Assembly: GCA_937928045.1 (NCBI GenBank)
Contig: CALFWO010000055.1
Coordinates: forward strand, 62,001 to 126,000
Source: an uncultured Saprospiraceae bacterium
GTDB taxonomy: Bacteria > Bacteroidota > Bacteroidia > Chitinophagales > Saprospiraceae
Length of the DNA: 64,000 nucleotides
Direction of reading: 5' to 3'
Both the position numbers and the translations under genes were made by a program. Below, in pieces: positions 1 to 64,000 of this stretch. Position 1 is the first letter of the stretch. The number at the start of each line of letters is the position of its first letter. The notes beneath the pieces were generated by a model. That model did no database searches, was not told the DNA's origin, and saw nothing but the letters and a program-made list of their open reading frames with translations.

Positions 1-797
1 CCAACTTCTTTGTATTCGGCAAATTTATCAGGATGCACATAAGATGCAACTTCCAAATGCATTTTTGTAGGCTGTAGGTACTGACCAATAGTTAAAACAT
101 CGCAACCGTGTTCCAATAAATCATCCATGATTTGGAAAACTTCGTCGTCAGTTTCTCCAAGTCCAACCATGAAACCAGTCTTCGTTCTTTTGCCGAAGTT
201 CTTTATTCGTTGAATTTCTTCTAAGCTCCGTTTGTATTTTCCTTGTGGTCGAACTTTTCTGTAAAGTCTTTCTACTGTTTCCATGTTATGACTTACTACT
301 TCTTGACCAGCGCTTATCATTCTTTCTAATGCCTCCCAGTTAGCTTTAACATCCGGGATTAAGGTTTCTATAGTCGTTTTTGGGCTAAGTTCCTTTGTTA
401 AAGCAACAGTTTGATGCCATATTTCAGCACCACGATCTTTTAGTTCATCTCTATTAACCGAAGTAATTACCGCATGTTTGACCTCCATCAATTTTATAGC
501 TTCGGCCACTCGCCTAGGTTCATCTTCATCATACTCGGGTGGTCTTCCTGTTTTAACTGCACAAAATGAGCAACTTCGAGTACAGGTATTACCAAGGATC
601 ATAAAGGTCGCAGTTCCTGCTCCCCAGCATTCCCCCATATTTGGGCAATGTCCCGATTGACATATTGTATGCAGTTGATATTTATCGACAAGATTTCGGA
701 CACGTTTGTAATTCTCACCAATAGGAAGTTTTACCCGCAGCCAATCAGGCTTTCTTTTTCTTTCCGCTCTACCTTCTACAACAGGCAAATCTATCAT
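1..797 (-). CDS. lipA: Lipoyl synthase (3' end cut off by window edge)
   Basis: Radical-SAM enzyme that inserts two sulfurs into protein-bound octanoyl groups to make lipoyl cofactor for 2-oxoacid dehydrogenases and the glycine cleavage system. The reverse strand reads from an ATG at 797-795 through an N-terminal cysteine triad C-x4-C-x5-C ([12 protein letters not shown]), which binds the auxiliary cluster, and then the radical-SAM triad CTRSCSFC. These are followed by the family stretches [29 protein letters not shown] and [10 protein letters not shown]. About 265 codons are present; the family is usually near 290-310 residues, so only the C-terminal tail is missing. It lies 54 bases downstream of the barrel-protein gene on the same strand. 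No promoter of the TAnnTTTG type is obvious just upstream. Confidence 0.95.
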
Positions 798-851
798 ATT
801 CCCAAATTTTTGTTCTTAGAAATAACTGCTAAATGGCATAACTTGTTCTAG

Positions 852-1655
852 TTACCATCGCTTTCCGAACTGCAAAGTTAAATAAAGATTCAGGAAGTAA
901 GGCTTATTTTCATTGCCTTCTGCGGGAATTAATAGAGGAATTCTTTGTGTGTACACATCGAACATTATTCCGACTTCGAAAGCTTTGACTATCTCATCAA
1001 AAGCTCCCCAATCCAAGTGTAAACTAGCCTTTGTATGAAATCCTGGTCTGAGTTTAGCTTCTCCCCATCCTTTGCCTATTCCAGCGGCTCCTGCAATGTG
1101 GTTAATATCTGTAAAAATGTCACTGTTCTCTTCGGAGTACGTTTCATTACGCTCCACATCGTCCGATGGTTTTGATGGATCATTAAAGTAGATCAGTCTA
1201 AGTTGATATGGTTTTAGGATTCCTAAGGATGGACCTGCAGCATATGTAAATCCTACAGCCAATCCTTTTTTCTTGGCTTTTTCTGACAAATAACGTTTTT
1301 GACCTAGTGCGAATCGGACTGCATAAAGATTATTTCGCTTACCATAAATAAATGAACCATTGTTTCCATTTCGGGCAAAGTCAAAAGTATTTCTATATTC
1401 CTTTGGATGTTTTAATTCTCCAATTTCTAGTTGCCAATAGTTGGTTTTATAGTAGGTTTTGATTTTACCCCGATTAAAGCCTATTGCAAATCCGTTGGTA
1501 TGCAATCTAACATCCGCAGTAAACTCGCGGTCATAAACTATCCCGGCATTATTTGAAAGACTAAGTGGTCTGGGCTGAAAAGTCTCTTGCGCTACAAGAA
1601 ACTGAGCAAAACTGAGACAAAGAAATAGGAATGTTGAAACGCGTTTATGCATCAT
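852..1655 (-). CDS. Predicted outer-membrane beta-barrel protein of unknown function
   Basis: The 267-residue product begins with a signal peptide (hydrophobic LFLCLSFAQFLVAQ, cleavage likely after the AQ) and has alternating polar/hydrophobic strands rich in Tyr, Phe and Gly. It ends in a strand with terminal aromatic residue (LYLTLQFGKRW), the usual signature of an outer-membrane barrel. I do not recognise a family with known function. The start is the first of two adjacent ATGs. It is 98 bases from the operon that precedes it and 54 bases before lipA, so co-transcription with lipA is possible but not shown. Confidence 0.7.
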   Translation of the reverse strand: MMHKRVSTFLFLCLSFAQFLVAQETFQPRPLSLSNNAGIVYDREFTADVRLHTNGFAIGFNRGKIKTYYKTNYWQLEIGELKHPKEYRNTFDFARNGNNGSFIYGKRNNLYAVRFALGQKRYLSEKAKKKGLAVGFTYAAGPSLGILKPYQLRLIYFNDPSKPSDDVERNETYSEENSDIFTDINHIAGAAGIGKGWGEAKLRPGFHTKASLHLDWGAFDEIVKAFEVGIMFDVYTQRIPLLIPAEGNENKPYFLNLYLTLQFGKRW

Positions 1656-1753
1656 TAAGACTTCTAACTAAGATATGCATTAATAACGTGTTTTGAAAGC
1701 AAAAAGATCAGAATACAAATGAAAAAGTCATTTTTTTGACTAAAAAATGGAGA

Positions 1754-2167
1754 TTAGTCTTTTGAGTCCAAGTTTTTACCCTTGATCTTCATTTTTTCTT
1801 TGTACAACTCCATTTCATTTCTTTTTTGTTGGGAAGCTTTGATCTTCTTGTAAAGGTCAGAGTAATCATAGATACTCCAAAGGATAAATTGGCCTCCCTC
1901 TCTTTTTACTCGACTGAAAGAAAAATCAAAAGCACCTTTAAGAAGTGGTATTGGATTTTCCATTTTTGAATAGCGAATGGTAGCACCACCAACTTCTAAT
2001 TCCAAAAGTTGCTTGAAAATACTATCTAAAAAAGGATTGTCATTTAAAATACTTTTCCCTTTATAGCTTTTGGTTGAAAATAGCGTTTCACTACTATAAT
2101 GGATGCTTCCATCGTCGTTTAGAAGAATAATCTGATGTGATTTATCTGTTTTAGAATCTTGCTGCAT
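1754..2167 (-). CDS. Small PAS-like sensory domain protein
   Basis: The 137-residue protein has no signal peptide or membrane segment. Residues about 11-105 follow a PAS-like layout: an opening strand (IILLNDDGSIHYSS), a helical middle (NPFLDSIFKQLLEL) and a closing pair of strands (FDFSFSRVKREGGQFILWSIYDYSDLY, positions visible near residues 79-105). A charged helix (QQKRNEMELYKEKMK) follows, like the helix that links PAS domains to histidine kinases, but no kinase is attached. It is the last gene of a four-gene operon and starts 3 bases after the GTPase stop. By context it probably senses something or relays the state of the neighbouring GTPase; this is inference. The PAS assignment is from pattern only. 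Confidence 0.6.
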   Translation of the reverse strand: MQQDSKTDKSHQIILLNDDGSIHYSSETLFSTKSYKGKSILNDNPFLDSIFKQLLELEVGGATIRYSKMENPIPLLKGAFDFSFSRVKREGGQFILWSIYDYSDLYKKIKASQQKRNEMELYKEKMKIKGKNLDSKD

Positions 2168-2170
2168 AAT

Positions 2171-2659
2171 TTACTCCTCCAACAATTCAGAACCCAACTC
2201 TTGGAAAAGAATATCGACATTCTCACCAGTTTTGGCGCAAGTCAAAATATTCCATGGCATGCCAATAGTTTTTTTGATTTCATTAATTGCCTCTTGATTT
2301 ACCAAATCTAATTTATTACCAACAATCTTAAAATTGCTCCCGGGGACAAGTTGGCGCAAATAATCAATATCTCGCTTAATGTTCTTGTAAGTGCTTGGTC
2401 TAGACAAATCAAATACATAAATAATTCCGCTTGCACCAAGAAAATACGATTTAGGTACTTTGTCTTGCGATACTTCGCCGGCAACATCCCATAGCAACAT
2501 GGTCAACTGCCTACCATCAATTTCTATTGTTTTTTTATTAACCTTGACTCCAATTGTAGTTAGATATTTATCACTAAATCTACTAAAAATGAACTGATTG
2601 AAAAGGGATGTTTTACCAACCCCGAAACTCCCTGTAAGAATTACTTTTTTGCTAATCAT
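2171..2659 (-). CDS. Rab/Ras-like small GTPase
   Basis: The 162-residue stand-alone GTPase domain carries all five G motifs: P-loop GSFGVGKT (residues 10-17), G2 threonine in TTIGVKV (34-40), G3 WDVAGE (57-62), G4 NKLD (115-118) and G5 CAK (141-143). The length and the TIGVxVxxKxI/WDxAGE pattern are of the Rab/Ras type rather than of the translation or Era/Obg type. It lacks a C-terminal prenylation CaaX box, as expected in bacteria. The residue equivalent to Ras Gln61 is Glu62. It sits between a possible regulator (277 residues, 9 bases upstream) and a PAS-like protein (3 bases downstream), so it probably acts as a nucleotide switch in a signalling module. The process controlled is unknown. 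Confidence 0.85.
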   Translation of the reverse strand: MISKKVILTGSFGVGKTSLFNQFIFSRFSDKYLTTIGVKVNKKTIEIDGRQLTMLLWDVAGEVSQDKVPKSYFLGASGIIYVFDLSRPSTYKNIKRDIDYLRQLVPGSNFKIVGNKLDLVNQEAINEIKKTIGMPWNILTCAKTGENVDILFQELGSELLEE

Positions 2660-2668
2660 ATGGTCCTA

Positions 2669-3502
2669 TTACGGTTTGTTTTGACTAAAGAAATAATGAT
2701 CAAGCTGGTTCGAAATAAACTTGAAATCGTCTTCATTCCATTTAATCACTTTATTGTCTAGTATTTTAGTTGCAAATTCAAATATCAAATCTGTAATTTT
2801 TCCTTTTTCACTACCGGATATTGATCCATTCATCGCAACAACTATAAAGTATGATGGAAAATTGTGGATCATTAATTTATGGCGATTGTATTCAATTAAA
2901 TCCAATTCCTCTTCGCCACTAAGAAAAGCGTCTTCAACAAATGATTTGATTGCTGTTAACATACCAGCAATTACATCTTGATCGATAGTAGGATTTTTAG
3001 AAGCAGCACCGATCAATAAACCAGAATCTCTTTGCACTATAAAAACTTCTTCAATCTGAACTTCATCAATAGCATATAAAATTTCATCCGATTGATCTAT
3101 CCCAAATATTCTAGCTTTTAGAGACCCAATTAATCCTTTACTAGAAAAAGTTGACTTTATTTGAGAATCGATCCGTTCCTTTAACTCTTGAAATTGCAGC
3201 GTTATAAACTTACGAATCATTGTTCCCATTACCGGATATATAGCATTGATCAACATATCTTGCGAGCCAATAATTTTTTCCTCCACGATTTCATCAACGA
3301 TCTTCTTATAGGCAGTAGGAAAATTTCGTTTCAATTCATCAATCTGTTCCACGATGATCGGCTTTACTTTTTCCTCAAAAGCCATAGGATCTTCGATGAC
3401 TGTTTCTATTTCATCAATTCGATTCCTGTCCTCACGTAGCAACAGATTTCTAAGTTGCAGTAAAGCGGCGTTCTCATCTCTTTTATGTTCCTTTTGGATC
3501 AC
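2669..3502 (-). CDS. Protein resembling the N-terminal half of some OmpA-family proteins; probable GTPase partner
   Basis: The 277-residue product starts at GTG (3502-3500), 6 bases after the coiled-coil gene. Residues about 12-60 are helical and charged. Residues about 90-110 contain VMGTMIRKFI, close to a VMGPAIRKAI block I remember from the N-terminal region of certain proteobacterial and cyanobacterial OmpA-family proteins. Residues about 150-235 form a sensor-like alpha/beta part (VEEVFIVQRDSGLLI-type start, then VIAGMLTAIKSFVEDAF), similar in outline to roadblock/longin folds that regulate small GTPases. There is no OmpA C-terminal peptidoglycan-binding domain, no signal peptide and no membrane segment here. 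Context next to a Rab-like GTPase suggests a regulator or effector; the biochemical role is inferred, not shown. Confidence 0.55.
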   Translation of the reverse strand: MIQKEHKRDENAALLQLRNLLLREDRNRIDEIETVIEDPMAFEEKVKPIIVEQIDELKRNFPTAYKKIVDEIVEEKIIGSQDMLINAIYPVMGTMIRKFITLQFQELKERIDSQIKSTFSSKGLIGSLKARIFGIDQSDEILYAIDEVQIEEVFIVQRDSGLLIGAASKNPTIDQDVIAGMLTAIKSFVEDAFLSGEEELDLIEYNRHKLMIHNFPSYFIVVAMNGSISGSEKGKITDLIFEFATKILDNKVIKWNEDDFKFISNQLDHYFFSQNKP

Positions 3503-3508
3503 TTAAAT

Positions 3509-3868
3509 TTAGCTTTCCATTAGTTTCCTTCCAATCTCAGATAGCATTTTCCCCATTTTATGACGATCCTTTTGAGTGGCGTCAACTAACTTTTGCTCTA
3601 ATTGCTCAAAGCGTTTGTCCATACTCTTCTCCAACTTATCCATTCTTGCGCCTACAGCCTTGTCTATAGCAGACAATTCTCTGTCGGCTATTTGGCCTTG
3701 ATTTGCAATGAGTTCTTCAAGCTCTTGAGCTCTTGCTTCTAAATCTTGATTGATTTCAGTGTATTTAGTTTCCCATTCTGATATCTGTTGACCCATCAAA
3801 ATGTTTCGAATCATTCCTAATTCGCCTAGATCTACCCCGTTTGTTGAATTGTTTTTGTCATTTGCCAT
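3509..3868 (-). CDS. Short coiled-coil protein, first gene of the GTPase operon
   Basis: The 119-residue protein is hydrophilic and strongly helical from about residue 20 to the end, with heptad-like spacing of Leu/Ile/Met (ISEWETKYTEINQDLEARAQ, MDKLEKSMDKRFEQLEQKL). It closes with DRHKMGKMLSEIGRKLMES. No catalytic motif is visible. It begins at ATG 3868-3866, follows a TAnnTTTG-type element and leads an operon with gaps of 6, 9 and 3 bases. A scaffold or adaptor role for the module is plausible; I do not recognise a named family. Confidence 0.6.
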   Translation of the reverse strand: MANDKNNSTNGVDLGELGMIRNILMGQQISEWETKYTEINQDLEARAQELEELIANQGQIADRELSAIDKAVGARMDKLEKSMDKRFEQLEQKLVDATQKDRHKMGKMLSEIGRKLMES

Positions 3869-3924
3869 TGTAACGGACTTTAATTTTTGCTAATTTAATC
3901 AGAACCAAAATATTTACAGTGATT

Positions 3925-3932
3925 CAAAAATA
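3925..3932 (-). promoter_or_regulatory. Putative -7 element for the GTPase operon
   Basis: Minus-strand TATTTTTG fits the Bacteroidota sigma-factor -7 consensus TAnnTTTG and lies 56 bases before the first ATG of the operon. No well-spaced TTG -33 box was found. Confidence 0.4.
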
Positions 3933-4046
3933 CGCTTACCTCTTCATATTACGAAAATCTTGCAACTAAGGTTCTTTTTTATTTTTCCCGATTATTAAGA
4001 CCCACTTTTATTATTTTCAATTATTTTGAGGACAAACTCGTCTAAA

Positions 4047-4706
4047 ATGTCGAAGAATACTTTTGTTTTAAACCAACATAACTCCGTTGCGAATACTTTT
4101 ATCGCTGAGATTAGAGATCAAAATATTCAAAAGGATAGATTGCGATTTAGGAGGAATATGGAAAGATTAGGGGAATTGTTTGCTTACGAAATCTCTAAAA
4201 CCTTGACATACAAGGAAAGCCTGGTCGAAACACCGCTTGGGACAGCAAAAGAACTGGTCTATGATGACAAGATAGTTTTAGCAACCATTCTTAGGGCCGG
4301 ATTGCCATTTCATCAAGGATTATTAAACTACTTCGATCAAGCCGAAAATGCTTTTGTATCGGCTTATCGGAAACACCATAAAGATGGAACTTTCGAAATA
4401 GAGATGGAATACCAATCTTGCCCAAATTTGGAAGAGACAACCTTGATTCTGGCAGATCCGATGCTAGCCACTGGGGCTAGTATGCATGTAACCCTTGATG
4501 CCTTGAAAAGAAATGGAACTCCAAAAACGATTCATATTGTGACGGCGATCTCAAGTATTACAGGTTTGGACTATGTCAAACGCTTGCATCCGAATGCTCA
4601 TTTTTGGATTGGTGCGCTCGATGAAGAACTAACTGCGAAATCCTATATCGTTCCTGGACTAGGGGATGCAGGTGACTTAGCATATGGTTCAAAATTGCAG
4701 GAATAA
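4047..4706 (+). CDS. upp: Uracil phosphoribosyltransferase
   Basis: Catalyses uracil + PRPP to UMP in pyrimidine salvage. Family signatures are the ILRAGLPFHQGLL block, the PRPP-binding loop ADPMLATGASM and the C-terminal GLGDAGDLAYG motif that contacts uracil. I place the start at ATG 4047 (MSKNTFVLN..., 219 residues) rather than at an upstream in-frame TTG at 4026, because that TTG lies inside a poly-T promoter-like stretch. The gene stands alone: the GTPase operon diverges from it upstream and the symporter downstream has its own -7 element. Confidence 0.93.
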   Translation: MSKNTFVLNQHNSVANTFIAEIRDQNIQKDRLRFRRNMERLGELFAYEISKTLTYKESLVETPLGTAKELVYDDKIVLATILRAGLPFHQGLLNYFDQAENAFVSAYRKHHKDGTFEIEMEYQSCPNLEETTLILADPMLATGASMHVTLDALKRNGTPKTIHIVTAISSITGLDYVKRLHPNAHFWIGALDEELTAKSYIVPGLGDAGDLAYGSKLQE

Positions 4707-4800
4707 TTGATTTTCAGTCGCTCATGACCAGTTATATCTTTAGGCAACATGATTCAAATGGGTTTTGAAATGTAGGATTCGTAAATCTTACCAATTTCGT

Positions 4801-4808
4801 TAGTTTTG
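4801..4808 (+). promoter_or_regulatory. -7 element for the symporter gene
   Basis: TAGTTTTG matches TAnnTTTG and lies 15 bases before ATG 4824. It overlaps the in-frame TTG at 4806, which argues against that TTG as the translation start. Confidence 0.5.
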
Positions 4809-4823
4809 CAGCAAAGGATCTTT

Positions 4824-6323
4824 ATGCCATTAACGTTGTCTCCAGGAATCATATTACTGATCATTTCGATCTATTTCTTGATATTGATCGGAGTATCACA
4901 ATGGACCAGTAGATCTACAGACAATGCCTCCTTTTTTCTCGCGAATAGACAATCCCCTTGGTACTTAGTCGCTTTTGGAATGATAGGAGCCACCTTATCA
5001 GGAGCTACTTTTATTTCTATTCCTGGAGTTGTTGGTGGAGATGGATACAATAAGTGTTTCTCGTATATGCAAATGGTCATTGGCTACTTGGCAGGTTATG
5101 TTGTTATCGCCTTGGTATTGTTACCCTTGTATTATCGCTTGAAAATTACTTCCATTTACGAGTTTTTGGACCAAAGATTCGGCTGGTCGGCTTATAAAAC
5201 AGGAGCGGCATTTTTTCTTCTGAGTAGAATCATTGGAGCTTCATTCAGATTATTTCTAATGGCCATTGTCTTACAAACTTTTGTAACTGGCCCAATGAAT
5301 ATTCCGTTTTGGGCTACTGTTCTAATAACCATTGCTTTGATTTGGACTTATACACATCGAGCTGGAATCAATACAATTGTTTGGACAGATACTTTGCAGA
5401 CATTGGCCATGCTTACCGCTGTAATACTAACCATTCTTGGAATAGGAGAGGCAATGAACATGTCTATAGGAGAACTAATATCTGCAGTTCGTGCCAGCGA
5501 GTACACCCAAGTGTTTTATTTTGAAGGTGGGTGGGCGGACCCGAATAATTTCTTTAAACAGTTCCTTGCGGGAATGTTTATTACAATTGTTATGACTGGT
5601 TTAGATCAGGATATGATGCAAAAGAATTTAACTTGTAAATCGCTGAAAGAGGCACAGCTCAATATGTTCAGCTTCAGTTTTGTGCTCATATTTGCCAACA
5701 TATTATTTTTGACATTGGGAGCATTATTATACATCTATTCAGCAAGGATTGGATTGCCTATTCCAGAAAGTGCTGATCAGTTGTATCCAACGATTGCCTT
5801 AACCAATCTAAATCCTTGGGTCGGAGTTACTTTTATCGTAGGTTTGATTGCTGCGGCTTATTCTAGTGCAGATTCAGCATTAACTTCGCTTACCACTTCT
5901 TTTTGTGTTGATTTTCTCGGATTTAAAGCGGATCATGAAAATGATGAATCAGATAAAAGGACAAGATTAATGGTGCATATTGGTTTTTCTGTGGTCTTGT
6001 TTCTCGTGATCAATGTGTTTTATTTGGTTAATAATGATTCAGTGATCAATGGCTTGTTTAAAGCAGCTGGATACACTTATGGACCACTGCTTGGATTGTT
6101 TCTTTTTGGGATTTTATCCAAAAACAGGAAATTGAAAATGAAATGGGTTATTCCTATTTGTATTTCCGCACCATTTATAACTTTTGTCCTTAACTACTAT
6201 TCTGAAGTATTATTCTTTGGCTATAAATTCGGTTTTGAACTATTACTTTTGAATGGGTTTATTACCGCTCTGGGTTTGCTTTTGATTAGTTATTACCCCA
6301 AGGAAAATTTTAAATCTATCTAG
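4824..6323 (+). CDS. Sodium:solute symporter (SSS family)
   Basis: The 499-residue inner-membrane transporter has about 12-13 hydrophobic helices. The SSS-family pattern is visible: an N-terminal helix, RSTDNASFFLANRQSPWYLVAFGMIGATLSGATFISIPG near residues 25-65 as the conserved first core repeat, GLDQDMMQKNLTCKS in mid-protein, and AAAYSSADSALTSLTTSFCVDF, the helix that carries Na+-site serine/threonine residues. The substrate cannot be assigned. The start is ATG 4824, chosen because the alternative TTG overlaps the -7 element. It is monocistronic by context, with opposite-strand genes downstream. Confidence 0.88.
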   Translation: MPLTLSPGIILLIISIYFLILIGVSQWTSRSTDNASFFLANRQSPWYLVAFGMIGATLSGATFISIPGVVGGDGYNKCFSYMQMVIGYLAGYVVIALVLLPLYYRLKITSIYEFLDQRFGWSAYKTGAAFFLLSRIIGASFRLFLMAIVLQTFVTGPMNIPFWATVLITIALIWTYTHRAGINTIVWTDTLQTLAMLTAVILTILGIGEAMNMSIGELISAVRASEYTQVFYFEGGWADPNNFFKQFLAGMFITIVMTGLDQDMMQKNLTCKSLKEAQLNMFSFSFVLIFANILFLTLGALLYIYSARIGLPIPESADQLYPTIALTNLNPWVGVTFIVGLIAAAYSSADSALTSLTTSFCVDFLGFKADHENDESDKRTRLMVHIGFSVVLFLVINVFYLVNNDSVINGLFKAAGYTYGPLLGLFLFGILSKNRKLKMKWVIPICISAPFITFVLNYYSEVLFFGYKFGFELLLLNGFITALGLLLISYYPKENFKSI

Positions 6324-6348
6324 GAGCGATCACCTTCTACTTTTCTCC

Positions 6349-6371
6349 AAAAAAAAGAGGCCCAACCTCTT
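6349..6371 (-). terminator. Intrinsic terminator of the candidate small RNA
   Basis: Minus-strand stem AAGAGG/CCTCTT with loop TTGGG, running directly into eight T. Confidence 0.6.
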
Positions 6372-6520
6372 GCGAAATTGCGCCATCCAAATCTCTAATA
6401 GTGTGAAACAGACCGAAGTCTGCAAATGCGAGATAAATATACCAATCAAGTTTATTTGAAATCGTGCAAATGATGTAGCGGTAAGATTCTCTAAGAGAAC
6501 GGTCGATTTGGATGAGGTGC
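6349..6520 (-). ncRNA. Candidate structured small RNA ending in an intrinsic terminator
   Basis: On the minus strand CATCCAAATC-type sequence at 6505-6514 can pair over 10 bp with its complement at 6384-6393, closing a loop of about 110 nt. Inside are a 5-bp hairpin TTCTC/GAGAA (6487-6499) and a 5-bp hairpin with an ideal UUCG tetraloop (6409-6422, read CAGAC-TTCG-GTCTG). A terminator hairpin with eight U follows at 6349-6371. The total length is about 170 nt. An open frame without ATG crosses the region, but it also reads through both terminator hairpins and is not believed. No known RNA family was recognised; a 6S-like role is conceivable from size and closing stem only. The 5' end is a guess. 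Confidence 0.35.
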
Positions 6521-6557
6521 AAAAAAAGGCCAGCTGCCCATTTCTGGGAAACAGCTG
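6521..6557 (-). terminator. Intrinsic terminator downstream of the rhomboid gene
   Basis: Minus-strand hairpin CAGCTG-TTT-CCCA-GAAA-TGGG-CAGCTG (6531-6557) is followed by GGCC and seven T. It lies about 200 bases after the rhomboid stop and would end that transcript. Confidence 0.55.
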
Positions 6558-6757
6558 AACTTACAAATGAGACAACTTAAAATTCTTCAATTTTAGCGTT
6601 TCAACAAAGCCTGTTGTACACTGATTTTCATGCTTACAAAATCGATCGTACGCATGAAATTGATTTTCAAATCAATTGAGAAAAAAAAGTTGCCTGGAAT
6701 ATTCTTAGAAAATCAAATATCAGACCAAACTGAAATTTTTAGTGAAAGCAATAATCC

Positions 6758-7465
6758 TTAGGTATTGGTCCTGGTCCAACCATCATTGGACTGATCTCTT
6801 TGTTCTGCGGCTCGTTGAGCTTTCGTTTTATCAAAAATGTCTCGAGGTAAGAAGTGCTTTTGATCCGGTTCCCCTTCTTTTTCCCAAGAAGGAACTTGTT
6901 CAATTTCATCTTCTTCAATATGATCCTTGTAGAAAAATGCAGCAAATATTCCAGCCAATGCTCCATACAAATGGCTTTCCCAACTAACCCCTTCCTTCGG
7001 GATCAATCCGTTAAACATACCTTGGTAAAAAAACAAAATCACTAAAGCAAGGACGATCGATTTCAAATTTCTTCTAAAAACGCCAGTCCAAAAAACAAAA
7101 GAAACCATTCCGTAAACCACACCAGAAGCGCCAATATGATAGTTGTAACCTCCAAAGGCCCAGACGGATATTCCAGTCATGAAATATATCATCAACATGG
7201 ATCGAGTGGCCACCCTAGGATAAAAATAATAGATGATTAAACCTAGTGCAAATAATGGCATCATGTTGAAGAACAAATGAGCTAAGTCGCCATGAATGAA
7301 GGGTGCAAATAAGATTCCCTTTAAGCCAGATAAAAATCTAGGGTATACTCCTAATTTATATATAGGAAGGTCTGTCAATACTTGTAACAAATGGACGAAA
7401 GCCATAGCAATAAGCCAAAGACTTGGAATAAGTACAGCTCGGTATTTACGGTTATCAACTCCCAT
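6758..7465 (-). CDS. Rhomboid-family intramembrane serine protease
   Basis: The 235-residue inner-membrane protein has six hydrophobic helices. The catalytic pair is visible: Ser114 in YHIGASGVVYG and His165 in SWESHLYGALAG. The conserved HGDLAHLFFNM block gives His58, His63 and Asn67, the oxyanion-stabilising residues of the family. An acidic, charged cytoplasmic tail follows after about residue 182. Rhomboids cleave transmembrane substrates within the bilayer; no substrate is suggested by the neighbours. The gene downstream of the 239-residue unknown protein is separated from it by 43 bases on the same strand. Confidence 0.9.
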   Translation of the reverse strand: MGVDNRKYRAVLIPSLWLIAMAFVHLLQVLTDLPIYKLGVYPRFLSGLKGILFAPFIHGDLAHLFFNMMPLFALGLIIYYFYPRVATRSMLMIYFMTGISVWAFGGYNYHIGASGVVYGMVSFVFWTGVFRRNLKSIVLALVILFFYQGMFNGLIPKEGVSWESHLYGALAGIFAAFFYKDHIEEDEIEQVPSWEKEGEPDQKHFLPRDIFDKTKAQRAAEQRDQSNDGWTRTNT

Positions 7466-7508
7466 ATTGTCCTAACAGATTATAGAAAGTAACCAGAAGC
7501 GAAAACCG

Positions 7509-8228
7509 CTAAAGATATCTTCGATAAATCTGCTTTATAAATATTATCGCCTTCTTACGTTTGTTCGCATCTGACCAGCCATGCTTGTCGGCTACTTGTG
7601 CTAAAACGTACTTTGCTTCCTCAAAGTTTGGCAATCTATTCAATCTTTCAATTATTGCTTCGAAAAAAGTATTGTCTTGGCCAAATAACTCATTGATTGT
7701 CAACATCTTTTCGTTGATTCCAAATGCTTTTGTTAAATCTTTTATTGGCTGAAGACTTAATCGCTCTGATAGGTCATTTCCATGATCTAACTCAAACAAT
7801 TCGGCAATTTTTTTATCCATACTCGGAACCACTGGATTCACTTTTGCTGCCGCAGGCTCCTGTACCGCGGGAATTGCAGCTTCGACCGCGATCTCAGCAA
7901 TTTCTTCCTCTTCTTCAATTATTACCTCAGGAGTTATCTGATTGCTTTCTCTTGGGATTTCAATTGGAGTCGGAGGAGTTGGTATATCTTCCACCAATAT
8001 GACTTCTTCCGGCGCCACTGTGGCTTTGGTGTCAACTACTGGAGCGGACTTATTACGTTGAATTGGTTGAGGTGCAATCTCATCTTTAGGATCAAAACTG
8101 CTGTAAAATTGCCTGATGTAAGCCAGCATGAGGTCTTTTTCAAATTCGTCAACCTTATCATCCATGGTCATGGTATCATAGAGGCGATTGATTTTTTCTA
8201 GGATGAGTTTTGCTTGTTTAAGATCCAT
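7509..8228 (-). CDS. Conserved-looking cytoplasmic protein of unknown function
   Basis: The 239-residue protein has a helical N-terminal part (residues 1-45, DLKQAKLILEKINRLYDTM), a low-complexity Pro/Glu/Ala/Val-rich middle (about 55-130) and a helical C-terminal domain (about 135-239) with FGINEKMLTINELFGQD and NFEEAKYVLAQVADKHGW. It has no signal peptide or membrane segment. The two folded ends joined by a flexible linker suggest a scaffold or regulatory protein, but I do not recognise the family. It diverges from tdk with 136 bases between the starts. Confidence 0.7.
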   Translation of the reverse strand: MDLKQAKLILEKINRLYDTMTMDDKVDEFEKDLMLAYIRQFYSSFDPKDEIAPQPIQRNKSAPVVDTKATVAPEEVILVEDIPTPPTPIEIPRESNQITPEVIIEEEEEIAEIAVEAAIPAVQEPAAAKVNPVVPSMDKKIAELFELDHGNDLSERLSLQPIKDLTKAFGINEKMLTINELFGQDNTFFEAIIERLNRLPNFEEAKYVLAQVADKHGWSDANKRKKAIIFIKQIYRRYL

Positions 8229-8364
8229 TTATTTAGTTGATTGATATACTGGGATATTCTTTTTCGGTCGTAAAGGTAATTTATTGGTGGGATGATTAAA
8301 AATAGCGATTTTCGTGCCGCAGCCAAAAATGCAACAATTGTAATTTTCACCAACAGTATAACTG

Positions 8365-8994
8365 ATGTTTCTTGAACCATATTTTAAAGGACAGCGATCG
8401 GGATGGATTGAAGTGATTTGTGGGTCTATGTTTTCTGGTAAAACAGAAGAATTGATACGACGATTAAAAAGAGCTAAAATCGCTGGTCAAGATGTAGAAA
8501 TCTTTAAACCAGCGGTTGACACCCGATATCATGATGAAGAAGTCGTTTCTCATGACTCAAATAGTATTCCTTCGCGTCCAGTTCATACTGCCAAAGCCAT
8601 TCTGGAGTTGTCCGATGATGTCAGCGTTGTAGGAATAGATGAAGCGCAGTTTTTTGATTACGACCTAACCGAAGTTTGTGAGGAGTTGGCAAAAAGAGGA
8701 GTTAGAGTGATTATTGCTGGTCTAGATATGGACTTTCAAGGAAAACCCTTTGGTCCAATCCCTAACCTTTTGGCTGTCGCAGAGTACATTACCAAAGTCC
8801 ATGCAATATGTCATCATTGCGGTAATCTCGCTACACACAGTTATCGTTTGAGTGCAAACAAGGATAGAGTTATGCTTGGAGAGAAGGATACCTATGAAGC
8901 AAGATGCAGATCATGTTATGGAATGGGCAATATTTTAGATTTGAAGCCGAAGCCGTTAGATAAGGATAAGGAGGAAAAAACATTGTTTGATTAA
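8365..8994 (+). CDS. tdk: Thymidine kinase (type II)
   Basis: Phosphorylates thymidine to TMP in the salvage pathway. Visible motifs are the P-loop GSMFSGKT (residues 20-27), the Walker-B-like DEAQFF near residue 92, the substrate lasso region and two zinc-binding pairs (CHHC and CRSC). The length of 209 residues is normal for the bacterial/cellular type II enzyme. The start is ATG 8365. It is followed by a strong terminator and appears monocistronic. Confidence 0.96.
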
Positions 8995-9034
8995 ACAGCG
9001 AAGTTTGATTCAGCTTTCAGCTTGCCTTAAATCG

Positions 9035-9072
9035 AAAAAGCATCTTGAGATTATTCCCAAGATGCTTTTTTA
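9035..9072 (+). terminator. Bidirectional intrinsic terminator between tdk and the hydrolase gene
   Basis: Perfect 13-bp stem AAAAAGCATCTTG / CAAGATGCTTTTT with a 10-base loop. A-run on one side and T-run on the other allow use by both convergent genes. Confidence 0.8.
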
Positions 9073-9092
9073 TTTCGAGTATCGCTTCTTTG

Positions 9093-10523
9093 TTATTGAA
9101 CGATCACTTTTTCGACACCTATAAGTTCCCCAGCTTCATTATAAAACTCTACCAATTTCATACCCTTAGCATGTTGCGTTAAATCTATTGTATTTGTTGT
9201 ATTAGCTCGGAAGGTTTCTGTTTGTCCAATAATATTGATGACCTTTATATTGTCAATAGTAATATTTTCCGGCAATTCATATTGAAGATATCCTTCTGTA
9301 GGATTTGGATAAATATCAAAAGAAGTTATCGACAAGTTATTTACTGGAGAAGTTATTTGTTGATATCCTCCGAAAAATATTCTCGTTCCAAAGAAAGCAG
9401 GTGTAAAGCATCCTCCATGATCAACAGTTGCTCCTCCAACCAATTCTGACTCTACGTCAAACGAGCCCATTGCATTCATACTGGAATCGGCTTGAATAGC
9501 ATTCAAATAAGAAACCTGGTCATCACCTGTACAATAAAACATTCTCAAAGGAGTATTTGACATCCAATTATCTACATCTTGATCTTGTAGAGCCAATAAA
9601 AAAGGATGTTGAGGATCACTACTCAATTGATCAATGTATTCTTGATTGAATATTTTTACAGCAATAGAAGCGCCTTCTAGTTCTGTAAGCTTGTTGAATA
9701 AAAAAGTATTTAGCTCTAAAAGGTCAATATCTTCATTATAATACTCAAGAATTTTATCTACATAAGGAGCTCTTACAACCTCTGACAAATCATTATATAA
9801 ATTTCCGTAAGCCGTTTGCATAGAAAGCAATACGTTTGGCAAATATGCTGGAGTTCCATATACGTTTTCTGCCAAAACGAAATCCAACATGATTCCAGAG
9901 ATGGAGTAGGGACCAGACATCGGAGCGGATGCAGTTACTGTATAATCATTCGAATATTTTTCTTCAACCAATTTAGTCATTGCCATTGCTGCATGACCAC
10001 CTTGAGAATATCCTGTAATGAAAAGTTGATCATTTAAAAGATAACCTTCATTAGCCGCAATTTCCTCCATAGCGATTACAAGATCAATTCCTGACTGTGC
10101 TTCACTTTCAGCATGAACATAAGGATGAAATCCTCTTCCAATTCCAAGCCCTGGATAATCCGGCGCAACAGAAGCATAACCAAATCCGGCCATAGCTACT
10201 ATGACGTTTGATTCTGTGCTTTGATAAGAAGGCACCGCAGTTCTACTTGCAACAGTTCCATGCATGTAGCTTAGCTTAGGGAAAAGATTAGTTGTATTCT
10301 CTGGAAATGCGATTAACCCACTAAGCGTATCTAGATCGCCATGAACGTCAGGTGATTCATATTCTACACGATATACCTTAGCACCATAAGCAAAGCTAAA
10401 TGGAATAAGCGCGGAAATTTCTGAAGGTGTATAACTCGCTACATTTTCATAGGCAATTACCTTTTGAGCAGAGCTGTTAAATGCAATAAAGCATATAAAT
10501 AGAAGCGTATAAATATTTTTCAT
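9093..10523 (-). CDS. Secreted alpha/beta hydrolase with T9SS type A sorting domain
   Basis: The 476-residue protein starts at ATG 10523 (MKNIYTLLFICFIAFNSSAQ), because an upstream ATG at 10559 would put 12 residues before the signal peptide. The catalytic serine is in GYSQGG, and candidate acid and base residues follow in TGDDQVS and VDHGGC. The lid-rich layout between them recalls secretory lipase or prolyl-oligopeptidase-like esterases. Residues about 395-476 form a T9SS type A domain: FDIYPNPTEG, then KVINIIGQ, and an end IGVEKVIVQ. It should be exported by Sec, then passed through T9SS to the surface or medium. The substrate is unknown. Confidence 0.85.
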   Translation of the reverse strand: MKNIYTLLFICFIAFNSSAQKVIAYENVASYTPSEISALIPFSFAYGAKVYRVEYESPDVHGDLDTLSGLIAFPENTTNLFPKLSYMHGTVASRTAVPSYQSTESNVIVAMAGFGYASVAPDYPGLGIGRGFHPYVHAESEAQSGIDLVIAMEEIAANEGYLLNDQLFITGYSQGGHAAMAMTKLVEEKYSNDYTVTASAPMSGPYSISGIMLDFVLAENVYGTPAYLPNVLLSMQTAYGNLYNDLSEVVRAPYVDKILEYYNEDIDLLELNTFLFNKLTELEGASIAVKIFNQEYIDQLSSDPQHPFLLALQDQDVDNWMSNTPLRMFYCTGDDQVSYLNAIQADSSMNAMGSFDVESELVGGATVDHGGCFTPAFFGTRIFFGGYQQITSPVNNLSITSFDIYPNPTEGYLQYELPENITIDNIKVINIIGQTETFRANTTNTIDLTQHAKGMKLVEFYNEAGELIGVEKVIVQ

Positions 10524-10644
10524 AAAATAGATGTTTGTCAGTTCCCAATATACAGACAAATAACCATTCTATGATACTTTGGTTCATATCACCTCTACTC
10601 AGGAAGGCGTCTAGACCTTTATGTATTTCAGCAGTCAAAATTTT

Positions 10645-13600
10645 TTAAAGCTTAAACGTGGCGCCCATAAATATTCTTCGACCTAGAGTAAATAGATTTG
10701 GATTTACCAGTCGCCAATTGTAGGCATTGATATATCCAGCTTGGCGTTCTGGCTGGTTTGCCAAATCATTAATTCCATCTTGTCCTTCATTGGACTGTAA
10801 ATAACCATCGTCAGATGGACTCCCAGTGGCAGGATAGACAGATCTAATGTTGTTTTTATCCAACAGATTTTGAACTCTTAGGTACAAATTGACTCCAAAA
10901 CCATCTGCATCTTTTGAAAAAGGAATGAACTTATTCACCTTGAGGTGAATTACGTTTTGCCAAGGCAGTCGAACACCATTTATTTGCCCAATAGTTCCAT
11001 TTCCATCAAGAATAGTCGGTCGTGCTTTTGAGGTAAAAGGTCTTCCAGAAATCGCTGTAGTTTGAATATTTAGACCGGCATTTTGGAATATTTTTTTGCC
11101 CCAGATTCTTGGTCCATTATATTTAGCTCCGTGCCCAAATCTAAAGTCTAGGCCCAATTGCAATTGATGTCTTTCATCATAGTCTAGTGGATACAAAGTT
11201 CGGATATTTCCAGATGAAGTCAACCCTCTCCGGCTATCGGCATTCGAGCCGGTGCCATCTGCAAATAATAAAGAATAGGATGCGTTCGCCTGCAAATTTC
11301 CAATGCGCTTAGTGTTGTATGCAAATGTAAATCCCTTCACTGTCCCGAAATCAATATTACTGTAAGTTGTATAAGAAGTAATTGGCGATGGCAAATACAA
11401 GTAAGTTCTTTGCTGAATTAAATTTCTCAGCTCTTTGTAAAATGCTGTAAGTGTTATAGCAGATTTTTCACCTACAGCCTGTTGATAACCTACTTCGTAT
11501 TCAATAGTATGTTGTGATTTCAAATTCGCGTTAGCCTGGGGTTGATTGTTTTCAAAGTTGTAATAGTCCAAAGCAGTCACTCGTGAGGTATTCAGGCCCA
11601 TTGCCGCTGGGCGCTGGCTGAGTATATCATAGTGTGCGAAAAATTGAGCGGTAGTGGAAATTGGAAAAGAAAAAGAAACCCTCGGAAGAATATTCCAATC
11701 TGGCCGATAATCTTCGAATGAATTATTTGGATCAAATCCTTCCAGTCGGATGTTATTGACGTGTTCGTCATAAAACTTTGGACTAACGATTTCACCACCA
11801 AATATTTGAGCGCCAGAATTTACTGGATTTCCTTCCGCATCAAACCATTGTTCACCATCTCTATAACCAATGACTTTATCAGAAGTTGCTCCTTCAGTAT
11901 AAACCTTTGATTCCGGATTTAAGTTACTCGGAAAAGATTGATTTGTTCGATCTTCAAAATCTGCAGCAGACATGATTTCATACAGTGAATAAGGATCTTT
12001 CAGAACTGGCGCATTTGCATCGTATCGATCTACTCTTAGACCAATACTGAAATACATATCTTTGAATGCAAACTTATCCTGTAGATAAAATCCAAAATAG
12101 TTAGGCTCGGCGGAAGCCACTGGCAATGTTCGGATACCATCTTCATTTTTCTCAGTAAAAAAATCATTGAAGGTAACCTTGCGCTTCAGTTTTTTGCCTG
12201 TATAATCATATCCCCAATAGTTCATGTTCAATCTATTTCCAGAGTCATTTATTTCTTCAGCGGAGAATAATCCCAAGGTCAATAAACTTGGATCAATTCC
12301 ATCAATATTTACAAATTCATCTAAGGCATCTCCGGTAAGATTTCGAATGTTGTGTATAAAGGTCGCATTGTCTGTATTGCCAATTTCAGTAGGATGAATA
12401 GGAACCATGAATCCATTAACCATGAATGAGTCAATTACTTGTAATGTGTCTATTCCTCCAAAGTGATTGTTCGCAGACTGGCGGGCAGTTAGCCATAGTT
12501 CTCTTGGGTCAATTTGATAACCTCGGTTAGTTTGTTGCTCATATTGGAATCCTAATTTAATGGCATGAATTCCAGGCTTGTTTTTGGGTTTGTAATCAAA
12601 TGAAAGATTAGTACTTAAACTGAATCGATCATTATTTCGAATAGAGTAGCGGTTGTAAACCTCATTGATATTAGCGTGCAAGCTATAAATGTTATCTAGC
12701 CCAGCTCTTGTTTCACCATTTACCCTTGAGTATGAATTATAATCTTCAGGATTAGCATAAATATTATAATTAGCTAAAAGTGGATTAGCGGAACCTACTT
12801 CATAATTAATAAATCTACTTTGGTAATCGGTATGTCGATTTCCAACAGGATTGAAAACTGGGACATAATCAAAATCAAACTTTCCAATATGTCCATAATC
12901 AAATAATCGATCTTGATGCCTCGGATCTTCCAGTCTTTGTTGTAGCTTTTCAAAGCCTATTATAAAGTTGTATTGTAAAAAAGAAATACCAGAAGCTTCT
13001 TTATTTTCTTCTTCAGATCGCAACCAAGAATTCCCAAGACGATGTCTAAATTTAAAATTTCCTCTGAAATTATTTCTTAAATCAGTAGGGTTGTTTTTGT
13101 AGTTTAGTAATCTCCAATTTGTACCAGTTCGATTCAATCCGTTGGGCGTAAATTTATCTTTAATTTGGGCATAAGATCCTCCAATACTAATGTCAATAAA
13201 TGGTGAGATTCTGGCTGTTAATTTTCCTGAAAGATCGAGTCGTTCATTTTCTTCACCTCGCTGATATTTACTGTATTCAATGTCTTCTGAAGTCAGCAAT
13301 CCTGCAGCAGATTCAATAGTTGTTCCACTAAGGACAACCGGGTTTGAATTCAATCGATCTATTGTTGTTTCACTGGCGTAAGGAATAGGAATGGCAGAGG
13401 GAGCATCATCAAGTTTTCGATTCCACTGAGCACCAAGTCGAACGCCAAGCACTGAAGCCCCTTTTTTATTTTTAACCAAAGGTCCTGAAACATACGCGTT
13501 TAAAACTTGTTGACCATAAGCATCTAAAAACTGTGAAGATTCTAATTCCAGTCCACCTCCCCAAGTATTACTCATTCCTCTGGTTGTTATAGAAATTACT

Positions 13601-14244
13601 CCTCCAGTTACATCGCCATATTGTGGAGAAAACCCACCGGTAATCACATTTAATTCTTCAATCTCAGAAAGAGGAACTAAACTTTGCGCTCCACTGACTC
13701 GAACATCATCAATGTAGTAAACTGTTCCGGAGCTCCTAACTCCATGGATGTAAATTGGAGCACCTTCTTCTAATTGGCTAATACCCGGAACAGATCCAAT
13801 AACTCCAGATAAATCTCGAAATGGTGTATTTTCAATTTCTTTTCCTTTTAGCTTAATGCCACCTTCAGTATCGCCAGGTTTGATAAGTTTTTGTTCAACT
13901 GTAACCGTAAAGACAGGAAGGTCATGTCCTTGTTGGGCAAATGAAATATTGTGAATGTTGAATTGATCTTTATAAACCGTTACGGGTTCGTAAGACATGG
14001 TTTGATATGAAATTTCAGAGGCTTCTACTCGGTAGGTACCAGGATCAATTGGAAATCTATAATCACCTTCTTCGTTCGTGACATCTCCTTTAATAAAATT
14101 ATCACCTTGATAAACTGAAATGTTTGCAAAGAATACCGGTAGCCCGGTTTCACCATCAATAACTTTTCCGGTAAGAAAAGTCTGGGCTGAAATAAATTCA
14201 GCCCAGATCAGTAACAGGGTCACAATTAGAAAATATCTTTTCAT
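10645..14244 (-). CDS. TonB-dependent receptor with carboxypeptidase-regulatory-like N-terminus
   Basis: The 1199-residue outer-membrane transporter has a signal peptide (residues 1-20, ending SAQ) and a CarboxypepD_reg-like beta-sandwich (about 22-100, GKVIDGETGLPVFFANISVY). The plug domain (about 125-225) shows LSGVIGSVPGISQLEEG, IHGVRSSGTVYYIDDVRV and GGFSPQYGDVTGGVISITTRG, and a large 22-strand barrel follows and ends in FMGATFKL. No SusD partner gene follows, so it is not a standard polysaccharide-utilisation pair. The ligand is unknown. It diverges from purH across a 507-base gap that contains a structured element. Confidence 0.93.
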   Translation of the reverse strand: MKRYFLIVTLLLIWAEFISAQTFLTGKVIDGETGLPVFFANISVYQGDNFIKGDVTNEEGDYRFPIDPGTYRVEASEISYQTMSYEPVTVYKDQFNIHNISFAQQGHDLPVFTVTVEQKLIKPGDTEGGIKLKGKEIENTPFRDLSGVIGSVPGISQLEEGAPIYIHGVRSSGTVYYIDDVRVSGAQSLVPLSEIEELNVITGGFSPQYGDVTGGVISITTRGMSNTWGGGLELESSQFLDAYGQQVLNAYVSGPLVKNKKGASVLGVRLGAQWNRKLDDAPSAIPIPYASETTIDRLNSNPVVLSGTTIESAAGLLTSEDIEYSKYQRGEENERLDLSGKLTARISPFIDISIGGSYAQIKDKFTPNGLNRTGTNWRLLNYKNNPTDLRNNFRGNFKFRHRLGNSWLRSEEENKEASGISFLQYNFIIGFEKLQQRLEDPRHQDRLFDYGHIGKFDFDYVPVFNPVGNRHTDYQSRFINYEVGSANPLLANYNIYANPEDYNSYSRVNGETRAGLDNIYSLHANINEVYNRYSIRNNDRFSLSTNLSFDYKPKNKPGIHAIKLGFQYEQQTNRGYQIDPRELWLTARQSANNHFGGIDTLQVIDSFMVNGFMVPIHPTEIGNTDNATFIHNIRNLTGDALDEFVNIDGIDPSLLTLGLFSAEEINDSGNRLNMNYWGYDYTGKKLKRKVTFNDFFTEKNEDGIRTLPVASAEPNYFGFYLQDKFAFKDMYFSIGLRVDRYDANAPVLKDPYSLYEIMSAADFEDRTNQSFPSNLNPESKVYTEGATSDKVIGYRDGEQWFDAEGNPVNSGAQIFGGEIVSPKFYDEHVNNIRLEGFDPNNSFEDYRPDWNILPRVSFSFPISTTAQFFAHYDILSQRPAAMGLNTSRVTALDYYNFENNQPQANANLKSQHTIEYEVGYQQAVGEKSAITLTAFYKELRNLIQQRTYLYLPSPITSYTTYSNIDFGTVKGFTFAYNTKRIGNLQANASYSLLFADGTGSNADSRRGLTSSGNIRTLYPLDYDERHQLQLGLDFRFGHGAKYNGPRIWGKKIFQNAGLNIQTTAISGRPFTSKARPTILDGNGTIGQINGVRLPWQNVIHLKVNKFIPFSKDADGFGVNLYLRVQNLLDKNNIRSVYPATGSPSDDGYLQSNEGQDGINDLANQPERQAGYINAYNWRLVNPNLFTLGRRIFMGATFKL

Positions 14245-14481
14245 AGCTTAATATCTTGTTCCGACTGATTAGTAATAGATCTAGATATTAATTAGATAAT
14301 GTCTTTTGATTCTTATAACCAGTTCGTTTGAAATGCTTTATACTTTTCGTATTGCTAAAGTAGATGGGGGAAAAGCTTTTTGAAACCCGAAGTCAGATTA
14401 AAAGTCAGGAAGCTGATTAATTTGAAAATGAAAGAAATGTTGTTTGTTTTGTTTAATTTTCACTGGAATCCCGATTGTTAA

Positions 14482-14530
14482 GCGCTTTCTCTCGTTGCAC
14501 AAACGAGTTAATAGTCAGATTAGAAAGCGC
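14482..14530. other. Nested stem-loop of unknown role
   Basis: Nine perfect pairs GCGCTTTCT (14482-14490) / AGAAAGCGC (14522-14530) enclose an inner hairpin CTCGTT-GCACA-AACGAG (14491-14507). It is upstream of the purH promoter element, so it would fall in a leader only if read toward the receptor gene or from a more distant start. Confidence 0.45.
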
Positions 14531-14659
14531 CAAAAAGTATTCTACAAATGGCGGTTATACGTCATATGAGCTGTATCTAGAGCGTTTCGAAATCATTTTT
14601 TCGGAGATAATTGTGAATAATCATGCCTTTGAAAAGTAGGGTTCATTGCTTTAAATCAT

Positions 14660-14667
14660 TACTTTTG
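14660..14667 (+). promoter_or_regulatory. -7 element for purH
   Basis: TACTTTTG matches TAnnTTTG and lies 84 bases before the purH ATG. No properly spaced -33 TTG was found. Confidence 0.5.
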
Positions 14668-14751
14668 CGCCTTCGAAAATTGAAGGTTGGAGTTAATTTG
14701 ATCAAGTCTAGTTAGCTTTAACCAGTGTCAAAATCACCGCAAACAAGAATC

Positions 14752-16278
14752 ATGGCTCAAAAGAGGATCAAATCAGCATTGATTTCAGTTTTCCATAAAG
14801 ATGGTTTGGATAACATCGTAAAGGAATTAAATCGACTGGAAGTAAAAATTTATTCTACAGGAGGAACTCAAGCTTTTATCGAAAAACTGGGAATTAAAGT
14901 AGAAGCCGTTGAAAACATTACAGATTATCCTTCAATTCTCGATGGAAGAGTAAAGACTTTGCACCCAAAAGTTTTTGGTGGTCTTTTAGCGCGAAGAGAA
15001 GAAGATCATCTAGCACAGTTGGCACAATATGATATTCCTGAAATAGATCTAGCTATCGTTGACTTATATCCTTTTGAGGCGACTGTTGCCAGCACAAATG
15101 ATGAAAACACAATTATTGAGAAAATTGATATTGGAGGTATTTCATTGATTCGGGCGGCAGCAAAGAACTATAAGGATGTTGTCGTAGTTCCGTCGAGAGA
15201 AGAATATGAAACGCTTTTAAATTTGCTAAAAACACAAGACGGTCAAACATCGTTGAATGATCGTAAACGTTTTGCTGCAAAGGCTTTTGCTATCTCCTCA
15301 CATTATGATACGGCTATTTTCAATTGGTTCAACAAGGACCTCCATGAAATGGAATTTAGAAATAGTCAACATCAATCTCAAGTATTGAGATATGGAGAAA
15401 ATCCACATCAGCAAGGAGTATTCTTTGGAGATATAAGAAAGAAGTTTGACAAATTAGGAGGGAAAGCATTGAGCTATAATAATCTCGTAGACGTAGATGC
15501 AGCAGTAAGTATTATGGCTGAATTTAAAGATGCCGGCCCATCTTTCGCAGTTTTAAAGCATACCAATGCATGCGGTGTGGCAACGCGACCAACTATTTTC
15601 GAAGCTTGGGAAGCTGCACTTGCGGGAGATAATGTATCTGCCTTTGGAGGAATCTTGATTTCGAACACTACTATTGATCTAAAAACAGCAGAGGCAATTG
15701 ATCAAATATTTTATGAAGTATTGATTGCTCCTAATTTTGATGAAGATGCCAAAGCGCATTTGATGAAAAAATCAAAGCGAATTTTGCTTGAGATAAAATC
15801 TTGGGAAATCAACAAGAAGCAATTCAAATCCTTGTTAAATGGAGTAATTCAACAGGATATGGATTTAAAAACTGAGAATGCATCAGATTTCAAACAAGTG
15901 ACAAAGGTTGCTCCTACTGCGAAACAATTGGAAGATTTGGAATTCGCGACAAAATGTGCAAAACACTTGAAGTCAAATACAATAGCATTGGTAAAGAACA
16001 ATCAGCTAATTGGAATGGGGTGTGGTCAAACATCTAGAGTCGATGCGCTAAAGCAAGCAATAGCAAAGGCAAAACACTTTGGCTTTGATTTGAACGGAGC
16101 AGTAATGGCTTCGGATGCTTTTTTCCCTTTTCCAGATTGTGTGGAAATTGCTTTTAATGAAGGAATCACGGCGGTAATACAACCCGGAGGATCAATTAAG
16201 GATCAATTAAGTATAGATTTTTGTGACGCAAATGGCATGGCCATGGTCATGACAGGAATTCGTCATTTCAAGCATTAA
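14752..16278 (+). CDS. purH: Bifunctional AICAR formyltransferase / IMP cyclohydrolase
   Basis: Performs the last two steps of de novo IMP synthesis. The N-terminal cyclohydrolase domain (about 1-195) shows KSALISVFHKDGL, STGGTQ, DGRVKTLHPKVFGG and DLYPFEATV. The formyltransferase domain shows LRYGENPHQQG, LKHTNACGVA, AFGGIL, DAFFPFPDCVE and QPGGSIKDQ. I use ATG 14752 (MAQKRIKSAL, 508 residues) instead of the in-frame GTG at 14725, because the protein then begins as the family usually does. coaX follows after 3 bases, giving a purH-coaX-OMP-TPR operon. Confidence 0.97.
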   Translation: MAQKRIKSALISVFHKDGLDNIVKELNRLEVKIYSTGGTQAFIEKLGIKVEAVENITDYPSILDGRVKTLHPKVFGGLLARREEDHLAQLAQYDIPEIDLAIVDLYPFEATVASTNDENTIIEKIDIGGISLIRAAAKNYKDVVVVPSREEYETLLNLLKTQDGQTSLNDRKRFAAKAFAISSHYDTAIFNWFNKDLHEMEFRNSQHQSQVLRYGENPHQQGVFFGDIRKKFDKLGGKALSYNNLVDVDAAVSIMAEFKDAGPSFAVLKHTNACGVATRPTIFEAWEAALAGDNVSAFGGILISNTTIDLKTAEAIDQIFYEVLIAPNFDEDAKAHLMKKSKRILLEIKSWEINKKQFKSLLNGVIQQDMDLKTENASDFKQVTKVAPTAKQLEDLEFATKCAKHLKSNTIALVKNNQLIGMGCGQTSRVDALKQAIAKAKHFGFDLNGAVMASDAFFPFPDCVEIAFNEGITAVIQPGGSIKDQLSIDFCDANGMAMVMTGIRHFKH

Positions 16279-16281
16279 TAA

Positions 16282-17007
16282 TTGAAAGCATACAATCTTC
16301 TTTTTGATGTTGGTAATACAAGAGCAAAGATTGCGCTTTATGATGAGCGTGGAATTGTAGGATCAGTATGGAAAACTGAAAATCCCTTAATTGGTGATAT
16401 TCGTGCCTTTGTTAAAGGTAAGAATATCAAACAGGCCGCTATTTCTCAAGTTGGAAGGTTCCCTGATCGGATAAAGCGATTTTTAAAGAAGGAATATGGA
16501 TTGGTGCAATTGACTGAAAAGACCAAGGTACCCATCAAAAACAGCTACAAAACACCAAGAACCTTAGGAAAGGATAGGCTAGCTGCGGTCATAGGCGCTT
16601 TTTATATGTTTCCAAAGAAACCTTGCTTGGTGATCGACGCTGGAACTTGTATAACCTATGATTTCTTGTCTAAAGCAGGAACTTACCTTGGAGGAGGGAT
16701 TAGCCCTGGAATGATGCTAAGATTCAAAGCAATGAATGATTACACAGCTGCATTGCCGTTGGCACCATTCAACAAGAGTGCGAAATACATAGGGAAAAAC
16801 ACAAAAGAAAGTTTGCAATCTGGAGCCCAATGGGGCTTTTTACTTGAAATAGAAGGGTTTATAAATAAATATAGAGAGCAATATCCCGGTCTGCAGGTTA
16901 TTATTACTGGCGGGGATGCAGAATATTTGTCTAAAAACTTGAAAACTAAGATATTTGTCAATCCAAATTTGGTCTTAGATGGACTGAATAAAATACTTAA
17001 TCGATAA
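16282..17007 (+). CDS. coaX: Type III pantothenate kinase
   Basis: Catalyses the first step of CoA synthesis, phosphorylating pantothenate. Motifs of the ASKHA fold are present: phosphate-1 DVGNTRAKIAL near residue 9, phosphate-2 DAGTCITYDF near residue 119, and GGGISPGMMLR near residue 138. At 241 residues it has the normal family length. The reading frame begins at a TTG codon (16282) 3 bases after purH; no ATG is available before the first motif. Its stop overlaps the next start (TAATG). Confidence 0.93.
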   Translation: MKAYNLLFDVGNTRAKIALYDERGIVGSVWKTENPLIGDIRAFVKGKNIKQAAISQVGRFPDRIKRFLKKEYGLVQLTEKTKVPIKNSYKTPRTLGKDRLAAVIGAFYMFPKKPCLVIDAGTCITYDFLSKAGTYLGGGISPGMMLRFKAMNDYTAALPLAPFNKSAKYIGKNTKESLQSGAQWGFLLEIEGFINKYREQYPGLQVIITGGDAEYLSKNLKTKIFVNPNLVLDGLNKILNR

Positions 17008-18350
17008 TGCTGAACACAGCGCGTAGGATTTTAGTGGCTTCTGTTCTCCTTTTGGGAGCAGTGACAATGATGGCTCAGCCAAAATTTAATTCTCCTTACT
17101 CCAGATTTGGACTAGGAGATTTAAGCAATTCAAACTTGCCAAGCCTTAATGGTATGGGAGATATTGGAGCGGCATTTAGAGATCCATTCCATTTCAACTT
17201 AGTCAATCCGGCTTCTTTGACCAGTTTGAAAGCTACAGCCTTTGAAATAGGGCTGGATGTCAAACTTTCCAATTGGTCGAATGGAAATGAGAACGAACAA
17301 ATTTGGTCTGGGAACATCTCCCACATCGCTCTTGCTTTTCCGCTAAAGAATGGTTTTACCAAAGTGCTGGAAGGGAAAAAATCTGATTGGGAAATGGGAA
17401 TGGCCTTTTCTCTGATACCTAAAACACAAGTAGGATATAACATCAGATCACAAGAATTAATCGAAAATTCAGATGATCCCGTTAACTATATTAATACTGG
17501 TCAAGGTGGTATTAATGCTTTGAATTGGGGCTATGGTCTTAGCTACAAAGAGCTATCCCTTGGTTTGAACGTTGGGTTTTTATTTGGAAGTATTAGTAAT
17601 GAAAGCCAAGGAACATTGCTTACAACAAATACATTTTACTACTCAAAAGAGAATGATTTTAACGTAAATGGCGTTTTGTTTAGTTTTGGAGGGCAATACG
17701 ATATTGCGCTTCCAGATGCAAAATCCACAAAAGATGGAAATCCATCCAAAAAGAAAATTACAATTGGAGCTTACGCTGGATTAAATAGTAACGTCAAAGT
17801 GACTCAAAACTCTTTGATATTTAGAGAAAGACCAGTTGGGCAATTTGCCATTAGGGATACATTCGAATTTAAGGATGGAGAACAAACCGATGGGGTATAT
17901 CCAGGGGAAATTGGCTTTGGGGCACATTATGTACATGAAAATAAATTGAGGGTAGGAGTAAACTATACGATGCAAGCTTGGTCCAAATATGTAAACGAAG
18001 CTGCACCGAATAATAATTTTTCCAATGCTTCTACGTTTAGTGTAGGAGCCTCCTACACACCAAATTCCAAAAATTATAAATCATACTGGGAAAGAGTAAA
18101 TTATAAAGCTGGTTTTGTATCCCGAAAGGACTACAGATCTGTTCTTAGCAATTCCTTAACGAATTACGGTGTAACATTTGGCTTTGGTTTACCAGTTATA
18201 TTACCGAGACAGGGCGTGTCTTTTGTGAATCTAGGATTCGAATTAGGACGTTTTGGGTCAGAACAATCTCTCCAAGAAACCTATGCTCAACTATCTCTAG
18301 GGTTTACATTGAATGATAACTCTTGGTTTTTTAAACGAAAATTCAATTAA
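17007..18350 (+). CDS. Outer-membrane FadL/OmpP1-like barrel protein of unknown function
   Basis: The 447-residue protein has a signal peptide (cleavage after TMMAQ). A mature N-terminus with NSPYSRFGLGDLS and a LNGMGDIGAAFRDPFHFNLVNPAS block recurs in Bacteroidota barrel proteins annotated as FadL-like or membrane proteins. The remainder alternates in the manner of beta strands and ends in a strand (YAQLSLGFTLNDNSWF). Its start overlaps the coaX stop by one base, and the TPR gene follows after 3 bases, so the three are translationally coupled. A role in envelope transport is inferred. Confidence 0.75.
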   Translation: MLNTARRILVASVLLLGAVTMMAQPKFNSPYSRFGLGDLSNSNLPSLNGMGDIGAAFRDPFHFNLVNPASLTSLKATAFEIGLDVKLSNWSNGNENEQIWSGNISHIALAFPLKNGFTKVLEGKKSDWEMGMAFSLIPKTQVGYNIRSQELIENSDDPVNYINTGQGGINALNWGYGLSYKELSLGLNVGFLFGSISNESQGTLLTTNTFYYSKENDFNVNGVLFSFGGQYDIALPDAKSTKDGNPSKKKITIGAYAGLNSNVKVTQNSLIFRERPVGQFAIRDTFEFKDGEQTDGVYPGEIGFGAHYVHENKLRVGVNYTMQAWSKYVNEAAPNNNFSNASTFSVGASYTPNSKNYKSYWERVNYKAGFVSRKDYRSVLSNSLTNYGVTFGFGLPVILPRQGVSFVNLGFELGRFGSEQSLQETYAQLSLGFTLNDNSWFFKRKFN

Positions 18351-18353
18351 AAG

Positions 18354-19727
18354 ATGAAAAGATTAATGCAATTGATAATGATGTCGATCCTAATGGTAGG
18401 ATCAGTTACTGTGGCTACTGCGCAGTGTGGAACTTGGTTTGACTCGCCAAAAGAAAACGAATTAACGGAAGCTCACGTACTTTATAGAGACCAAGTCAAA
18501 TTAAAAAATTTAGATGCGGCCTATGAACCATGGAAATTAGTTTATGAAAATGCTCCTGCTGCGGATGGTAAAAGAGCTTCACATTATGTGGATGGTCGAA
18601 CTATTCTTAAACACAAGTTGGCTTCTGCTGATGAGGCAGGTAAAAAAGATTTCATTGCTCAGATTCTTGCCCTATATGACCAACAAATGGCTTGCTATGG
18701 AAAGGATGGTGAAAGTGCAAGACTGAAAGGGCGTAAAGCATATGACATGTTTTATGAATTCAGATCTGATTACGGTGAAATTAATAACATCTTGAAGGAA
18801 TCAGTAGAAGAAGCCGGTGATGATTCTGAATACATTGTATTCGTTCCTTATGCTACAGTAATTGAATACCTTTTCACTAATGAGTTAGTTACGAAAGAAG
18901 AGGCGAGAAGCGTATATACTAAGCTGAATAAGATCGCAGATGTAAATGCAAATGGCGATGGAAAGTACAAAGCTGAATACAAGCAAGCGCAAGATGCAAT
19001 GAATGCTGTTTTCCAAAGAATTGAAGAATTTATTTTCGACTGCGATTATTTCAGAGATAAATTACTTCCAGAGTACAACGCGGACAACAATAATCCTGAA
19101 GTTATTAAGCGTGTATACAACAAGCTTATTGCCAAAGGTTGTGATAAGAATGATCCATTATTGATGGAATTGAAAACGAAGTATGAAACTTATGCAGCAG
19201 CAGAAAATGCTAGACGTCAAAGTGAATTTGAAGCAAATAACCCGGCTATGATGGCGAAGAAAGCTTATGATGCAGGAGATTTCAATGGAGCGATGACAAA
19301 GTATGAAGAGGCATTGGCCTCTGAGTCTGATCCGAATAAACAAGCTGATATTTATTTCAGAATGGCTTCAATCAAAGGAAGAAGTTTGAAATCTCCTTCA
19401 CAAGGTAGAGAGTTGGCCAGAAAAGCGGCAAAGCTTCGTCCAAACTGGGGAAGACCCTATATGCTAATTGGAGATTTATATGCGAAGGGGTCTAGAACAT
19501 GTGGATTCGATGCTTATGAGCAAAGATTGGCGATTCTTGCAGCTGTAGATAAGTACAGTTATGCAAAGTCGATTGATCCCTCAGTCGCAGCTGAAGCAAA
19601 TAAAAGAATTGGTACATACCGAGCTAGTTATCCGGATAAAGAAACTGCTTTCATGAAAGGACACAAAGCAGGAACATCGGTTAAAGTGGGATGTTGGATT
19701 GGTGAAACTGTAAAGGTTAGATTCTAA
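18354..19727 (+). CDS. Secreted TPR-type envelope protein (paralogue of 20747-22237)
   Basis: The 457-residue protein has a signal peptide ending VATAQ, then CGTWFDSP and helical repeats. Two regions are TPR-like: NLDAAYEPWKLVYENAPAADGKR (about residues 45-70) and the AYDAGDFNGAMTKYEEALASE block with RPNWGRPYMLIGDLY (about 300-375). It ends with CWIGETVKVRF. Both ends match the lipoprotein at 20747-22237, so the two are paralogues. Their function is unknown; TPR proteins of this sort often sit in periplasmic or outer-membrane assemblies. Last gene of the purH operon, closed by a strong terminator. Confidence 0.7.
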   Translation: MKRLMQLIMMSILMVGSVTVATAQCGTWFDSPKENELTEAHVLYRDQVKLKNLDAAYEPWKLVYENAPAADGKRASHYVDGRTILKHKLASADEAGKKDFIAQILALYDQQMACYGKDGESARLKGRKAYDMFYEFRSDYGEINNILKESVEEAGDDSEYIVFVPYATVIEYLFTNELVTKEEARSVYTKLNKIADVNANGDGKYKAEYKQAQDAMNAVFQRIEEFIFDCDYFRDKLLPEYNADNNNPEVIKRVYNKLIAKGCDKNDPLLMELKTKYETYAAAENARRQSEFEANNPAMMAKKAYDAGDFNGAMTKYEEALASESDPNKQADIYFRMASIKGRSLKSPSQGRELARKAAKLRPNWGRPYMLIGDLYAKGSRTCGFDAYEQRLAILAAVDKYSYAKSIDPSVAAEANKRIGTYRASYPDKETAFMKGHKAGTSVKVGCWIGETVKVRF

Positions 19728-19744
19728 AAAGAATCTTCTAAAAT

Positions 19745-19783
19745 AAAAAGAGGTTGTAGTCATTGGATTACAACCTCTTTTTA
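19745..19783 (+). terminator. Bidirectional intrinsic terminator
   Basis: Stem AAAAAGAGGTTGTA / TACAACCTCTTTTT with a short loop, between the TPR gene and the convergent barrel gene. Confidence 0.85.
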
Positions 19784-19846
19784 TTTAATACTATTCAAAG
19801 CTACAATCCGCCTTGCGTTCTATTGTCCACTTTCAAATAATATGGA

Positions 19847-20503
19847 CTAGCGCGAAACGATTAAACTCAAACTAAAACGATTGCGATTCATTGATCGAAT
19901 CGCATTATTATATATTCCAGATTGGCCAATGGCCTTTAGATCAGAAAATCCTTGACTAAAGCTCAATTGTGGGAAGATGGAAAACCATTTGTAGTGTAGC
20001 TTAATACCTACCCCAAATTCACCACTTAAGTCGGTATGATTCAATGAAAATACCGTTGGATCAATTTGATCACCCAAGTGTTGTTGAATTCGAGGGCCGA
20101 TAAAAAAGTAAGGCATACGTTGAGCACCTCTAGGAGAAAAAACGAAATGTACTGGAAGTCCAATAGACATCGGCTGAATTTCAAATGTCATCATCTGACT
20201 ATTTTCAGCCGTAAAGATCAATCTATTCTCTTGAAAAGAAATCAAAGGAGTAATTCTAAAAGCAGCCTTTTCATTAATATGGTATTCGCCAGCAAAGCCA
20301 AGAGAAAATCCCAATCTAGCTTTTGCATCAATATTTTTTACTTGACTCGTACTTTGATATACCCAATCTGCTAATCGATATTGCATTTGGGTTTGATCTA
20401 AAGCTATATGCAAGCCAACGGAAAATTTTTCATTTCCTTGATCTTGAGCCCAAATAGAGGTCGAAATCAAAAGTATAAAACAGGTAAATAGGTTGGTTCG
20501 CAA
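19847..20503 (-). CDS. PorT-like outer-membrane beta-barrel protein
   Basis: The 218-residue protein has a signal peptide (ISTSIWAQ) and about eight predicted strands. The layout GLHIALDQTQMQYRL, RLGFSLGFAGEYHINEKAAF, MSIGLPVHFVF, YFFIGPRIQQHLGDQ and GEFGVGIKLHYKWFSIFPQLSFSQG resembles PorT, the barrel needed for type IX secretion. The resemblance is in pattern only, and general porin-family barrels share it. The frame begins with TTG at 20503. It is flanked on both sides by the paralogous TPR proteins but read from the opposite strand. Confidence 0.6.
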   Translation of the reverse strand: MRTNLFTCFILLISTSIWAQDQGNEKFSVGLHIALDQTQMQYRLADWVYQSTSQVKNIDAKARLGFSLGFAGEYHINEKAAFRITPLISFQENRLIFTAENSQMMTFEIQPMSIGLPVHFVFSPRGAQRMPYFFIGPRIQQHLGDQIDPTVFSLNHTDLSGEFGVGIKLHYKWFSIFPQLSFSQGFSDLKAIGQSGIYNNAIRSMNRNRFSLSLIVSR

Positions 20504-20710
20504 TTAATTTTAGCTAGCTTAGTTGTTTATAGAACGGAGATATTAACTTTTTATTTTTTGTCTATTCAAGGGAATTCTAGTAAATTTCTTGACATCCTTT
20601 GTCTATCTATGTTTTATATTCGCCTCTACACGTAAACTGTAACATCAATTACATACGTTAATTAACGACTGTGAAGTTAAACTCTATACTTTTCAATTAT
20701 TCCAATGGAT

Positions 20711-20718
20711 TAATTTTG
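20711..20718 (+). promoter_or_regulatory. -7 element for the TPR lipoprotein
   Basis: TAATTTTG matches TAnnTTTG, 28 bases before ATG 20747. Confidence 0.45.
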
Positions 20719-20746
20719 AAAGACAGCTAACTTGAATTAATAACAC

Positions 20747-22237
20747 ATGAAGATCAATTACCCTTTTTTTCTACTCACCTTAATCATTGTGGCATGTTCA
20801 CCAAAAACAGCTAAAAAAGTTGAGGAAACCAAGACTGTTGAAGCACCGGTTGCAGTGCAAACTCCAGACGAAGAACTTAGTCCATGTAAAAATTGGGAGT
20901 CAGCAACCAATAAGGATGAATTAATGTCTGCCCATGTGCTTTATAAGGACAGATTAAGAGAAATTAAATCCTTAAAACGAAATGATCCAGTCGCCAATGC
21001 TGATCGAATCAATGAAGTTTATCAATTGGCATATGATTATTGGTCGGTTGTGTTTGAAGCCGCACCTGCAGCTGATGGTAAGCGGCCTGATCATTTTGAT
21101 GATGGGGTTAAAATTTATGAACACTTCTATTCGCAAGCCACAACTGATGCCGAAAAAGAAAAGCAGGTTGCGAAAATCATGGAACTCTATGAAGAACGTG
21201 GCAAATGTTATGGTGATAAAGCTTACATGATGGGGGCAATGGCTTTTGATTACTATTACAAGTATTCTGGTATGAAAACCCAAGAAGAGAATTATCAGTA
21301 CTTCAAAGATGCCATGGATATATACCAGAATGAAGCCGATTACTTTATTTTAAATCCATTTACGGCATTATTATCTAATATGATCATTGAAGAAAAAATT
21401 CCGTTGGAAGAAGGACAGAAGTACGCAGGGTATATTAGAAAATCTTTGGAAAATGGTTTAGCTAATGCAAAAACAGCAAAGAAAAAAGAACCTTGGCTAA
21501 TCGTCAATGATTATGTGCCAGCAATTCTTGATCAACTAGAAGGTGTAAAAGGTTTTTACAACTGTGATCACTTTAAGTCAAAATATTTGGAAGAATGGAA
21601 GAACAATCCTACTGATTGTGATGCTATCGTTCGGGTAATAGGAAAAATGAAATGGGGGGGATGTTCAGATGCAGATATGGACTTAGTAGATGCAAAAGCT
21701 GCCTACATGAAAGATTGTAGAATAGCTACCGAACCCTCAGGTCCTAGTTGCAGAAGTTTTTTACAAGATGGAAATTATCAAGAAGCCATAGATTGTTATG
21801 CTGAAAAAGGATCATCATCAGCGGAGGCTGAAAAAAGGGCCAAATACAATCTTTTTGTAGCTAAGATTTACTACGGGGAACTTAAGCGTTATGCTGATGC
21901 TAGGAAGTATGCGCTTAAGGCATTAAAGGATCGGCCTAATTGGGGCGAACCATATATCTTGATCGGAAAACTATATGCTTCTTCTGGTCCATTGTGTGGG
22001 TCTGGAAGAGGTTGGAAATCGCAAGTGGTTACTTGGCCAGCCATTGATAAATGGAAAAAAGCCAAAGCCGTAGATCCAACTGTTGCCGCCGAAGCGAACA
22101 AATTGATTAACAAGTATCGTCAGTATATGCCAAGTGTCGAGGATATATTCCAAAGACAACTTAGCGAAGGGGCTTCATTCACAGTTCCTTGTTGGATTCA
22201 AGAAACGACCAAAGTCAGAGCTGCCCCACGAAACTAA
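20747..22237 (+). CDS. TPR-type lipoprotein (paralogue of 18354-19727)
   Basis: The 496-residue product has a lipobox (LIIVAC, Cys17), so it is probably anchored in the outer membrane. After a Lys/Glu-rich linker it shows CKNWESA, ELMSAHVLYKDRLR, FEAAPAADGKRPDHF, then LKDRPNWGEPYILIGKLYAS, AVDPTVAAEANKLINKYR and a closing CWIQETTKVR, each with a counterpart in the protein at 18354-19727. Repeated cysteines in the second half suggest disulfides. No function is known to me. It has its own promoter and is probably monocistronic. Confidence 0.7.
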   Translation: MKINYPFFLLTLIIVACSPKTAKKVEETKTVEAPVAVQTPDEELSPCKNWESATNKDELMSAHVLYKDRLREIKSLKRNDPVANADRINEVYQLAYDYWSVVFEAAPAADGKRPDHFDDGVKIYEHFYSQATTDAEKEKQVAKIMELYEERGKCYGDKAYMMGAMAFDYYYKYSGMKTQEENYQYFKDAMDIYQNEADYFILNPFTALLSNMIIEEKIPLEEGQKYAGYIRKSLENGLANAKTAKKKEPWLIVNDYVPAILDQLEGVKGFYNCDHFKSKYLEEWKNNPTDCDAIVRVIGKMKWGGCSDADMDLVDAKAAYMKDCRIATEPSGPSCRSFLQDGNYQEAIDCYAEKGSSSAEAEKRAKYNLFVAKIYYGELKRYADARKYALKALKDRPNWGEPYILIGKLYASSGPLCGSGRGWKSQVVTWPAIDKWKKAKAVDPTVAAEANKLINKYRQYMPSVEDIFQRQLSEGASFTVPCWIQETTKVRAAPRN

Positions 22238-22347
22238 CCGGCTTTGTGGCCTGAATTCAAAATATTGGACTACAATTCCTCAAAAGAAGGATTGTCTGTT
22301 ATGCGTTAAAGGTGATCAAAGCTTTTTCCCAACTTCAATATAATTAG

Positions 22348-22355
22348 TACCTTTG
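22348..22355 (+). promoter_or_regulatory. -7 element for the FKBP lipoprotein
   Basis: TACCTTTG matches TAnnTTTG, about 95 bases before ATG 22451. Confidence 0.45.
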
Positions 22356-22450
22356 CGTCCGATTTGGAAGTAAAGCACCTAATCATTTAATCATCTGGCC
22401 TAGAGATCATTAGTCCTTAGGCTATCAATCAAAATCAAACTGGTTTTACT

Positions 22451-23356
22451 ATGACTAGATTAATTATGGCTCTAGCCGCTGTAGCTTTTTTATTGACTTC
22501 TTGTTCAAATGCTCAAGGTATCAAGAAAGAAATGGTAGAGAATCCTACCACACAAGCTGACAAAGACAAGAATGCAATCATTCAATATGCTATAGACAAC
22601 AAATTGGATGTAAAGTCTACTCCTTCTGGAATTTACTATGTAATGGAAAAAGAAGGTGATGGAAAAGGAAACCCATCCATGACTGATAAAATTACAGCAC
22701 ACTATCATGGACAATTATTGGATGGAACTGTGTTTGATTCTTCCGTAGATCGTAATAAGCCATTTGAATTTAGCTTGAATGGCGTAATCAAAGGATGGCA
22801 ACAAGCTATTCCAATGCTTTCAAAAGGAGGAAAAGGAAAATTCTTTATTCCTTCAGGATTGGCTTATGGAGAAAGAGGAGCAGGTGGCGCGATTGGGCCG
22901 AACATGCCATTAATTTTTGATATTGAATTAATTGATTTTCAAGATCCATCTCTGGCAGCTGGAAAGCAAAGAGAAATCGATGTAAAGTTGATCGAAGATT
23001 ATATCCAGAAGAACAATTTGAAAATGGAGAAAACTGAGAAAGGTGTTTACTATCAAATTGAGAAAAAAGGTTCGGGTACTGAGCATCCAACGCTTAAGTC
23101 TAAATTGACTGTTCACTATCATGGAACAATGATGGATGGAACTGTTTTCGATTCTTCTGTTGATAGAGGAAAGCCTATTGATTTTCCATTGTCTGGTGTG
23201 ATTACGGGATGGCAAGATGCTATTCCTGTTTTGACAAAAGGAGGAAAAGGAAAGTTTATCATTCCTTCAGATATGGCCTATGGCTCGAGAGGAGGAGGAC
23301 CTATTCCGCCTAACTCAGTTTTAATTTTTGACGTAGAATTGATTGATTTCAAATAA
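22451..23356 (+). CDS. Lipoprotein with two tandem FKBP-type peptidyl-prolyl isomerase domains
   Basis: The 301-residue protein has a lipobox (LLTSC, Cys18). Two copies of an approximately 128-residue unit follow, about 38-165 and 174-301. Each has a helical lead (YAIDNKLDVKSTPSGIYY / YIQKNNLKMEKTEKGVYY) and a full FKBP domain with HYHGxxxDGTVFDSSxDR, GVIxGWQxAIPxLxKGGKGKF, IPSxxAYGxRG and a closing LIFDxELIDF. Both copies keep the residues that line the prolyl pocket (Tyr, Phe-Asp, Ile, Trp), so both may be active. It probably folds envelope proteins in the periplasm. Single gene, with its own promoter and terminator. Confidence 0.93.
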   Translation: MTRLIMALAAVAFLLTSCSNAQGIKKEMVENPTTQADKDKNAIIQYAIDNKLDVKSTPSGIYYVMEKEGDGKGNPSMTDKITAHYHGQLLDGTVFDSSVDRNKPFEFSLNGVIKGWQQAIPMLSKGGKGKFFIPSGLAYGERGAGGAIGPNMPLIFDIELIDFQDPSLAAGKQREIDVKLIEDYIQKNNLKMEKTEKGVYYQIEKKGSGTEHPTLKSKLTVHYHGTMMDGTVFDSSVDRGKPIDFPLSGVITGWQDAIPVLTKGGKGKFIIPSDMAYGSRGGGPIPPNSVLIFDVELIDFK

Positions 23357-23381
23357 GAAATTTTCATTTTTGTGAGGTGAG

Positions 23382-23413
23382 AGGGACGATAGTAAATACT
23401 GTCGTCCCTTTTA
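23382..23413 (+). terminator. Intrinsic terminator after the FKBP gene
   Basis: Stem AGGGACGAtAGT / ACTgTCGTCCCT with loop AAAT, followed by TTTTATCTTT. Confidence 0.75.
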
Positions 23414-23434
23414 TCTTTATTAAGTAAATTCGGA

Positions 23435-24325
23435 ATGAAAAGTGAAAAAGTAATCATTGGCAGCCGAGGTTCTAAACTTGCTTTGTGGCAAGCCAACTTT
23501 GTACAAGCCGAACTCAAAACGATTGGAATAGAATCTGAGATTGTCGTAATAAAAACTAAAGGAGATCAAATACAACACCTTAGTTTCGACAAACTGGAAG
23601 GCAAGGGATTCTTTACAAAGGAAATCGAAGATGCTTTGCTCGCTGATCAAATTGATTTGGCTGTTCATTCCATGAAAGATATGCCTACGACAGCTGTACC
23701 GGGACTTACCTTAGCAGGGGTGTCCTATCGAGAAGATCCAGAAGATCTTTTATTGGTACATAAAACGGCTTTGGAAAAAATTCCGTTGAAGGTCAAAAAA
23801 TCAGCGGTTATCGGTACGAGTTCGAGCCGAAGGAAAGCCATGTTGCTAAGCCTTAGACCTGACCTCGAAGTTAAAGATCTAAGAGGTAATGTTCCAACAA
23901 GAATTGAAAAACTAAGAACAGGAGCCTATGATGGAATCATCTTGGCCGCTGCTGGAATCAAAAGACTTCAATTGGATCTCAGCGATTTAGAATTGGTGCC
24001 TTTGAATAGAAAAGAGTTTGTTCCAGCGCCAGCCCAAGGAGTGCTGGCATTTCAAACTAGAACAGAAGATTTACCTATTCGAAGAATCGTTCAAAAATTA
24101 CATCATTCCAATGTGTCAGCCTGTACCAATGTTGAACGAAAAGTATTGCGGATGATGGATGGGGGGTGCCAAATGCCACTAGGAGTGTATTGTGAACAAG
24201 ATCAAATGGGCAACTTTCATGTCTATGCTGCCATGTCAAAAAAGGAAGGCGATTTGACCCGAGCTAAAGTTTCTTCTTCAACAAGTTTTGGATTAGCAGA
24301 GACTGTTTTCAATAAATTAAAGTAG
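23435..24325 (+). CDS. hemC: Hydroxymethylbilane synthase (porphobilinogen deaminase)
   Basis: Polymerises four porphobilinogens into hydroxymethylbilane in tetrapyrrole synthesis. Motifs are IGSRGSKLALWQA at the N-terminus, HSMKDMP near residue 80, GTSSSRRKAML near 128, LRGNVPTRIEKL near 150 and the cofactor-carrying Cys245 in MDGGCQMPLG. The length of 296 residues is typical. The start is ATG 23435, just after the FKBP terminator; hemD follows after one base. Confidence 0.97.
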   Translation: MKSEKVIIGSRGSKLALWQANFVQAELKTIGIESEIVVIKTKGDQIQHLSFDKLEGKGFFTKEIEDALLADQIDLAVHSMKDMPTTAVPGLTLAGVSYREDPEDLLLVHKTALEKIPLKVKKSAVIGTSSSRRKAMLLSLRPDLEVKDLRGNVPTRIEKLRTGAYDGIILAAAGIKRLQLDLSDLELVPLNRKEFVPAPAQGVLAFQTRTEDLPIRRIVQKLHHSNVSACTNVERKVLRMMDGGCQMPLGVYCEQDQMGNFHVYAAMSKKEGDLTRAKVSSSTSFGLAETVFNKLK

Positions 24326-24326
24326 A

Positions 24327-25025
24327 ATGAAAAAGGCTCCTATTCGAATATTTATTAGTCGCGAGCTTCATTCTAAAAGTGAATTTCATTCACTACTTGA
24401 AAAGTTAGGAAAAGGTAAAATAGTTTTTGAAGTTGTTGCCAAGTCTTGCTTGGTTTTTTCGCCTATTGCTTTTTCTTTACCAGATAGTTTTGACGCTGTA
24501 TGTTTTTACAGTCAAAAAGGATTCGATTATTTCCTTCGCGGATTACCAGCGGAGTTTGAAATTCTTCCTCCTGAAAAATTGATTGCCTATGGTGCGGCTA
24601 CTGCCAATTATATGGAGAAAAAAGGATGGCATCCAAGCATAGTAGGGAATGGGACACCCGAGTTTATTTCAAAGCAAATATTAAATCAGTTTACCGGAAA
24701 GAAAATATTGTTTCCGCAAGCCAAATTTTCAAAGAATAGTTTACAACCTTTCTTAGAAAATCAGCTTACCTATTTAAGCCTTGTAGTTTATTCAAATGAA
24801 GCGGAATTAGTGCCAAATTTGGGATCATTCAATTGCTCCGTTTTTACCTCTCCCAAAAACGTACAATCTTTCCAGAAGTCCAATCATTTTTCAGGGAAAA
24901 TTGTTGCCATTGGAGCGGCAACCGCTGCACAATTGTTGGAACTTACTGAGCTGCCCATTTTAATGTCAACTGCGCCGTATGAAGCTCAACTTGCCGAGGC
25001 AGTTATTAAAGCTTTGGAATTATAA
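24327..25025 (+). CDS. hemD: Uroporphyrinogen-III synthase
   Basis: Cyclises hydroxymethylbilane with inversion of ring D. The family is poorly conserved, but the 232-residue protein has the right length and the features of two alternating alpha/beta lobes: IRIFISREL at the start, FDAVCFYSQKGFDYFL, KLIAYGAATANYMEKKGW, KILFPQAKFSKNSL, VFTSPKNVQSF and KIVAIGAATAAQL. Immediate coupling to hemC supports the call. Confidence 0.88.
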   Translation: MKKAPIRIFISRELHSKSEFHSLLEKLGKGKIVFEVVAKSCLVFSPIAFSLPDSFDAVCFYSQKGFDYFLRGLPAEFEILPPEKLIAYGAATANYMEKKGWHPSIVGNGTPEFISKQILNQFTGKKILFPQAKFSKNSLQPFLENQLTYLSLVVYSNEAELVPNLGSFNCSVFTSPKNVQSFQKSNHFSGKIVAIGAATAAQLLELTELPILMSTAPYEAQLAEAVIKALEL

Positions 25026-25071
25026 AACTTGTTGCTTCCAAATCCGTAGACACTAATGGAAATACGGATCA

Positions 25072-26880
25072 ATGTTTGGAAAATCAACCATACCAAGGAA
25101 TACAAGGGGTTTCGCCAATTCCCTGCAGGCTAATAAGGCCAAAGATCTAGGCATTTTATTCTCCGTATTAATACTTACTTGCTTGGTTTTTATCCCCTCG
25201 CTTTCGAATGATTTTGTCAATTGGGATGACGATGTCAACTTATTAAATAATCCATTTGTTTCAGGATTAACATGGCAATCGATCTACGAGATTTTTACAA
25301 CAACGATCCTCGGGAATTACAATCCGCTTCCAATTTTAACCTTTGCAATAGAGCAGCATTTCTTTGGTGCTAATCCTTTTATTTTTCACTTCAATAATTT
25401 GCTGTTGCATTTGGGATCTGTAGCATTGGTTTATGCAATTGCAAATCGAATTGGCTGTACAGGATTTGGCGCTGGAATTGCAGCGGCATTATTTGCCATA
25501 CATCCCATGCATGTGGAATCCGTAGCTTGGGTATCCCAGCGCAAGGATGTGCTGTTTGGATTGTTCTTATTAGCGGCAATTTATTCTTATTTAAAATATA
25601 TAGAAAACGACAGAAAAGGGAAAGGGCTAATATTTATTTATTTGTTTTTCATTTTATCCTGCTTTTCGAAAATTCAAGCGGTTGCTTTTCCATTGATACT
25701 AATCGGACTGGATTTTTTGATGGAAAAAAAATGGGATTGGACACTGCTTAAAAATAAAACTAGGTTTTTGACCATCTCTTTAATTGTTGGTGTCGGAGGC
25801 TTAGTTTCATTAAATAATTTCGGCTCAATAGATCATTCCCTTTTTACTTTTTATGAAAGGATTGCCATTGGTGCTTACAGTTTTTGCATCTATATAGTAA
25901 AATTCATTTTCCCCGGTAAATTGGCTGCAGTCTATGCTTACCCTATAGAAATACCGATATATTATTACTACTCAATTTTACCATTTTTACTTTTCTTATA
26001 TTTAATGTACTGGTCAGTTCAATCCAATAAGAAAAGATTATTCTTTGTCCTATGGATGTTCTTTGTAAATATCGTTTTCTTGCTGCAATTTTTAGGAGCA
26101 GGGCAGGCATTTCTTGCTGACAGATTTTCCTACATCCCATATATTGGTTTTGCAATTGGTATCGGTTACGTGATCAATATAACTATTGAGAAATTTCCAA
26201 AATGGCAATTGAGTAGCTACATGCTTCCCGGTCTTATTATTTTATTTTTTTCAATCAAGAGCTTTAAGCAATCCAAAGTTTGGCAGAACAGCAATACACT
26301 TTGGACCCATGCCATTGAACAACAGCCTGATTTACACATAGGCTATCATAACAGAAGTCTTTACTTCGCAAATCTTAAGGAAAATACCAAAGCGCTATCG
26401 GACATTAATAAAGCAATCGCTTTGAATGGAACCAATGCTAACTATTTTAATTCGAGAGGAAAATTATATGTTGAAAAAGGTCAACCCCAATTAGCCTTGA
26501 AAGATTATAACCAAGCAATAAGTCTTTCGCCGGATAAACCAGATTTTTATAATCACAGATCAGTGGCCTTCGCCATGTTGGGTAATTTCCAAGAAGGTTT
26601 GACGGATTTGGACAAAGTTTTAAACATGGATCAAAAATATTCAGAGGCTTATCTAAATCGTGCTTTGATCTATGCGCATACTAAGCAATTTGATAAAGCA
26701 TTGCAGGATAATCTTTCTTATTTGGAGCATTTTCCGGATGCCCAAGAGATTTGGGTAGAGGCCGGAATGAATGCTCGAATGATCGGGAAAAAAGCTGACG
26801 CCGACCAATATTTGAAGCGAGCTTTGAGCTTAAATCCGCATGATCCCAATGCGATGGAAGAGCTAGCCCTCTTGAAATAG
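25072..26880 (+). CDS. TMTC-like GT-C membrane protein with C-terminal TPR repeats
   Basis: The 602-residue protein has about ten hydrophobic helices between residues 25 and 400 and then TPR repeats from about 425 to the end (NRSLYFANLKENTKALSDINKAI, NSRGKLYVEKGQPQLALKDYNQAI and others). The first luminal loop has FVNWDDDVNLLNNP, and HPMHVESVAWVSQRKDVLFG follows. This Asp-rich loop plus HPxHVESVAWVxxRKD pattern is that of the GT-C glycosyltransferases related to eukaryotic TMTC O-mannosyltransferases and their bacterial homologues. It probably transfers a sugar from a lipid-linked donor to proteins; donor and acceptor are unknown. It starts 46 bases after hemD. Confidence 0.82.
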   Translation: MFGKSTIPRNTRGFANSLQANKAKDLGILFSVLILTCLVFIPSLSNDFVNWDDDVNLLNNPFVSGLTWQSIYEIFTTTILGNYNPLPILTFAIEQHFFGANPFIFHFNNLLLHLGSVALVYAIANRIGCTGFGAGIAAALFAIHPMHVESVAWVSQRKDVLFGLFLLAAIYSYLKYIENDRKGKGLIFIYLFFILSCFSKIQAVAFPLILIGLDFLMEKKWDWTLLKNKTRFLTISLIVGVGGLVSLNNFGSIDHSLFTFYERIAIGAYSFCIYIVKFIFPGKLAAVYAYPIEIPIYYYYSILPFLLFLYLMYWSVQSNKKRLFFVLWMFFVNIVFLLQFLGAGQAFLADRFSYIPYIGFAIGIGYVINITIEKFPKWQLSSYMLPGLIILFFSIKSFKQSKVWQNSNTLWTHAIEQQPDLHIGYHNRSLYFANLKENTKALSDINKAIALNGTNANYFNSRGKLYVEKGQPQLALKDYNQAISLSPDKPDFYNHRSVAFAMLGNFQEGLTDLDKVLNMDQKYSEAYLNRALIYAHTKQFDKALQDNLSYLEHFPDAQEIWVEAGMNARMIGKKADADQYLKRALSLNPHDPNAMEELALLK

Positions 26881-26953
26881 AGTTCTTCTCAATTAATTAT
26901 CCTTCTGAGCCAAAATAAAAGGGCTAAAGTCACTATTTCTATCTCCAACCTAT

Positions 26954-26961
26954 TAATTTTG
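26954..26961 (+). promoter_or_regulatory. -7 element for the recN operon
   Basis: TAATTTTG matches TAnnTTTG, 20 bases before the recN ATG. Confidence 0.45.
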
Positions 26962-26981
26962 CTGGTCATCATCTGAGAATT

Positions 26982-28637
26982 ATGATACAGAGTTTGTTGG
27001 TAAAGAATTATGCGATTATTGAGGAGTTGAAACTAGACTTTTCAGAAGGTCTAACTATTATTACTGGAGAGACAGGTGCAGGAAAATCCATTCTTCTTGG
27101 TGCCTTGGGCCTAGTTATGGGTAGGAGAGCCGATAATAAATCTCTTTTTCTTAAAGACAAAAAATGTATCATCGAAGCAGAGTTTGAAGTTGATCGATAC
27201 GGCTTAGAAGACTTTTTTGAAAAGGAAGGATTGGATTTTGAGAATCCACTGATTCTAAGAAGAGAAATCAGTCCAACGGGAAAGTCTAGAGCTTTCGTAA
27301 ATGACACTCCTGTCAATCTAAAATTGCTTCAATTGTTGAGTGGCTCTTTATTGGATTTGCACCAGCAGTTTGATACAATGGATATTCATCAAGTTTCTTT
27401 TCAATTGAGAATGATTGATGCGCTTTCGGGCAACAGAAAACTTTTGGTTGGGTACCAAGATATTTTTTCTAAATACCAAACTAAAAAACTAGCGCTTTCA
27501 AATCTTATTGAACGACAAGAAACATCTGCCCGAGAAATAGAATTTCTTCAATTTCAATTAGCAGAATTCAATGAAACCGATCCGCAACCAAACGAGATTG
27601 AAACATTGGAAGATGAACGGAAGTCTTTGAACAATGCAGAGGAGATTCAAAGGTCTCTTGGAGCAGCTTACAACTTAATGATGGATGCCGACAATGCCGT
27701 TGTTGGAATGATTGATGAGTTGGCAAATAAGATTAATCAAGTGAAAAATTTGCATCCGGAATTGTCAGGCTTGAATGCTCGCTTTCAGTCGGTAAAAATG
27801 GAGGTGGAAGATATCGCTTCAAGTTTTGATAAAATAGTTGCTAAAACAAATCATGATCCTGAGCGCATTCAGGAAATAGGCTTGCGACTAGATGCCTTGT
27901 TTAAATTGCAGCATAAGCATCGGGCTCAGAATACCCAAGATCTTTTGGATATCCGAAATCGGATGAATCTAGAGTTGGAAGGCTTCGGAGATTTGCAATC
28001 TGAAATTGATGAAATCACAAAAGAAATTTCCACGTTAGAAAAAACACTTAAGGCAGCGGCTAAAGTTTTAAGTGACAGAAGAAAAAAGCATTTGCAGCCT
28101 TTTTCGAAAAAGGTAGTGGCGATGTTGCATCAATTGGGAATGGAATATGCTCAAATTAAAATAGATCAAACGCCACTCGACGAATTGAGTAGTACTGGAG
28201 CCGATTTAATAACCTTTTTATTTGCACCGAATAAAGGCTCAGAATATTCTGCCATCAAAGAGGTAGCATCAGGTGGAGAATTAAGTCGCTTGACTTTAGC
28301 GATTAAATCATTGGTTGCAGATGCGATTCCATTACCGACATTAATTTTTGATGAAATTGATACTGGGATCTCAGGGGATGTTGCGTTGAAAATGGGACAT
28401 ATACTTTCAGAGTTAGCAGATCGACATCAGGTGGTTTCTATAACTCATACGCCGCAAATCGCTGTACAGGCAGATCGACATTACTTTGTCTATAAGCAGC
28501 CGGAAAAAAATACGACGATTACAAATGTGAAATTGTTGAATGAGGTAGAACGAATTGAAGAAGTGGCCACTATGCTGAGTGGTTCACCCCCGAGTGCGAG
28601 TGCCATTGAAAATGCAAAAGAACTTCTCGGAGTTTAA
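26982..28637 (+). CDS. recN: DNA repair protein RecN
   Basis: SMC-like ATPase acting in recombinational repair of double-strand breaks. The N-terminal lobe has LLVKNYAIIEELKLDFSEGLTIITGETGAGKS (Walker A GETGAGKS near residues 27-34). A central coiled coil spans about 155-375, and the C-terminal lobe has the signature ASGGELSRLTLAIKSL, Walker B LIFDEIDTGISG and VVSITHTPQIAVQADRHY. The length of 551 residues is normal. It opens an operon with fabI (38 bases), the lipoprotein (13), the DUF4836-like gene (overlap), the oxidoreductase (0) and a GNAT gene (13). Confidence 0.97.
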   Translation: MIQSLLVKNYAIIEELKLDFSEGLTIITGETGAGKSILLGALGLVMGRRADNKSLFLKDKKCIIEAEFEVDRYGLEDFFEKEGLDFENPLILRREISPTGKSRAFVNDTPVNLKLLQLLSGSLLDLHQQFDTMDIHQVSFQLRMIDALSGNRKLLVGYQDIFSKYQTKKLALSNLIERQETSAREIEFLQFQLAEFNETDPQPNEIETLEDERKSLNNAEEIQRSLGAAYNLMMDADNAVVGMIDELANKINQVKNLHPELSGLNARFQSVKMEVEDIASSFDKIVAKTNHDPERIQEIGLRLDALFKLQHKHRAQNTQDLLDIRNRMNLELEGFGDLQSEIDEITKEISTLEKTLKAAAKVLSDRRKKHLQPFSKKVVAMLHQLGMEYAQIKIDQTPLDELSSTGADLITFLFAPNKGSEYSAIKEVASGGELSRLTLAIKSLVADAIPLPTLIFDEIDTGISGDVALKMGHILSELADRHQVVSITHTPQIAVQADRHYFVYKQPEKNTTITNVKLLNEVERIEEVATMLSGSPPSASAIENAKELLGV

Positions 28638-28675
28638 TATTTAGAAAATACTTTTTATAAAAATAATAAAGGATT

Positions 28676-29476
28676 ATGGGAAATTTATTAGCCGGAAAAA
28701 GAGGTGTTATCTTTGGAGCTTTGGATGATCAATCAATTGCTTGGAAAGTAGCTTTGCGTTGTGTAGAAGAAGGAGCAAAAATTACTTTGACAAATGCACC
28801 TGTAGCGTTACGTATGGGTAAGATTAATGATTTGGCTAAGCAATGCAATACGGAGGTGATTGCAGCGGATGCTACCTCAATGGAAGATTTAGAAAATCTT
28901 TTCACGAAATCTCAAGAAATTCTTGGAGGAAAATTAGACTTTGTTTTACATTCTATTGGGATGTCAATAAATGTCAGAAAGAAAAAGGCTTATACAGATA
29001 CCAACTATGATTGGATGCATAAAACTTTTGACATCAGTGCGATCTCCTTCCATAGAATGATGCAAGTACTTTGGAAGCAAGATGCTATGAATGACTGGGG
29101 ATCGATCTTAGGATTAACTTATATCGCTGCTCAGAGAACTTTCCCTGATTATGGTGAAATGGCAGAATCTAAAGCTTTGTTGGAATCTTTTGCAAGAAGT
29201 TTTGGTTATCATTTTGGAGAGTCAAAGAAAGTGAGAGTCAATACCATTTCTCAATCACCAACATGGACCACTGCTGGTTCAGGTGTTAAAGGATTTGATG
29301 AATTCTTTGGTTATGCAGATAAGATGTCGCCTATGGGCAATGCACCCGCTGAGGCTTGCGCAGATTATTGCGTGGCACTATTTTCAGATTTGACTCGTTT
29401 TGTAAATATGCAAAACCTTTATCACGACGGAGGATTCTCAAATATGGGAATGAGTCCAAAAGTGTTAGAAAGTTAA
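28676..29476 (+). CDS. fabI: Enoyl-[acyl-carrier-protein] reductase (NADH)
   Basis: Reduces trans-2-enoyl-ACP in the last step of the fatty-acid elongation cycle. The SDR-type fold shows GVIFGALDDQSIAWKVA as the divergent FabI nucleotide site, VLHSIGMS, and the catalytic Y-x6-K pair Tyr159/Lys166 with the second tyrosine Tyr149 in LTYIAAQRTFPDYGEMAESK. SQSPTWTTAGSGVKGFDEF is the flexible substrate loop region. It is an ordinary FabI in 266 residues. The operon partner recN precedes it. Confidence 0.94.
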   Translation: MGNLLAGKRGVIFGALDDQSIAWKVALRCVEEGAKITLTNAPVALRMGKINDLAKQCNTEVIAADATSMEDLENLFTKSQEILGGKLDFVLHSIGMSINVRKKKAYTDTNYDWMHKTFDISAISFHRMMQVLWKQDAMNDWGSILGLTYIAAQRTFPDYGEMAESKALLESFARSFGYHFGESKKVRVNTISQSPTWTTAGSGVKGFDEFFGYADKMSPMGNAPAEACADYCVALFSDLTRFVNMQNLYHDGGFSNMGMSPKVLES

Positions 29477-29489
29477 TAGCGTAATTGCC

Positions 29490-30185
29490 ATGACAAAAAG
29501 AAAGACGAATATCATTTTTTGCTCCAAAAAAATTTGGATGCTAATGGTGATTTTTTGTTTTTTCTTTTCTTCATGTTTTGAAATTACAGAAGATATCACC
29601 ATCAATGCGGATGGCTCAGGAAATTTTAACTTAATCCTAAATGCTTCAGAGAGTAAAGACAATCTGGCAAACTATATGAAAGTAGGAGAAGTAGATGGGA
29701 AAAAAATTCCAGGACAATCTGAACTCAATCACAACCTAGTAAAGCTTAAATTTATTTTACAAGGCATAAGTGGCTTGAGCAACATCAGTATTGAGAAAGA
29801 CTTTCAAAATTTTATATTTAAAATATCAGGAAATTTTTCTGAACTCAATCGACTAAATGCCGGAATAATTCAAGTGGCCGAGGCTTTTAATACCTCCGAG
29901 TTTCCAGTGCCTAGAGATCATAATTTTAAAGCAGTTCCTGGTGAAGTCCAAAGATTTTTTCCATATCCAATTGACCAAACATTCTATGATCGGACGAAAT
30001 CATCCGTTCAATATATTTTGGATGAAGCTAGAGTTACCAGCATCTTCAGATTCAGTGAAAAAATAAAATCTTTTTCTAATAGCAAAGCCAAACTTTCTCC
30101 AAGTGGTAAAGCTGTTATGCTAAAGGCAACTTTAGCGGAAATAAGTAGAGCAGAGAAGACGCTCGCAAATAAAATAAACTACTAA
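29490..30185 (+). CDS. Lipoprotein of unknown function
   Basis: The 231-residue protein has a lipobox FFSSC around residue 28, after a hydrophobic stretch (MLMVIFCFFF); the ATG at 29490 gives a longer charged n-region and a start at the internal methionine of WMLMVIF is possible. The mature part begins FEITEDITINADGSGNFNLIL, a beta-type pattern seen in Bacteroidota envelope lipoproteins. No catalytic motif. Its stop overlaps the start of the next gene (TAATG), so the pair is translationally coupled and probably works together at the envelope. Confidence 0.75.
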   Translation: MTKRKTNIIFCSKKIWMLMVIFCFFFSSCFEITEDITINADGSGNFNLILNASESKDNLANYMKVGEVDGKKIPGQSELNHNLVKLKFILQGISGLSNISIEKDFQNFIFKISGNFSELNRLNAGIIQVAEAFNTSEFPVPRDHNFKAVPGEVQRFFPYPIDQTFYDRTKSSVQYILDEARVTSIFRFSEKIKSFSNSKAKLSPSGKAVMLKATLAEISRAEKTLANKINY

Positions 30186-32044
30186 TGAAAACAATTCTAT
30201 CAACTTTAATTTTTGTGCTATTCACAAGTTTGAATTTGTCATTTGCACAAACGCTTCAACAATTCTTACCTGCGAATCCGACCGCAATAGTTCATATCAA
30301 ACCTGCAGTGTTGCAAGCTAAAGTGAATATGTCCGAGCTGGAATCTTTGGAAATTGTACACACTATGATGGATGGTGTCAAATCGATGATCCCCTCTGTT
30401 AGTAACAGTCAAGATGAATTTAATCTTTCAGCCCTAGGAATTGATACAAACCGCGACATGTACTTTTATGCCAATTCGGAAGAAGGCGGAATGGTCACAG
30501 CATTAGTGGTTAATCTAACAGATGGAGCCAAGTTGGAACAAAATGTAAAAGAACTAAACTACAAAGCAAAAAGTATAGCTGATAGCCAATTCAAAACCTT
30601 TGCAAATAATGATCAATTCATTTCTATTGGAAATGGAATGGCAATTTTGGGTATGCTAAGTAAAGATCCAGAACCTTTTGATCCTTATGCCGGAATGGAT
30701 TGGGAAGTTGAAGAACGTGAAGATTGGGAAGAGGAAGAAGTTGAAGTGATGGAGGAGGAAATAGAGGAGGCTGTAGAAGATGAAATGCCCGAATTTGAAG
30801 ATCATGATATTGAAGAAGATGAAGAAATAGTAGAAGTTCCTGAATCGCTGAATAGATATCAAAACGAATCTCCAGCATTGAACCAAGAATGGTTAGATAA
30901 AAATTTAATGAAATCTATTTTACCAACTGGGGGATTGAGTCTTTCTAAAAAGGCCAAACTGGCAAAAGGAAAAGGGGTAATGACAGCTTGGGTGGATTAT
31001 GGAGAAATGATGTCAAGTATTTCATCTATGGCAGGAATGGATATGATCGCTGGAGGAATGATGGAAGACTTATACGGCAATATGTACAAAGGCATGGATG
31101 CTTACATGGATCTTCAATTTAATGATGGAGAGATGGTCATAGAATCAGAATATGGTTATCCCAAAAGTCTTACAAGAGGATTGGACTTAACTGATGCTAA
31201 AGTGAATCCAAAGTTTAGAAAATACATCAAAGGAGATAACTTGCTAGGTGTTTATTCAATGGCTTTGAATCCAGAGGCTTATGGCAATATCGTAAAAGAA
31301 ACCATGCTTAGTGTTATGGATGGTATGCCGGAAACTATGGGCTTGGGCAGAGACCTTGCGCCGCTTTTAGGAGTTATCATTGATGAACAAGCGATCTATA
31401 ATTTTTTCAAAGGTGATATGGTCGTTGCTTTCACAGGAATAAATTCTTTTGAAAAAACAGTTACTACTTACGAATATGACGAAGACTTTAATCCTATTGA
31501 AAAGGAATCAACAGTTGAATCTAAGATACCAGAATTTACTGCGATGATGACTATAGGTGATCGGACAAACATGCAAAGAATTCTAAATATTGGAAAAAAA
31601 ATGGGTGTTATGGAAAGCTATGGAAAGTATTTCCAAGTTATGGCGCCTATTGGATTTGACTTATTCATGGCTATCGAAAATGATATCCTACTGATTTCAA
31701 ATGATGCACAATTGATCACTCATAATTTAAGTACCGGCTATGCAAACAAAGTTGGGGGAGAAGAGTGGAAAAAAATTAAGAAAAGCTCAATGCATTTGTT
31801 TTGGAATCTTCCGCAGACCATGAATATGGCTAGTGAATTTGGATTTCCTTTGGGAGAAGAAGTTGTAAATATGTCTCAAGAAAGTATCAAAGAAATAACT
31901 TGGACTACTCCTCGTAAGCAAGGTTCTAACATGGCGTCAACTATGAAAATGAGTTTTGTGAATGGAAAAGAAAATTCTCTAAAACTTATTTTGAAATTTT
32001 TCAATGATATGTTTTTCGCAGGTAATTCTAGAACCTCAATGTAA
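30185..32044 (+). CDS. Secreted DUF4836-like protein with an acidic insert
   Basis: The 619-residue protein has a signal peptide (residues 1-21, LSFAQ). The opening LQQFLPANPTAIVHIKPAVL and the repeated alternation of small mixed alpha/beta units resemble the DUF4836/DUF3352-type Bacteroidota periplasmic proteins. Residues about 165-225 form a highly acidic segment of Glu and Asp, probably disordered or cation-binding. Methionine is frequent. No function is known. It is coupled to the preceding lipoprotein and abuts the oxidoreductase with no gap. Confidence 0.65.
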   Translation: MKTILSTLIFVLFTSLNLSFAQTLQQFLPANPTAIVHIKPAVLQAKVNMSELESLEIVHTMMDGVKSMIPSVSNSQDEFNLSALGIDTNRDMYFYANSEEGGMVTALVVNLTDGAKLEQNVKELNYKAKSIADSQFKTFANNDQFISIGNGMAILGMLSKDPEPFDPYAGMDWEVEEREDWEEEEVEVMEEEIEEAVEDEMPEFEDHDIEEDEEIVEVPESLNRYQNESPALNQEWLDKNLMKSILPTGGLSLSKKAKLAKGKGVMTAWVDYGEMMSSISSMAGMDMIAGGMMEDLYGNMYKGMDAYMDLQFNDGEMVIESEYGYPKSLTRGLDLTDAKVNPKFRKYIKGDNLLGVYSMALNPEAYGNIVKETMLSVMDGMPETMGLGRDLAPLLGVIIDEQAIYNFFKGDMVVAFTGINSFEKTVTTYEYDEDFNPIEKESTVESKIPEFTAMMTIGDRTNMQRILNIGKKMGVMESYGKYFQVMAPIGFDLFMAIENDILLISNDAQLITHNLSTGYANKVGGEEWKKIKKSSMHLFWNLPQTMNMASEFGFPLGEEVVNMSQESIKEITWTTPRKQGSNMASTMKMSFVNGKENSLKLILKFFNDMFFAGNSRTSM

Positions 32045-33055
32045 ATGAATAACCCAAAGTTAAAGATTGGACTAGTCGGTACAGGTCACCTCGGGAAAAT
32101 ACATTTAAAATGTATTCTGGCTTCTGATAAATATGAATTGGTTGGTTTTTATGATGCCAATTCAGATGTTCGGCAAGCCATTGAAAAAGAGTTCAATGTA
32201 AAAGCATTTGATGAGGTAGAGATTTTAATCAATGCAGTTGATGTCGTTGATATCGTTACCCCTACGCCTTTTCACTACGAGCTAGCTAAAAAAGCCATTG
32301 CATTAGGGAAACATTTATTCATTGAAAAACCTGTGACCTCTACTCCTGATGAGGCCAGAGAATTGCAATCTTTGAGTAAAGAGAAAAATATTAAAATTCA
32401 AGTCGGCCATGTCGAAAGATTTAATCCAGCTTTTTTAGCACTCAAGGATGTTAGCTTGAATCCAATATTTATAGAAGCGCATCGATTGGCCACATTTAAT
32501 CCCAGAGGCACCGATGTCTCAGTTGTTCTAGATCTAATGATTCATGATTTAGATTTACTTTTAAGTATTGTAAAATCACCTGTAGTCGGGATCCATGCTT
32601 CAGGAGTTGCATTGGTCAGCCATCATGCAGATATTTGCAATGCTAGAATTGAATTCGAAAATGGCTGTGTGGCAAACTTAACCGCTTCGAGAATTTCTTT
32701 GAAGCAAATGCGTAAGCTTAGAATATTTCAACCAGACGCATATTTAAGTTTAGATTTCTTGGAAAAAGAAGCTCAAGTCATCCGACTTCATGATGAATCC
32801 AACTTATCAGAAGAACGAAGAAATGAGTTGATGCCTTTAGAAACTGCTAAAGGGAAAAAGTTTATTGAATTAAATAGCCCTAAGATAGAACCTACCAATG
32901 CCATTCAAATGGAATTGGAATCATTGGCCACCGCAATATGGAATAATGAAGACCCGATTGTAGATATTGAAGATGGAATGGCTGCTTTGGAATTGGCGCA
33001 TATGATTCATGATGAAGTGAAAAAGTCTTCAGCAAAAGTTCAAATCGAGAATTGA
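32045..33055 (+). CDS. Gfo/Idh/MocA-family NAD(P)-dependent sugar oxidoreductase
   Basis: The 336-residue enzyme has a Rossmann start (IGLVGTGHLGKIHLKCI), the family lysine motif IEKPVTST near residue 95, GHVERFNP, and the catalytic-histidine motif LDLMIHDLDLLLSI. RGTDVSVVLDLMIHDLDL is the style seen in UDP-GlcNAc 3-dehydrogenases (GnnA) that work in lipid A synthesis, but I cannot fix the substrate. It follows an envelope-lipoprotein pair and is in the same operon as fabI, which would fit cell-envelope work. Confidence 0.85.
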   Translation: MNNPKLKIGLVGTGHLGKIHLKCILASDKYELVGFYDANSDVRQAIEKEFNVKAFDEVEILINAVDVVDIVTPTPFHYELAKKAIALGKHLFIEKPVTSTPDEARELQSLSKEKNIKIQVGHVERFNPAFLALKDVSLNPIFIEAHRLATFNPRGTDVSVVLDLMIHDLDLLLSIVKSPVVGIHASGVALVSHHADICNARIEFENGCVANLTASRISLKQMRKLRIFQPDAYLSLDFLEKEAQVIRLHDESNLSEERRNELMPLETAKGKKFIELNSPKIEPTNAIQMELESLATAIWNNEDPIVDIEDGMAALELAHMIHDEVKKSSAKVQIEN

Positions 33056-33068
33056 TTAATTTCAGGAA

Positions 33069-33569
33069 ATGATAATTGGTGAAACAGAAAGACTCTTGCT
33101 TAGAAGATTCGAGCAAGAAGATGCGCCTGTATTTTATCACATGAATGCCAACCCCAAAGTACTTGAGTTTACAGGTGATATTCCTTTTGAATCTATTGAA
33201 TCTACAGAAGATTTCATAGCCAATTACAGTCATTACCATAAACATGAATTTGGTCGATGGTCCGTCGTTTTGAAATCAACAAATGAATGCATCGGCTGGT
33301 CTGGATTAAGGCATAAAGAAGGTATCGTTGATGTAGGATTTAGGTTTTTAGAAAAACATTGGGGCAATGGGTATGCGACGGAATCGGCAAATACCGCGTT
33401 AAGAATCGGTTTCGAAGATTTTCAATTGGCTAATATTGTCGGCAGATGTTCAATTCATCATACGGCATCAGCTAACGTTTTGAAGAAAATAGGTATGAAG
33501 TGGCAAAAACAAGAATATGATCAAGGAATAGGAGCAATTGATGTGTACTTGAAAGAAAATAAGCAATAA
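33069..33569 (+). CDS. GNAT-family N-acetyltransferase (RimJ/RimL type)
   Basis: The 166-residue protein begins ETERLLLRRFEQEDAPVFYHMNANP and has VGFRFLEKHWGNGYATESANTAL, where the GxGxA/G-type loop (WGNGYA) holds the acetyl-CoA pyrophosphate, then IVGRCSIHHTASANVLKKIGM. This is the RimJ/RimL-like layout that acetylates protein N-termini or small amines; the acceptor is unknown. Last gene of the recN-fabI operon. Confidence 0.9.
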   Translation: MIIGETERLLLRRFEQEDAPVFYHMNANPKVLEFTGDIPFESIESTEDFIANYSHYHKHEFGRWSVVLKSTNECIGWSGLRHKEGIVDVGFRFLEKHWGNGYATESANTALRIGFEDFQLANIVGRCSIHHTASANVLKKIGMKWQKQEYDQGIGAIDVYLKENKQ

Positions 33570-33633
33570 CAACCTTTTTCGATTTTTAGCCTCTTTATTA
33601 ATAACTTTTAGAGTTTTTGAGAGCAAATAGGGT

Positions 33634-33669
33634 CTCTATCCGGTATATAGAGGCACCTGGTAATCAGGT
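33634..33669 (+). other. Two adjacent small stem-loops
   Basis: CTCTAT-ccggtat-type loop-ATAGAG (33634-33652) and ACCTG-gtaat-CAGGT (33655-33669) lie side by side between the GNAT gene and the next lipoprotein. There is no T-run, so a terminator role is doubtful. Confidence 0.35.
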
Positions 33670-33699
33670 CATTTAAAAAGGTATAATTACCTTCGCGTT

Positions 33700-34605
33700 A
33701 TGAATTATTTAGTTAGAGTGAAAGGCCTTCTTTTTCTAGGATTATTGTCACTAGTCGCAATTTCGTCCTGTGATGTTATTAATCCAGAAGAGCAGGTACC
33801 AGCTTATGTTTTCTTCGAATCAATAAATTTTCAAGCTGGATTAGATCAAGGAACCAGTGATCAAAAATTTCCATTTGCTGAAATTTTAACCGGAGATTTT
33901 AATCTCGGTATTCACGAAGTACCCTCCAGAGTACCAATTTTGTTGGAAGGGGAGCATACTTTGGATGTATTTCCTGGAATCAATGAAAACGGAATTTCTT
34001 CCTTCCCCAATACCTATAGTCCCTTGAAATTTGATGAAATAACCTTGGATTTAGTTCCTGGCGAAATCGATACTGTAGTGATTCAAGCGACTTATCGAGA
34101 CAACCTTTCCTTTCCAATAGTCGAACCTTTTGAGTCTGAACTTCAAGTCTTTAGAAATGATGTGGATGGAGATGCGGAGACAAAGATAGCCTTAAGCGAT
34201 ATCGGGGCTTTTGAAGGAAATAGGTCTGCACAAATTATTTTGACCAAAGATCATCCAAGGATCGATGTTGCTTCGAACAGATCTTCTGTATTACCTCCAG
34301 ATGGTAGCCCTGTTTTCTTAGAGATGAATTATCGAACTGAATTAGAATTTGCCATTGGTGTTTATTGGAATACTATTGGCAGCGGACAGCAAAGCAGTTT
34401 TACCAATTTTATTAACCCTAAGGAAGACTGGAATAAGGTCTATATCAGCCTTTCAGATATCTTTAACTTCATTATTTCTGAAAGCGGAGTTACTGATTGG
34501 CAAATTGGAATTTCCGCTCAATTACCTATTGAAAACGGTGATTTTATTGATGAGACTAGAAATATCTGGATCGATAACATTAAACTCATTCACTTGCAAC
34601 CCTAA
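33700..34605 (+). CDS. Lipoprotein of unknown function
   Basis: The 301-residue protein has a lipobox (AISSC, Cys about 24) and a beta-rich mature part with an Asp-rich stretch, VFRNDVDGDAETKIAL, and WIDNIKLIHLQP at the end. The closing IWIDNIKL motif resembles the last strand of carbohydrate-binding jelly-roll domains. A near-consensus -7 (TACCTTCG, 33688-33695) lies only 5 bases before the ATG. It may be a surface lipoprotein; no function can be assigned. Confidence 0.7.
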   Translation: MNYLVRVKGLLFLGLLSLVAISSCDVINPEEQVPAYVFFESINFQAGLDQGTSDQKFPFAEILTGDFNLGIHEVPSRVPILLEGEHTLDVFPGINENGISSFPNTYSPLKFDEITLDLVPGEIDTVVIQATYRDNLSFPIVEPFESELQVFRNDVDGDAETKIALSDIGAFEGNRSAQIILTKDHPRIDVASNRSSVLPPDGSPVFLEMNYRTELEFAIGVYWNTIGSGQQSSFTNFINPKEDWNKVYISLSDIFNFIISESGVTDWQIGISAQLPIENGDFIDETRNIWIDNIKLIHLQP

Positions 34606-34621
34606 TCCGATTTACTTTCCT

Positions 34622-34629
34622 TAATTTTG
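34622..34629 (+). promoter_or_regulatory. -7 element for the glycosylphosphotransferase gene
   Basis: TAATTTTG matches TAnnTTTG, 52 bases before ATG 34682. Confidence 0.4.
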
Positions 34630-34681
34630 GGAACCTTTTATAATCAAATTTTGATTTGAGGTAGACCTACGGGTACGGATT

Positions 34682-36103
34682 ATGAGCAACAATCGAAGAA
34701 GTAGAGACCTTTTACTCTACCGCATAGCCGATTTCTTCATGGCTATGTTGGCGTGGGCTTGCTTTTTTGTAAGTAGAAAGCAACTCGAAGGTGTTCCACT
34801 TAGCTCAGAACTTTTTCAAGATTTTAACTTTTGGCTAGGCATAATATTGATTCCAATTGGATGGATATTCTTCTATTCCATTTTTGATAAATATGATGAT
34901 ATATACCGGTTGTCCAGATTGGCTACGCTAACAAGAACATTCTTTCTTACCTTTTTGGGAGTTGTTTTTTTATTTTTTGCCCTGATTCTTGATGATATAG
35001 TGATGGACTATACCACCTATTATCAGAGTTTTATTAGCCTCTTTTTGTATCACTTCCTTTTCACTTCGTTGAGCAGAATGGTTCTATTGACTCGGGCCAG
35101 TCGTAGATTGAAGGCTGGAATAGTCACTTATAATACGCTGATCATCGGCGGAAACGCTAAAGCATTGGATTTATTTAATGAAATCAATAGCTTGAAAAAA
35201 GGGCTTGGACAGAAATTTATAGGCTTTGTTAATACCAATGGAAATTCCGATTTACCCCTGGCAGATCATCTTCCGAAACTTGGTCATTCAAAAAACCTAG
35301 ATCAGATAATTAAGGAAAACGAAATAGAAGAGGTCATCATTGCAATTGAGACATCAGAGCATGATAAGTTAAAGGATATTGTTAATGGACTTTTTGTTTT
35401 TGGAGAGGATCTGCTCATAAAAATTATTCCTGACATGTATGATATACTACTTGGGAATGTGAAAATGAACCATGTATTTGGAGCAGTGCTTATTGAGATT
35501 CAACAAGAGATGATGCCACGTTGGCAACGGTTGATAAAAAGAATGTTAGACATTTTAGCGAGTGTTATATTTTTAATTGTTTTTTCTCCTTTGTATTTAT
35601 TCTGTGCAATTCGCGTTAGAATGTCGTCAGAGGGTCCCATTTTCTTTTATCAAGAAAGAGTTGGTATAAATGGAAATCCATTTAACATTATAAAATTTCG
35701 TTCTATGTATACCAATGCTGAAGATGCCGGACCTCAACTTTCGAGCGACGAAGATCAGCGGGTAACCAGTTGGGGAAAGGTTATGAGAAAATGGCGATTA
35801 GATGAAATACCTCAATTCTGGAATGTTTTGATCGGGGAAATGAGTCTTGTTGGCCCAAGACCTGAGCGTCAATTTTTTATCGACCAAATATTAAAAGAAG
35901 CACCGCACTACAGACACTTGTTGAAAGTTCGACCTGGAATTACTTCGTGGGGGCAAGTGAAGTATGGATATGCCTCTAACGTTTCTGAAATGATTCAGCG
36001 ATTGAGATTTGATATCCTTTACATTGAAAATAGATCCCTTGCCTTGGATTTTAAAATTCTTTTTTACACGATTCTGGTGTTGTTTCAAGGCAAAGGAAAA
36101 TAG
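34682..36103 (+). CDS. Polyprenyl-phosphate sugar-1-phosphate transferase (WcaJ/PssA type)
   Basis: Starts assembly of an exopolysaccharide or surface glycan by moving a sugar-phosphate to undecaprenyl phosphate. The 473-residue membrane protein has four N-terminal helices (about 15-135), a nucleotide-like CoA-binding-type domain (ITYNTLIIGGNAKALDLFNEI, about 150-260), one more helix, and the conserved catalytic core: KRMLDILASVIFLIVFSPLYL, FFYQERVGINGNPFNIIKFRSMY, RVTSWGKVMRKWRLDEIPQFWNVLIGEMSLVGPRPER and RPGITSWGQVKYGYASN. No further glycan genes are adjacent here. Confidence 0.92.
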   Translation: MSNNRRSRDLLLYRIADFFMAMLAWACFFVSRKQLEGVPLSSELFQDFNFWLGIILIPIGWIFFYSIFDKYDDIYRLSRLATLTRTFFLTFLGVVFLFFALILDDIVMDYTTYYQSFISLFLYHFLFTSLSRMVLLTRASRRLKAGIVTYNTLIIGGNAKALDLFNEINSLKKGLGQKFIGFVNTNGNSDLPLADHLPKLGHSKNLDQIIKENEIEEVIIAIETSEHDKLKDIVNGLFVFGEDLLIKIIPDMYDILLGNVKMNHVFGAVLIEIQQEMMPRWQRLIKRMLDILASVIFLIVFSPLYLFCAIRVRMSSEGPIFFYQERVGINGNPFNIIKFRSMYTNAEDAGPQLSSDEDQRVTSWGKVMRKWRLDEIPQFWNVLIGEMSLVGPRPERQFFIDQILKEAPHYRHLLKVRPGITSWGQVKYGYASNVSEMIQRLRFDILYIENRSLALDFKILFYTILVLFQGKGK

Positions 36104-36178
36104 CCCAACCGATTTTGCTTCAGAGTCCTACCATTTATTGGAAAATTACCTTATTTTAAGACCGTAAAATAAGTTGTT

Positions 36179-36601
36179 ATGTTCGGGGACTTAAATAATG
36201 ATATAGAAAAGAATAGATCAATCCTGGCGCTCATGTTCGAAATGGCTCGAGCGGATAGCAATTATTCACCAGTTGAAGATCAATACATTGCTTTCATTGG
36301 AGAGCAGCTGGGAGTAAGTAAAGAAGAATATGAGTTGATAAAAAATAAGCCGGAACAATTTCCATTTATTATTCCCGAAACGGAACAAGAAAGAATGACC
36401 ATTCTTTACTATGTCCTTTTTGCAATGAGATCGGATGGAGAAATTAAACCTACTGAAGAAAGCATTTGTCATAAGGTTGGATTAAAATTAGGCTTCAACC
36501 CTTCACTTACTCAAGATTTAATTAGAGTTATGAAAACATATGCGAAAAAAGAAATTCCACCAGAGGCCATGGTAGATCAGATTAAAAAATATTTGAATTA
36601 A
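36179..36601 (+). CDS. TerB-like helical protein
   Basis: The 140-residue all-helical cytoplasmic protein has LALMFEMARADSNYSPVEDQYIAFIGEQLGVSKEEYELI followed by YYVLFAMRSDGEIKPTEESICHKVGLKLGF, the two acidic metal-binding-like helix pairs of the TerB/DjlA-N fold. TerB proteins are linked to stress at the envelope, but the role here is not known. It is closed by a strong terminator. Confidence 0.7.
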   Translation: MFGDLNNDIEKNRSILALMFEMARADSNYSPVEDQYIAFIGEQLGVSKEEYELIKNKPEQFPFIIPETEQERMTILYYVLFAMRSDGEIKPTEESICHKVGLKLGFNPSLTQDLIRVMKTYAKKEIPPEAMVDQIKKYLN

Positions 36602-36610
36602 TCAATATAA

Positions 36611-36647
36611 AAAAAGCGCCATCGGAATTCATCCAATGGCGCTTTTT
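36611..36647 (+). terminator. Bidirectional intrinsic terminator
   Basis: Stem AAAAAGCGCCAT / ATGGCGCTTTTT between the TerB-like gene and the convergent thiolase gene. Confidence 0.85.
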
Positions 36648-36663
36648 AATTTTAATCAAGGGA

Positions 36664-37842
36664 TTACACTTTTTCGATAATCATAGCTGAAGCACCACCG
36701 CCACCATTACATATAGCAGCTAAACCTTTCTGACCATTTTCTCCGTGTAAAACATTGTTCAATGTGGTCAGGATTCTTGCACCACTTGCACCAAGTGGGT
36801 GACCTAGTGATACTGCACCTCCGTAGACATTTACTTTATCTTCACTTAATTTCATATCTTGATTGAAGGCCATCGTAACCACAGAAAAAGCTTCGTTAAC
36901 TTCGAAATGATCAATATCGTCTATTGAAAGACCAGCTCTTTCTAATGCTTTATTCGCTGCTATTGGCGGGGTAGTGGTGAACCATGCAGGCGCTTGCGCC
37001 GCATCTGCAAAGGATAAAATCTTTGCTTGTGGTTTCAGTCCTAGCTCTTCTGCTTTTTCTTTCGAAATCAAAACGACGCAAGCAGCACCATCATTGATAG
37101 TTGAAGCATTCGCTGCGGTCACAGTTCCTTCTTTAGTAAATGCGGCTCTTAACTGAGGAATCTTTTCGAAACGAACTTTCTTGAATTCTTCATCTTCCGA
37201 CATCATAATCGGATCTGACTTGCGTTGAGGTATGGCAATTGGAATAATTTCTTGAGTCAATTTTCCAGCCTCAGTAGCGGCGGCAGAACGCTTGTAAGAT
37301 TGAATGGCAAAGGCATCTTGCTGTTCTCTTGTAATATTGTATTTCTCTGCAGTAGCATCGGCACAAATTCCCATCGCTTTATGATCATATGCATCCGTCA
37401 GACCATCCTTCGACAAACCATCAATCATGGTAGTGTCTCCAAACTTACTTCCCCAACGAGCTTTAGGCACGTAATATGGAATATTTGACATAGACTCCAT
37501 TCCTCCACAAACTACAATATCATTCAAGCCAAGCATAATGGTTTGAGCTCCCAACATAACAGATTTCAATCCAGATGCACAGACTTTATTGACTGTGGTG
37601 CAAGGAACATTTTCTGAAATTCCTGCACCCAAAGCAGCTTGTCTTGCTGGAGCTTGTCCCAAATTTGCTGAGCATACATTGCCGAAAAATACCTCGTCCA
37701 CTTGATCTGGACTGACACCAGCTCTATTTAAAGCTCCTTCTATGGCCATTGTTCCCAATTGAACAGCTGTAAATCCAGCCAATGCACCACCAAAACTTCC
37801 CATTGGTGTTCTTGCTGCTATTAAAATATAAGCATCTTTCAT
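36664..37842 (-). CDS. Acetyl-CoA C-acetyltransferase (thiolase)
   Basis: Joins or cleaves acyl-CoA chains; the biosynthetic acetoacetyl-CoA thiolase type is the best match. The 392-residue protein has nucleophilic Cys88 in NKVCASGLKSV, FEVNEAFSVV, the His motif GGAVSLGHPLGASGARI and the second catalytic Cys in AICNGGGGASAMIIE. At 392 residues it is of the usual size. A -7 element lies 27 bases upstream, and the gene appears monocistronic. Confidence 0.94.
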   Translation of the reverse strand: MKDAYILIAARTPMGSFGGALAGFTAVQLGTMAIEGALNRAGVSPDQVDEVFFGNVCSANLGQAPARQAALGAGISENVPCTTVNKVCASGLKSVMLGAQTIMLGLNDIVVCGGMESMSNIPYYVPKARWGSKFGDTTMIDGLSKDGLTDAYDHKAMGICADATAEKYNITREQQDAFAIQSYKRSAAATEAGKLTQEIIPIAIPQRKSDPIMMSEDEEFKKVRFEKIPQLRAAFTKEGTVTAANASTINDGAACVVLISKEKAEELGLKPQAKILSFADAAQAPAWFTTTPPIAANKALERAGLSIDDIDHFEVNEAFSVVTMAFNQDMKLSEDKVNVYGGAVSLGHPLGASGARILTTLNNVLHGENGQKGLAAICNGGGGASAMIIEKV

Positions 37843-37868
37843 CTACTTCATTTATTTGGTTAAGGCCA

Positions 37869-37876
37869 CAAAATTA
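37869..37876 (-). promoter_or_regulatory. -7 element for the thiolase gene
   Basis: Minus-strand TAATTTTG matches TAnnTTTG, 27 bases before the ATG at 37842. Confidence 0.4.
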
Positions 37877-38056
37877 CGGAATTATAAAGCGCCAAGTCCA
37901 AGTATTTCATCTTTTTGTAGCCTTGAATCCGATTCTAAGGTCGATTTCAATGAGAACTACTTTGGTAAGTCCACATTGCATGGATTTATTCACAATTTTA
38001 TTATGATGATATTTGAAAAAATAGGCCAGATCATTTTCATTTATTTTTAGCATTCA

Positions 38057-38087
38057 TTTGTATTATTTAAAAATCAGCATATATTTG
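38057..38087 (+). promoter_or_regulatory. Promoter of the initiator tRNA gene
   Basis: A -33 TTTG (38057-38060) and a -7 TATATTTG (38080-38087) are spaced by 19 bases, a full match to the Bacteroidota consensus. The tRNA starts 50 bases downstream. Confidence 0.65.
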
Positions 38088-38137
38088 CACTCCCGTTGGA
38101 AAAGAGGTCGTTGCTATTTCAATTCTAACGTTTATAT

Positions 38138-38210
<73 letters not shown>

Positions 38211-38218
38211 CTAAAAAA

Positions 38219-38250
38219 AAGGTCAATTGAATTTTCAATTGGCCTTTTTT
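38219..38250 (+). terminator. Intrinsic terminator of the tRNA
   Basis: Stem GGTCAATTGA / TCAATTGGCC (38221-38244) with loop ATTT, then six T. Confidence 0.8.
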
Positions 38251-38342
38251 ATTTTCAGAAATAGTCTCCTTTACCTAAGCAATTTATCTGTCAATATTTT
38301 TTCCATTATTTTTGACTCCAAATTCAGTCAACATTCTGCTCA

Positions 38343-38870
38343 ATGAAAATTATAGTCGCATCTAAAAACCCAGTTAAAATTCAAGCTGCAAAATTGGGTT
38401 TCGAAAGTCTTTTTCCAAAGGAACAATTTAATGTCGAAGGTGTCTCAGTTCCTTCAGGAGTTAGAGATCAACCTATGGACGACAACGAAACAAAGTTAGG
38501 CGCTTTGAATAGAGTAGAGCGAGCAAAAGAAAAGTTTACGGATGCAGATTACTGGGTTGGGATTGAAGGAGGAATAGAAAACACAGAAAATGGAATGTCT
38601 GTTTTTGCTTGGATTGTGATTAAAGGCAAAAGTCAAATTGGCTTGGCCAAAACGGCGAGCTTTTTTCTTCCACCTAAAGTTCAAAAATTGGTCAATGAAG
38701 GAATGGAGCTAGGACATGCAGATGATGTTGTTTTTGGAGTTTCCAATTCCAAGCAAAATTCTGGAGCCTTAGGATTATTAACTGATGATGTTTTGAACAG
38801 AACGGATTTGTATCAACCAGCAGTAATTATGGCATTGATACCTTTTAAAAAGCCAATGTATTATTCTTAA
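38343..38870 (+). CDS. yjjX: Inosine/xanthosine triphosphatase (YjjX family)
   Basis: Removes non-canonical purine nucleotides such as XTP and ITP. The 175-residue protein has IVASKNPVKIQAAKLGFESLF at the N-terminus, VSVPSGVRDQPMDDNETKLGALNRV, WVGIEGGIE and NSGALGLLTDDVLNRTDLY, the ordered blocks of the YjjX/NTPase fold. It lies between a tRNA terminator and a convergent gene and probably stands alone. Confidence 0.92.
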   Translation: MKIIVASKNPVKIQAAKLGFESLFPKEQFNVEGVSVPSGVRDQPMDDNETKLGALNRVERAKEKFTDADYWVGIEGGIENTENGMSVFAWIVIKGKSQIGLAKTASFFLPPKVQKLVNEGMELGHADDVVFGVSNSKQNSGALGLLTDDVLNRTDLYQPAVIMALIPFKKPMYYS

Positions 38871-38908
38871 CCACGACGAAATACTTCGCCGTGATTAAAA
38901 AATAATGT

Positions 38909-41900
38909 TTAGTTAACTATAAGTCTACCGGCATACATTTTCTTTTCAGAAATTACGCGCCAAGTGTAATGACCGCCGGGTAAATAATCTAAATTTAATT
39001 TTGCTGGACCTTCAACTTCAGTAGTCTTTATCCGTTGACCTTGTAACGTCCATATTTCAAATCGGTATATTCCACGATGCAATGTTTGAATATTAATAAT
39101 TCTATCATTGCTGTTAATCGGATTGGGATAGACTTCAAATGACTTTCTAGCTTTATCCAATTCGATTGTTTTAATTTCACTGTAGTGGTAAGTACCATCT
39201 AAGTTGATCACCTTAATTCGATAATAATTTTTGCCAGGAAAAGGATAATCATCTATTGTTGTATATGAATTTAAGTTCTCGTTTCCTTTTGGAAATATTT
39301 CTTTTATTTTCGTAAATGTTCGACCATCGGAAGATCTTTCGATTTCTTGAATATAAACAGCATCTTCATTTTCTGTCCACCAATCTATTTTTACTTTATG
39401 ATTGCTTTGAGCACTCAAATGAATACCAATAAAATCTAATGGTAGAATGGCAGACTGAGCAATTCCAAATTGAGAAAAACTAGTTAAATTAATAGCAGCT
39501 CCGAATCTTATTGAACTTGATGTTCCTACATCAGCTATTCCAAGTGCATTACCCCAAGTATCCTCAATGGAATTTGAACTGCGTTTGAAAACTTCATATT
39601 CATTAATTTGAGGCACATTTATTCCGGTCATTCCAGAAAATTCAATGGAGTCTAAAGCGGTAAATGTCTGATTACTTCCATAGTTGTTAAAAATCCAATA
39701 ACTTCCTTCATGCGCGATGGCAGAGTGGGGTAAGACATCGGGATTTGTATTTAGCTTAAATACATAAATGTCTCCATCTGGATAAATTCCAGTCGATGGA
39801 AAAATCATTTTTACATTCGTCGATGAAAAATCTTTTACTCCACCATCTATTACATTTATCTTTTCATAGGTTCCAGCTCCTATTGGAATTGGGGAAATTC
39901 CTCTGTTTGAAGATCCCACTAATGTTCCGTGATTGAAGCCTGCCTTGTCTAAAACGAAACCATTCGGTTCATTAAATTGATAATATGCTTTTAGATTGGT
40001 ATCAACTGCAGGGTTACAAACCAAGTGTCGCATGGCCCTAATCTCATCTTGTGATAAAGCTCTATCAAAAATGGCGACTTCATCAATTTCTCCAGCAAAA
40101 CAGCGATCTGAAAATCCTGGATCTCTTCCAACATTCATTTCTGTTTCAAAATTAACGATGTTATATACAGACGATCGACTGACTCCTATGCCATTTAAAT
40201 ACAAAATGGCCTCGGTTGAATTGATTACCAGCGCTACATGCGACCATTCATCAGCTGTGGCAATTTGGCCACTGCTCCAGCCAAAATGACCACCATCCCA
40301 GGCAAATCTAATTTCTCTACTATCCGTTATGAATAGACCTGAAGGTTGTCCTCCAGGTCTAGAAAAAACCAAACCTGCATCCGCTTGTTGTGTACTTTCT
40401 GGTTTTATCCAAGTACTGATTGTAAAATTATTTACACTAATATTTGGAGTACCAATATTCATGTAGCCATCATTTGCTCCAGTTAGAATCATGGCTGAGC
40501 CAGGGATAGTATCTACATCGCAAATGGAAACTATTTTTATCATATCTGATTGTGTCCTAGTCGAACTATTTCCATTGCCATCCGAAACAGTTAAAGTGAC
40601 ATCGTAGTTTCCTGAATTACCAAAGACTACTTTAGGATTTCTAGCATTAATATCACTGATAAAAATTGGTGACGGAGAAAATGACCATTGCCAAGAACTT
40701 CCCGAATGATCCAGAATTGAATGACAGTCAAAATTAACGGTATCCCTTTCGCAGAAAAGACTATCAGTCATTGTCATAGGCTGGGCTATTGGTAAGGAAG
40801 GGACATCGAAATCAACGCTCCAAATTCCTCTCCCAGAAGTTGCCAAACGCAAAGCGTTTTCTTTGTAAAAAGGTTTAAATTTAAATGGCAAGGGATATAA
40901 GGGAAGACTATTACTAAAGTTTAACCATTCACTTGTGGAATGGTCCCAGGCTTGAACGCCGGTTTCGCAAGCAACATATACTTTGGCGTTTGTGCCACCT
41001 TGGAATAAAATATCATATATTTTTTCATTATCTAAACTTCCTGTAGTCCTATTTGTCCAAGAAATTCCACCATCGGTACTCTGATAAACCTTTTCATTAT
41101 TATCTCCGAGGTGACTACTTATCCAAATCTCGTTTGCGTTACTTGGATTAAGTGTAAAAGAAATTCCTTTTAAATCTGTTGCTGGATCTGCTAGACTAGT
41201 CCAAGTTGATCCGCCATTGGTAGTTTTATATAAATGTATATCGTCAAATTGAGTTGATCCCGATCTTACTGCGCAGTAAATATAATTTGAATTGTGACGA
41301 CTGACTTTAATCGAAAGTACTTTATGTCCTACATTAAAACTAGTTAGTAAATCAAAATCGTTTCCTCCATTTCTTGAAAACCAAATGTCATTGTCTTTTC
41401 CAAGATACATATGGTTTGCGTACCTTGGATCAAATTCAATTTCGCTGGAAGAGAATAATTCCAGAGATTCATTCGGTCTATGTTCAATGCTACCCAAATG
41501 AATAGAACTTTCTCCAATTGCTGAGGGAAGACTTTGCATAAGCGTATTGGCCTCTTCTCCCAAGTATAATTCATTACTTAATGGATTTATGTATCCAGTT
41601 GCTTCTTCTATTCCACCTATGTGGATAAATTCTCCAATGGCAATCCCGTCTTTGAAAACTGAATTCCCATTATGCATTTTACCACCGACAAGAATATCTT
41701 CATTCCAGCCAGAATCAAAGCCAATCATTTCGGCAGCTGAAATTCCACGTTTAGTAGAAACTTGAAATCCGAGTTCATTAAATGAATAATTTATTCCCCC
41801 ATCGGAAGCAACCCAGATATCGGTGCCATTAACTTCCAAATCATGAATATTCCGATGCATATGATTTAGTCTAGTTGAATTTTCTCCGCCAATAGAAACA

Positions 41901-43207
41901 AAGCTTGCCCCGCCGTCAGAGGATTCACTGAGCCGTACTGTTCCTACCCAGATTTTATTGGAATCAACATCTGAAACTTCAAGATCAAATGAATGGAATC
42001 CTTCATATACAGAATTAGAATCAGAGGCTATAGCCCAGGGCATAGTATTGGCAGCAGAATATGGCCCTCCAATTTGTCCTGCCGGTAAAGTCCAATTGTC
42101 TCCGCCATCGTCAGAACGATAAACACCAATCCACCCAAAATCATCTACTTTTGAATTCCCTACAAGTCCAGCATAAATCTTATTTGGAGCAGCAGGACTT
42201 ATGGCAATTTTTCCTCCTGCTAAAGTTGCGCTGTTAATATCTTCGGGAACATACCAGCCGGAAGTTTGAATTAACCAATTCGCACCACCATCGATAGATC
42301 TAAATAATTCTGGAGTAAGCGTAGTGGCATTCCCTCTTAAAGTAAATATTGAGTCAGAGTTATTGGGTTGAAAATCTATATCATAGGTCGCATCAGTCCA
42401 GATGGTATTCCAGCTTGTCCCACCATCTGAAGATCTATAAAATCCTGAAGTGCAACTAACATATATTTCATCTGGATTATCGGGATTGAATTTAATCTCA
42501 TTGGGTATGCCGCTCGTAAAAAGAATTTCGGTCCAATTATTACCTCCATTAATTGTAGAATAAATTCTTTGATTCGCGGCGATCAAAACTGTACTTTGAT
42601 TAGTAGGATGAATTTGAACCGCTGATATGCCTTTTACAAATTCATCTTGATTAGAAACCAGAATCCAACTTGCTCCTTTGTTAAATGACTTAAATACACC
42701 TCCAGATTCTGTTCCAGCATATAAAATTGAACTGTTGGATTTTGATTGATCCAAAGAATAGATACTGGCTTGATAAGAGTAAGTATCTGATGTTCCGCCT
42801 CGGTAGGTTTCAATTGGTCCAATACATTCCCAGTTTATTCCTGATCTAGATTGGACGGCATTATTTCTTTTTTGTTTATCTCTTTGAATTTTCTGACTTT
42901 CGGCTTGCACACTTAATTGACGTATTAGTCCATTCTTATTTAAATAAGGAGTTATTACTTTTCGCCAATGATGGTAATTGTTAACATGAACAGCTGATAG
43001 TTCTCTCTCCTGTAAAGAAAGGTTGTTAAAAACTTGATCAACTTCAAGAACATTTGGATCATCACTGTACATTTTCTGAACCCAAATTGGATATTCCTTA
43101 TCCACTTGAAAATAGATAGGGAAGTAATCTGATTTGTTTTGGGCTTGGATAAAGGGCGTGAGAATACAATTAAGGAGAAGCAATAAGCTCCACGCTGTTT
43201 TTCTCAT
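38909..43207 (-). CDS. Large secreted BNR/Asp-box repeat protein with PKD, LamG-like and T9SS type A domains
   Basis: The 1432-residue protein has a signal peptide (residues 1-22, FIQAQ). About residues 155-825 hold many Asp-box units of the SxDGGxSWT type (for example SSDGGTSWNTIW, RSDDGGDNWT, STDGGISWTNR), forming sortilin/VPS10-like beta-propellers. A PKD-like domain follows (SWQWSFSPSP..., VVFGNSGNYDVTLTV), then a LamG-type jelly roll (FTISTWIKPES, WSHVALVINSTEAILYLNG, GEIDEVAIFDRALS) and a T9SS type A domain (FEVYPNPINSND near residue 1352, ending AGRLIVN). It is probably a surface adhesin or glycan-binding protein; no catalytic motif is visible. Neighbours give no pathway. Confidence 0.88.
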   Translation of the reverse strand: MRKTAWSLLLLLNCILTPFIQAQNKSDYFPIYFQVDKEYPIWVQKMYSDDPNVLEVDQVFNNLSLQERELSAVHVNNYHHWRKVITPYLNKNGLIRQLSVQAESQKIQRDKQKRNNAVQSRSGINWECIGPIETYRGGTSDTYSYQASIYSLDQSKSNSSILYAGTESGGVFKSFNKGASWILVSNQDEFVKGISAVQIHPTNQSTVLIAANQRIYSTINGGNNWTEILFTSGIPNEIKFNPDNPDEIYVSCTSGFYRSSDGGTSWNTIWTDATYDIDFQPNNSDSIFTLRGNATTLTPELFRSIDGGANWLIQTSGWYVPEDINSATLAGGKIAISPAAPNKIYAGLVGNSKVDDFGWIGVYRSDDGGDNWTLPAGQIGGPYSAANTMPWAIASDSNSVYEGFHSFDLEVSDVDSNKIWVGTVRLSESSDGGASFVSIGGENSTRLNHMHRNIHDLEVNGTDIWVASDGGINYSFNELGFQVSTKRGISAAEMIGFDSGWNEDILVGGKMHNGNSVFKDGIAIGEFIHIGGIEEATGYINPLSNELYLGEEANTLMQSLPSAIGESSIHLGSIEHRPNESLELFSSSEIEFDPRYANHMYLGKDNDIWFSRNGGNDFDLLTSFNVGHKVLSIKVSRHNSNYIYCAVRSGSTQFDDIHLYKTTNGGSTWTSLADPATDLKGISFTLNPSNANEIWISSHLGDNNEKVYQSTDGGISWTNRTTGSLDNEKIYDILFQGGTNAKVYVACETGVQAWDHSTSEWLNFSNSLPLYPLPFKFKPFYKENALRLATSGRGIWSVDFDVPSLPIAQPMTMTDSLFCERDTVNFDCHSILDHSGSSWQWSFSPSPIFISDINARNPKVVFGNSGNYDVTLTVSDGNGNSSTRTQSDMIKIVSICDVDTIPGSAMILTGANDGYMNIGTPNISVNNFTISTWIKPESTQQADAGLVFSRPGGQPSGLFITDSREIRFAWDGGHFGWSSGQIATADEWSHVALVINSTEAILYLNGIGVSRSSVYNIVNFETEMNVGRDPGFSDRCFAGEIDEVAIFDRALSQDEIRAMRHLVCNPAVDTNLKAYYQFNEPNGFVLDKAGFNHGTLVGSSNRGISPIPIGAGTYEKINVIDGGVKDFSSTNVKMIFPSTGIYPDGDIYVFKLNTNPDVLPHSAIAHEGSYWIFNNYGSNQTFTALDSIEFSGMTGINVPQINEYEVFKRSSNSIEDTWGNALGIADVGTSSSIRFGAAINLTSFSQFGIAQSAILPLDFIGIHLSAQSNHKVKIDWWTENEDAVYIQEIERSSDGRTFTKIKEIFPKGNENLNSYTTIDDYPFPGKNYYRIKVINLDGTYHYSEIKTIELDKARKSFEVYPNPINSNDRIINIQTLHRGIYRFEIWTLQGQRIKTTEVEGPAKLNLDYLPGGHYTWRVISEKKMYAGRLIVN

Positions 43208-43430
43208 TTTAGTTTTTTTTGGCTTTTTTAATCCTCTGGGTAAACAATAATATCCAAAAACTAAACCAAGCGATTTTAAATTGGAAGTCTAGAAAAGATC
43301 GAATTACAAAAGAAATTAATATGATGCTTAATTTGAGGAAAATATAACTGATTTAAGCAATAATTGGTCGGAAATGAATTGAATTACAATGTCACAGAAA
43401 ATCGTAAAAATTTATTGAGAACTTTAGCGT

Positions 43431-44303
43431 TTATCTTTTAAGTCGGTAGTATGGACTTTTAACTGCACCAAATTGTTCTGCGAATTGATTAAACTCATAC
43501 AAATTGAAATCTAAAATCATTGGCTTTTCTGCCTGAATTCTAATGCTCATGTCAAAAAGAAATTCCAATGCACCACTTTGTTTTCCATTTGGACTTACTA
43601 CAGGCAATAGACTCATAAATCTTTGATTACTTATAGTGAAAAAATTGGCTGCCAATAATTCTCCTTGAGGGTTTTTTACTCCACTTAGAAACCCCCAACC
43701 TCTATGCAGGGCATTGTACATGACACGTAAATAAGCATGAAAATGGGCCTCATTAAAATTTGAATTGTGGATTTTATAGAAGTCTACTAGTGCTTCTGGT
43801 TTTAAATTGTTTACCGTATATAGTTGAGCAATATTTGCTCTCTCTAATTTTTGACAAAGCGCTGGAGTATAGTTAGAGGCAATTTGATCGTAACTTTCTT
43901 TTAATAATATTAGCGCATTTGAGAAAGTTTGATTGGACTTCCAAGGACATTGTTGCGGGATCTTAATTCCCTCATTAAGATCAAATTCTCCACGTTGAAA
44001 TTTTTTAGGAATGGCTTCAAAAAATGAATTTATCCTTTTTTCGGAAAGGACATGGACAGAATACAATCCTGTACTTCTTAGTAAATGATGCGTATATAAT
44101 TTCGATCGTTTAAAAAATGATCCTTCAGTTCGAATCAACGGCAAAACAGATTCGTAATCTCCTTCCACTAATGCATCCCATTCTTTTATGACATTTGTTA
44201 AGTACCAATGGTATCCAAAGATATTGCCATTGCCAGCATAGTAAATACAACTATTCCACTTGTTTTTATCAATATCTTCTTGGCTTACAAATCTTATATT
44301 CAT
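43431..44303 (-). CDS. FemAB/GNAT-like protein of unknown function
   Basis: The 290-residue protein has no signal or membrane segment. It has two acyltransferase-like halves: IFGYHWYLTNVIKEWDALVEGDYESVLPLI near the N-terminus, and later GFLSGVKNPQGELLAANFFTISNQRFMSLLP, then a GALEFLFDMSIRIQAEKPMILDFN helix block and QFAEQFGAVKSPYYRLKR at the end. This order is seen in FemAB-like or acetyltransferase-domain proteins of Bacteroidota. Activity is unproven. It starts 30 bases after glyA and probably shares its transcript. Confidence 0.6.
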   Translation of the reverse strand: MNIRFVSQEDIDKNKWNSCIYYAGNGNIFGYHWYLTNVIKEWDALVEGDYESVLPLIRTEGSFFKRSKLYTHHLLRSTGLYSVHVLSEKRINSFFEAIPKKFQRGEFDLNEGIKIPQQCPWKSNQTFSNALILLKESYDQIASNYTPALCQKLERANIAQLYTVNNLKPEALVDFYKIHNSNFNEAHFHAYLRVMYNALHRGWGFLSGVKNPQGELLAANFFTISNQRFMSLLPVVSPNGKQSGALEFLFDMSIRIQAEKPMILDFNLYEFNQFAEQFGAVKSPYYRLKR

Positions 44304-44333
44304 TTACTTACAACCTACGGAAAGGTGAAATGT

Positions 44334-45620
44334 TTAGGCTTTGACGCTATTTTCATAGAGTGGAAATGAAGACATAAATTCATTTACTTCTCCTTTGATT
44401 TTTCCGATTAGTTGATTGTTTTCAGAATCTTGAACCAATTGATCTATCCAGCGAACCACTTGTGCGCAATCTGACTCATTAAATCCTCTCGTGGTAATGG
44501 CCGCAGTTCCAATTCTAATTCCAGAGGTTACAAAGGGAGATTCCGTGTCAAAAGGGACCATATTTTTGTTTATGGTGATATCAGCTTTTACTAGAGCTTG
44601 TTCGGCTTGTTTGCCAGTTACACCTTTGCTTCTCAAGTCGATAAGCATAAGATGGTTGTCCGTACCTCCAGAAATAACTTGGTAACCATGTTCTAAAAAT
44701 GCGGTACACATCGCTTGCGCATTTCTAATAACTTGTTCTCCATAAGTTTTAAAACTAGGTTGAAGTGCTTCTTGGAACGCAACAGCTTTTGCTGCTATTA
44801 CATGTTCAAGGGGCCCACCTTGCATACCAGGAAAAACACCACTGTTTAGGATTGCACTCATTTTAACAAGATTCCCTTTCTTAGTTTTTCTTCCCCATGG
44901 ATTTTCAAAATTTTTGCCCATCATGATAATACCTCCTCGCGGCCCTCTGAGGGTCTTGTGGGTTGTAGAAGTAACGATGTGGCAATGCTCCATAGGATTG
45001 TTCAAAAGTCCAGTAGCTATTAATCCAGCGGGGTGAGCAATGTCAGCTAGTAATAAAGCACCTACCTGATCTGCTATCGCTCTGAATCTTTCGTAATCCC
45101 AATCTCTTGAATAGGCACTTGCTCCGCAAATAATCAATTTAGGTTTTTCGGCTCTGGCTTTAGCCTCCACCTTATCCATGTCTATAATACCAGTTTCTTT
45201 TTCGACTCCATAAAACGTGGGTTGGAAATGTTTCCCGGAAAAATTAACAGGCGAACCATGAGATAAATGACCACCATGAGACAAATCAAATCCTAATATT
45301 TTATCACCTGGTTTAAGAATGGCTAGAAATACCGCAGCGTTAGCTTGGGCACCTGAGTGAGGTTGAACATTTGCATATTCTGCACCAAATAATGATTTAA
45401 GTCGATCTATAGCTAGTTGCTCGATTTGATCTACAATTTCGCATCCGCCATAGTAACGTTTGCCTGGATAGCCTTCAGCATATTTATTTGTTAAACAACT
45501 GCCCATAGCATTAATTACTCCTTGCGAAGTAAAATTTTCTGATGCAATAAGCTCAATGCCTTCTTGTTGACGATGAAGTTCTTGTTTGATCAATTCGTTG
45601 ATTACAGAATCATGAAACAT
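44334..45620 (-). CDS. glyA: Serine hydroxymethyltransferase
   Basis: PLP enzyme that interconverts serine and glycine and supplies methylene-tetrahydrofolate. The start is ATG 45620 ([15 protein letters not shown], 428 residues, normal family length); an in-frame TTG at 45656 would add 12 residues. Motifs are LIASENFTS near residue 30, [40 protein letters not shown] and the PLP-lysine region [14 protein letters not shown]. Confidence 0.96.
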
Positions 45621-45682
45621 GCTGAAAAATTGAAATGGTGAATCTAGATTGGTCAATGGGAAAATTCCCTTTAATTAGCTAG

Positions 45683-45690
45683 CAAAATTA
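45683..45690 (-). promoter_or_regulatory. -7 element for glyA
   Basis: Minus-strand TAATTTTG matches TAnnTTTG, 63 bases before ATG 45620. Confidence 0.35.
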
Positions 45691-45815
45691 CAATATAATA
45701 TCCTAACTAATAGCTAAATTTACCGTACAATAGAATCTCTCATGGTTGAAAGTGCAAAACTTACATTTCGATGAACCTTCTATTGTTTTAAAAAGAAACA
45801 CTAATCATATCCTTT

Positions 45816-47696
45816 ATGCCAGCTGCACATTTAGCGCTGTTGCTTATCCTGATTCTAGGATCTCCTTTGATATCTGAAGCAAAAGTAGATAAACTCAGAT
45901 GTATGTGGCGGACAGATCCTGCAACTTCAATGGTGATAGGCTGGAATCAAATCTCAGGAAATTCTCCAGAAGTATGCTTTGGAGAAATTGATGGTGGATC
46001 TGATACCAATTTTTATCCCTCCTGTGCACAACCGGCCAGATCAATTTCTTTTAAAGGGATGAACAATTATTTTGTTCGACTTGAAAATTTAAATCCAGAT
46101 ACTGAATACTTTTTTGTTATTGTAGATAGTGAGGGAACATCCAGAAGATATAGCTTTAAAACAGTTCCTAATTCTCCTGAAGTACCATTCTCAATTGTGG
46201 CTGGCGGAGACTCAAGAAATTATCGAAATGCTCGACAACGAGCAAATCAAATGGTAGCCAAATTAAGACCTGATTTTGTAATGTTTGGAGGAGATATGAC
46301 CGGAGGAGATTCAGATCGAGAATGGAGAGCATGGATGGATGATTGGCAATTGACAATTACTGAGGATGGTCACATGACTCCTATAGTGGCAACCAGAGGA
46401 AATCATGAGTTTTCGAATCAGACTATTTCAGATTTATTTGATGTTCCATCAAAAAACATTTATTACAAGCTGACATTTGGAGGAAACTTAATGGAAGTTT
46501 ATACCCTAAACTCCTTGATTGCTTCTGGAGGAGATCAAAAAATCTGGTTAAAACAAAACTTAGAAAATAGCGCTCACATCTCATGGAAACTGGCTCAATA
46601 TCATTATGCTATTCGACCTCATACTGGTAGAAAAACAGAGCGGAACGATCAATTGTCTAATTGGGCCAAGTATTTCCATGAATTCAATATGAATTTGGTA
46701 GTAGAATCGGATGCCCACTGTGTCAAGACTACTTGGCCGATAAGCCCTTCAAGAGCTCCAGGAAGTGAAGAAGGATTTATGAGAGATGATGAAAATGGGA
46801 CTGTGTTTGTAGGAGAAGGCTGTTGGGGCGCTCCTTTGCGAAAGAACAATGATGACAAAAGTTGGACAAGAAATAGCGGTAGTTTCAATCAGTTCAAATG
46901 GATCTTTGTTGACGCAAATCACATTGAAGTTCGTACGGTAAAAACAGATAACGCCGCATCAGTGGCAAGTGTATCTCCTTATGATCGGTTCTCTGAGCCA
47001 GCTGGTATCGATATATGGAATCCTTCGAATGGACCGGTTCTAAGTATCTACAAATCGAAAAATACTGAATTCGCTAATGCTAATTCAACACCTTTTTTGA
47101 TTCCTCCGGTACCAGTATCAATAAAGAGCCCTCTTGCTGAGCCGGTAGAGGAGGGGATGAAACTTTCTTGGAATGTAATTAACACCTCGTCTATTTCAAA
47201 CTCCTATTTGGTTCAACGCTCTAAGTTGGATGGACAATATGAGACTTTGGCTAAAGTTGAAGGTACCAGATCTGAACATGCCAATTTTAGTATAATGGAT
47301 GTAGGAGCTGATATCACAGACCGATATAGCTATAGACTTGTTTGTGCCAGTCCGGGACGCGAAAGCTCAATAACTGAGTTGAACTTTAAATTGGATGAAA
47401 AATCGATTTCAACAAGTCTTAAAGAAACTAGTAAAATATCCATTCAAAAAGTGAATGCATTATCGCCTGACTTGAATTCTGGTTATCTGAGGGTCAAATA
47501 CACTTTAGGAAAACAAAGTGATGTCAGTATTAGATTATTAAAAGGAACTGGAGAAATATCGGCAAGTAAGTATCAAAACCAAAGAGAAGGTAATTATTTG
47601 AAATCTATTGACATGAGTGAAATGCCTTCTGGTGACTATCAATTAATCATAAAGGTAGATCAAGAAGTCGTACATGAGTACGTCGTAAGAAAATAG
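45816..47696 (+). CDS. Secreted purple-acid-phosphatase-like metallophosphoesterase with T9SS-like C-terminus
   Basis: The 626-residue protein has a signal peptide (LILGSPLISEAK). A fibronectin III-like N-domain (about 24-125, MWRTDPATSMVIGWNQ to RRYSFKTVP) leads to the calcineurin-like catalytic domain: GGDSRN (first metal Asp), FGGDMTGG, ATRGNHEF, a later QYHYAIRPH and VESDAHCVKTTW, which takes the place of the usual GHxH motif. A second beta-domain and a C-terminal T9SS-like segment follow, with SIRLLKGTG, MPSGDYQLII and an end HEYVVRK. It probably frees phosphate outside the cell. Confidence 0.82.
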   Translation: MPAAHLALLLILILGSPLISEAKVDKLRCMWRTDPATSMVIGWNQISGNSPEVCFGEIDGGSDTNFYPSCAQPARSISFKGMNNYFVRLENLNPDTEYFFVIVDSEGTSRRYSFKTVPNSPEVPFSIVAGGDSRNYRNARQRANQMVAKLRPDFVMFGGDMTGGDSDREWRAWMDDWQLTITEDGHMTPIVATRGNHEFSNQTISDLFDVPSKNIYYKLTFGGNLMEVYTLNSLIASGGDQKIWLKQNLENSAHISWKLAQYHYAIRPHTGRKTERNDQLSNWAKYFHEFNMNLVVESDAHCVKTTWPISPSRAPGSEEGFMRDDENGTVFVGEGCWGAPLRKNNDDKSWTRNSGSFNQFKWIFVDANHIEVRTVKTDNAASVASVSPYDRFSEPAGIDIWNPSNGPVLSIYKSKNTEFANANSTPFLIPPVPVSIKSPLAEPVEEGMKLSWNVINTSSISNSYLVQRSKLDGQYETLAKVEGTRSEHANFSIMDVGADITDRYSYRLVCASPGRESSITELNFKLDEKSISTSLKETSKISIQKVNALSPDLNSGYLRVKYTLGKQSDVSIRLLKGTGEISASKYQNQREGNYLKSIDMSEMPSGDYQLIIKVDQEVVHEYVVRK

Positions 47697-47738
47697 GAAG
47701 CATCTTTTTTACGGGATATCTTTTATTCTTTTCCCAAA

Positions 47739-48044
47739 TTAATTCATGGAAAAATCCGGAGTCACTGGCTGCATGCTATTGTAAAAAGTAAGCATGTTGA
47801 TCTCGTATTTCATAAACTCCGTCAATGGCAGATCTAAAATAATTGTTTGAACTTCAATTTCAGATGTGGCATTGATGATACACCAAAGTCGAGAACTTTC
47901 AAGAGAAAGCGCATAGTTGAGCAAAACCCCATCTTTAAATAGCCTATTGACCATAGCTCTTTGATAAGGAATCAAATCCATGAAATCTTCGTCAAGGTTA
48001 GCTGGCAAAGTAAAGTCTACAAGAAATTGATATTCAGAACTCAT
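47739..48044 (-). CDS. Small muconolactone delta-isomerase-like protein
   Basis: The 101-residue cytoplasmic protein fits a single ferredoxin-like alpha/beta fold of the muconolactone-isomerase superfamily: YQFLVDFTLP (strand 1), DLIPYQRAMVNRLFKDGVLL (helix), NYALSLESSRLWCIINATSEIEVQTIILDLPL and KYEINMLTFYNSM. Bacteroidota often carry such small proteins outside aromatic degradation pathways, so the enzymatic name should not be taken as a function. Confidence 0.6.
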   Translation of the reverse strand: MSSEYQFLVDFTLPANLDEDFMDLIPYQRAMVNRLFKDGVLLNYALSLESSRLWCIINATSEIEVQTIILDLPLTEFMKYEINMLTFYNSMQPVTPDFSMN

Positions 48045-48264
48045 AATTTGAGGTGTTCATAAGGTTTACGAGAAAAACTATCGGGGGTTCGATTATAAGT
48101 GTACAATTACTCTGCCACCTTGCTTTTTTAGGCTGTGATCTGAGAAAATTAAACAGTCAATGGTACATCAACATTTCTCATTAAAGATCAAGATGGATTA
48201 CTATTTACTTGATTCACTATTCTTTATAAGTTATAACAAATATGTATCTGTCTTAAAATATAAA

Positions 48265-48289
48265 ACACCTGCCAATAAGTGGCAGGTGT
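48265..48289. other. Perfect 9-bp hairpin
   Basis: ACACCTGCC (48265-48273) pairs with GGCAGGTGT (48281-48289) around loop AATAAGT. Neither side has a long T-run; it may end a transcript weakly or bind a protein. Confidence 0.4.
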
Positions 48290-48360
48290 TCTAATGACAA
48301 GGGAAGCCTAAGCTTCTTTAATAAGATAGATGAAATTTCTTATCAAGTCAATTGAGTACA

Positions 48361-48393
48361 AAAAAAAAGGCACGCTCCAATGGAGCGTGCCTT
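48361..48393 (-). terminator. Intrinsic terminator of the repeat-protein gene
   Basis: On the minus strand AAGGCACGCTCCA / TGGAGCGTGCCTT is followed by a run of about ten T, 19 bases after the gene's stop. Confidence 0.85.
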
Positions 48394-48411
48394 AATATTT
48401 TTATCTAAATC

Positions 48412-49965
48412 CTAGTAGTTTACACCTAGAGCTCGAAGAGTTTCGAAGTCCAAGTTTCCAACTGGAAGACCATTGTCTTTTTGGAATTTAGTTAAAGCAG
48501 CTTTAGTTCTAGCTCCTAATACGTTGTCAGCTGGGCCAGCATCGTATCCTCTAGCTTTAAGCGCTTGTTGAATTTGACGAGTTGTGTAGCTAGTTACTTT
48601 GTCAGCACAAAGAACTTCTCTCCACTCTGTGAATCCACCTTTCTTTACTAAGTTACGCTTAGTAATTGTAGTGTATTCTGCAGGAATATCGATGTTTCTA
48701 GTTGCAGCAGGAGTTTTTAGCACACGCTTAGACTGAGTTCCGTATTGAGCAGGAATTTCTTCTACTTTGATACAGTCTCCGCTTCCACCAGCACTTGATC
48801 CAGCTCCAGAAGCACTTGATCCAGTAATAGTACCATTGTCATAAGACCATCCTTCTGGACATCCTTTTCTTACCTTTTCAGTGTAAGAGCTTGACAATTT
48901 AGGCTTTCTTGCTACAGAAACAGCAGCAGGAGAAACCATCTTCTGAATAGAACGAGTAGTGTACTCAGCAGGAATTTCAACAGATGTTGTAGTTGCTGGA
49001 GTCTTAACTACTTGACGAGAAATCGTCTTGTATTCAGCAGGAACTTCGATTTGACGAGTTGTTGCAGCTGTCTTCAACTTTCTCCAAGTACGAGTTTTGT
49101 ACTCAGCAGGGATATCAACTGTTTTTGTACAGTCGTCTCCGTTGTCAGTATAGCCAGCAGCACATCCTTGTCTTACACGCTTAGTTACAGTTCTGTATTG
49201 AGCAGGTACCTCAACAAGACACCATACTAAACAGTCGTTAGGATCTGCAGACAAACAGTTTCTGTCAGCTTTCTTCTTCACCCACTTCGTAGAAGCTGGA
49301 GAAGTTTCGATAGTTTCAGTTACCGTTTCGTAAGATGCAGGAACACGCTCGATTCGAGTAGAAGCGTCTTTAGCTAAAACTTGCTCCGTTACTGTTTCGT
49401 ATTCCGCAGGAATAGTTTCAGAACGGTAAGTAGCAGGCTTAACTTCAACTTGCTCAGTTACAGTTTCGTAAGTAGCAGGAACTACTTGCAATCTTGTAGA
49501 AGCTTCCTTCTTAAGAACTTGCTCAGTTACAGTTTCGTACTTTGCAGGAATAGTAGAGATTCGAACACAAGGTCCAGATCCAGTCTCATTCGCTACAGTA
49601 GCACCAGCAATAGTTGATCCCTGCCCACCGGCAGAGCCTTCTTCATAATATCCGCTAGGACATCCGCTTTCATAAGTTCGAGTTACAGTTTCATACTCAG
49701 CTGGCAACCTTTTGATTCGAGTAGAAGCATCTTTAGTAAGCACTTGCTCACTTACAGTCTCATATGTGGCTGCGATAGTTTCAACTCTCGTCGAAGCTGC
49801 CTTAGTCTGAATCTGTTCAGTTACGGTTTCGTACTCATCTGCGATGAGACACTTAGCATAACATTTTCCAGGTTCTGATCCGGCAGGTAGGTCCTCAGGC
49901 TGTGCGAAAGCCATAGTTCCGAACAACAAAAAGCTAGTTACAAAAATTAAGTTCAATCTTTTCAT
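48412..49965 (-). CDS. Secreted 23-residue-repeat protein with C-terminal peptidoglycan-binding domain
   Basis: The 517-residue protein has a signal peptide (LLFGTMAFAQ, mature start PEDLPAG). Residues about 41-445 consist of roughly 13 units with a 23-residue period and consensus PAxYxTVTxxV, followed by x-K-x-A-S/T-T-R and a V/I-rich end (examples PATYETVTEQVEVKPA, PAEYETVTEQVLAKDA). Three units carry Cys-rich or Gly/Ser-rich insertions, near residues 95, 235 and 370. Residues 457-517 are a peptidoglycan-binding type 1 domain (TTRQIQQALKARGYDAGPAD...GARTKAALTKFQKDNGLP). It probably attaches to the cell wall and projects a repetitive beta stalk. Similar proteins are, from memory, found in related Bacteroidota; no function is known to me. 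Confidence 0.8.
   Translation of the reverse strand: MKRLNLIFVTSFLLFGTMAFAQPEDLPAGSEPGKCYAKCLIADEYETVTEQIQTKAASTRVETIAATYETVSEQVLTKDASTRIKRLPAEYETVTRTYESGCPSGYYEEGSAGGQGSTIAGATVANETGSGPCVRISTIPAKYETVTEQVLKKEASTRLQVVPATYETVTEQVEVKPATYRSETIPAEYETVTEQVLAKDASTRIERVPASYETVTETIETSPASTKWVKKKADRNCLSADPNDCLVWCLVEVPAQYRTVTKRVRQGCAAGYTDNGDDCTKTVDIPAEYKTRTWRKLKTAATTRQIEVPAEYKTISRQVVKTPATTTSVEIPAEYTTRSIQKMVSPAAVSVARKPKLSSSYTEKVRKGCPEGWSYDNGTITGSSASGAGSSAGGSGDCIKVEEIPAQYGTQSKRVLKTPAATRNIDIPAEYTTITKRNLVKKGGFTEWREVLCADKVTSYTTRQIQQALKARGYDAGPADNVLGARTKAALTKFQKDNGLPVGNLDFETLRALGVNY
48630..49845 (-). repeat. Degenerate protein-coding tandem repeat, about 13 units of 69 bases
   Basis: The repeats are those of the 23-residue PAxYxTVTxxV unit. 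They are diverged at base level and interrupted by three insertions, so the array is older than a simple slippage repeat. It also creates long spurious open frames on the opposite strand. Confidence 0.75.
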
Positions 49966-50043
49966 AGTAGAAAATATTGGTTTAGAGTTAACAAAATTGG
50001 CGATTCAAAAATTTAGATTGCTGTCTTGGCTATGTTCTAGAGA

Positions 50044-51312
50044 TTATTTCTGATCTCTTTCTTTTGGTGTTTCTTTCGAGGTGTAAATGTACTTCTTATT
50101 TTTCGGATAACACAAATAATATTTGGTAATTATTTTTGCAGTTACACCGGTGTCTATCGTTTCACTCATTGGCAATACTTCACCTGATTTCAAAGCGATC
50201 TGAATCTCCGCTTTACTGGTACTATAGGCACTATTGGTCTCTTTTCCTGTTATAATAAGGTCATCTATTTCATTTTCAATGCTAGGGTATTGTAGTATGA
50301 GTCTGTTTTTCAATGATTTAAGTGTTGCAGCACTCGGTGGTTCACTGGATAATACCGATTTGAAGAGATTTCTTCGAACCAAGCTTCCAGCTAGAAAACT
50401 AAGTATAGCATCCGAACAGTTTTCCCATTCTTTAAGGCTATACCATATATCGGTATCATCTAGCTTTGCATATTCCGTTAGTAGTAAGTTATCCTCTCGG
50501 AAATCAGATACATCTAGTTTTTTATTCAAAAACCCTAAAATTCGCTCCGAACCACCTATCTGAACACCTTTAGCCACCAAAAATCTTGCTCGGTCAATTG
50601 TCCTAATAAGCATTTGTTCTGCAGCTAATACCGTTTTATGCAGGTATGCCTGCCAATACATTAATCTCCTAGCAATAAGGAATTTTTCAATAGAGTAGAT
50701 CCCTTTTTCTTCTACCACCAGTTGATTATCGATCACTGTTAGCATCTTAATTATGCGATGATAGCCAATTACACCTTCAGAAACACCAGTGAAGAAGCTA
50801 TCCCTGTTCAAGTAATCCATTCGATCCATATCCAATTGGCCGCTTACCAATTGATGAAGGAATTTTTTAGGGTATTCATTATTGAAGATCCGAATTGCAA
50901 GATTTAGGCGACCTTCAAATTCCTTATTTAATGCCTCCATAAATAAATGAGACAGCGATTCATGATGAACATTAACGATTTTATGTTCTAAGGCATGTGA
51001 AATTGGGCCATGTCCTATATCGTGTAGCAGTATGGCTATTTTGACACCTTCAGCCTCTTGCGGAAGAATAGATACTCCTTTGTTTGTAAGTACTTCGATC
51101 GCTTGCGTCATCAAGTGAAGTGCTCCTATTGCATGTGAGAACCTGGTATGTATAGCCCCAGGATACACAATGTCAGTAAGCCCTAATTGTCTGATTCTGC
51201 GTAACCTTTGAAAATAGGGATGTTCAATTAAATCATAGAGTATACCGTATGGTACCTCTACAAATCCATATACTGGGTCATTGAATATCTTTCTTTTTGT
51301 CTTTCCTTCCAT
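50044..51312 (-). CDS. HD-domain phosphohydrolase (SAMHD1/dGTPase-like)
   Basis: The 422-residue cytoplasmic protein begins FNDPVYGFVEVPYGILYDLIEHPYFQRLRRIRQLGLTDIVYPGAIHTRFSHAIGALHL, the typical lead into the HD site. His97-Asp98 are in AILLHDIGHGPISHALEH, and DMDRMDYLNRDSFFTGV supplies the late metal aspartate. It belongs to the HD superfamily of dNTP triphosphohydrolases; the substrate is unproven. It diverges from porX across 238 bases. Confidence 0.88.
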   Translation of the reverse strand: MEGKTKRKIFNDPVYGFVEVPYGILYDLIEHPYFQRLRRIRQLGLTDIVYPGAIHTRFSHAIGALHLMTQAIEVLTNKGVSILPQEAEGVKIAILLHDIGHGPISHALEHKIVNVHHESLSHLFMEALNKEFEGRLNLAIRIFNNEYPKKFLHQLVSGQLDMDRMDYLNRDSFFTGVSEGVIGYHRIIKMLTVIDNQLVVEEKGIYSIEKFLIARRLMYWQAYLHKTVLAAEQMLIRTIDRARFLVAKGVQIGGSERILGFLNKKLDVSDFREDNLLLTEYAKLDDTDIWYSLKEWENCSDAILSFLAGSLVRRNLFKSVLSSEPPSAATLKSLKNRLILQYPSIENEIDDLIITGKETNSAYSTSKAEIQIALKSGEVLPMSETIDTGVTAKIITKYYLCYPKNKKYIYTSKETPKERDQK

Positions 51313-51550
51313 AATTCTAGCACTAAGGTGTCAACATTATTTCGTTTACTGACAGTTTTTAATGGAAAAAAATATCTGAATTATTGCGCTGATTTTTTTT
51401 GCTAGTGAAATATCCGATCTTTAGTTTTCGTTCGGTAAGAACTATTAGCAATTCCCTCTTCCGATAGTAAATTTTATAAAGAATCATCCAAGGAATAATT
51501 CTTGGAATGATATTAATTTCAAAAAATCAGAATAAGCAAAACCAAGCTGA

Positions 51551-53107
51551 ATGGATAAAATTAAAATATTGTGGGCAGATGATGAGATCGACATGTTGAA
51601 ACCGCAAATTATGTTTTTGGAGAAAAAAGGATATGAAGTCGTAGCAGTGAGCAATGGTCACGATGCGATTGATGAATGCGAATCCAACACTGACATTGAT
51701 GTAGTATTCCTCGACGAATCTATGCCTGGTATTACTGGACTAGAAACTTTGGCCAAAATCAAAACAGCAAGTCCATTGTTGCCTATTGTGATGATCACAA
51801 AAAATGAGGCAGAAAACGTAATGGAAGAGGCGATTGGTTCTCAAATCTCAGACTACCTTATCAAGCCAGTCAACCCCAATCAAATTTTGATGACTCTCAA
51901 AAAGATCATTGATAATAAAAGATTGGTTCGAGAAAAAACATCAACTGACTATCAACAAGAATTTAGGGAGATACTTATGAGTATCAATTCTGCACCCGAT
52001 TTAGATGGATGGGCGGATATCTATAAAAAAATTATTGGCTGGGAACTAAAACTCGATCAATCTACCTCTGGAGAAATGAGCGAGATTTTGACCATGCAAA
52101 AATCTGAAGCCAATGCCGAGTTTTCTAAATTCGTAGAACGAAATTATGAAGACTGGATTACAGAAAAGATTGAAGCTCCAATTATGTCGCAGAATTTGAT
52201 GCGAAAGAAGATTTTACCAGAAATCAATGATGATGTTCCAACAATCATGGTGTTACTTGATAACCTGAGATTTGATCAATGGAAAATTATTGAGCCTATT
52301 ATTTCAGAATTATTTAGAGTTGAAGAGGAAGATTATTTTTACAGCATTCTCCCAACTTCTACCCAATATTCAAGAAATGCTATTTTCGCTGGGATGTTGC
52401 CAGGCGAAATTGCAAAGACCTATCCTAAATGGTGGTTAAATGATTTTGAAAAAGGTGGAAAAAATATGCACGAAAAAGACTTACTAGGCGAACAGCTTAA
52501 ACGGACAGTTCGTCGTCCAGTTAAGTTTGATTATTTAAAAGTTACCAATGTAAGTTTAGGAAAACAATTATTGGACAACGCCTTGAATTTTTTGCACAAT
52601 GACCTAAGTGTCATCGTGTACAACTTTATCGACATGCTTTCTCATGCACGAACTGAAATGGAAGTGTTGAAGGAATTAGCCGGTGATGAAACGGCTTACC
52701 GATCATTGACTAAATCTTGGTTTGAACATTCTCCTTTATGGGGAGCCTTACAAAAATTGTCAGAGCGAGATATCAAGTTGATTATTACTACGGACCATGG
52801 TACCATTCGTGTAAATACGCCATCTAAGATTGTTGGAGATAGAGATACTACGACCAATTTAAGATATAAAATGGGACGTAATCTAAACTATCAAAAGAAA
52901 GACGTTTTAGCTTGTAAAGATCCGCTTAAAGTAGGTTTGCCTCGTCCTAATTTGTCCAGTTCTTTTGTATTTGCGAAGGAAGATAAGTTTTTCCTATATC
53001 CTAATAATTACAATCACTTTAATAATTACTATAAGAATACATTTCAACATGGTGGAATTTCTTTGGAAGAAATTGTTTGTCCAGTAATCAAGCTAAGAAC
53101 AAGATAA
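51551..53107 (+). CDS. porX: T9SS response regulator PorX (REC + PglZ)
   Basis: Orphan-type response regulator that controls expression of T9SS genes. The 518-residue protein has a receiver domain (about 1-120) with acidic pair Asp10-Asp11, phospho-acceptor Asp55 in VVFLDESMPG, Thr83 and Lys105 in LIKPVNP. A PglZ alkaline-phosphatase-like domain follows (about 230-518) with metal residues in VLLDNLRFDQW, NFIDMLSHAR, TTDHGTIRV and QHGGISLEEIVCPV. In characterised PorX this domain is a zinc phosphodiesterase of oligonucleotides. The length equals the known family length. No histidine kinase (PorY) is adjacent; a small inverted repeat CCAAG/CTTGG (51488-51505) lies upstream. Confidence 0.95.
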   Translation: MDKIKILWADDEIDMLKPQIMFLEKKGYEVVAVSNGHDAIDECESNTDIDVVFLDESMPGITGLETLAKIKTASPLLPIVMITKNEAENVMEEAIGSQISDYLIKPVNPNQILMTLKKIIDNKRLVREKTSTDYQQEFREILMSINSAPDLDGWADIYKKIIGWELKLDQSTSGEMSEILTMQKSEANAEFSKFVERNYEDWITEKIEAPIMSQNLMRKKILPEINDDVPTIMVLLDNLRFDQWKIIEPIISELFRVEEEDYFYSILPTSTQYSRNAIFAGMLPGEIAKTYPKWWLNDFEKGGKNMHEKDLLGEQLKRTVRRPVKFDYLKVTNVSLGKQLLDNALNFLHNDLSVIVYNFIDMLSHARTEMEVLKELAGDETAYRSLTKSWFEHSPLWGALQKLSERDIKLIITTDHGTIRVNTPSKIVGDRDTTTNLRYKMGRNLNYQKKDVLACKDPLKVGLPRPNLSSSFVFAKEDKFFLYPNNYNHFNNYYKNTFQHGGISLEEIVCPVIKLRTR

Positions 53108-53127
53108 ACCTTGGCAAGATTATTTAA

Positions 53128-53168
53128 GAAAAATGGCCATAATCGCGATTCGCATTATGGCCATTTTA
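53128..53168 (+). terminator. Bidirectional intrinsic terminator after porX
   Basis: Stem AAAATGGCCATAAT / ATTATGGCCATTTT between porX and the convergent membrane-protein gene. Confidence 0.85.
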
Positions 53169-53199
53169 AATTTTAGTTTGACTTTTGATTAGCGCAAGA

Positions 53200-53664
53200 T
53201 TAAGATTTAAATTCTGGTTTGATGCCCAAAGCAAGAGCGACCTTTGGATGATCGAGGATGAAGTCCCTATACAACTTTTGGCTTTGAATGCAACTCACTT
53301 TTTTCCCAAAAGTACCATCCTCTTTTAAGTTAAAACTCAAAGTTTTTAATAATAAATAATCCTGTTCTTTTACTGATTCAATACTATCGTAAGGATACCT
53401 AAATGTTTTGAAATAATTGGTAACATAAATATACTCTTCATCCATTTCAATTCTCTTAATGCTCATAATTGTCCGCCACATCATGAAAAGCACTAAAATG
53501 TATATCGAAGCAAAAGCTATTTGCATATAGCTTGCAGGAATTCTGCCTTTAAAATCAAATTCAACAAAAAAGAAACTCAAGGTGACAAAGCCAAAAAAGA
53601 CTATCCAGAATGTCGGTATAAAGAATTTTAAAAGTAGGGTAGCGGAGGTAGAAACTCTTTGCAT
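53200..53664 (-). CDS. Small membrane protein, PH-like soluble part
   Basis: The 154-residue protein has two membrane helices (about 10-32 and 45-64). The soluble tail has MDEEYIYVTNYFKTFRYPYDSIESVKEQDYLLLK, a beta-type pattern like bacterial PH domains. No function known. It starts 5 bases after tatC and shares its transcript. Confidence 0.6.
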   Translation of the reverse strand: MQRVSTSATLLLKFFIPTFWIVFFGFVTLSFFFVEFDFKGRIPASYMQIAFASIYILVLFMMWRTIMSIKRIEMDEEYIYVTNYFKTFRYPYDSIESVKEQDYLLLKTLSFNLKEDGTFGKKVSCIQSQKLYRDFILDHPKVALALGIKPEFKS

Positions 53665-53669
53665 AGTAA

Positions 53670-54497
53670 TTAATTTTCCGAAGCTTCTTTGGCTAATGCT
53701 TTTTTCTGAACTCGGGCACTTATCCTAATACTCACCTCATACAATGCATATAATGGTATTCCAATTAACAATTGAGTTATCGCATCAGGAGGCGTTATAA
53801 AAGCAGAGAGTACAAGGATAACGACGAAGGCATGCCTTCTATAAGTTCGCATAAATTCAGGAGTAACAATTCCTAACTTAGATAAAAAGAAAACAACCAG
53901 AGGTAACTGAAATACGATTCCCGTGGGTAAAGTAAACATGGTCATATAACTCACATAAGATGTTAAACTTGGAGAGTTCGTAGCTCCGACATCATAGGAG
54001 CCAAGAAATGTTATTGCAAAAGGAGAAATGATAAAATAGCCAAAAAGTACTCCACTCAAAAATAAAAGTGAAGCGATAAAGACCACTCCTCTCGTGGCTT
54101 TCTGTTCTTGAGGATATAACCCCGGCTTGACAAATCGCCAAATTTCCCAAAAGAAATATGGAAAAGCTAGAATAAGGCCCAATTGCAAACTGACTTTCAA
54201 GTGCGTCATGAATTCTCCTCCAAATACAACTGATATAATTTCCAGATCAGGAGGAACAAGACAGAAAACTTCTCCTAAGCTGCACAAAAATTTATACGTT
54301 GGAAAATCAGCGTGCAATGGTGCATAAACTACATGCTCGAAAAAGGCTTTTCCTGAAATGAAAACCAGAATAGCTAAAATAACAATAGCAGCGGCAGATC
54401 GCACCAGGTGCCATCGCAATTCCTCCAAATGATCCAGAAAACTCATTTCTGTCTCTTCGGTTCCGATTTTATCTACATCTACTTGATCTAATGCCAT
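53670..54497 (-). CDS. tatC: Sec-independent protein translocase TatC
   Basis: Core of the twin-arginine translocon that exports folded proteins. The 275-residue protein has six hydrophobic helices. It begins MSFLDHLEELRWHLVRSAAAIV near residue 19, with the family HLEELR element and Glu, then LKVSLQLGLILAFPYFFWEIWRFVKPGLYPQEQK, FIISPFAITFLGSYD and VTPEFMRTYRRHAFVVILVLSAFITPPDAITQLLIGIPLYALYEVSI. A -7 element lies very close to its ATG, giving a short leader. The tatA/tatB genes are not in the window. Confidence 0.95.
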   Translation of the reverse strand: MALDQVDVDKIGTEETEMSFLDHLEELRWHLVRSAAAIVILAILVFISGKAFFEHVVYAPLHADFPTYKFLCSLGEVFCLVPPDLEIISVVFGGEFMTHLKVSLQLGLILAFPYFFWEIWRFVKPGLYPQEQKATRGVVFIASLLFLSGVLFGYFIISPFAITFLGSYDVGATNSPSLTSYVSYMTMFTLPTGIVFQLPLVVFFLSKLGIVTPEFMRTYRRHAFVVILVLSAFITPPDAITQLLIGIPLYALYEVSIRISARVQKKALAKEASEN

Positions 54498-54819
54498 AAT
54501 TTAATGCGCAAAAATAGGAAATAGCTTTGATCAATTCCTAAGAATATCATTTGTTCGTCGAAAATGACATTGCTTAGAAATAAGTTCATCGCTCAACTGT
54601 TCTAATGTGATTTTTTAACAATTTGACCATGTATCTTCTTTAAGACATAACGTTATGTAGTAGAGTTTAAAATTGCTGTTAAACCCAATATTTGAACTTC
54701 CGTTTCGTTCTAAAAACCATAGCACTATTCCTCTCCGATTTTATTAGAATAGTTCTCCGTTTCACTTTTAATCGCTCTAAAACAAGACCTCACTTTTATT
54801 CATACCTAAACCTTATTTA
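54498..54819. other. 322-base divergent gap between tatC and gldN
   Basis: It holds the tatC -7 element at 54509-54516 and a weak hairpin GTTTAA/TTAAAC at about 54665-54684. I see no gene and no clear promoter for gldN. Confidence 0.5.
54509..54516 (-). promoter_or_regulatory. -7 element for tatC
   Basis: Minus-strand TATTTTTG matches TAnnTTTG and ends 12 bases before the tatC ATG, implying a leader of only a few bases. Confidence 0.45.
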
Positions 54820-55668
54820 ATGAGAATGTTACATTCCTACTGGCGAAGCTTTGCCTTGATCTTAATGACGGTGTTAATAACCAACGAAATTTATGCACAA
54901 AGCGAAATTAGCTCAGACCGCTCCCCGTTAACAGATATTACCAAAAGAAGGATTTCCAAAGAGCGCAAGCCATTGCCTTATCCATCTATTGATGAAAGAG
55001 ACATCCTTTGGCAGAAAAGGGTTGTTCGTGTTGTAAATTTCAAAGAGAAAATGAATCTTTATTTTCAATCCCCAGCACATAATTTTATGGAAATGATCAT
55101 AGATGGACTGAAAAAAGGTAAACTAAAAGCGTATTCGGCAGAAGGGGAATCATTTGCGCACCGATTGGATAAAATGGATCTAAACAATATGCTCAGTCGC
55201 ACGGATACGGTACAAGTAGAAAATTTAGATACTGGATTGCCTGAACTGAAAATAATAACTGATGACCTAGATTTATCCAAAATAACAGAATTGAGAATCG
55301 AGGAGATTTGGTTCTTTGATACCAAGTATTCGAAAATGCATGTTAGAATCATCGGCATTGCTCCAATTCAAACAATCTATGATGACTTCGACAATCCATT
55401 ATTTACTCGTCCTATGTTTTGGTTGCATTATCCGACCTCTCGTGATTTCTTTGCCAATCATCAAGTTGCTCATGATGTTCAGTCGACACAACCAATTAGT
55501 TGGGAAGATCAATTAGAACGCCGCTTTTTTGCAAGTACGATTTTTCAAGTTTCCAATATTCGAGGAGATCGTCTGATGGATAGATACTCAGGTATAGAAT
55601 TACTTCAACAAGCAGCTATGGAAGAACAGAAGATTCAAAATTTTGAACACGATTTGTGGAGTTATTAA
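54820..55668 (+). CDS. gldN: Gliding motility / T9SS protein GldN (PorN)
   Basis: Periplasmic subunit that works with GldK and GldM in the type IX secretion machine. The 282-residue protein has a signal peptide (LITNEIYAQ). Family blocks are PYPSIDERDILWQKRVVRVVNFKEKMNLYF (residues about 48-77), GLKKGKLKAYSA, ELRIEEIWFFDTKYSKMHVRIIGIAP, FWLHYPTSRDFFANHQV, SWEDQLERRFFASTIFQVSNIRGDRLMDRYSG and the end NFEHDLWSY. Unusually it is not preceded by gldKLM. The motifs are not degraded, so it is likely active or a second copy. Confidence 0.92.
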   Translation: MRMLHSYWRSFALILMTVLITNEIYAQSEISSDRSPLTDITKRRISKERKPLPYPSIDERDILWQKRVVRVVNFKEKMNLYFQSPAHNFMEMIIDGLKKGKLKAYSAEGESFAHRLDKMDLNNMLSRTDTVQVENLDTGLPELKIITDDLDLSKITELRIEEIWFFDTKYSKMHVRIIGIAPIQTIYDDFDNPLFTRPMFWLHYPTSRDFFANHQVAHDVQSTQPISWEDQLERRFFASTIFQVSNIRGDRLMDRYSGIELLQQAAMEEQKIQNFEHDLWSY

Positions 55669-55693
55669 GTTAAAATTCCCAAGCACATTTCCT

Positions 55694-55701
55694 TACTTTT
55701 G
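55694..55701 (+). promoter_or_regulatory. -7 element for the Na+/Ca2+ antiporter
   Basis: TACTTTTG matches TAnnTTTG, 23 bases before ATG 55725; an AAGGAAA just before the ATG may act as ribosome site. Confidence 0.5.
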
Positions 55702-55724
55702 TTTTTCAAAAAAGAAAAGGAAAT

Positions 55725-56654
55725 ATGCTTGGACCCTTGTCCCTGAACTTAGTCATCTTTATTGTGGCAATCCTTGTCTTATTAAAAGGCTCTGACTGGT
55801 TCATTGATTCTGCTGAAAAGATAGGCTTGTCTTTTGGTATTTCACCTTTTGTTATAGGGATTACCATAGTAGCATTCGGCACATCATTGCCGGAGTTGGC
55901 TACTTCGATTGCAGCAGTGATGAATGGCGATTCAGAAATCGTTATCGGGAATGTTTTGGGTTCTAACATCGCAAACATTGGATTGGTCCTTGGATTAGTA
56001 GCGGTGGTGGTAGGTCGGATTAGTTTAGAACAAAACATCTGGCATGTTGACATGTCCTATCTCTGGGGCTCTGCATTTCTACTGGGATTCATTATTTATG
56101 ATGGAGAGGTAACACGACTAGAAGGAGTATTTTTTCTTTTTGGCATTGTGATGTTTCTGGTCTATTCAATAGGTAGTCAGGAAAAAAACATTGAAGATGA
56201 CCTGCCCGAAGTATTACCCAAGGACTATTTTTTTCTTGTACTTGGAGGTATCTTAGTTTATTTCGGTGCCACCTATGTAATAGTAGCAATAGAAGTATTA
56301 TCAGGACTGGCAGGAATAGGCAAAGACACCATTGCCTTATCAGCGGTAGCGTTAGGTACTTCTTTGCCAGAAGTTGTGGTATCATTGTCGGCTGCAAAAA
56401 AAGGAAAGACCTCCTTGGCCGTTGGAAACGTTCTTGGTTCCAATATCTTCAATATTTTTGTTGTAACCGGCCTCTCATCAATGGTTGGACCTTTGTTCAT
56501 CCCGCCGGCCGTAATTGCCTTTTCACTTCCTTTAATGCTGGCCATGACTTTGCTTTTTGGGGTGATGTCAAATAATCAAAGGATTACTAAATGGGAAGGA
56601 ATGTTATTGTTACTTTTTTACATATTTTATTTGTTCAAATTGTTCGCTGGATAA
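55725..56654 (+). CDS. Calcium/sodium antiporter (CaCA family)
   Basis: The 309-residue inner-membrane exchanger has ten hydrophobic helices in two inverted halves. Both alpha repeats are visible: GISPFVIGITIVAFGTSLPELATSIAAVMNGDSEIVIGNVLGSNIANIGLVLG (about 38-90) and GIGKDTIALSAVALGTSLPEVVVSLSAAKKGKTSLAVGNVLGSNIFNIFVVTG (about 198-250). The conserved Glu in TSLPE and the GNVLGSN loops line the ion path. It probably expels Ca2+ using the Na+ gradient. Confidence 0.94.
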   Translation: MLGPLSLNLVIFIVAILVLLKGSDWFIDSAEKIGLSFGISPFVIGITIVAFGTSLPELATSIAAVMNGDSEIVIGNVLGSNIANIGLVLGLVAVVVGRISLEQNIWHVDMSYLWGSAFLLGFIIYDGEVTRLEGVFFLFGIVMFLVYSIGSQEKNIEDDLPEVLPKDYFFLVLGGILVYFGATYVIVAIEVLSGLAGIGKDTIALSAVALGTSLPEVVVSLSAAKKGKTSLAVGNVLGSNIFNIFVVTGLSSMVGPLFIPPAVIAFSLPLMLAMTLLFGVMSNNQRITKWEGMLLLLFYIFYLFKLFAG

Positions 56655-56897
56655 ATTATTTACAGTAAATTTGGCTGGAAATCACTGATAACTACGCTCA
56701 TCACTCACTACGTGAGTTTTCAATTTATCTTCGCCCCAGTATCCAAATCGAATCCGTCGATTTAGAAAAACCAATTGCCAATAGCTATATCGTCTATTGA
56801 GTAGCAAATCGTAGGTTTATTAAGGGTAACTTAATTTGAAAAACAAACGCTTGAAACACCAAAAACATTAATTGAAAAATTCTAAAAACAGAAACTA

Positions 56898-57956
56898 ATG
56901 AGAAAATTATTTACACTTTTGGTAATGGTATTACCTTTCATTCTAACCGCTGAAGTCGTGTCCGAAGACTTTTCTGGATGGTCAGACGGTTCATATGGCG
57001 CTACATCGTCCTACACAGATGGAAATGGAGGAATGTGGGAGAACAATAATGCCTTGGTAAATTCTTCTAATGGTTGTGGAAGTTCAGCCATGAGGTTTAA
57101 TGATGATTCAGGAGCAAACGAATACGTTCTTTACATGGGGCTGGATGGAGCAGGTAAAGATGTTGGAATTGGAACAGTAAGTTTCAGTTATAGACATTGG
57201 GATGGAGATGGTTCAGATGTATCGTTCCAAGTAGAATACAATATGGCTGGTGCAGGTTGGACAGCAATAGGAGGAGTTGTAAGCGTAACTAGTACAACTT
57301 GTATGATGTTTTCTGAAGTGGTTGAAATCACTGGAGATGATATTCTTTTTAGAATTAGAGCAGTTACAGATGATGAAAGGTTATTGATTGATGATATTTT
57401 AATTACGGATTTTGATGCTGCAGCTCCTATAGAGCTTAGCTCTTTCTCTGCTTCTAAAAAGTCTAATGATGTAGCTTTAAACTGGTCCACAGCAAGTGAG
57501 GTTAATAATGACTACTTCATCGTTGAGCACTCAAGAGATGGTCAGAACTTCAGAACAATTGGAGAAGTTAAAGGAGCAGGTACAACAGAAAATGTACAAG
57601 AATATAGCTTTGATCATGACGCTCCTGCAAAAGGTACGAATTACTACCGTTTACAACAAGTTGATTACTCTAGAGCTTTTAGTTACAGTCAAGTAGAGTC
57701 CGTAATTTGGGAAGCAGCCGGATCTTTGGAAATTTTCCCAACATTAGTAAACGAAATTGCTACTGTAGTTATTGAAAAGGAAAGTGGAACTAAAGAGATT
57801 TTGGTACATGACTTATCTGGAAAATTAGTGGGTAAAGAATCTACTAATGGCTCTGGTAACTACGAATTAAACATCGCTACATTAGCAAGTGGTACTTACT
57901 TTGTTTCATTGCATACAAACAGTAGTGTTCGAACTGCGAAGATTGTGAAGCAATAA
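56898..57956 (+). CDS. Secreted protein of unknown function with T9SS type A sorting domain
   Basis: The 352-residue protein has a signal peptide (LVMVLPFILTAE). The mature N-half (about 20-175) is a beta-sandwich-like domain rich in Gly/Ser/Asp (SYRHWDGDGSDVSFQVEYN, LLIDDILITDF). An Ig/FN-like linker follows (PIELSSFSASKKSNDVALNWSTASEVNNDYFIVEHSRDG), then the T9SS type A domain (LEIFPTLVNEIATVVIE to VRTAKIVKQ). A nearby palindromic hairpin ACTCAC/GTGAGT lies upstream at 56703-56717. No enzymatic motif. Confidence 0.82.
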   Translation: MRKLFTLLVMVLPFILTAEVVSEDFSGWSDGSYGATSSYTDGNGGMWENNNALVNSSNGCGSSAMRFNDDSGANEYVLYMGLDGAGKDVGIGTVSFSYRHWDGDGSDVSFQVEYNMAGAGWTAIGGVVSVTSTTCMMFSEVVEITGDDILFRIRAVTDDERLLIDDILITDFDAAAPIELSSFSASKKSNDVALNWSTASEVNNDYFIVEHSRDGQNFRTIGEVKGAGTTENVQEYSFDHDAPAKGTNYYRLQQVDYSRAFSYSQVESVIWEAAGSLEIFPTLVNEIATVVIEKESGTKEILVHDLSGKLVGKESTNGSGNYELNIATLASGTYFVSLHTNSSVRTAKIVKQ

Positions 57957-57976
57957 GCTAACAACATATAGAATAA

Positions 57977-58012
57977 AAGGCCCTGGTTTTAATCAAATCA
58001 GGGCCTTTTTTA
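57977..58012 (+). terminator. Intrinsic terminator after the type A cargo gene
   Basis: AAAAGGCCCTG... / ...CAGGGCCTTTT stem with a T-run, ending the 56898-57956 transcript. Confidence 0.75.
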
Positions 58013-58079
58013 TGCCATATGGTTATTTTCCGCTTCATTTCCATAGTTTCTTGGCAAACGGAAATAACTGAATTTATTA

Positions 58080-58087
58080 TACCTTTG
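58080..58087 (+). promoter_or_regulatory. -7 element for the YbaB-family gene
   Basis: TACCTTTG matches TAnnTTTG and lies 19 bases before ATG 58107. Confidence 0.45.
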
Positions 58088-58106
58088 ACGATCAAAATAC
58101 GTGACT

Positions 58107-58424
58107 ATGTTTGGTGATATGATGGGCAACATGAAACAGCAGCAAGAAGCTATTCAAAAGCAATTGACTGCCAAAGAAATTATTGGAGAATCCGGCGAAG
58201 GGGCGATTCAAGTGACCTGCAATGGGCTTAGACAGGTTTTGAATGTGGCAATTGATAAATCAAAGCTGGAATGGGAAGATAGCGAACAAGTTGAAGACCT
58301 TTTCTTAATTGCCACAAATCGAGCTTTGGAAAAGGCAGCAGCTGTTGAACAAGAACTTACTGCTAATTCTCTTAAAGACATGCTGCCTCCAGGGATGGGA
58401 GGTTTATCCGGTCTTTTTGGATAA
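58107..58424 (+). CDS. YbaB/EbfC-family nucleoid-associated protein
   Basis: The 105-residue protein starts at ATG 58107 (MFGDMMGNMKQQQEAIQKQL) rather than the in-frame GTG at 58101, since YbaB proteins begin with a short Met/Gly-rich helix. It keeps the family layout: N-terminal helix, a central beta sheet (EGAIQVTCNGLRQVLNVAIDKSKL), a second helix and a Met/Gly-rich tail (PPGMGGLSGLFG). It binds DNA non-specifically as a dimer. Confidence 0.88.
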   Translation: MFGDMMGNMKQQQEAIQKQLTAKEIIGESGEGAIQVTCNGLRQVLNVAIDKSKLEWEDSEQVEDLFLIATNRALEKAAAVEQELTANSLKDMLPPGMGGLSGLFG

Positions 58425-58529
58425 CAATTTCCAATTTCATTGAAATAATAGACCGAGACAATCGTTTTTATGGGAGGTCGGAATGGCTTTTGCTGTATTT
58501 GATATTCTCTTTATTAATAATATGATTTA

Positions 58530-59765
58530 ATGAAAATCAAACTTCTAATTGTTCTATTTGTACTGCCTTTCTTGGCTTCTGCTCAAATTCCGATGTCCAG
58601 TTTAAAGGGATATTTTGATTTCAATAGCTGTGAAAACTTGGACAGTAGCAATGTGCTAGTTTCTAATTTTGATCCTGGAGTGCAAACCAATATCATCAGA
58701 ATGGCGGGCCGATCGAACTGTGAGCCCGATTGTGGAGTTGATGGTTCTTCAATGAGATTTGATGGTCTAATGGATCAGCTAATATTTTTCACTGGTTTTA
58801 GCGGAGCATTCGATAGAAGGTCCTTTTCAATATCTTTTTATATAAAGCCTGATTTTACAGGATCTTTGACCAACTTGTTTGCCAAAAGAGAAGATTGCTC
58901 AGAGGAAAATGCTTTTTCAATTGATTATAATCCAGCCTCAAACAGAATCTCAGTTTTGGTTTCTGAAGAACCGGGTAAAAATGGAAATGTCTCGGCGACT
59001 TTGGATCCTGACAAATGTTGGCAACATATCGCTTACGTCCGGGATGACAATCAATCATTACTTTATATTAATGGTGAAATTAGAGATAACTCGTTTGCTT
59101 CAGAAAGAATCAATTTGACAAGTAGTGCTCCAATGACTTTTTCCAACCAACTCTGTTCCGACAGATATTCCGGACTTTTGGATGAACTCGCCTTTTATGA
59201 TGATGCGCTAACAGATTTTCAAGTACGAGAACTTTACTTAAAACCTGATCAAATAGTCAATAGAGATACCGCTATATTTCTTGGTGATTTTGTAGATATT
59301 AAAACAACAAATTCTTGTGCGGATTCCTATCAATGGTCTCCAAATATTGAAGTGGATGACGCAACCGTTTCTGATACCATATTAAGACCAACAGAAACCA
59401 GAACTTATACATTGGAGTTTTTTGATAATGGTTGCACAGCGACAGATGAGATTACGATCATTGTCAGAGATCCAGATACATTGGATTGTACTACGGTGTA
59501 TTTACCAAATGCTTTCACTCCAAATAATGACAATCTAAACGATATTTATCGAATCAATAATCCTAGGACAATTGATGGTTTGATTTCATTTGATATTCTT
59601 GATCGATGGGGAAGTCGCGTTTTTGCTACTGATGATCCTAACGAAGGTTGGGATGGTACTTTTCAAGGGCAAGATGTCAATCCAGGAGTTTTTCTATATC
59701 GAATTAGATTTTTATGTAAGGCAAACGAAGAAGTCCAATCAGGCAGTTTGACCCTTATAAGATAA
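58530..59765 (+). CDS. Secreted LamG-like protein with T9SS type B sorting domain
   Basis: The 411-residue protein has a signal peptide (FLASAQ). A LamG-type jelly roll (about 25-240) shows FDRRSFSISFYIKPDF, WQHIAYVRDDNQSLLYINGEI and SGLLDELAFYDDALTD. An Ig-like domain follows, then a T9SS type B (CHU_C) domain: VYLPNAFTPNNDNLNDIY, FDILDRWGSRVFAT, WDGTFQGQDVNPGVFLYRI and an end GSLTLIR. It is probably fixed to the surface or secreted. Type B cargos are often large adhesins or gliding proteins; this one is compact. Confidence 0.87.
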   Translation: MKIKLLIVLFVLPFLASAQIPMSSLKGYFDFNSCENLDSSNVLVSNFDPGVQTNIIRMAGRSNCEPDCGVDGSSMRFDGLMDQLIFFTGFSGAFDRRSFSISFYIKPDFTGSLTNLFAKREDCSEENAFSIDYNPASNRISVLVSEEPGKNGNVSATLDPDKCWQHIAYVRDDNQSLLYINGEIRDNSFASERINLTSSAPMTFSNQLCSDRYSGLLDELAFYDDALTDFQVRELYLKPDQIVNRDTAIFLGDFVDIKTTNSCADSYQWSPNIEVDDATVSDTILRPTETRTYTLEFFDNGCTATDEITIIVRDPDTLDCTTVYLPNAFTPNNDNLNDIYRINNPRTIDGLISFDILDRWGSRVFATDDPNEGWDGTFQGQDVNPGVFLYRIRFLCKANEEVQSGSLTLIR

Positions 59766-59823
59766 GATTTGTTCCTTCCCTCACAATTCCTATCTTGAGG
59801 AGGCAAAAACTACTTTAAAGGAA

Positions 59824-60591
59824 ATGTATAGACTCAGCATTTACTTAACTACTATTTTATTAGTTGTTAATTTAATTTCGTGTCAATCAGATGGTACGGG
59901 AGAACCGGAAGTAACTGTTGATCAGTCAAAGACTAGTAAGACCAAAGTGGCTGAAGGTCCTATCGAATTATCCAGTACCAAAGAAGCGATAGAGAATAAA
60001 CAAGAAGCTATTCTGATAAAAGAGAAGCAGGAGAAATTGGCCAAGTTAAAGGCTCAAAAAGAAGAATTGGATGCTAAAAGATTAGAAACGGAACGCATTG
60101 AGGAAGAAAAGAAGGTAAAAGAACGAGCAGCAAGAAGGAAAAGGGCAAAAATTCGAGAAGAGAAAAGACTTGCTGAAGAAGAAAATCAAAGAAGGTTAGC
60201 ATCCCAGTCAACATCCAGCCAAATTGTAGAGGAATTTGAGGAAATAATACCGGAAGAACCAGCAGAACCTCAAGGAAAACTGCAATTTGTTAGTAGATCT
60301 CATGATTTTGGAAAGATCATGGAAGGGGACACTTTTGAACATGAATTTAAATTCTACAACGCTAGTCAGATTCCGGTTGTAATCTCAAATGTTAAAGCCA
60401 GTTGCGGCTGCACAAAGACCACATATCCGAAAGAGCCCATTTTGCCAGGGGAAAATGGGACTATTGGCGTAACTTTTGACAGTAAAGGTAAGTTAGGCCG
60501 TCAGAAACCGTTCATGAGTGTGGTTACCAATGGAAACCCTTCTATCTATTCACTTTATATGGATGGAACTGTGGATACGAAAAGAGAATAA
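59824..60591 (+). CDS. DUF1573 lipoprotein with charged coiled coil
   Basis: The 255-residue protein has a lipobox (NLISC, Cys about 20), then a highly charged Lys/Glu/Arg coiled-coil region (about 55-140) and a C-terminal Ig-like DUF1573 domain (about 152-250): SRSHDFGKIMEGDTFEHEFKFYNASQIPVVISNVKASCGCTKTTYPKEPILPGENGTIGV. The CGC motif is typical of the family. Function unknown; the coiled coil may span the periplasm. Confidence 0.82.
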   Translation: MYRLSIYLTTILLVVNLISCQSDGTGEPEVTVDQSKTSKTKVAEGPIELSSTKEAIENKQEAILIKEKQEKLAKLKAQKEELDAKRLETERIEEEKKVKERAARRKRAKIREEKRLAEEENQRRLASQSTSSQIVEEFEEIIPEEPAEPQGKLQFVSRSHDFGKIMEGDTFEHEFKFYNASQIPVVISNVKASCGCTKTTYPKEPILPGENGTIGVTFDSKGKLGRQKPFMSVVTNGNPSIYSLYMDGTVDTKRE

Positions 60592-60647
60592 TTCAACTTT
60601 TCGGCGGTTCAACATAACTTAATTACTTTATTTGCTAATAAAGCTCC

Positions 60648-62840
60648 ATGTCCGACTTTAAGGAAATATTTGAGCGTGTTGATAGTTCTATCAGAATAGG
60701 TAGGACTGACAAAGCTATTGAAGTGCTTCAGGCTATAGAGTCTGATCAATTGTCAGTTAATGATCGTCAAAAACAACAATTACTACTAGGGAAAGGATTT
60801 GTGCAAAAAGGTAAATTTCTTGGTGTTCAAGAATTTTTGGATCAAGCTAAAAGCACTTTGTTGGCATTCAAAAAAAATGAATTAGAAACTTCAAACGGCA
60901 AAACCATTGATTATTATCTGACGCATGCCGAATATCTGATACAAACTGGAAACAAAGAGAGTGCTTTTGAAGAAATTGAAACAGCTTTAGTCTATGCTAA
61001 AGCAAATAGTAAGACACCGACTATTATCATGGTGCTTTGCTCCAAAAGTCAAGCTTATATTTCAACAAATAACTTTGATGACGCGCTTAAAACTACTGAG
61101 CTGGCTTATCAAATGATGTTGGAAAAAGGATTAGAAAAACAAGAAGATTTATTAATCGAAGTTTTCTATCAACTTTCCCAAATTTATATCAAGAAGCAAG
61201 ACTATGAAAGTAGCTTGGAATATTCCAAGTCGCTTATAGAAATTGCCAAAAGAAGGAATGAAGTTGAAAAGGAATTAGTAGGGCTTAATAATATAGCTGT
61301 TTTTTATGCTGTTCAATCGGATTATAAAACAGCAATGCGTTATTTCTTGGATGCCCTTGAAAAAGGAAAAGAAATAAATCATCGACCTATTTCAGCCCAG
61401 TGTTTAATAAACATTGGAACTATCTACGGTCACCTTGATAATCAGTTAGAAGCAGAGACAAGATATCTTTCTGCTTTAAATGAATATGAGGATGTACTAA
61501 ATCTAAATACGAGAGTAATTGCTTTCAATAATTTAGGCAACGCTGCTATGGCCAGAGAGCAATTTAAAGCAGCTAGAAAGTACTTTAGAAATTCATTAGA
61601 TCTTGCTAAGGAAGCGAAGTATTTACAAATGCAAGCGCATTCTGCAGCTCAACTAGCACGAGCATATCTTTCAGAAAATAAAATTGAGCAATCAATTCCT
61701 TTTGCAACAGAGGCCGAGGAATTACTGAAAGACTTGGGGGATTTAAATGGACGTCAGATTAATTTGATTAATCAAGGCTTGATAGCATTTAAACAAGGCA
61801 ATAATGATCGAGCCATTATTTTAACAAGCCAGGGAATAGCAGCCTCAAAAAGGATGAGGGATGATTCCAGTGAGATAAGAGGCTATAAAGTTCTTGCTAA
61901 AATTTATCATCAACAAGGAGATTTTGAACAAGCACTTCAATATCAGTTGGTGTATTCTTCGGCGCAAGAAAGATACTTAAGAGAGCGACGTAATAGACAG
62001 GTTTTGGACTTGGAAATTAAATACGCAATTAGGGATAAACAAACAGAAATAGAACAACTGAGGAAAGAGAATGAATATCAATCATTGCTCTTGAAGCAGA
62101 ATGAAAATATTTCAAACAAGAATGCTCAATTGATGCAAGTCAATGAAGAACTGCGTCAGTTTGCATATGTGGCTAGTCATGATTTAAAGGAACCGTTGAG
62201 AATGATTGGTAGTTATACTCAACTTATCCACCGCAGACACAAAGAAGTATTTGACGAAGAATCAACTACTTTTTTCAACTTTGTAAGTGAGGGGGTTACT
62301 CGAATGAATACTCTATTGGAAGCATTGCTGAGATATGCGACTATTGGAAAGTCAGAAGAAGATTTTGAATGGATTGAGTTAAAAGATGCGGTTGAGTTAG
62401 CCGTAATCAATCTTAGAGTAAGAGTGGAAGAAACCGGTGCTGAAATAAGTTGTGGTAAGTTGCCGAAAGTTCATAGTATTAAATCTTTATTGATTCAATT
62501 GTTTCAGAACCTTATCGCCAACGCGATTAAGTTTAGAAAAAAAGATACCATTCCAATTATTAATATTGATACTGAAGAATTGGAAGAAGAGTTTGTTATT
62601 AGAGTGAGTGACAATGGAATTGGAATTGCTCCAGAATTTAAAGAAAGAATATTTGTAATATTCCAAAGATTGCATACACGCGTAGATTATCAAGGAGCAG
62701 GAATTGGTCTCTCCATTTGCTTGAAAATAGTACAGCGATTAGGTGGGAAAATTTGGGTAGAATCTGAAGTAGGGCAGGGGGCTACCTTTTGTATCACAAT
62801 TCCTAAACCTCAGCAAAAGTCGGACTTGCCAAGTTTTTAA
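60648..62840 (+). CDS. Soluble TPR-containing sensor histidine kinase
   Basis: The 730-residue protein has no signal peptide and no membrane helix. TPR-type repeats cover about residues 85-430 (SQIYIKKQDYESSLEYSKSLIEIAK, NLGNAAMAREQFKAARKYFRNSLDLA). A coiled coil (about 440-500) leads to the HisKA helix with His511 in FAYVASHDLKEPLRMIGSYTQ. The HATPase domain shows LFQNLIANAIKFRK (N box), VSDNGIGIAPEFKERIF (G1) and QGAGIGLSICLKIVQRLGG (G2). The receiver partner is unknown, and no response regulator is adjacent; porX lies about 8 kb away. It converges on the type B cargo gene with only 4 bases between stops. Confidence 0.93.
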   Translation: MSDFKEIFERVDSSIRIGRTDKAIEVLQAIESDQLSVNDRQKQQLLLGKGFVQKGKFLGVQEFLDQAKSTLLAFKKNELETSNGKTIDYYLTHAEYLIQTGNKESAFEEIETALVYAKANSKTPTIIMVLCSKSQAYISTNNFDDALKTTELAYQMMLEKGLEKQEDLLIEVFYQLSQIYIKKQDYESSLEYSKSLIEIAKRRNEVEKELVGLNNIAVFYAVQSDYKTAMRYFLDALEKGKEINHRPISAQCLINIGTIYGHLDNQLEAETRYLSALNEYEDVLNLNTRVIAFNNLGNAAMAREQFKAARKYFRNSLDLAKEAKYLQMQAHSAAQLARAYLSENKIEQSIPFATEAEELLKDLGDLNGRQINLINQGLIAFKQGNNDRAIILTSQGIAASKRMRDDSSEIRGYKVLAKIYHQQGDFEQALQYQLVYSSAQERYLRERRNRQVLDLEIKYAIRDKQTEIEQLRKENEYQSLLLKQNENISNKNAQLMQVNEELRQFAYVASHDLKEPLRMIGSYTQLIHRRHKEVFDEESTTFFNFVSEGVTRMNTLLEALLRYATIGKSEEDFEWIELKDAVELAVINLRVRVEETGAEISCGKLPKVHSIKSLLIQLFQNLIANAIKFRKKDTIPIINIDTEELEEEFVIRVSDNGIGIAPEFKERIFVIFQRLHTRVDYQGAGIGLSICLKIVQRLGGKIWVESEVGQGATFCITIPKPQQKSDLPSF

Positions 62841-62844
62841 TTTC

Positions 62845-64000
62845 CTATCTCATCAACGTAATATCGCCTCTATAGGTGAATTCTTGTCCGTCAATAAATT
62901 TCACATCAATACTATATACAAAGACTCCTGGGTTCATAGCTTTTCCTCCAAAGAATCCATCCCACAATTGATTTTCTCCTTGCAAAGGAGAAATCGGAGT
63001 ACTATTCGAAGACACCAGTTCTCCCCACCTGCTATATACTTGATAAGAAGTAATCTCTTCAACTCCTAATCCGACAAACATTGAAAAGAAGTCATTGTTA
63101 CCATCGTTGTTAGGGCTAAAGGCATTCGGAATATAAATACCACGATTTTTGTCAACGTTAACTCTGATTGAAGCTTCTACTTCACATCCATTAATATCAA
63201 CTAATGTAACGGTATAATCAGTGTCATCAAATGGCGAAACTTCTACAGCGGTACAGCTTGCTGACAGATTAGAGGAATCAACACAACTAAGCATACTTAA
63301 AGGTGACCAGATCACTGAGTCTAACGGAAATTGAGTCAAAATAAATGGATTCAATATTGTAGATTCTCCTAAACTTATTTCTTCTATTGTCGCTCCAAAT
63401 TCTAAAATCATTTCATCCGGCTGATCAATATCAATAAACTGCTCATCAAAGCATCCGTTGTCATCAAAAACTTTTACAGAAAGATTATCAGAAGCAAGCA
63501 CTCTAATGGGTTGGTTGATTGGTCTTCTCGTGCTGGACCCTACGGAAAATGAAAAAGGGTCACCCGTTCCACCCATTGCATCAACGACAGTCACCACTGC
63601 TTGTTCACCAAAACAGGCCGGCTCTATGATTGATCCTAATGTAAAATCAATTGGCGGAGGGTTATTTAAAACATAACTTAATACTCCGGTGCAGCCTTTA
63701 GAATCTGAAACTGTTACATCGTAACTTCCTGCAGATACTCCTGTAGCAATATTTGTTGTACTAACATTGGGCAACCAGTTGTAAGAAGCCGCTCCCGGAT
63801 TTCCTCCTGTAAAACCCAATTCAATGATGCCATCCATATCTCCATTACAGCTGGGATCCTTAGTTAATCCAAACTGCGCAGCCAATGTAATTGGCATGGG
63901 CTCTTGCAAGTCTATGGTTGCAAAGGTTTCGCATTGATTAGCATCTGTAACGGTTACCGTATAGTTTCCCATTGTCAATCCAGAATAAGTAGCTGACATT
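62845..64000 (-). CDS. SprB-repeat protein with T9SS type B sorting domain (5' end beyond window)
   Basis: The visible 385 or so residues are the C-terminal part of a longer surface protein; the frame is open to the window edge. SprB-type repeats are seen as GNYTVTVTDANQCETFATIDLQEPMPI and GSYDVTVSDSKGCTGVLSYVLNNPPPI (positions near the edge and about 240 bases in), with SCNGDMDGIIEL between. The C-terminus is a type B domain: YIPNAFSPNNDGNNDFFSM, YQVYSRWGELVSSN, WDGFFGGKAMNPGVFVYSI and YRGDITLMR. SprB proteins are adhesins moved along the surface during gliding. Confidence 0.88.
   Translation of the reverse strand, partial: MSATYSGLTMGNYTVTVTDANQCETFATIDLQEPMPITLAAQFGLTKDPSCNGDMDGIIELGFTGGNPGAASYNWLPNVSTTNIATGVSAGSYDVTVSDSKGCTGVLSYVLNNPPPIDFTLGSIIEPACFGEQAVVTVVDAMGGTGDPFSFSVGSSTRRPINQPIRVLASDNLSVKVFDDNGCFDEQFIDIDQPDEMILEFGATIEEISLGESTILNPFILTQFPLDSVIWSPLSMLSCVDSSNLSASCTAVEVSPFDDTDYTVTLVDINGCEVEASIRVNVDKNRGIYIPNAFSPNNDGNNDFFSMFVGLGVEEITSYQVYSRWGELVSSNSTPISPLQGENQLWDGFFGGKAMNPGVFVYSIDVKFIDGQEFTYRGDITLMR

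What the first reader, a model, noticed from the sequence alone, without database searches (positions are those of the whole stretch)
48412..49965. Cell-wall-binding protein built from 13 repeats of a 23-residue PAxYxTVT unit
A long regular beta-type repeat array joined to a peptidoglycan-binding domain would make an elongated periplasmic or surface stalk. The repeats have three Cys-rich insertions, which may be binding or cross-linking sites. I know no described function.
Basis: partly seen in the sequence, partly recalled or inferred. Interest (0 to 1): 0.55.

Follow-up and report, generated by a model that had tools for sequence, protein, structure and literature searches.

The report
Self-zipping giant beta-hairpin wall protein
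This bacterial cell-wall-binding protein carries two matching sets of repeats that evolve in equal numbers and appear to zip together into one very long hairpin, a way of building a long protein arm that I have not seen described.

Summary
The repeat protein is real (517 aa, signal-peptide-like start, PG_binding_1 at the C-terminus), but it is not one 13-unit array. It is two arrays, 7 acidic then 7 basic units, either side of a conserved Cys-rich head. Across relatives with 3 to 28 units per arm the arms keep equal unit numbers: 160 of 196 complete distinct ORFs equal, 185 within one; in loci not used for training, with a frozen profile, 36 of 42 equal. Residue covariation between the arms peaks on one antiparallel diagonal, drops about tenfold one unit out of register in the full set, and reappears when measured from the base. 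AlphaFold2 on the head-proximal fragment gives regular 12+7-residue strands (pLDDT 87.8, pTM 0.34); its PDB matches are weak, mostly pore-forming toxins. Best reading: a giant antiparallel beta-hairpin, both termini and the wall-binding domain at the base, Cys head at the tip, length set by the number of unit pairs. No Pfam or NCBIfam model reaches its cut-off over the repeats. The fold inference is strong; function (wall strut, strap or stalk) is inferred. The gene usually lies beside porX.

The parts
48412..49965 (-). gene for the 517-aa zipped-hairpin protein
49903..49965 (-). signal peptide, residues about 1-21
   Evidence: sequence reading (hydrophobic stretch then AFA|Q); no predictor was run
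49849..49863 (-). base motif CYAKC (C35, C39) at the start of the N arm
   Evidence: invariant Cys columns in A2, 12 sequences
49276..49845 (-). N arm: 7 units of 23 residues, net acidic (YETVTEQ type)
49552..49662 (-). Cys-bounded insertion in N unit 3 (5th from the head), C102-C133
49210..49284 (-). head / hairpin tip WVKKKADRNCLSADPNDCLVWCLVE, C237 C245 C249
   Evidence: conserved in A1, A2 and A3
48619..49209 (-). C arm: 7 units, net basic (YKTVTKR type); unit 5 divergent
   Evidence: searches find six; unit 5 added by eye
49129..49164 (-). short Cys loop C268-C279 in C unit 1
48772..48861 (-). Cys-bounded insertion in C unit 5 (5th from the head), C369-C398
48607..48627 (-). base motif EWREVLC (C453) at the end of the C arm
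48427..48579 (-). PG_binding_1 domain, residues 463-513
48367..48393 (.). terminator-like 12-pair stem just downstream of the gene, T-rich tail on both strands
   Evidence: 5 such sites in the region, 1.4 expected
50044..51312 (-). HD-domain protein, usual upstream neighbour on the same strand (context)
51551..53107 (+). porX, T9SS response regulator, usual divergent neighbour (context)
   Evidence: NCBIfam NF052313, 816.9 bits

Best explanation
The protein is a giant antiparallel beta-hairpin made of tandem repeats. The acidic N-terminal array and the basic C-terminal array zip together in register, unit k from the head with unit k. The chain turns round at the Cys-rich head (tip) and closes at a Cys-bearing base next to the peptidoglycan-binding domain. 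Within a unit pair, residue p of the N arm faces residue q of the C arm with p+q = 19, so the PA kink at positions 2-3 faces the PA kink at 16-17, long strand faces long strand and short faces short. Length evolves by gain or loss of paired units. SHOWN: two arrays, opposite mean charge, conserved near-equality of unit number, covariation along one antiparallel diagonal. INFERRED: pairing within one molecule (a dimer could give the same covariation), the shape of the whole rod, disulfides at base and tip, and the function: a wall-anchored strut or strap that holds a partner at a distance set by unit number. At about 0.33 nm per residue (recalled) 7 pairs would be about 50 nm and 28 pairs about 200 nm if straight. 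That is longer than a periplasm is deep (recalled), so it would have to lie along the wall, coil, or cross the outer membrane. OmpA-family domains inserted mid-arm in long relatives favour lying along the wall.
For: Equal arms: 160 of 196 complete distinct ORFs equal, 185 within one, r 0.976, shuffled pairing mean 21.1 and maximum 37 in 10,000 shuffles. Untrained loci with the frozen profile: 36 of 42 equal, r 0.997. Independent pairs on a head+base-domain tree: of 32 pairs whose N count differs, C changes by exactly the same number in 15 and within one in 28; r 0.90 over 59 pairs, slope 0.96. Covariation: 147 sequences, corrected mutual information peaks at antiparallel offset D=4 (43.6, against 4.6 and 2.2 at one-unit shifts); 16 of the top 20 inter-arm pairs lie within 3 of it, 1.4 expected. 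D=4 is also the top diagonal in both random halves, in arms of 6 or more units, in arms of 4-5 units, and when anchored at the base. Charge: mean -1.21 per N unit and +1.50 per C unit; N<0 and C>0 in 128 of 162 proteins. AF2 fragment with 69 sequences: pLDDT 87.8, strands of 12 and 7 residues; weak matches mostly to pore-forming toxins, whose hairpin stems are recalled. OmpA (PF00691) inserted in both arms of L178.
Against: 36 of 196 are unequal by the strict count. The covariation on D=4 sits in the short strand and kinks (positions 15-23 and 1-4); across the conserved long strand (5-14) it is weak or negative, for example (5,14) -34 and (9,10) -18, so pairing of the long strands follows from the register and is not itself shown. 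In subsets the one-unit-shift control is less clean: up to 11.2 against 43.9; with three units and arms of at most 5 the top diagonal is D=5, then 4. pTM is only 0.20 (whole) and 0.34 (fragment), so the global shape is unknown. I had no coordinates, so N-C contacts in the AF2 model were not read. AF2 uses the same covariation and is not independent of it. TM-scores of the PDB matches are at most 0.16. Insertion positions are not clearly mirrored: within one unit in 22 of 46, random mean 16.6 and maximum 27. Nothing here tests function or location.
Confidence: 0.86

Rival explanations
1. The arms pair between molecules: the N arm of one copy zips with the C arm of another, making a dimer or a polymer (fibre).
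For: Covariation and equal counts cannot tell intra- from intermolecular pairing. Three Cys at the head and three at the base leave one unpaired Cys at each end if one disulfide forms there, which could link molecules.
Against: The head is short (about 25 residues) and sits exactly where a tight turn would be. The register measured from the head and from the base is the same, which is simplest for a closed hairpin.
Confidence: 0.15
2. Each arm folds alone as a beta-solenoid or linear beta-array and the chain is one long single-file stalk.
For: Regular two-strand units; a within-arm covariation peak at lag 23, which could be stacking.
Against: Inter-arm antiparallel covariation in unit register and conserved equal counts have no reason in this model. 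Lag 23 is also expected from duplication of units.
Confidence: 0.04
3. Function: a wall-bound strap that lies along the peptidoglycan and stiffens or shapes the envelope, rather than a stalk that projects from it.
For: OmpA-family domains inserted mid-arm, confirmed by Pfam in both arms of L178; 18 of 164 members have insertions over 90 residues in both arms, of which several look OmpA-like by eye and a few are Gly/Ser-rich. A straight rod would be longer than the periplasm is deep (recalled numbers). L032 carries OmpA instead of PG_binding_1 at the base.
Against: The window protein has no mid-arm wall-binding domain; no localisation data.
Confidence: 0.35
4. Function tied to type IX secretion or gliding, through its usual place beside porX.
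For: PorX is found in 63 of 80 named loci, always on the opposite strand; the HD gene lies upstream on the same strand in 66 of the 72 loci counted; PorX identity.
Against: Synteny with core genes need not mean shared function. No T9SS sorting domain is among the 6 Pfam and 9 NCBIfam families listed. Ten of the 72 loci have over 3,500 nt upstream and no porX.
Confidence: 0.12
5. Equal unit numbers come from shared ancestry only, not from selection on pairing.
For: Many sequences are related, and 27 of 59 independent pairs have the same N number.
Against: Among pairs that differ, changes go together: for example 19/19 vs 8/8, 9/9 vs 18/18, 24/24 vs 16/16.
Confidence: 0.03

Closest known systems
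PG_binding_1 wall-binding proteins (PF01471)
   Same: C-terminal domain above the curated cut-off
   Different: That domain says nothing about the two paired arms or the head
OmpA-family (PF00691) peptidoglycan-associated proteins
   Same: Relatives carry OmpA at the base (L032) or within the arms (L178)
   Different: The window protein has no OmpA match; the arms are unrelated
Beta-hairpin stems of pore-forming toxins (lysenin, protective antigen, iota Ib)
   Same: Weak fold matches to the AF2 fragment; that these segments are two-stranded hairpin stems is recalled
   Different: Z 2.8 at most, TM-score at most 0.16, no sequence relation; there the hairpins join into barrels, here the strands are Glu/Lys/Thr-rich and built of tandem repeats
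SMC / Rad50 coiled-coil arms (recalled, analogy only)
   Same: N arm and C arm of equal length fold back on each other around a central hinge with the termini together at the base
   Different: Beta-strands, not coiled coil; no ATPase head; no homology claimed
HxsA (TIGR03979)
   Same: Matches residues 405-516, the last repeats and PG-binding end (43.3 bits)
   Different: Far below the curated cut-off of 121.65

Membership tests
PG_binding_1 (PF01471) | profile score above gathering cut-off | tested here: met
   52.1 bits vs 23, residues 463-513
PG_binding_1 (PF01471) | binding to peptidoglycan | not testable with these tools
   needs purified protein and sacculi
HxsA (TIGR03979) | equivalog score above cut-off | tested here: not met
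   43.3 vs 121.65
OmpA family (PF00691) | OmpA domain in the window protein | tested here: not met
   not among the six Pfam families listed at E up to 10; present in relatives L032 and L178
Pore-forming-toxin stem fold | matching fold over the hairpin | tested here: inconclusive
   3 of 998 chains at Z 2.2-2.8; best Foldseek E 1.2e-3, TM-scores at most 0.16
T9SS substrate | conserved C-terminal sorting domain | tested here: not met
   C-terminus is PG_binding_1; no T9SS sorting domain among the 6 Pfam and 9 NCBIfam families listed
SMC-like architecture | ATPase head formed by N and C termini, coiled-coil arms | tested here: not met
   no such family listed; arms predicted all-beta; analogy only

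The most novel reading that the evidence does not exclude
A new class of tandem-repeat protein: two charge-complementary arrays in one chain that zip in register like a molecular zipper, whose length evolves by paired unit gain or loss (3 to 28 pairs seen in Bacteroidota, and a 2/2 form on an alphaproteobacterial plasmid), giving wall-anchored rods of tens to perhaps 200 nm with a Cys-rich tip that span or strap the envelope and may set spacing or cell shape.
Probability: 0.5. Interest if true: 0.85.

Novelty: categorically new. Interest (0 to 1): 0.74.

Why it matters
Repeat proteins are normally solenoids, beads on a string, or fibres (recalled). Here repeat number is held nearly equal in two separate arrays across about a tenfold range, so length is a paired, evolvable setting. 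This gives a directly testable fold, a natural design rule for very long two-stranded beta rods, and a candidate ruler or strap of the Bacteroidota envelope whose length varies at a mostly fixed chromosomal place next to porX.

Tried and rejected
Single 13-unit array: rejected (two arrays, 7+7). Phage origin: no tblastn match in 'phages' at E<=1e-3; no stretch in viral contigs fits the one head pattern tried. Solved homologues: 14 distinct sequences at E<=1, all PG-binding or unrelated weak hits. Whole-protein AF2 with 12 sequences (11 relatives; L082 of the listed 7-unit members left out): pLDDT 65.1, pTM 0.20; its PDB matches carry no weight except at the PG-binding end. Mirror position of insertions: inconclusive. 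A rescue step for missed units changed little (162 vs 160 of 196 equal). Vibrio plasmid hit H11: a different protein sharing only the PG-binding domain. Ice-binding by TxT arrays: considered, not pursued. My recollection that gammaproteobacteria hold relatives could not be tested: one search failed, and one search found only the Methylobacterium record itself. Papers: nine searches showed no title or abstract start on this architecture; I saw only listings and starts of abstracts and opened no paper.

The window protein itself (as L001) counts as unequal (7/6) under the strict parser; I call it 7/7 by eye, as I do some close relatives with the same divergent unit. These by-eye changes are not in the counts given. 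One row counted as equal is 0/0 (no arms).

Full report
WHAT IS THERE. The ORF 48412-49965 (-) encodes 517 aa: a signal-peptide-like start, a CYAKC motif, 23-residue units, and PG_binding_1 at 463-513, 52.1 bits against a cut-off of 23. No Pfam or NCBIfam model reaches its cut-off over the repeats; a few sub-threshold matches are listed. The units fall into two groups: seven acidic (YETVTEQ type) before, and seven basic (YKTVTKR type) after, a conserved head WVKKKADRNCLSADPNDCLVWCLVE. The parser finds 7 and 6; I add the divergent fifth C unit by eye. Twelve Cys lie at the base (35, 39, 453), head (237, 245, 249), C1 loop (268, 279) and two insertions (102, 133; 369, 398) (positions).

RELATIVES. 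34 of 60 near genomes match the whole protein at E<=1e-6. With a head model (A1) 103 of 298 genomes of the order match, 12 of 395 in a class draw (5 of them of the own family, 7 outside the order) and 10 of 296 in a phylum draw (5 own family); the draws share genomes. In the collection of named genomes 285 stretches encode a relative and the best 80 were kept (L054-L133); all 80 titles name Saprospiraceae, Saprospirales or other Bacteroidota, among them Portibacter lacus, P. marinus and Aureispira isolates. ORF lengths run from about 220 to 2043 aa. Seven members outside the order (L166-L169, L171-L173) have equal arms, 4/4 to 12/12, in 7 of 7 (unit starts); L171 and L173 end in an OmpA-like domain by eye. 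A Methylobacterium bullatum plasmid ORF has two units, a short turn with one Cys, and two units.

EQUAL ARMS. A 23-column profile was trained on family members and used to count units before and after the head, blind to pairing. First count: 93 of 122 equal (dropped: 31 duplicates, 12 without the base motif, 11 cut, 8 low head score, 2 without the Cys pattern). For a second set I fetched 60 places that one search listed without a locus (more were listed), before counting them, and kept the profile frozen: 36 of 42 equal, r 0.997, shuffle mean 9.6, maximum 19 (20 hits dropped: 13 no base motif, 4 no Cys pattern, 1 low score, 1 duplicate, 1 cut). They are new loci but relatives of the training set. 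By eye the six exceptions look like parser errors. All together, without requiring the base motif: 160 of 196 equal, 185 within one, r 0.976; the equal ones run from 3 to 28 per arm apart from one 0/0 row; shuffled mean 21.1, maximum 37 (dropped: 34 duplicates, 11 cut, 10 low score). Exceptions that look genuine by eye: L013 21/20, L014 17/16, L059 11/10, L063 9/8, L064 8/9, L065 10/9, L070 19/17, L071 22/20, L077 14/16, L085 17/19, L098 8/12, one L106 copy 7/6, L107 24/16, L121 17/18, L127 7/8. L111 (16/4) and L116 (3/6) may be truncated or frame-broken; I did not check. On a tree of head plus base domain (118 sequences), 59 non-overlapping pairs were drawn; 32 differ in N; in 15 of these C differs by exactly the same number and in 28 within one; r 0.90, slope 0.96; null mean 1.4 and maximum 8 for exact agreement. 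Of the 27 pairs with the same N, 21 have the same C.

REGISTER. From 147 sequences (effective 106 at 80% identity) with four units on each side of the head, APC-corrected mutual information between arms was averaged along antiparallel diagonals (x1e-3). The peak is D=4 (43.6), falling on both sides; the same residue pairing one unit out of register gives 4.6 and 2.2; parallel diagonals reach 16.1; 60 shuffles of C arms among sequences reach at most -5.9. Of the top 20 inter-arm pairs 16 lie within 3 of D=4 (1.4 expected), of the top 100, 48 (7.2 expected); without the head-adjacent units 15 of 20 (1.9 expected). The signal is strongest in the short strand and kinks (positions 15-23 and 1-4, for example (22,20) 223) and weak or negative in the conserved long strand (5-14). 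D=4 is the top diagonal in two random halves, in arms of 6 or more units, in arms of 4-5 units, and with the register anchored at the base in 81 proteins; one-unit-shift values in these subsets reach 11.2; with three units and arms of at most 5 the top is D=5, then 4. D=4 means p+q=19 in a unit pair: PA(2,3) faces (16,17). Gene conversion between arms would give p=q, not this.

STRUCTURE. AF2 on the mature protein (12 sequences) is poor globally (pLDDT 65.1, pTM 0.20) but shows 12- and 7-residue strands in most units. The 215-residue fragment with four units on each side (A3, window plus 68 of the 69 relatives' fragments that passed the filter) has pLDDT 87.8 and pTM 0.34: confident local strands, uncertain global shape, as for a long thin object. 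Its PDB matches are weak: of 998 chains three reach Z 2, namely protective antigen channel residues 279-347 over model 7-202 (Z 2.8), a phage tail protein (2.5), iota Ib pore with long stem 298-401 over 1-214 (2.2). Foldseek finds none at E<=0.001; best is a phi29 collar/tail structure (1.2e-3), and most of the 50 rows shown are lysenin and other pore-forming or aerolysin-like proteins, TM-scores at most 0.16. That these toxin segments are hairpin stems is recalled. I had no coordinates.

CHARGE. Counting 1436 N and 1422 C units, the mean per-protein net charge is -1.21 and +1.50 per unit; C is above N in 150 of 162 proteins with at least 3 units per arm, with N negative and C positive in 128.

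ELABORATIONS. Long members carry extra domains inside the arms; in L178 (28/28) both are OmpA family (62.8 and 80.0 bits against 27.2). Of 164 rows, 46 have an insertion of 8 or more residues in both arms (the C1 loop left out) and 18 over 90 residues in both. Positions are 0 to 3 units further out in the C arm in 43 of 46, but within one unit in only 22 of 46 (random mean 16.6, maximum 27). I do not use insertion mirroring as evidence.

CONTEXT. The upstream gene is an HD-domain protein (PF01966, PF19276) and beyond it, divergent, is porX (NF052313, 816.9 bits against 300). Of the 72 named loci in this count (8 of the 80 were not in it) 66 have the HD gene upstream on the same strand; four of the other six have under 450 nt upstream. 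PorX is present in 63 of the 80 loci, on the opposite strand in all 63; ten of the 72 have over 3,500 nt upstream and no PorX. A terminator-like stem of 12 pairs follows the gene (48367-48393), so it probably ends its transcription unit.

MECHANISM. Shown: two arrays, near-equal numbers, antiparallel register. Inferred, about 0.85: an intramolecular hairpin with head at the tip and both termini plus the wall domain at the base. Inferred, about 0.5: a wall-anchored spacer. If straight, 7 pairs make about 50 nm (0.33 nm per residue, recalled), too long to stand upright in a periplasm, so either it lies along the wall (favoured by mid-arm OmpA domains), or it is coiled by the PA kinks, or it crosses the outer membrane. 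The three Cys at each end are candidates for one closing disulfide plus one intermolecular bond.

NOVELTY. I found no described protein with two in-chain repeat arrays held to equal number and zipped in register (nine searches of the paper library, listings only; Pfam, NCBIfam and PDB searches as above). Long beta-hairpins and two-arm coiled coils are known separately (recalled), so 'categorically new' refers to the repeat architecture, not to the beta-ladder as such or to wall binding.

Noticed in passing
L038 (G024:C542), ORF of 2043 aa: A macroglobulin/plug-like envelope protein (named by eye) with an inserted repeat module: three basic units, six acidic units, the head, three basic units. 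Basic and acidic units still balance 6/6 although the basic ones are split (counted by eye; the parser gives 9/3).
   Followed up: partly
L002:1003-1815: Head-only paralogue in the window's own genome (270 aa): keeps WVKKKVDNNCVSADPDDCLVWCLVE and a Cys loop without arms. L051 and L175 are similar short forms.
   Followed up: partly
L164:2935-3573: Methylobacterium bullatum plasmid ORF with a 2/2 mini-hairpin and no Pfam match at E<=0.1.
   Followed up: partly
window 47739-48044: Small protein with a muconolactone isomerase-like match (PF02426, 31.9 bits, cut-off 26.7) downstream of the hairpin gene.
   Followed up: no
window 2171-3868: Run of small genes including a Ras-like small GTPase (recognised by eye).
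   Followed up: no
L095, L106, L093: Two copies of the hairpin gene on one locus; the L106 copies are 7/7 and 7/6, a possible recent unpaired loss of one C unit.
   Followed up: partly
window 48261-48293: A second terminator-like stem, 14 pairs, on the minus strand below the first one.
   Followed up: no
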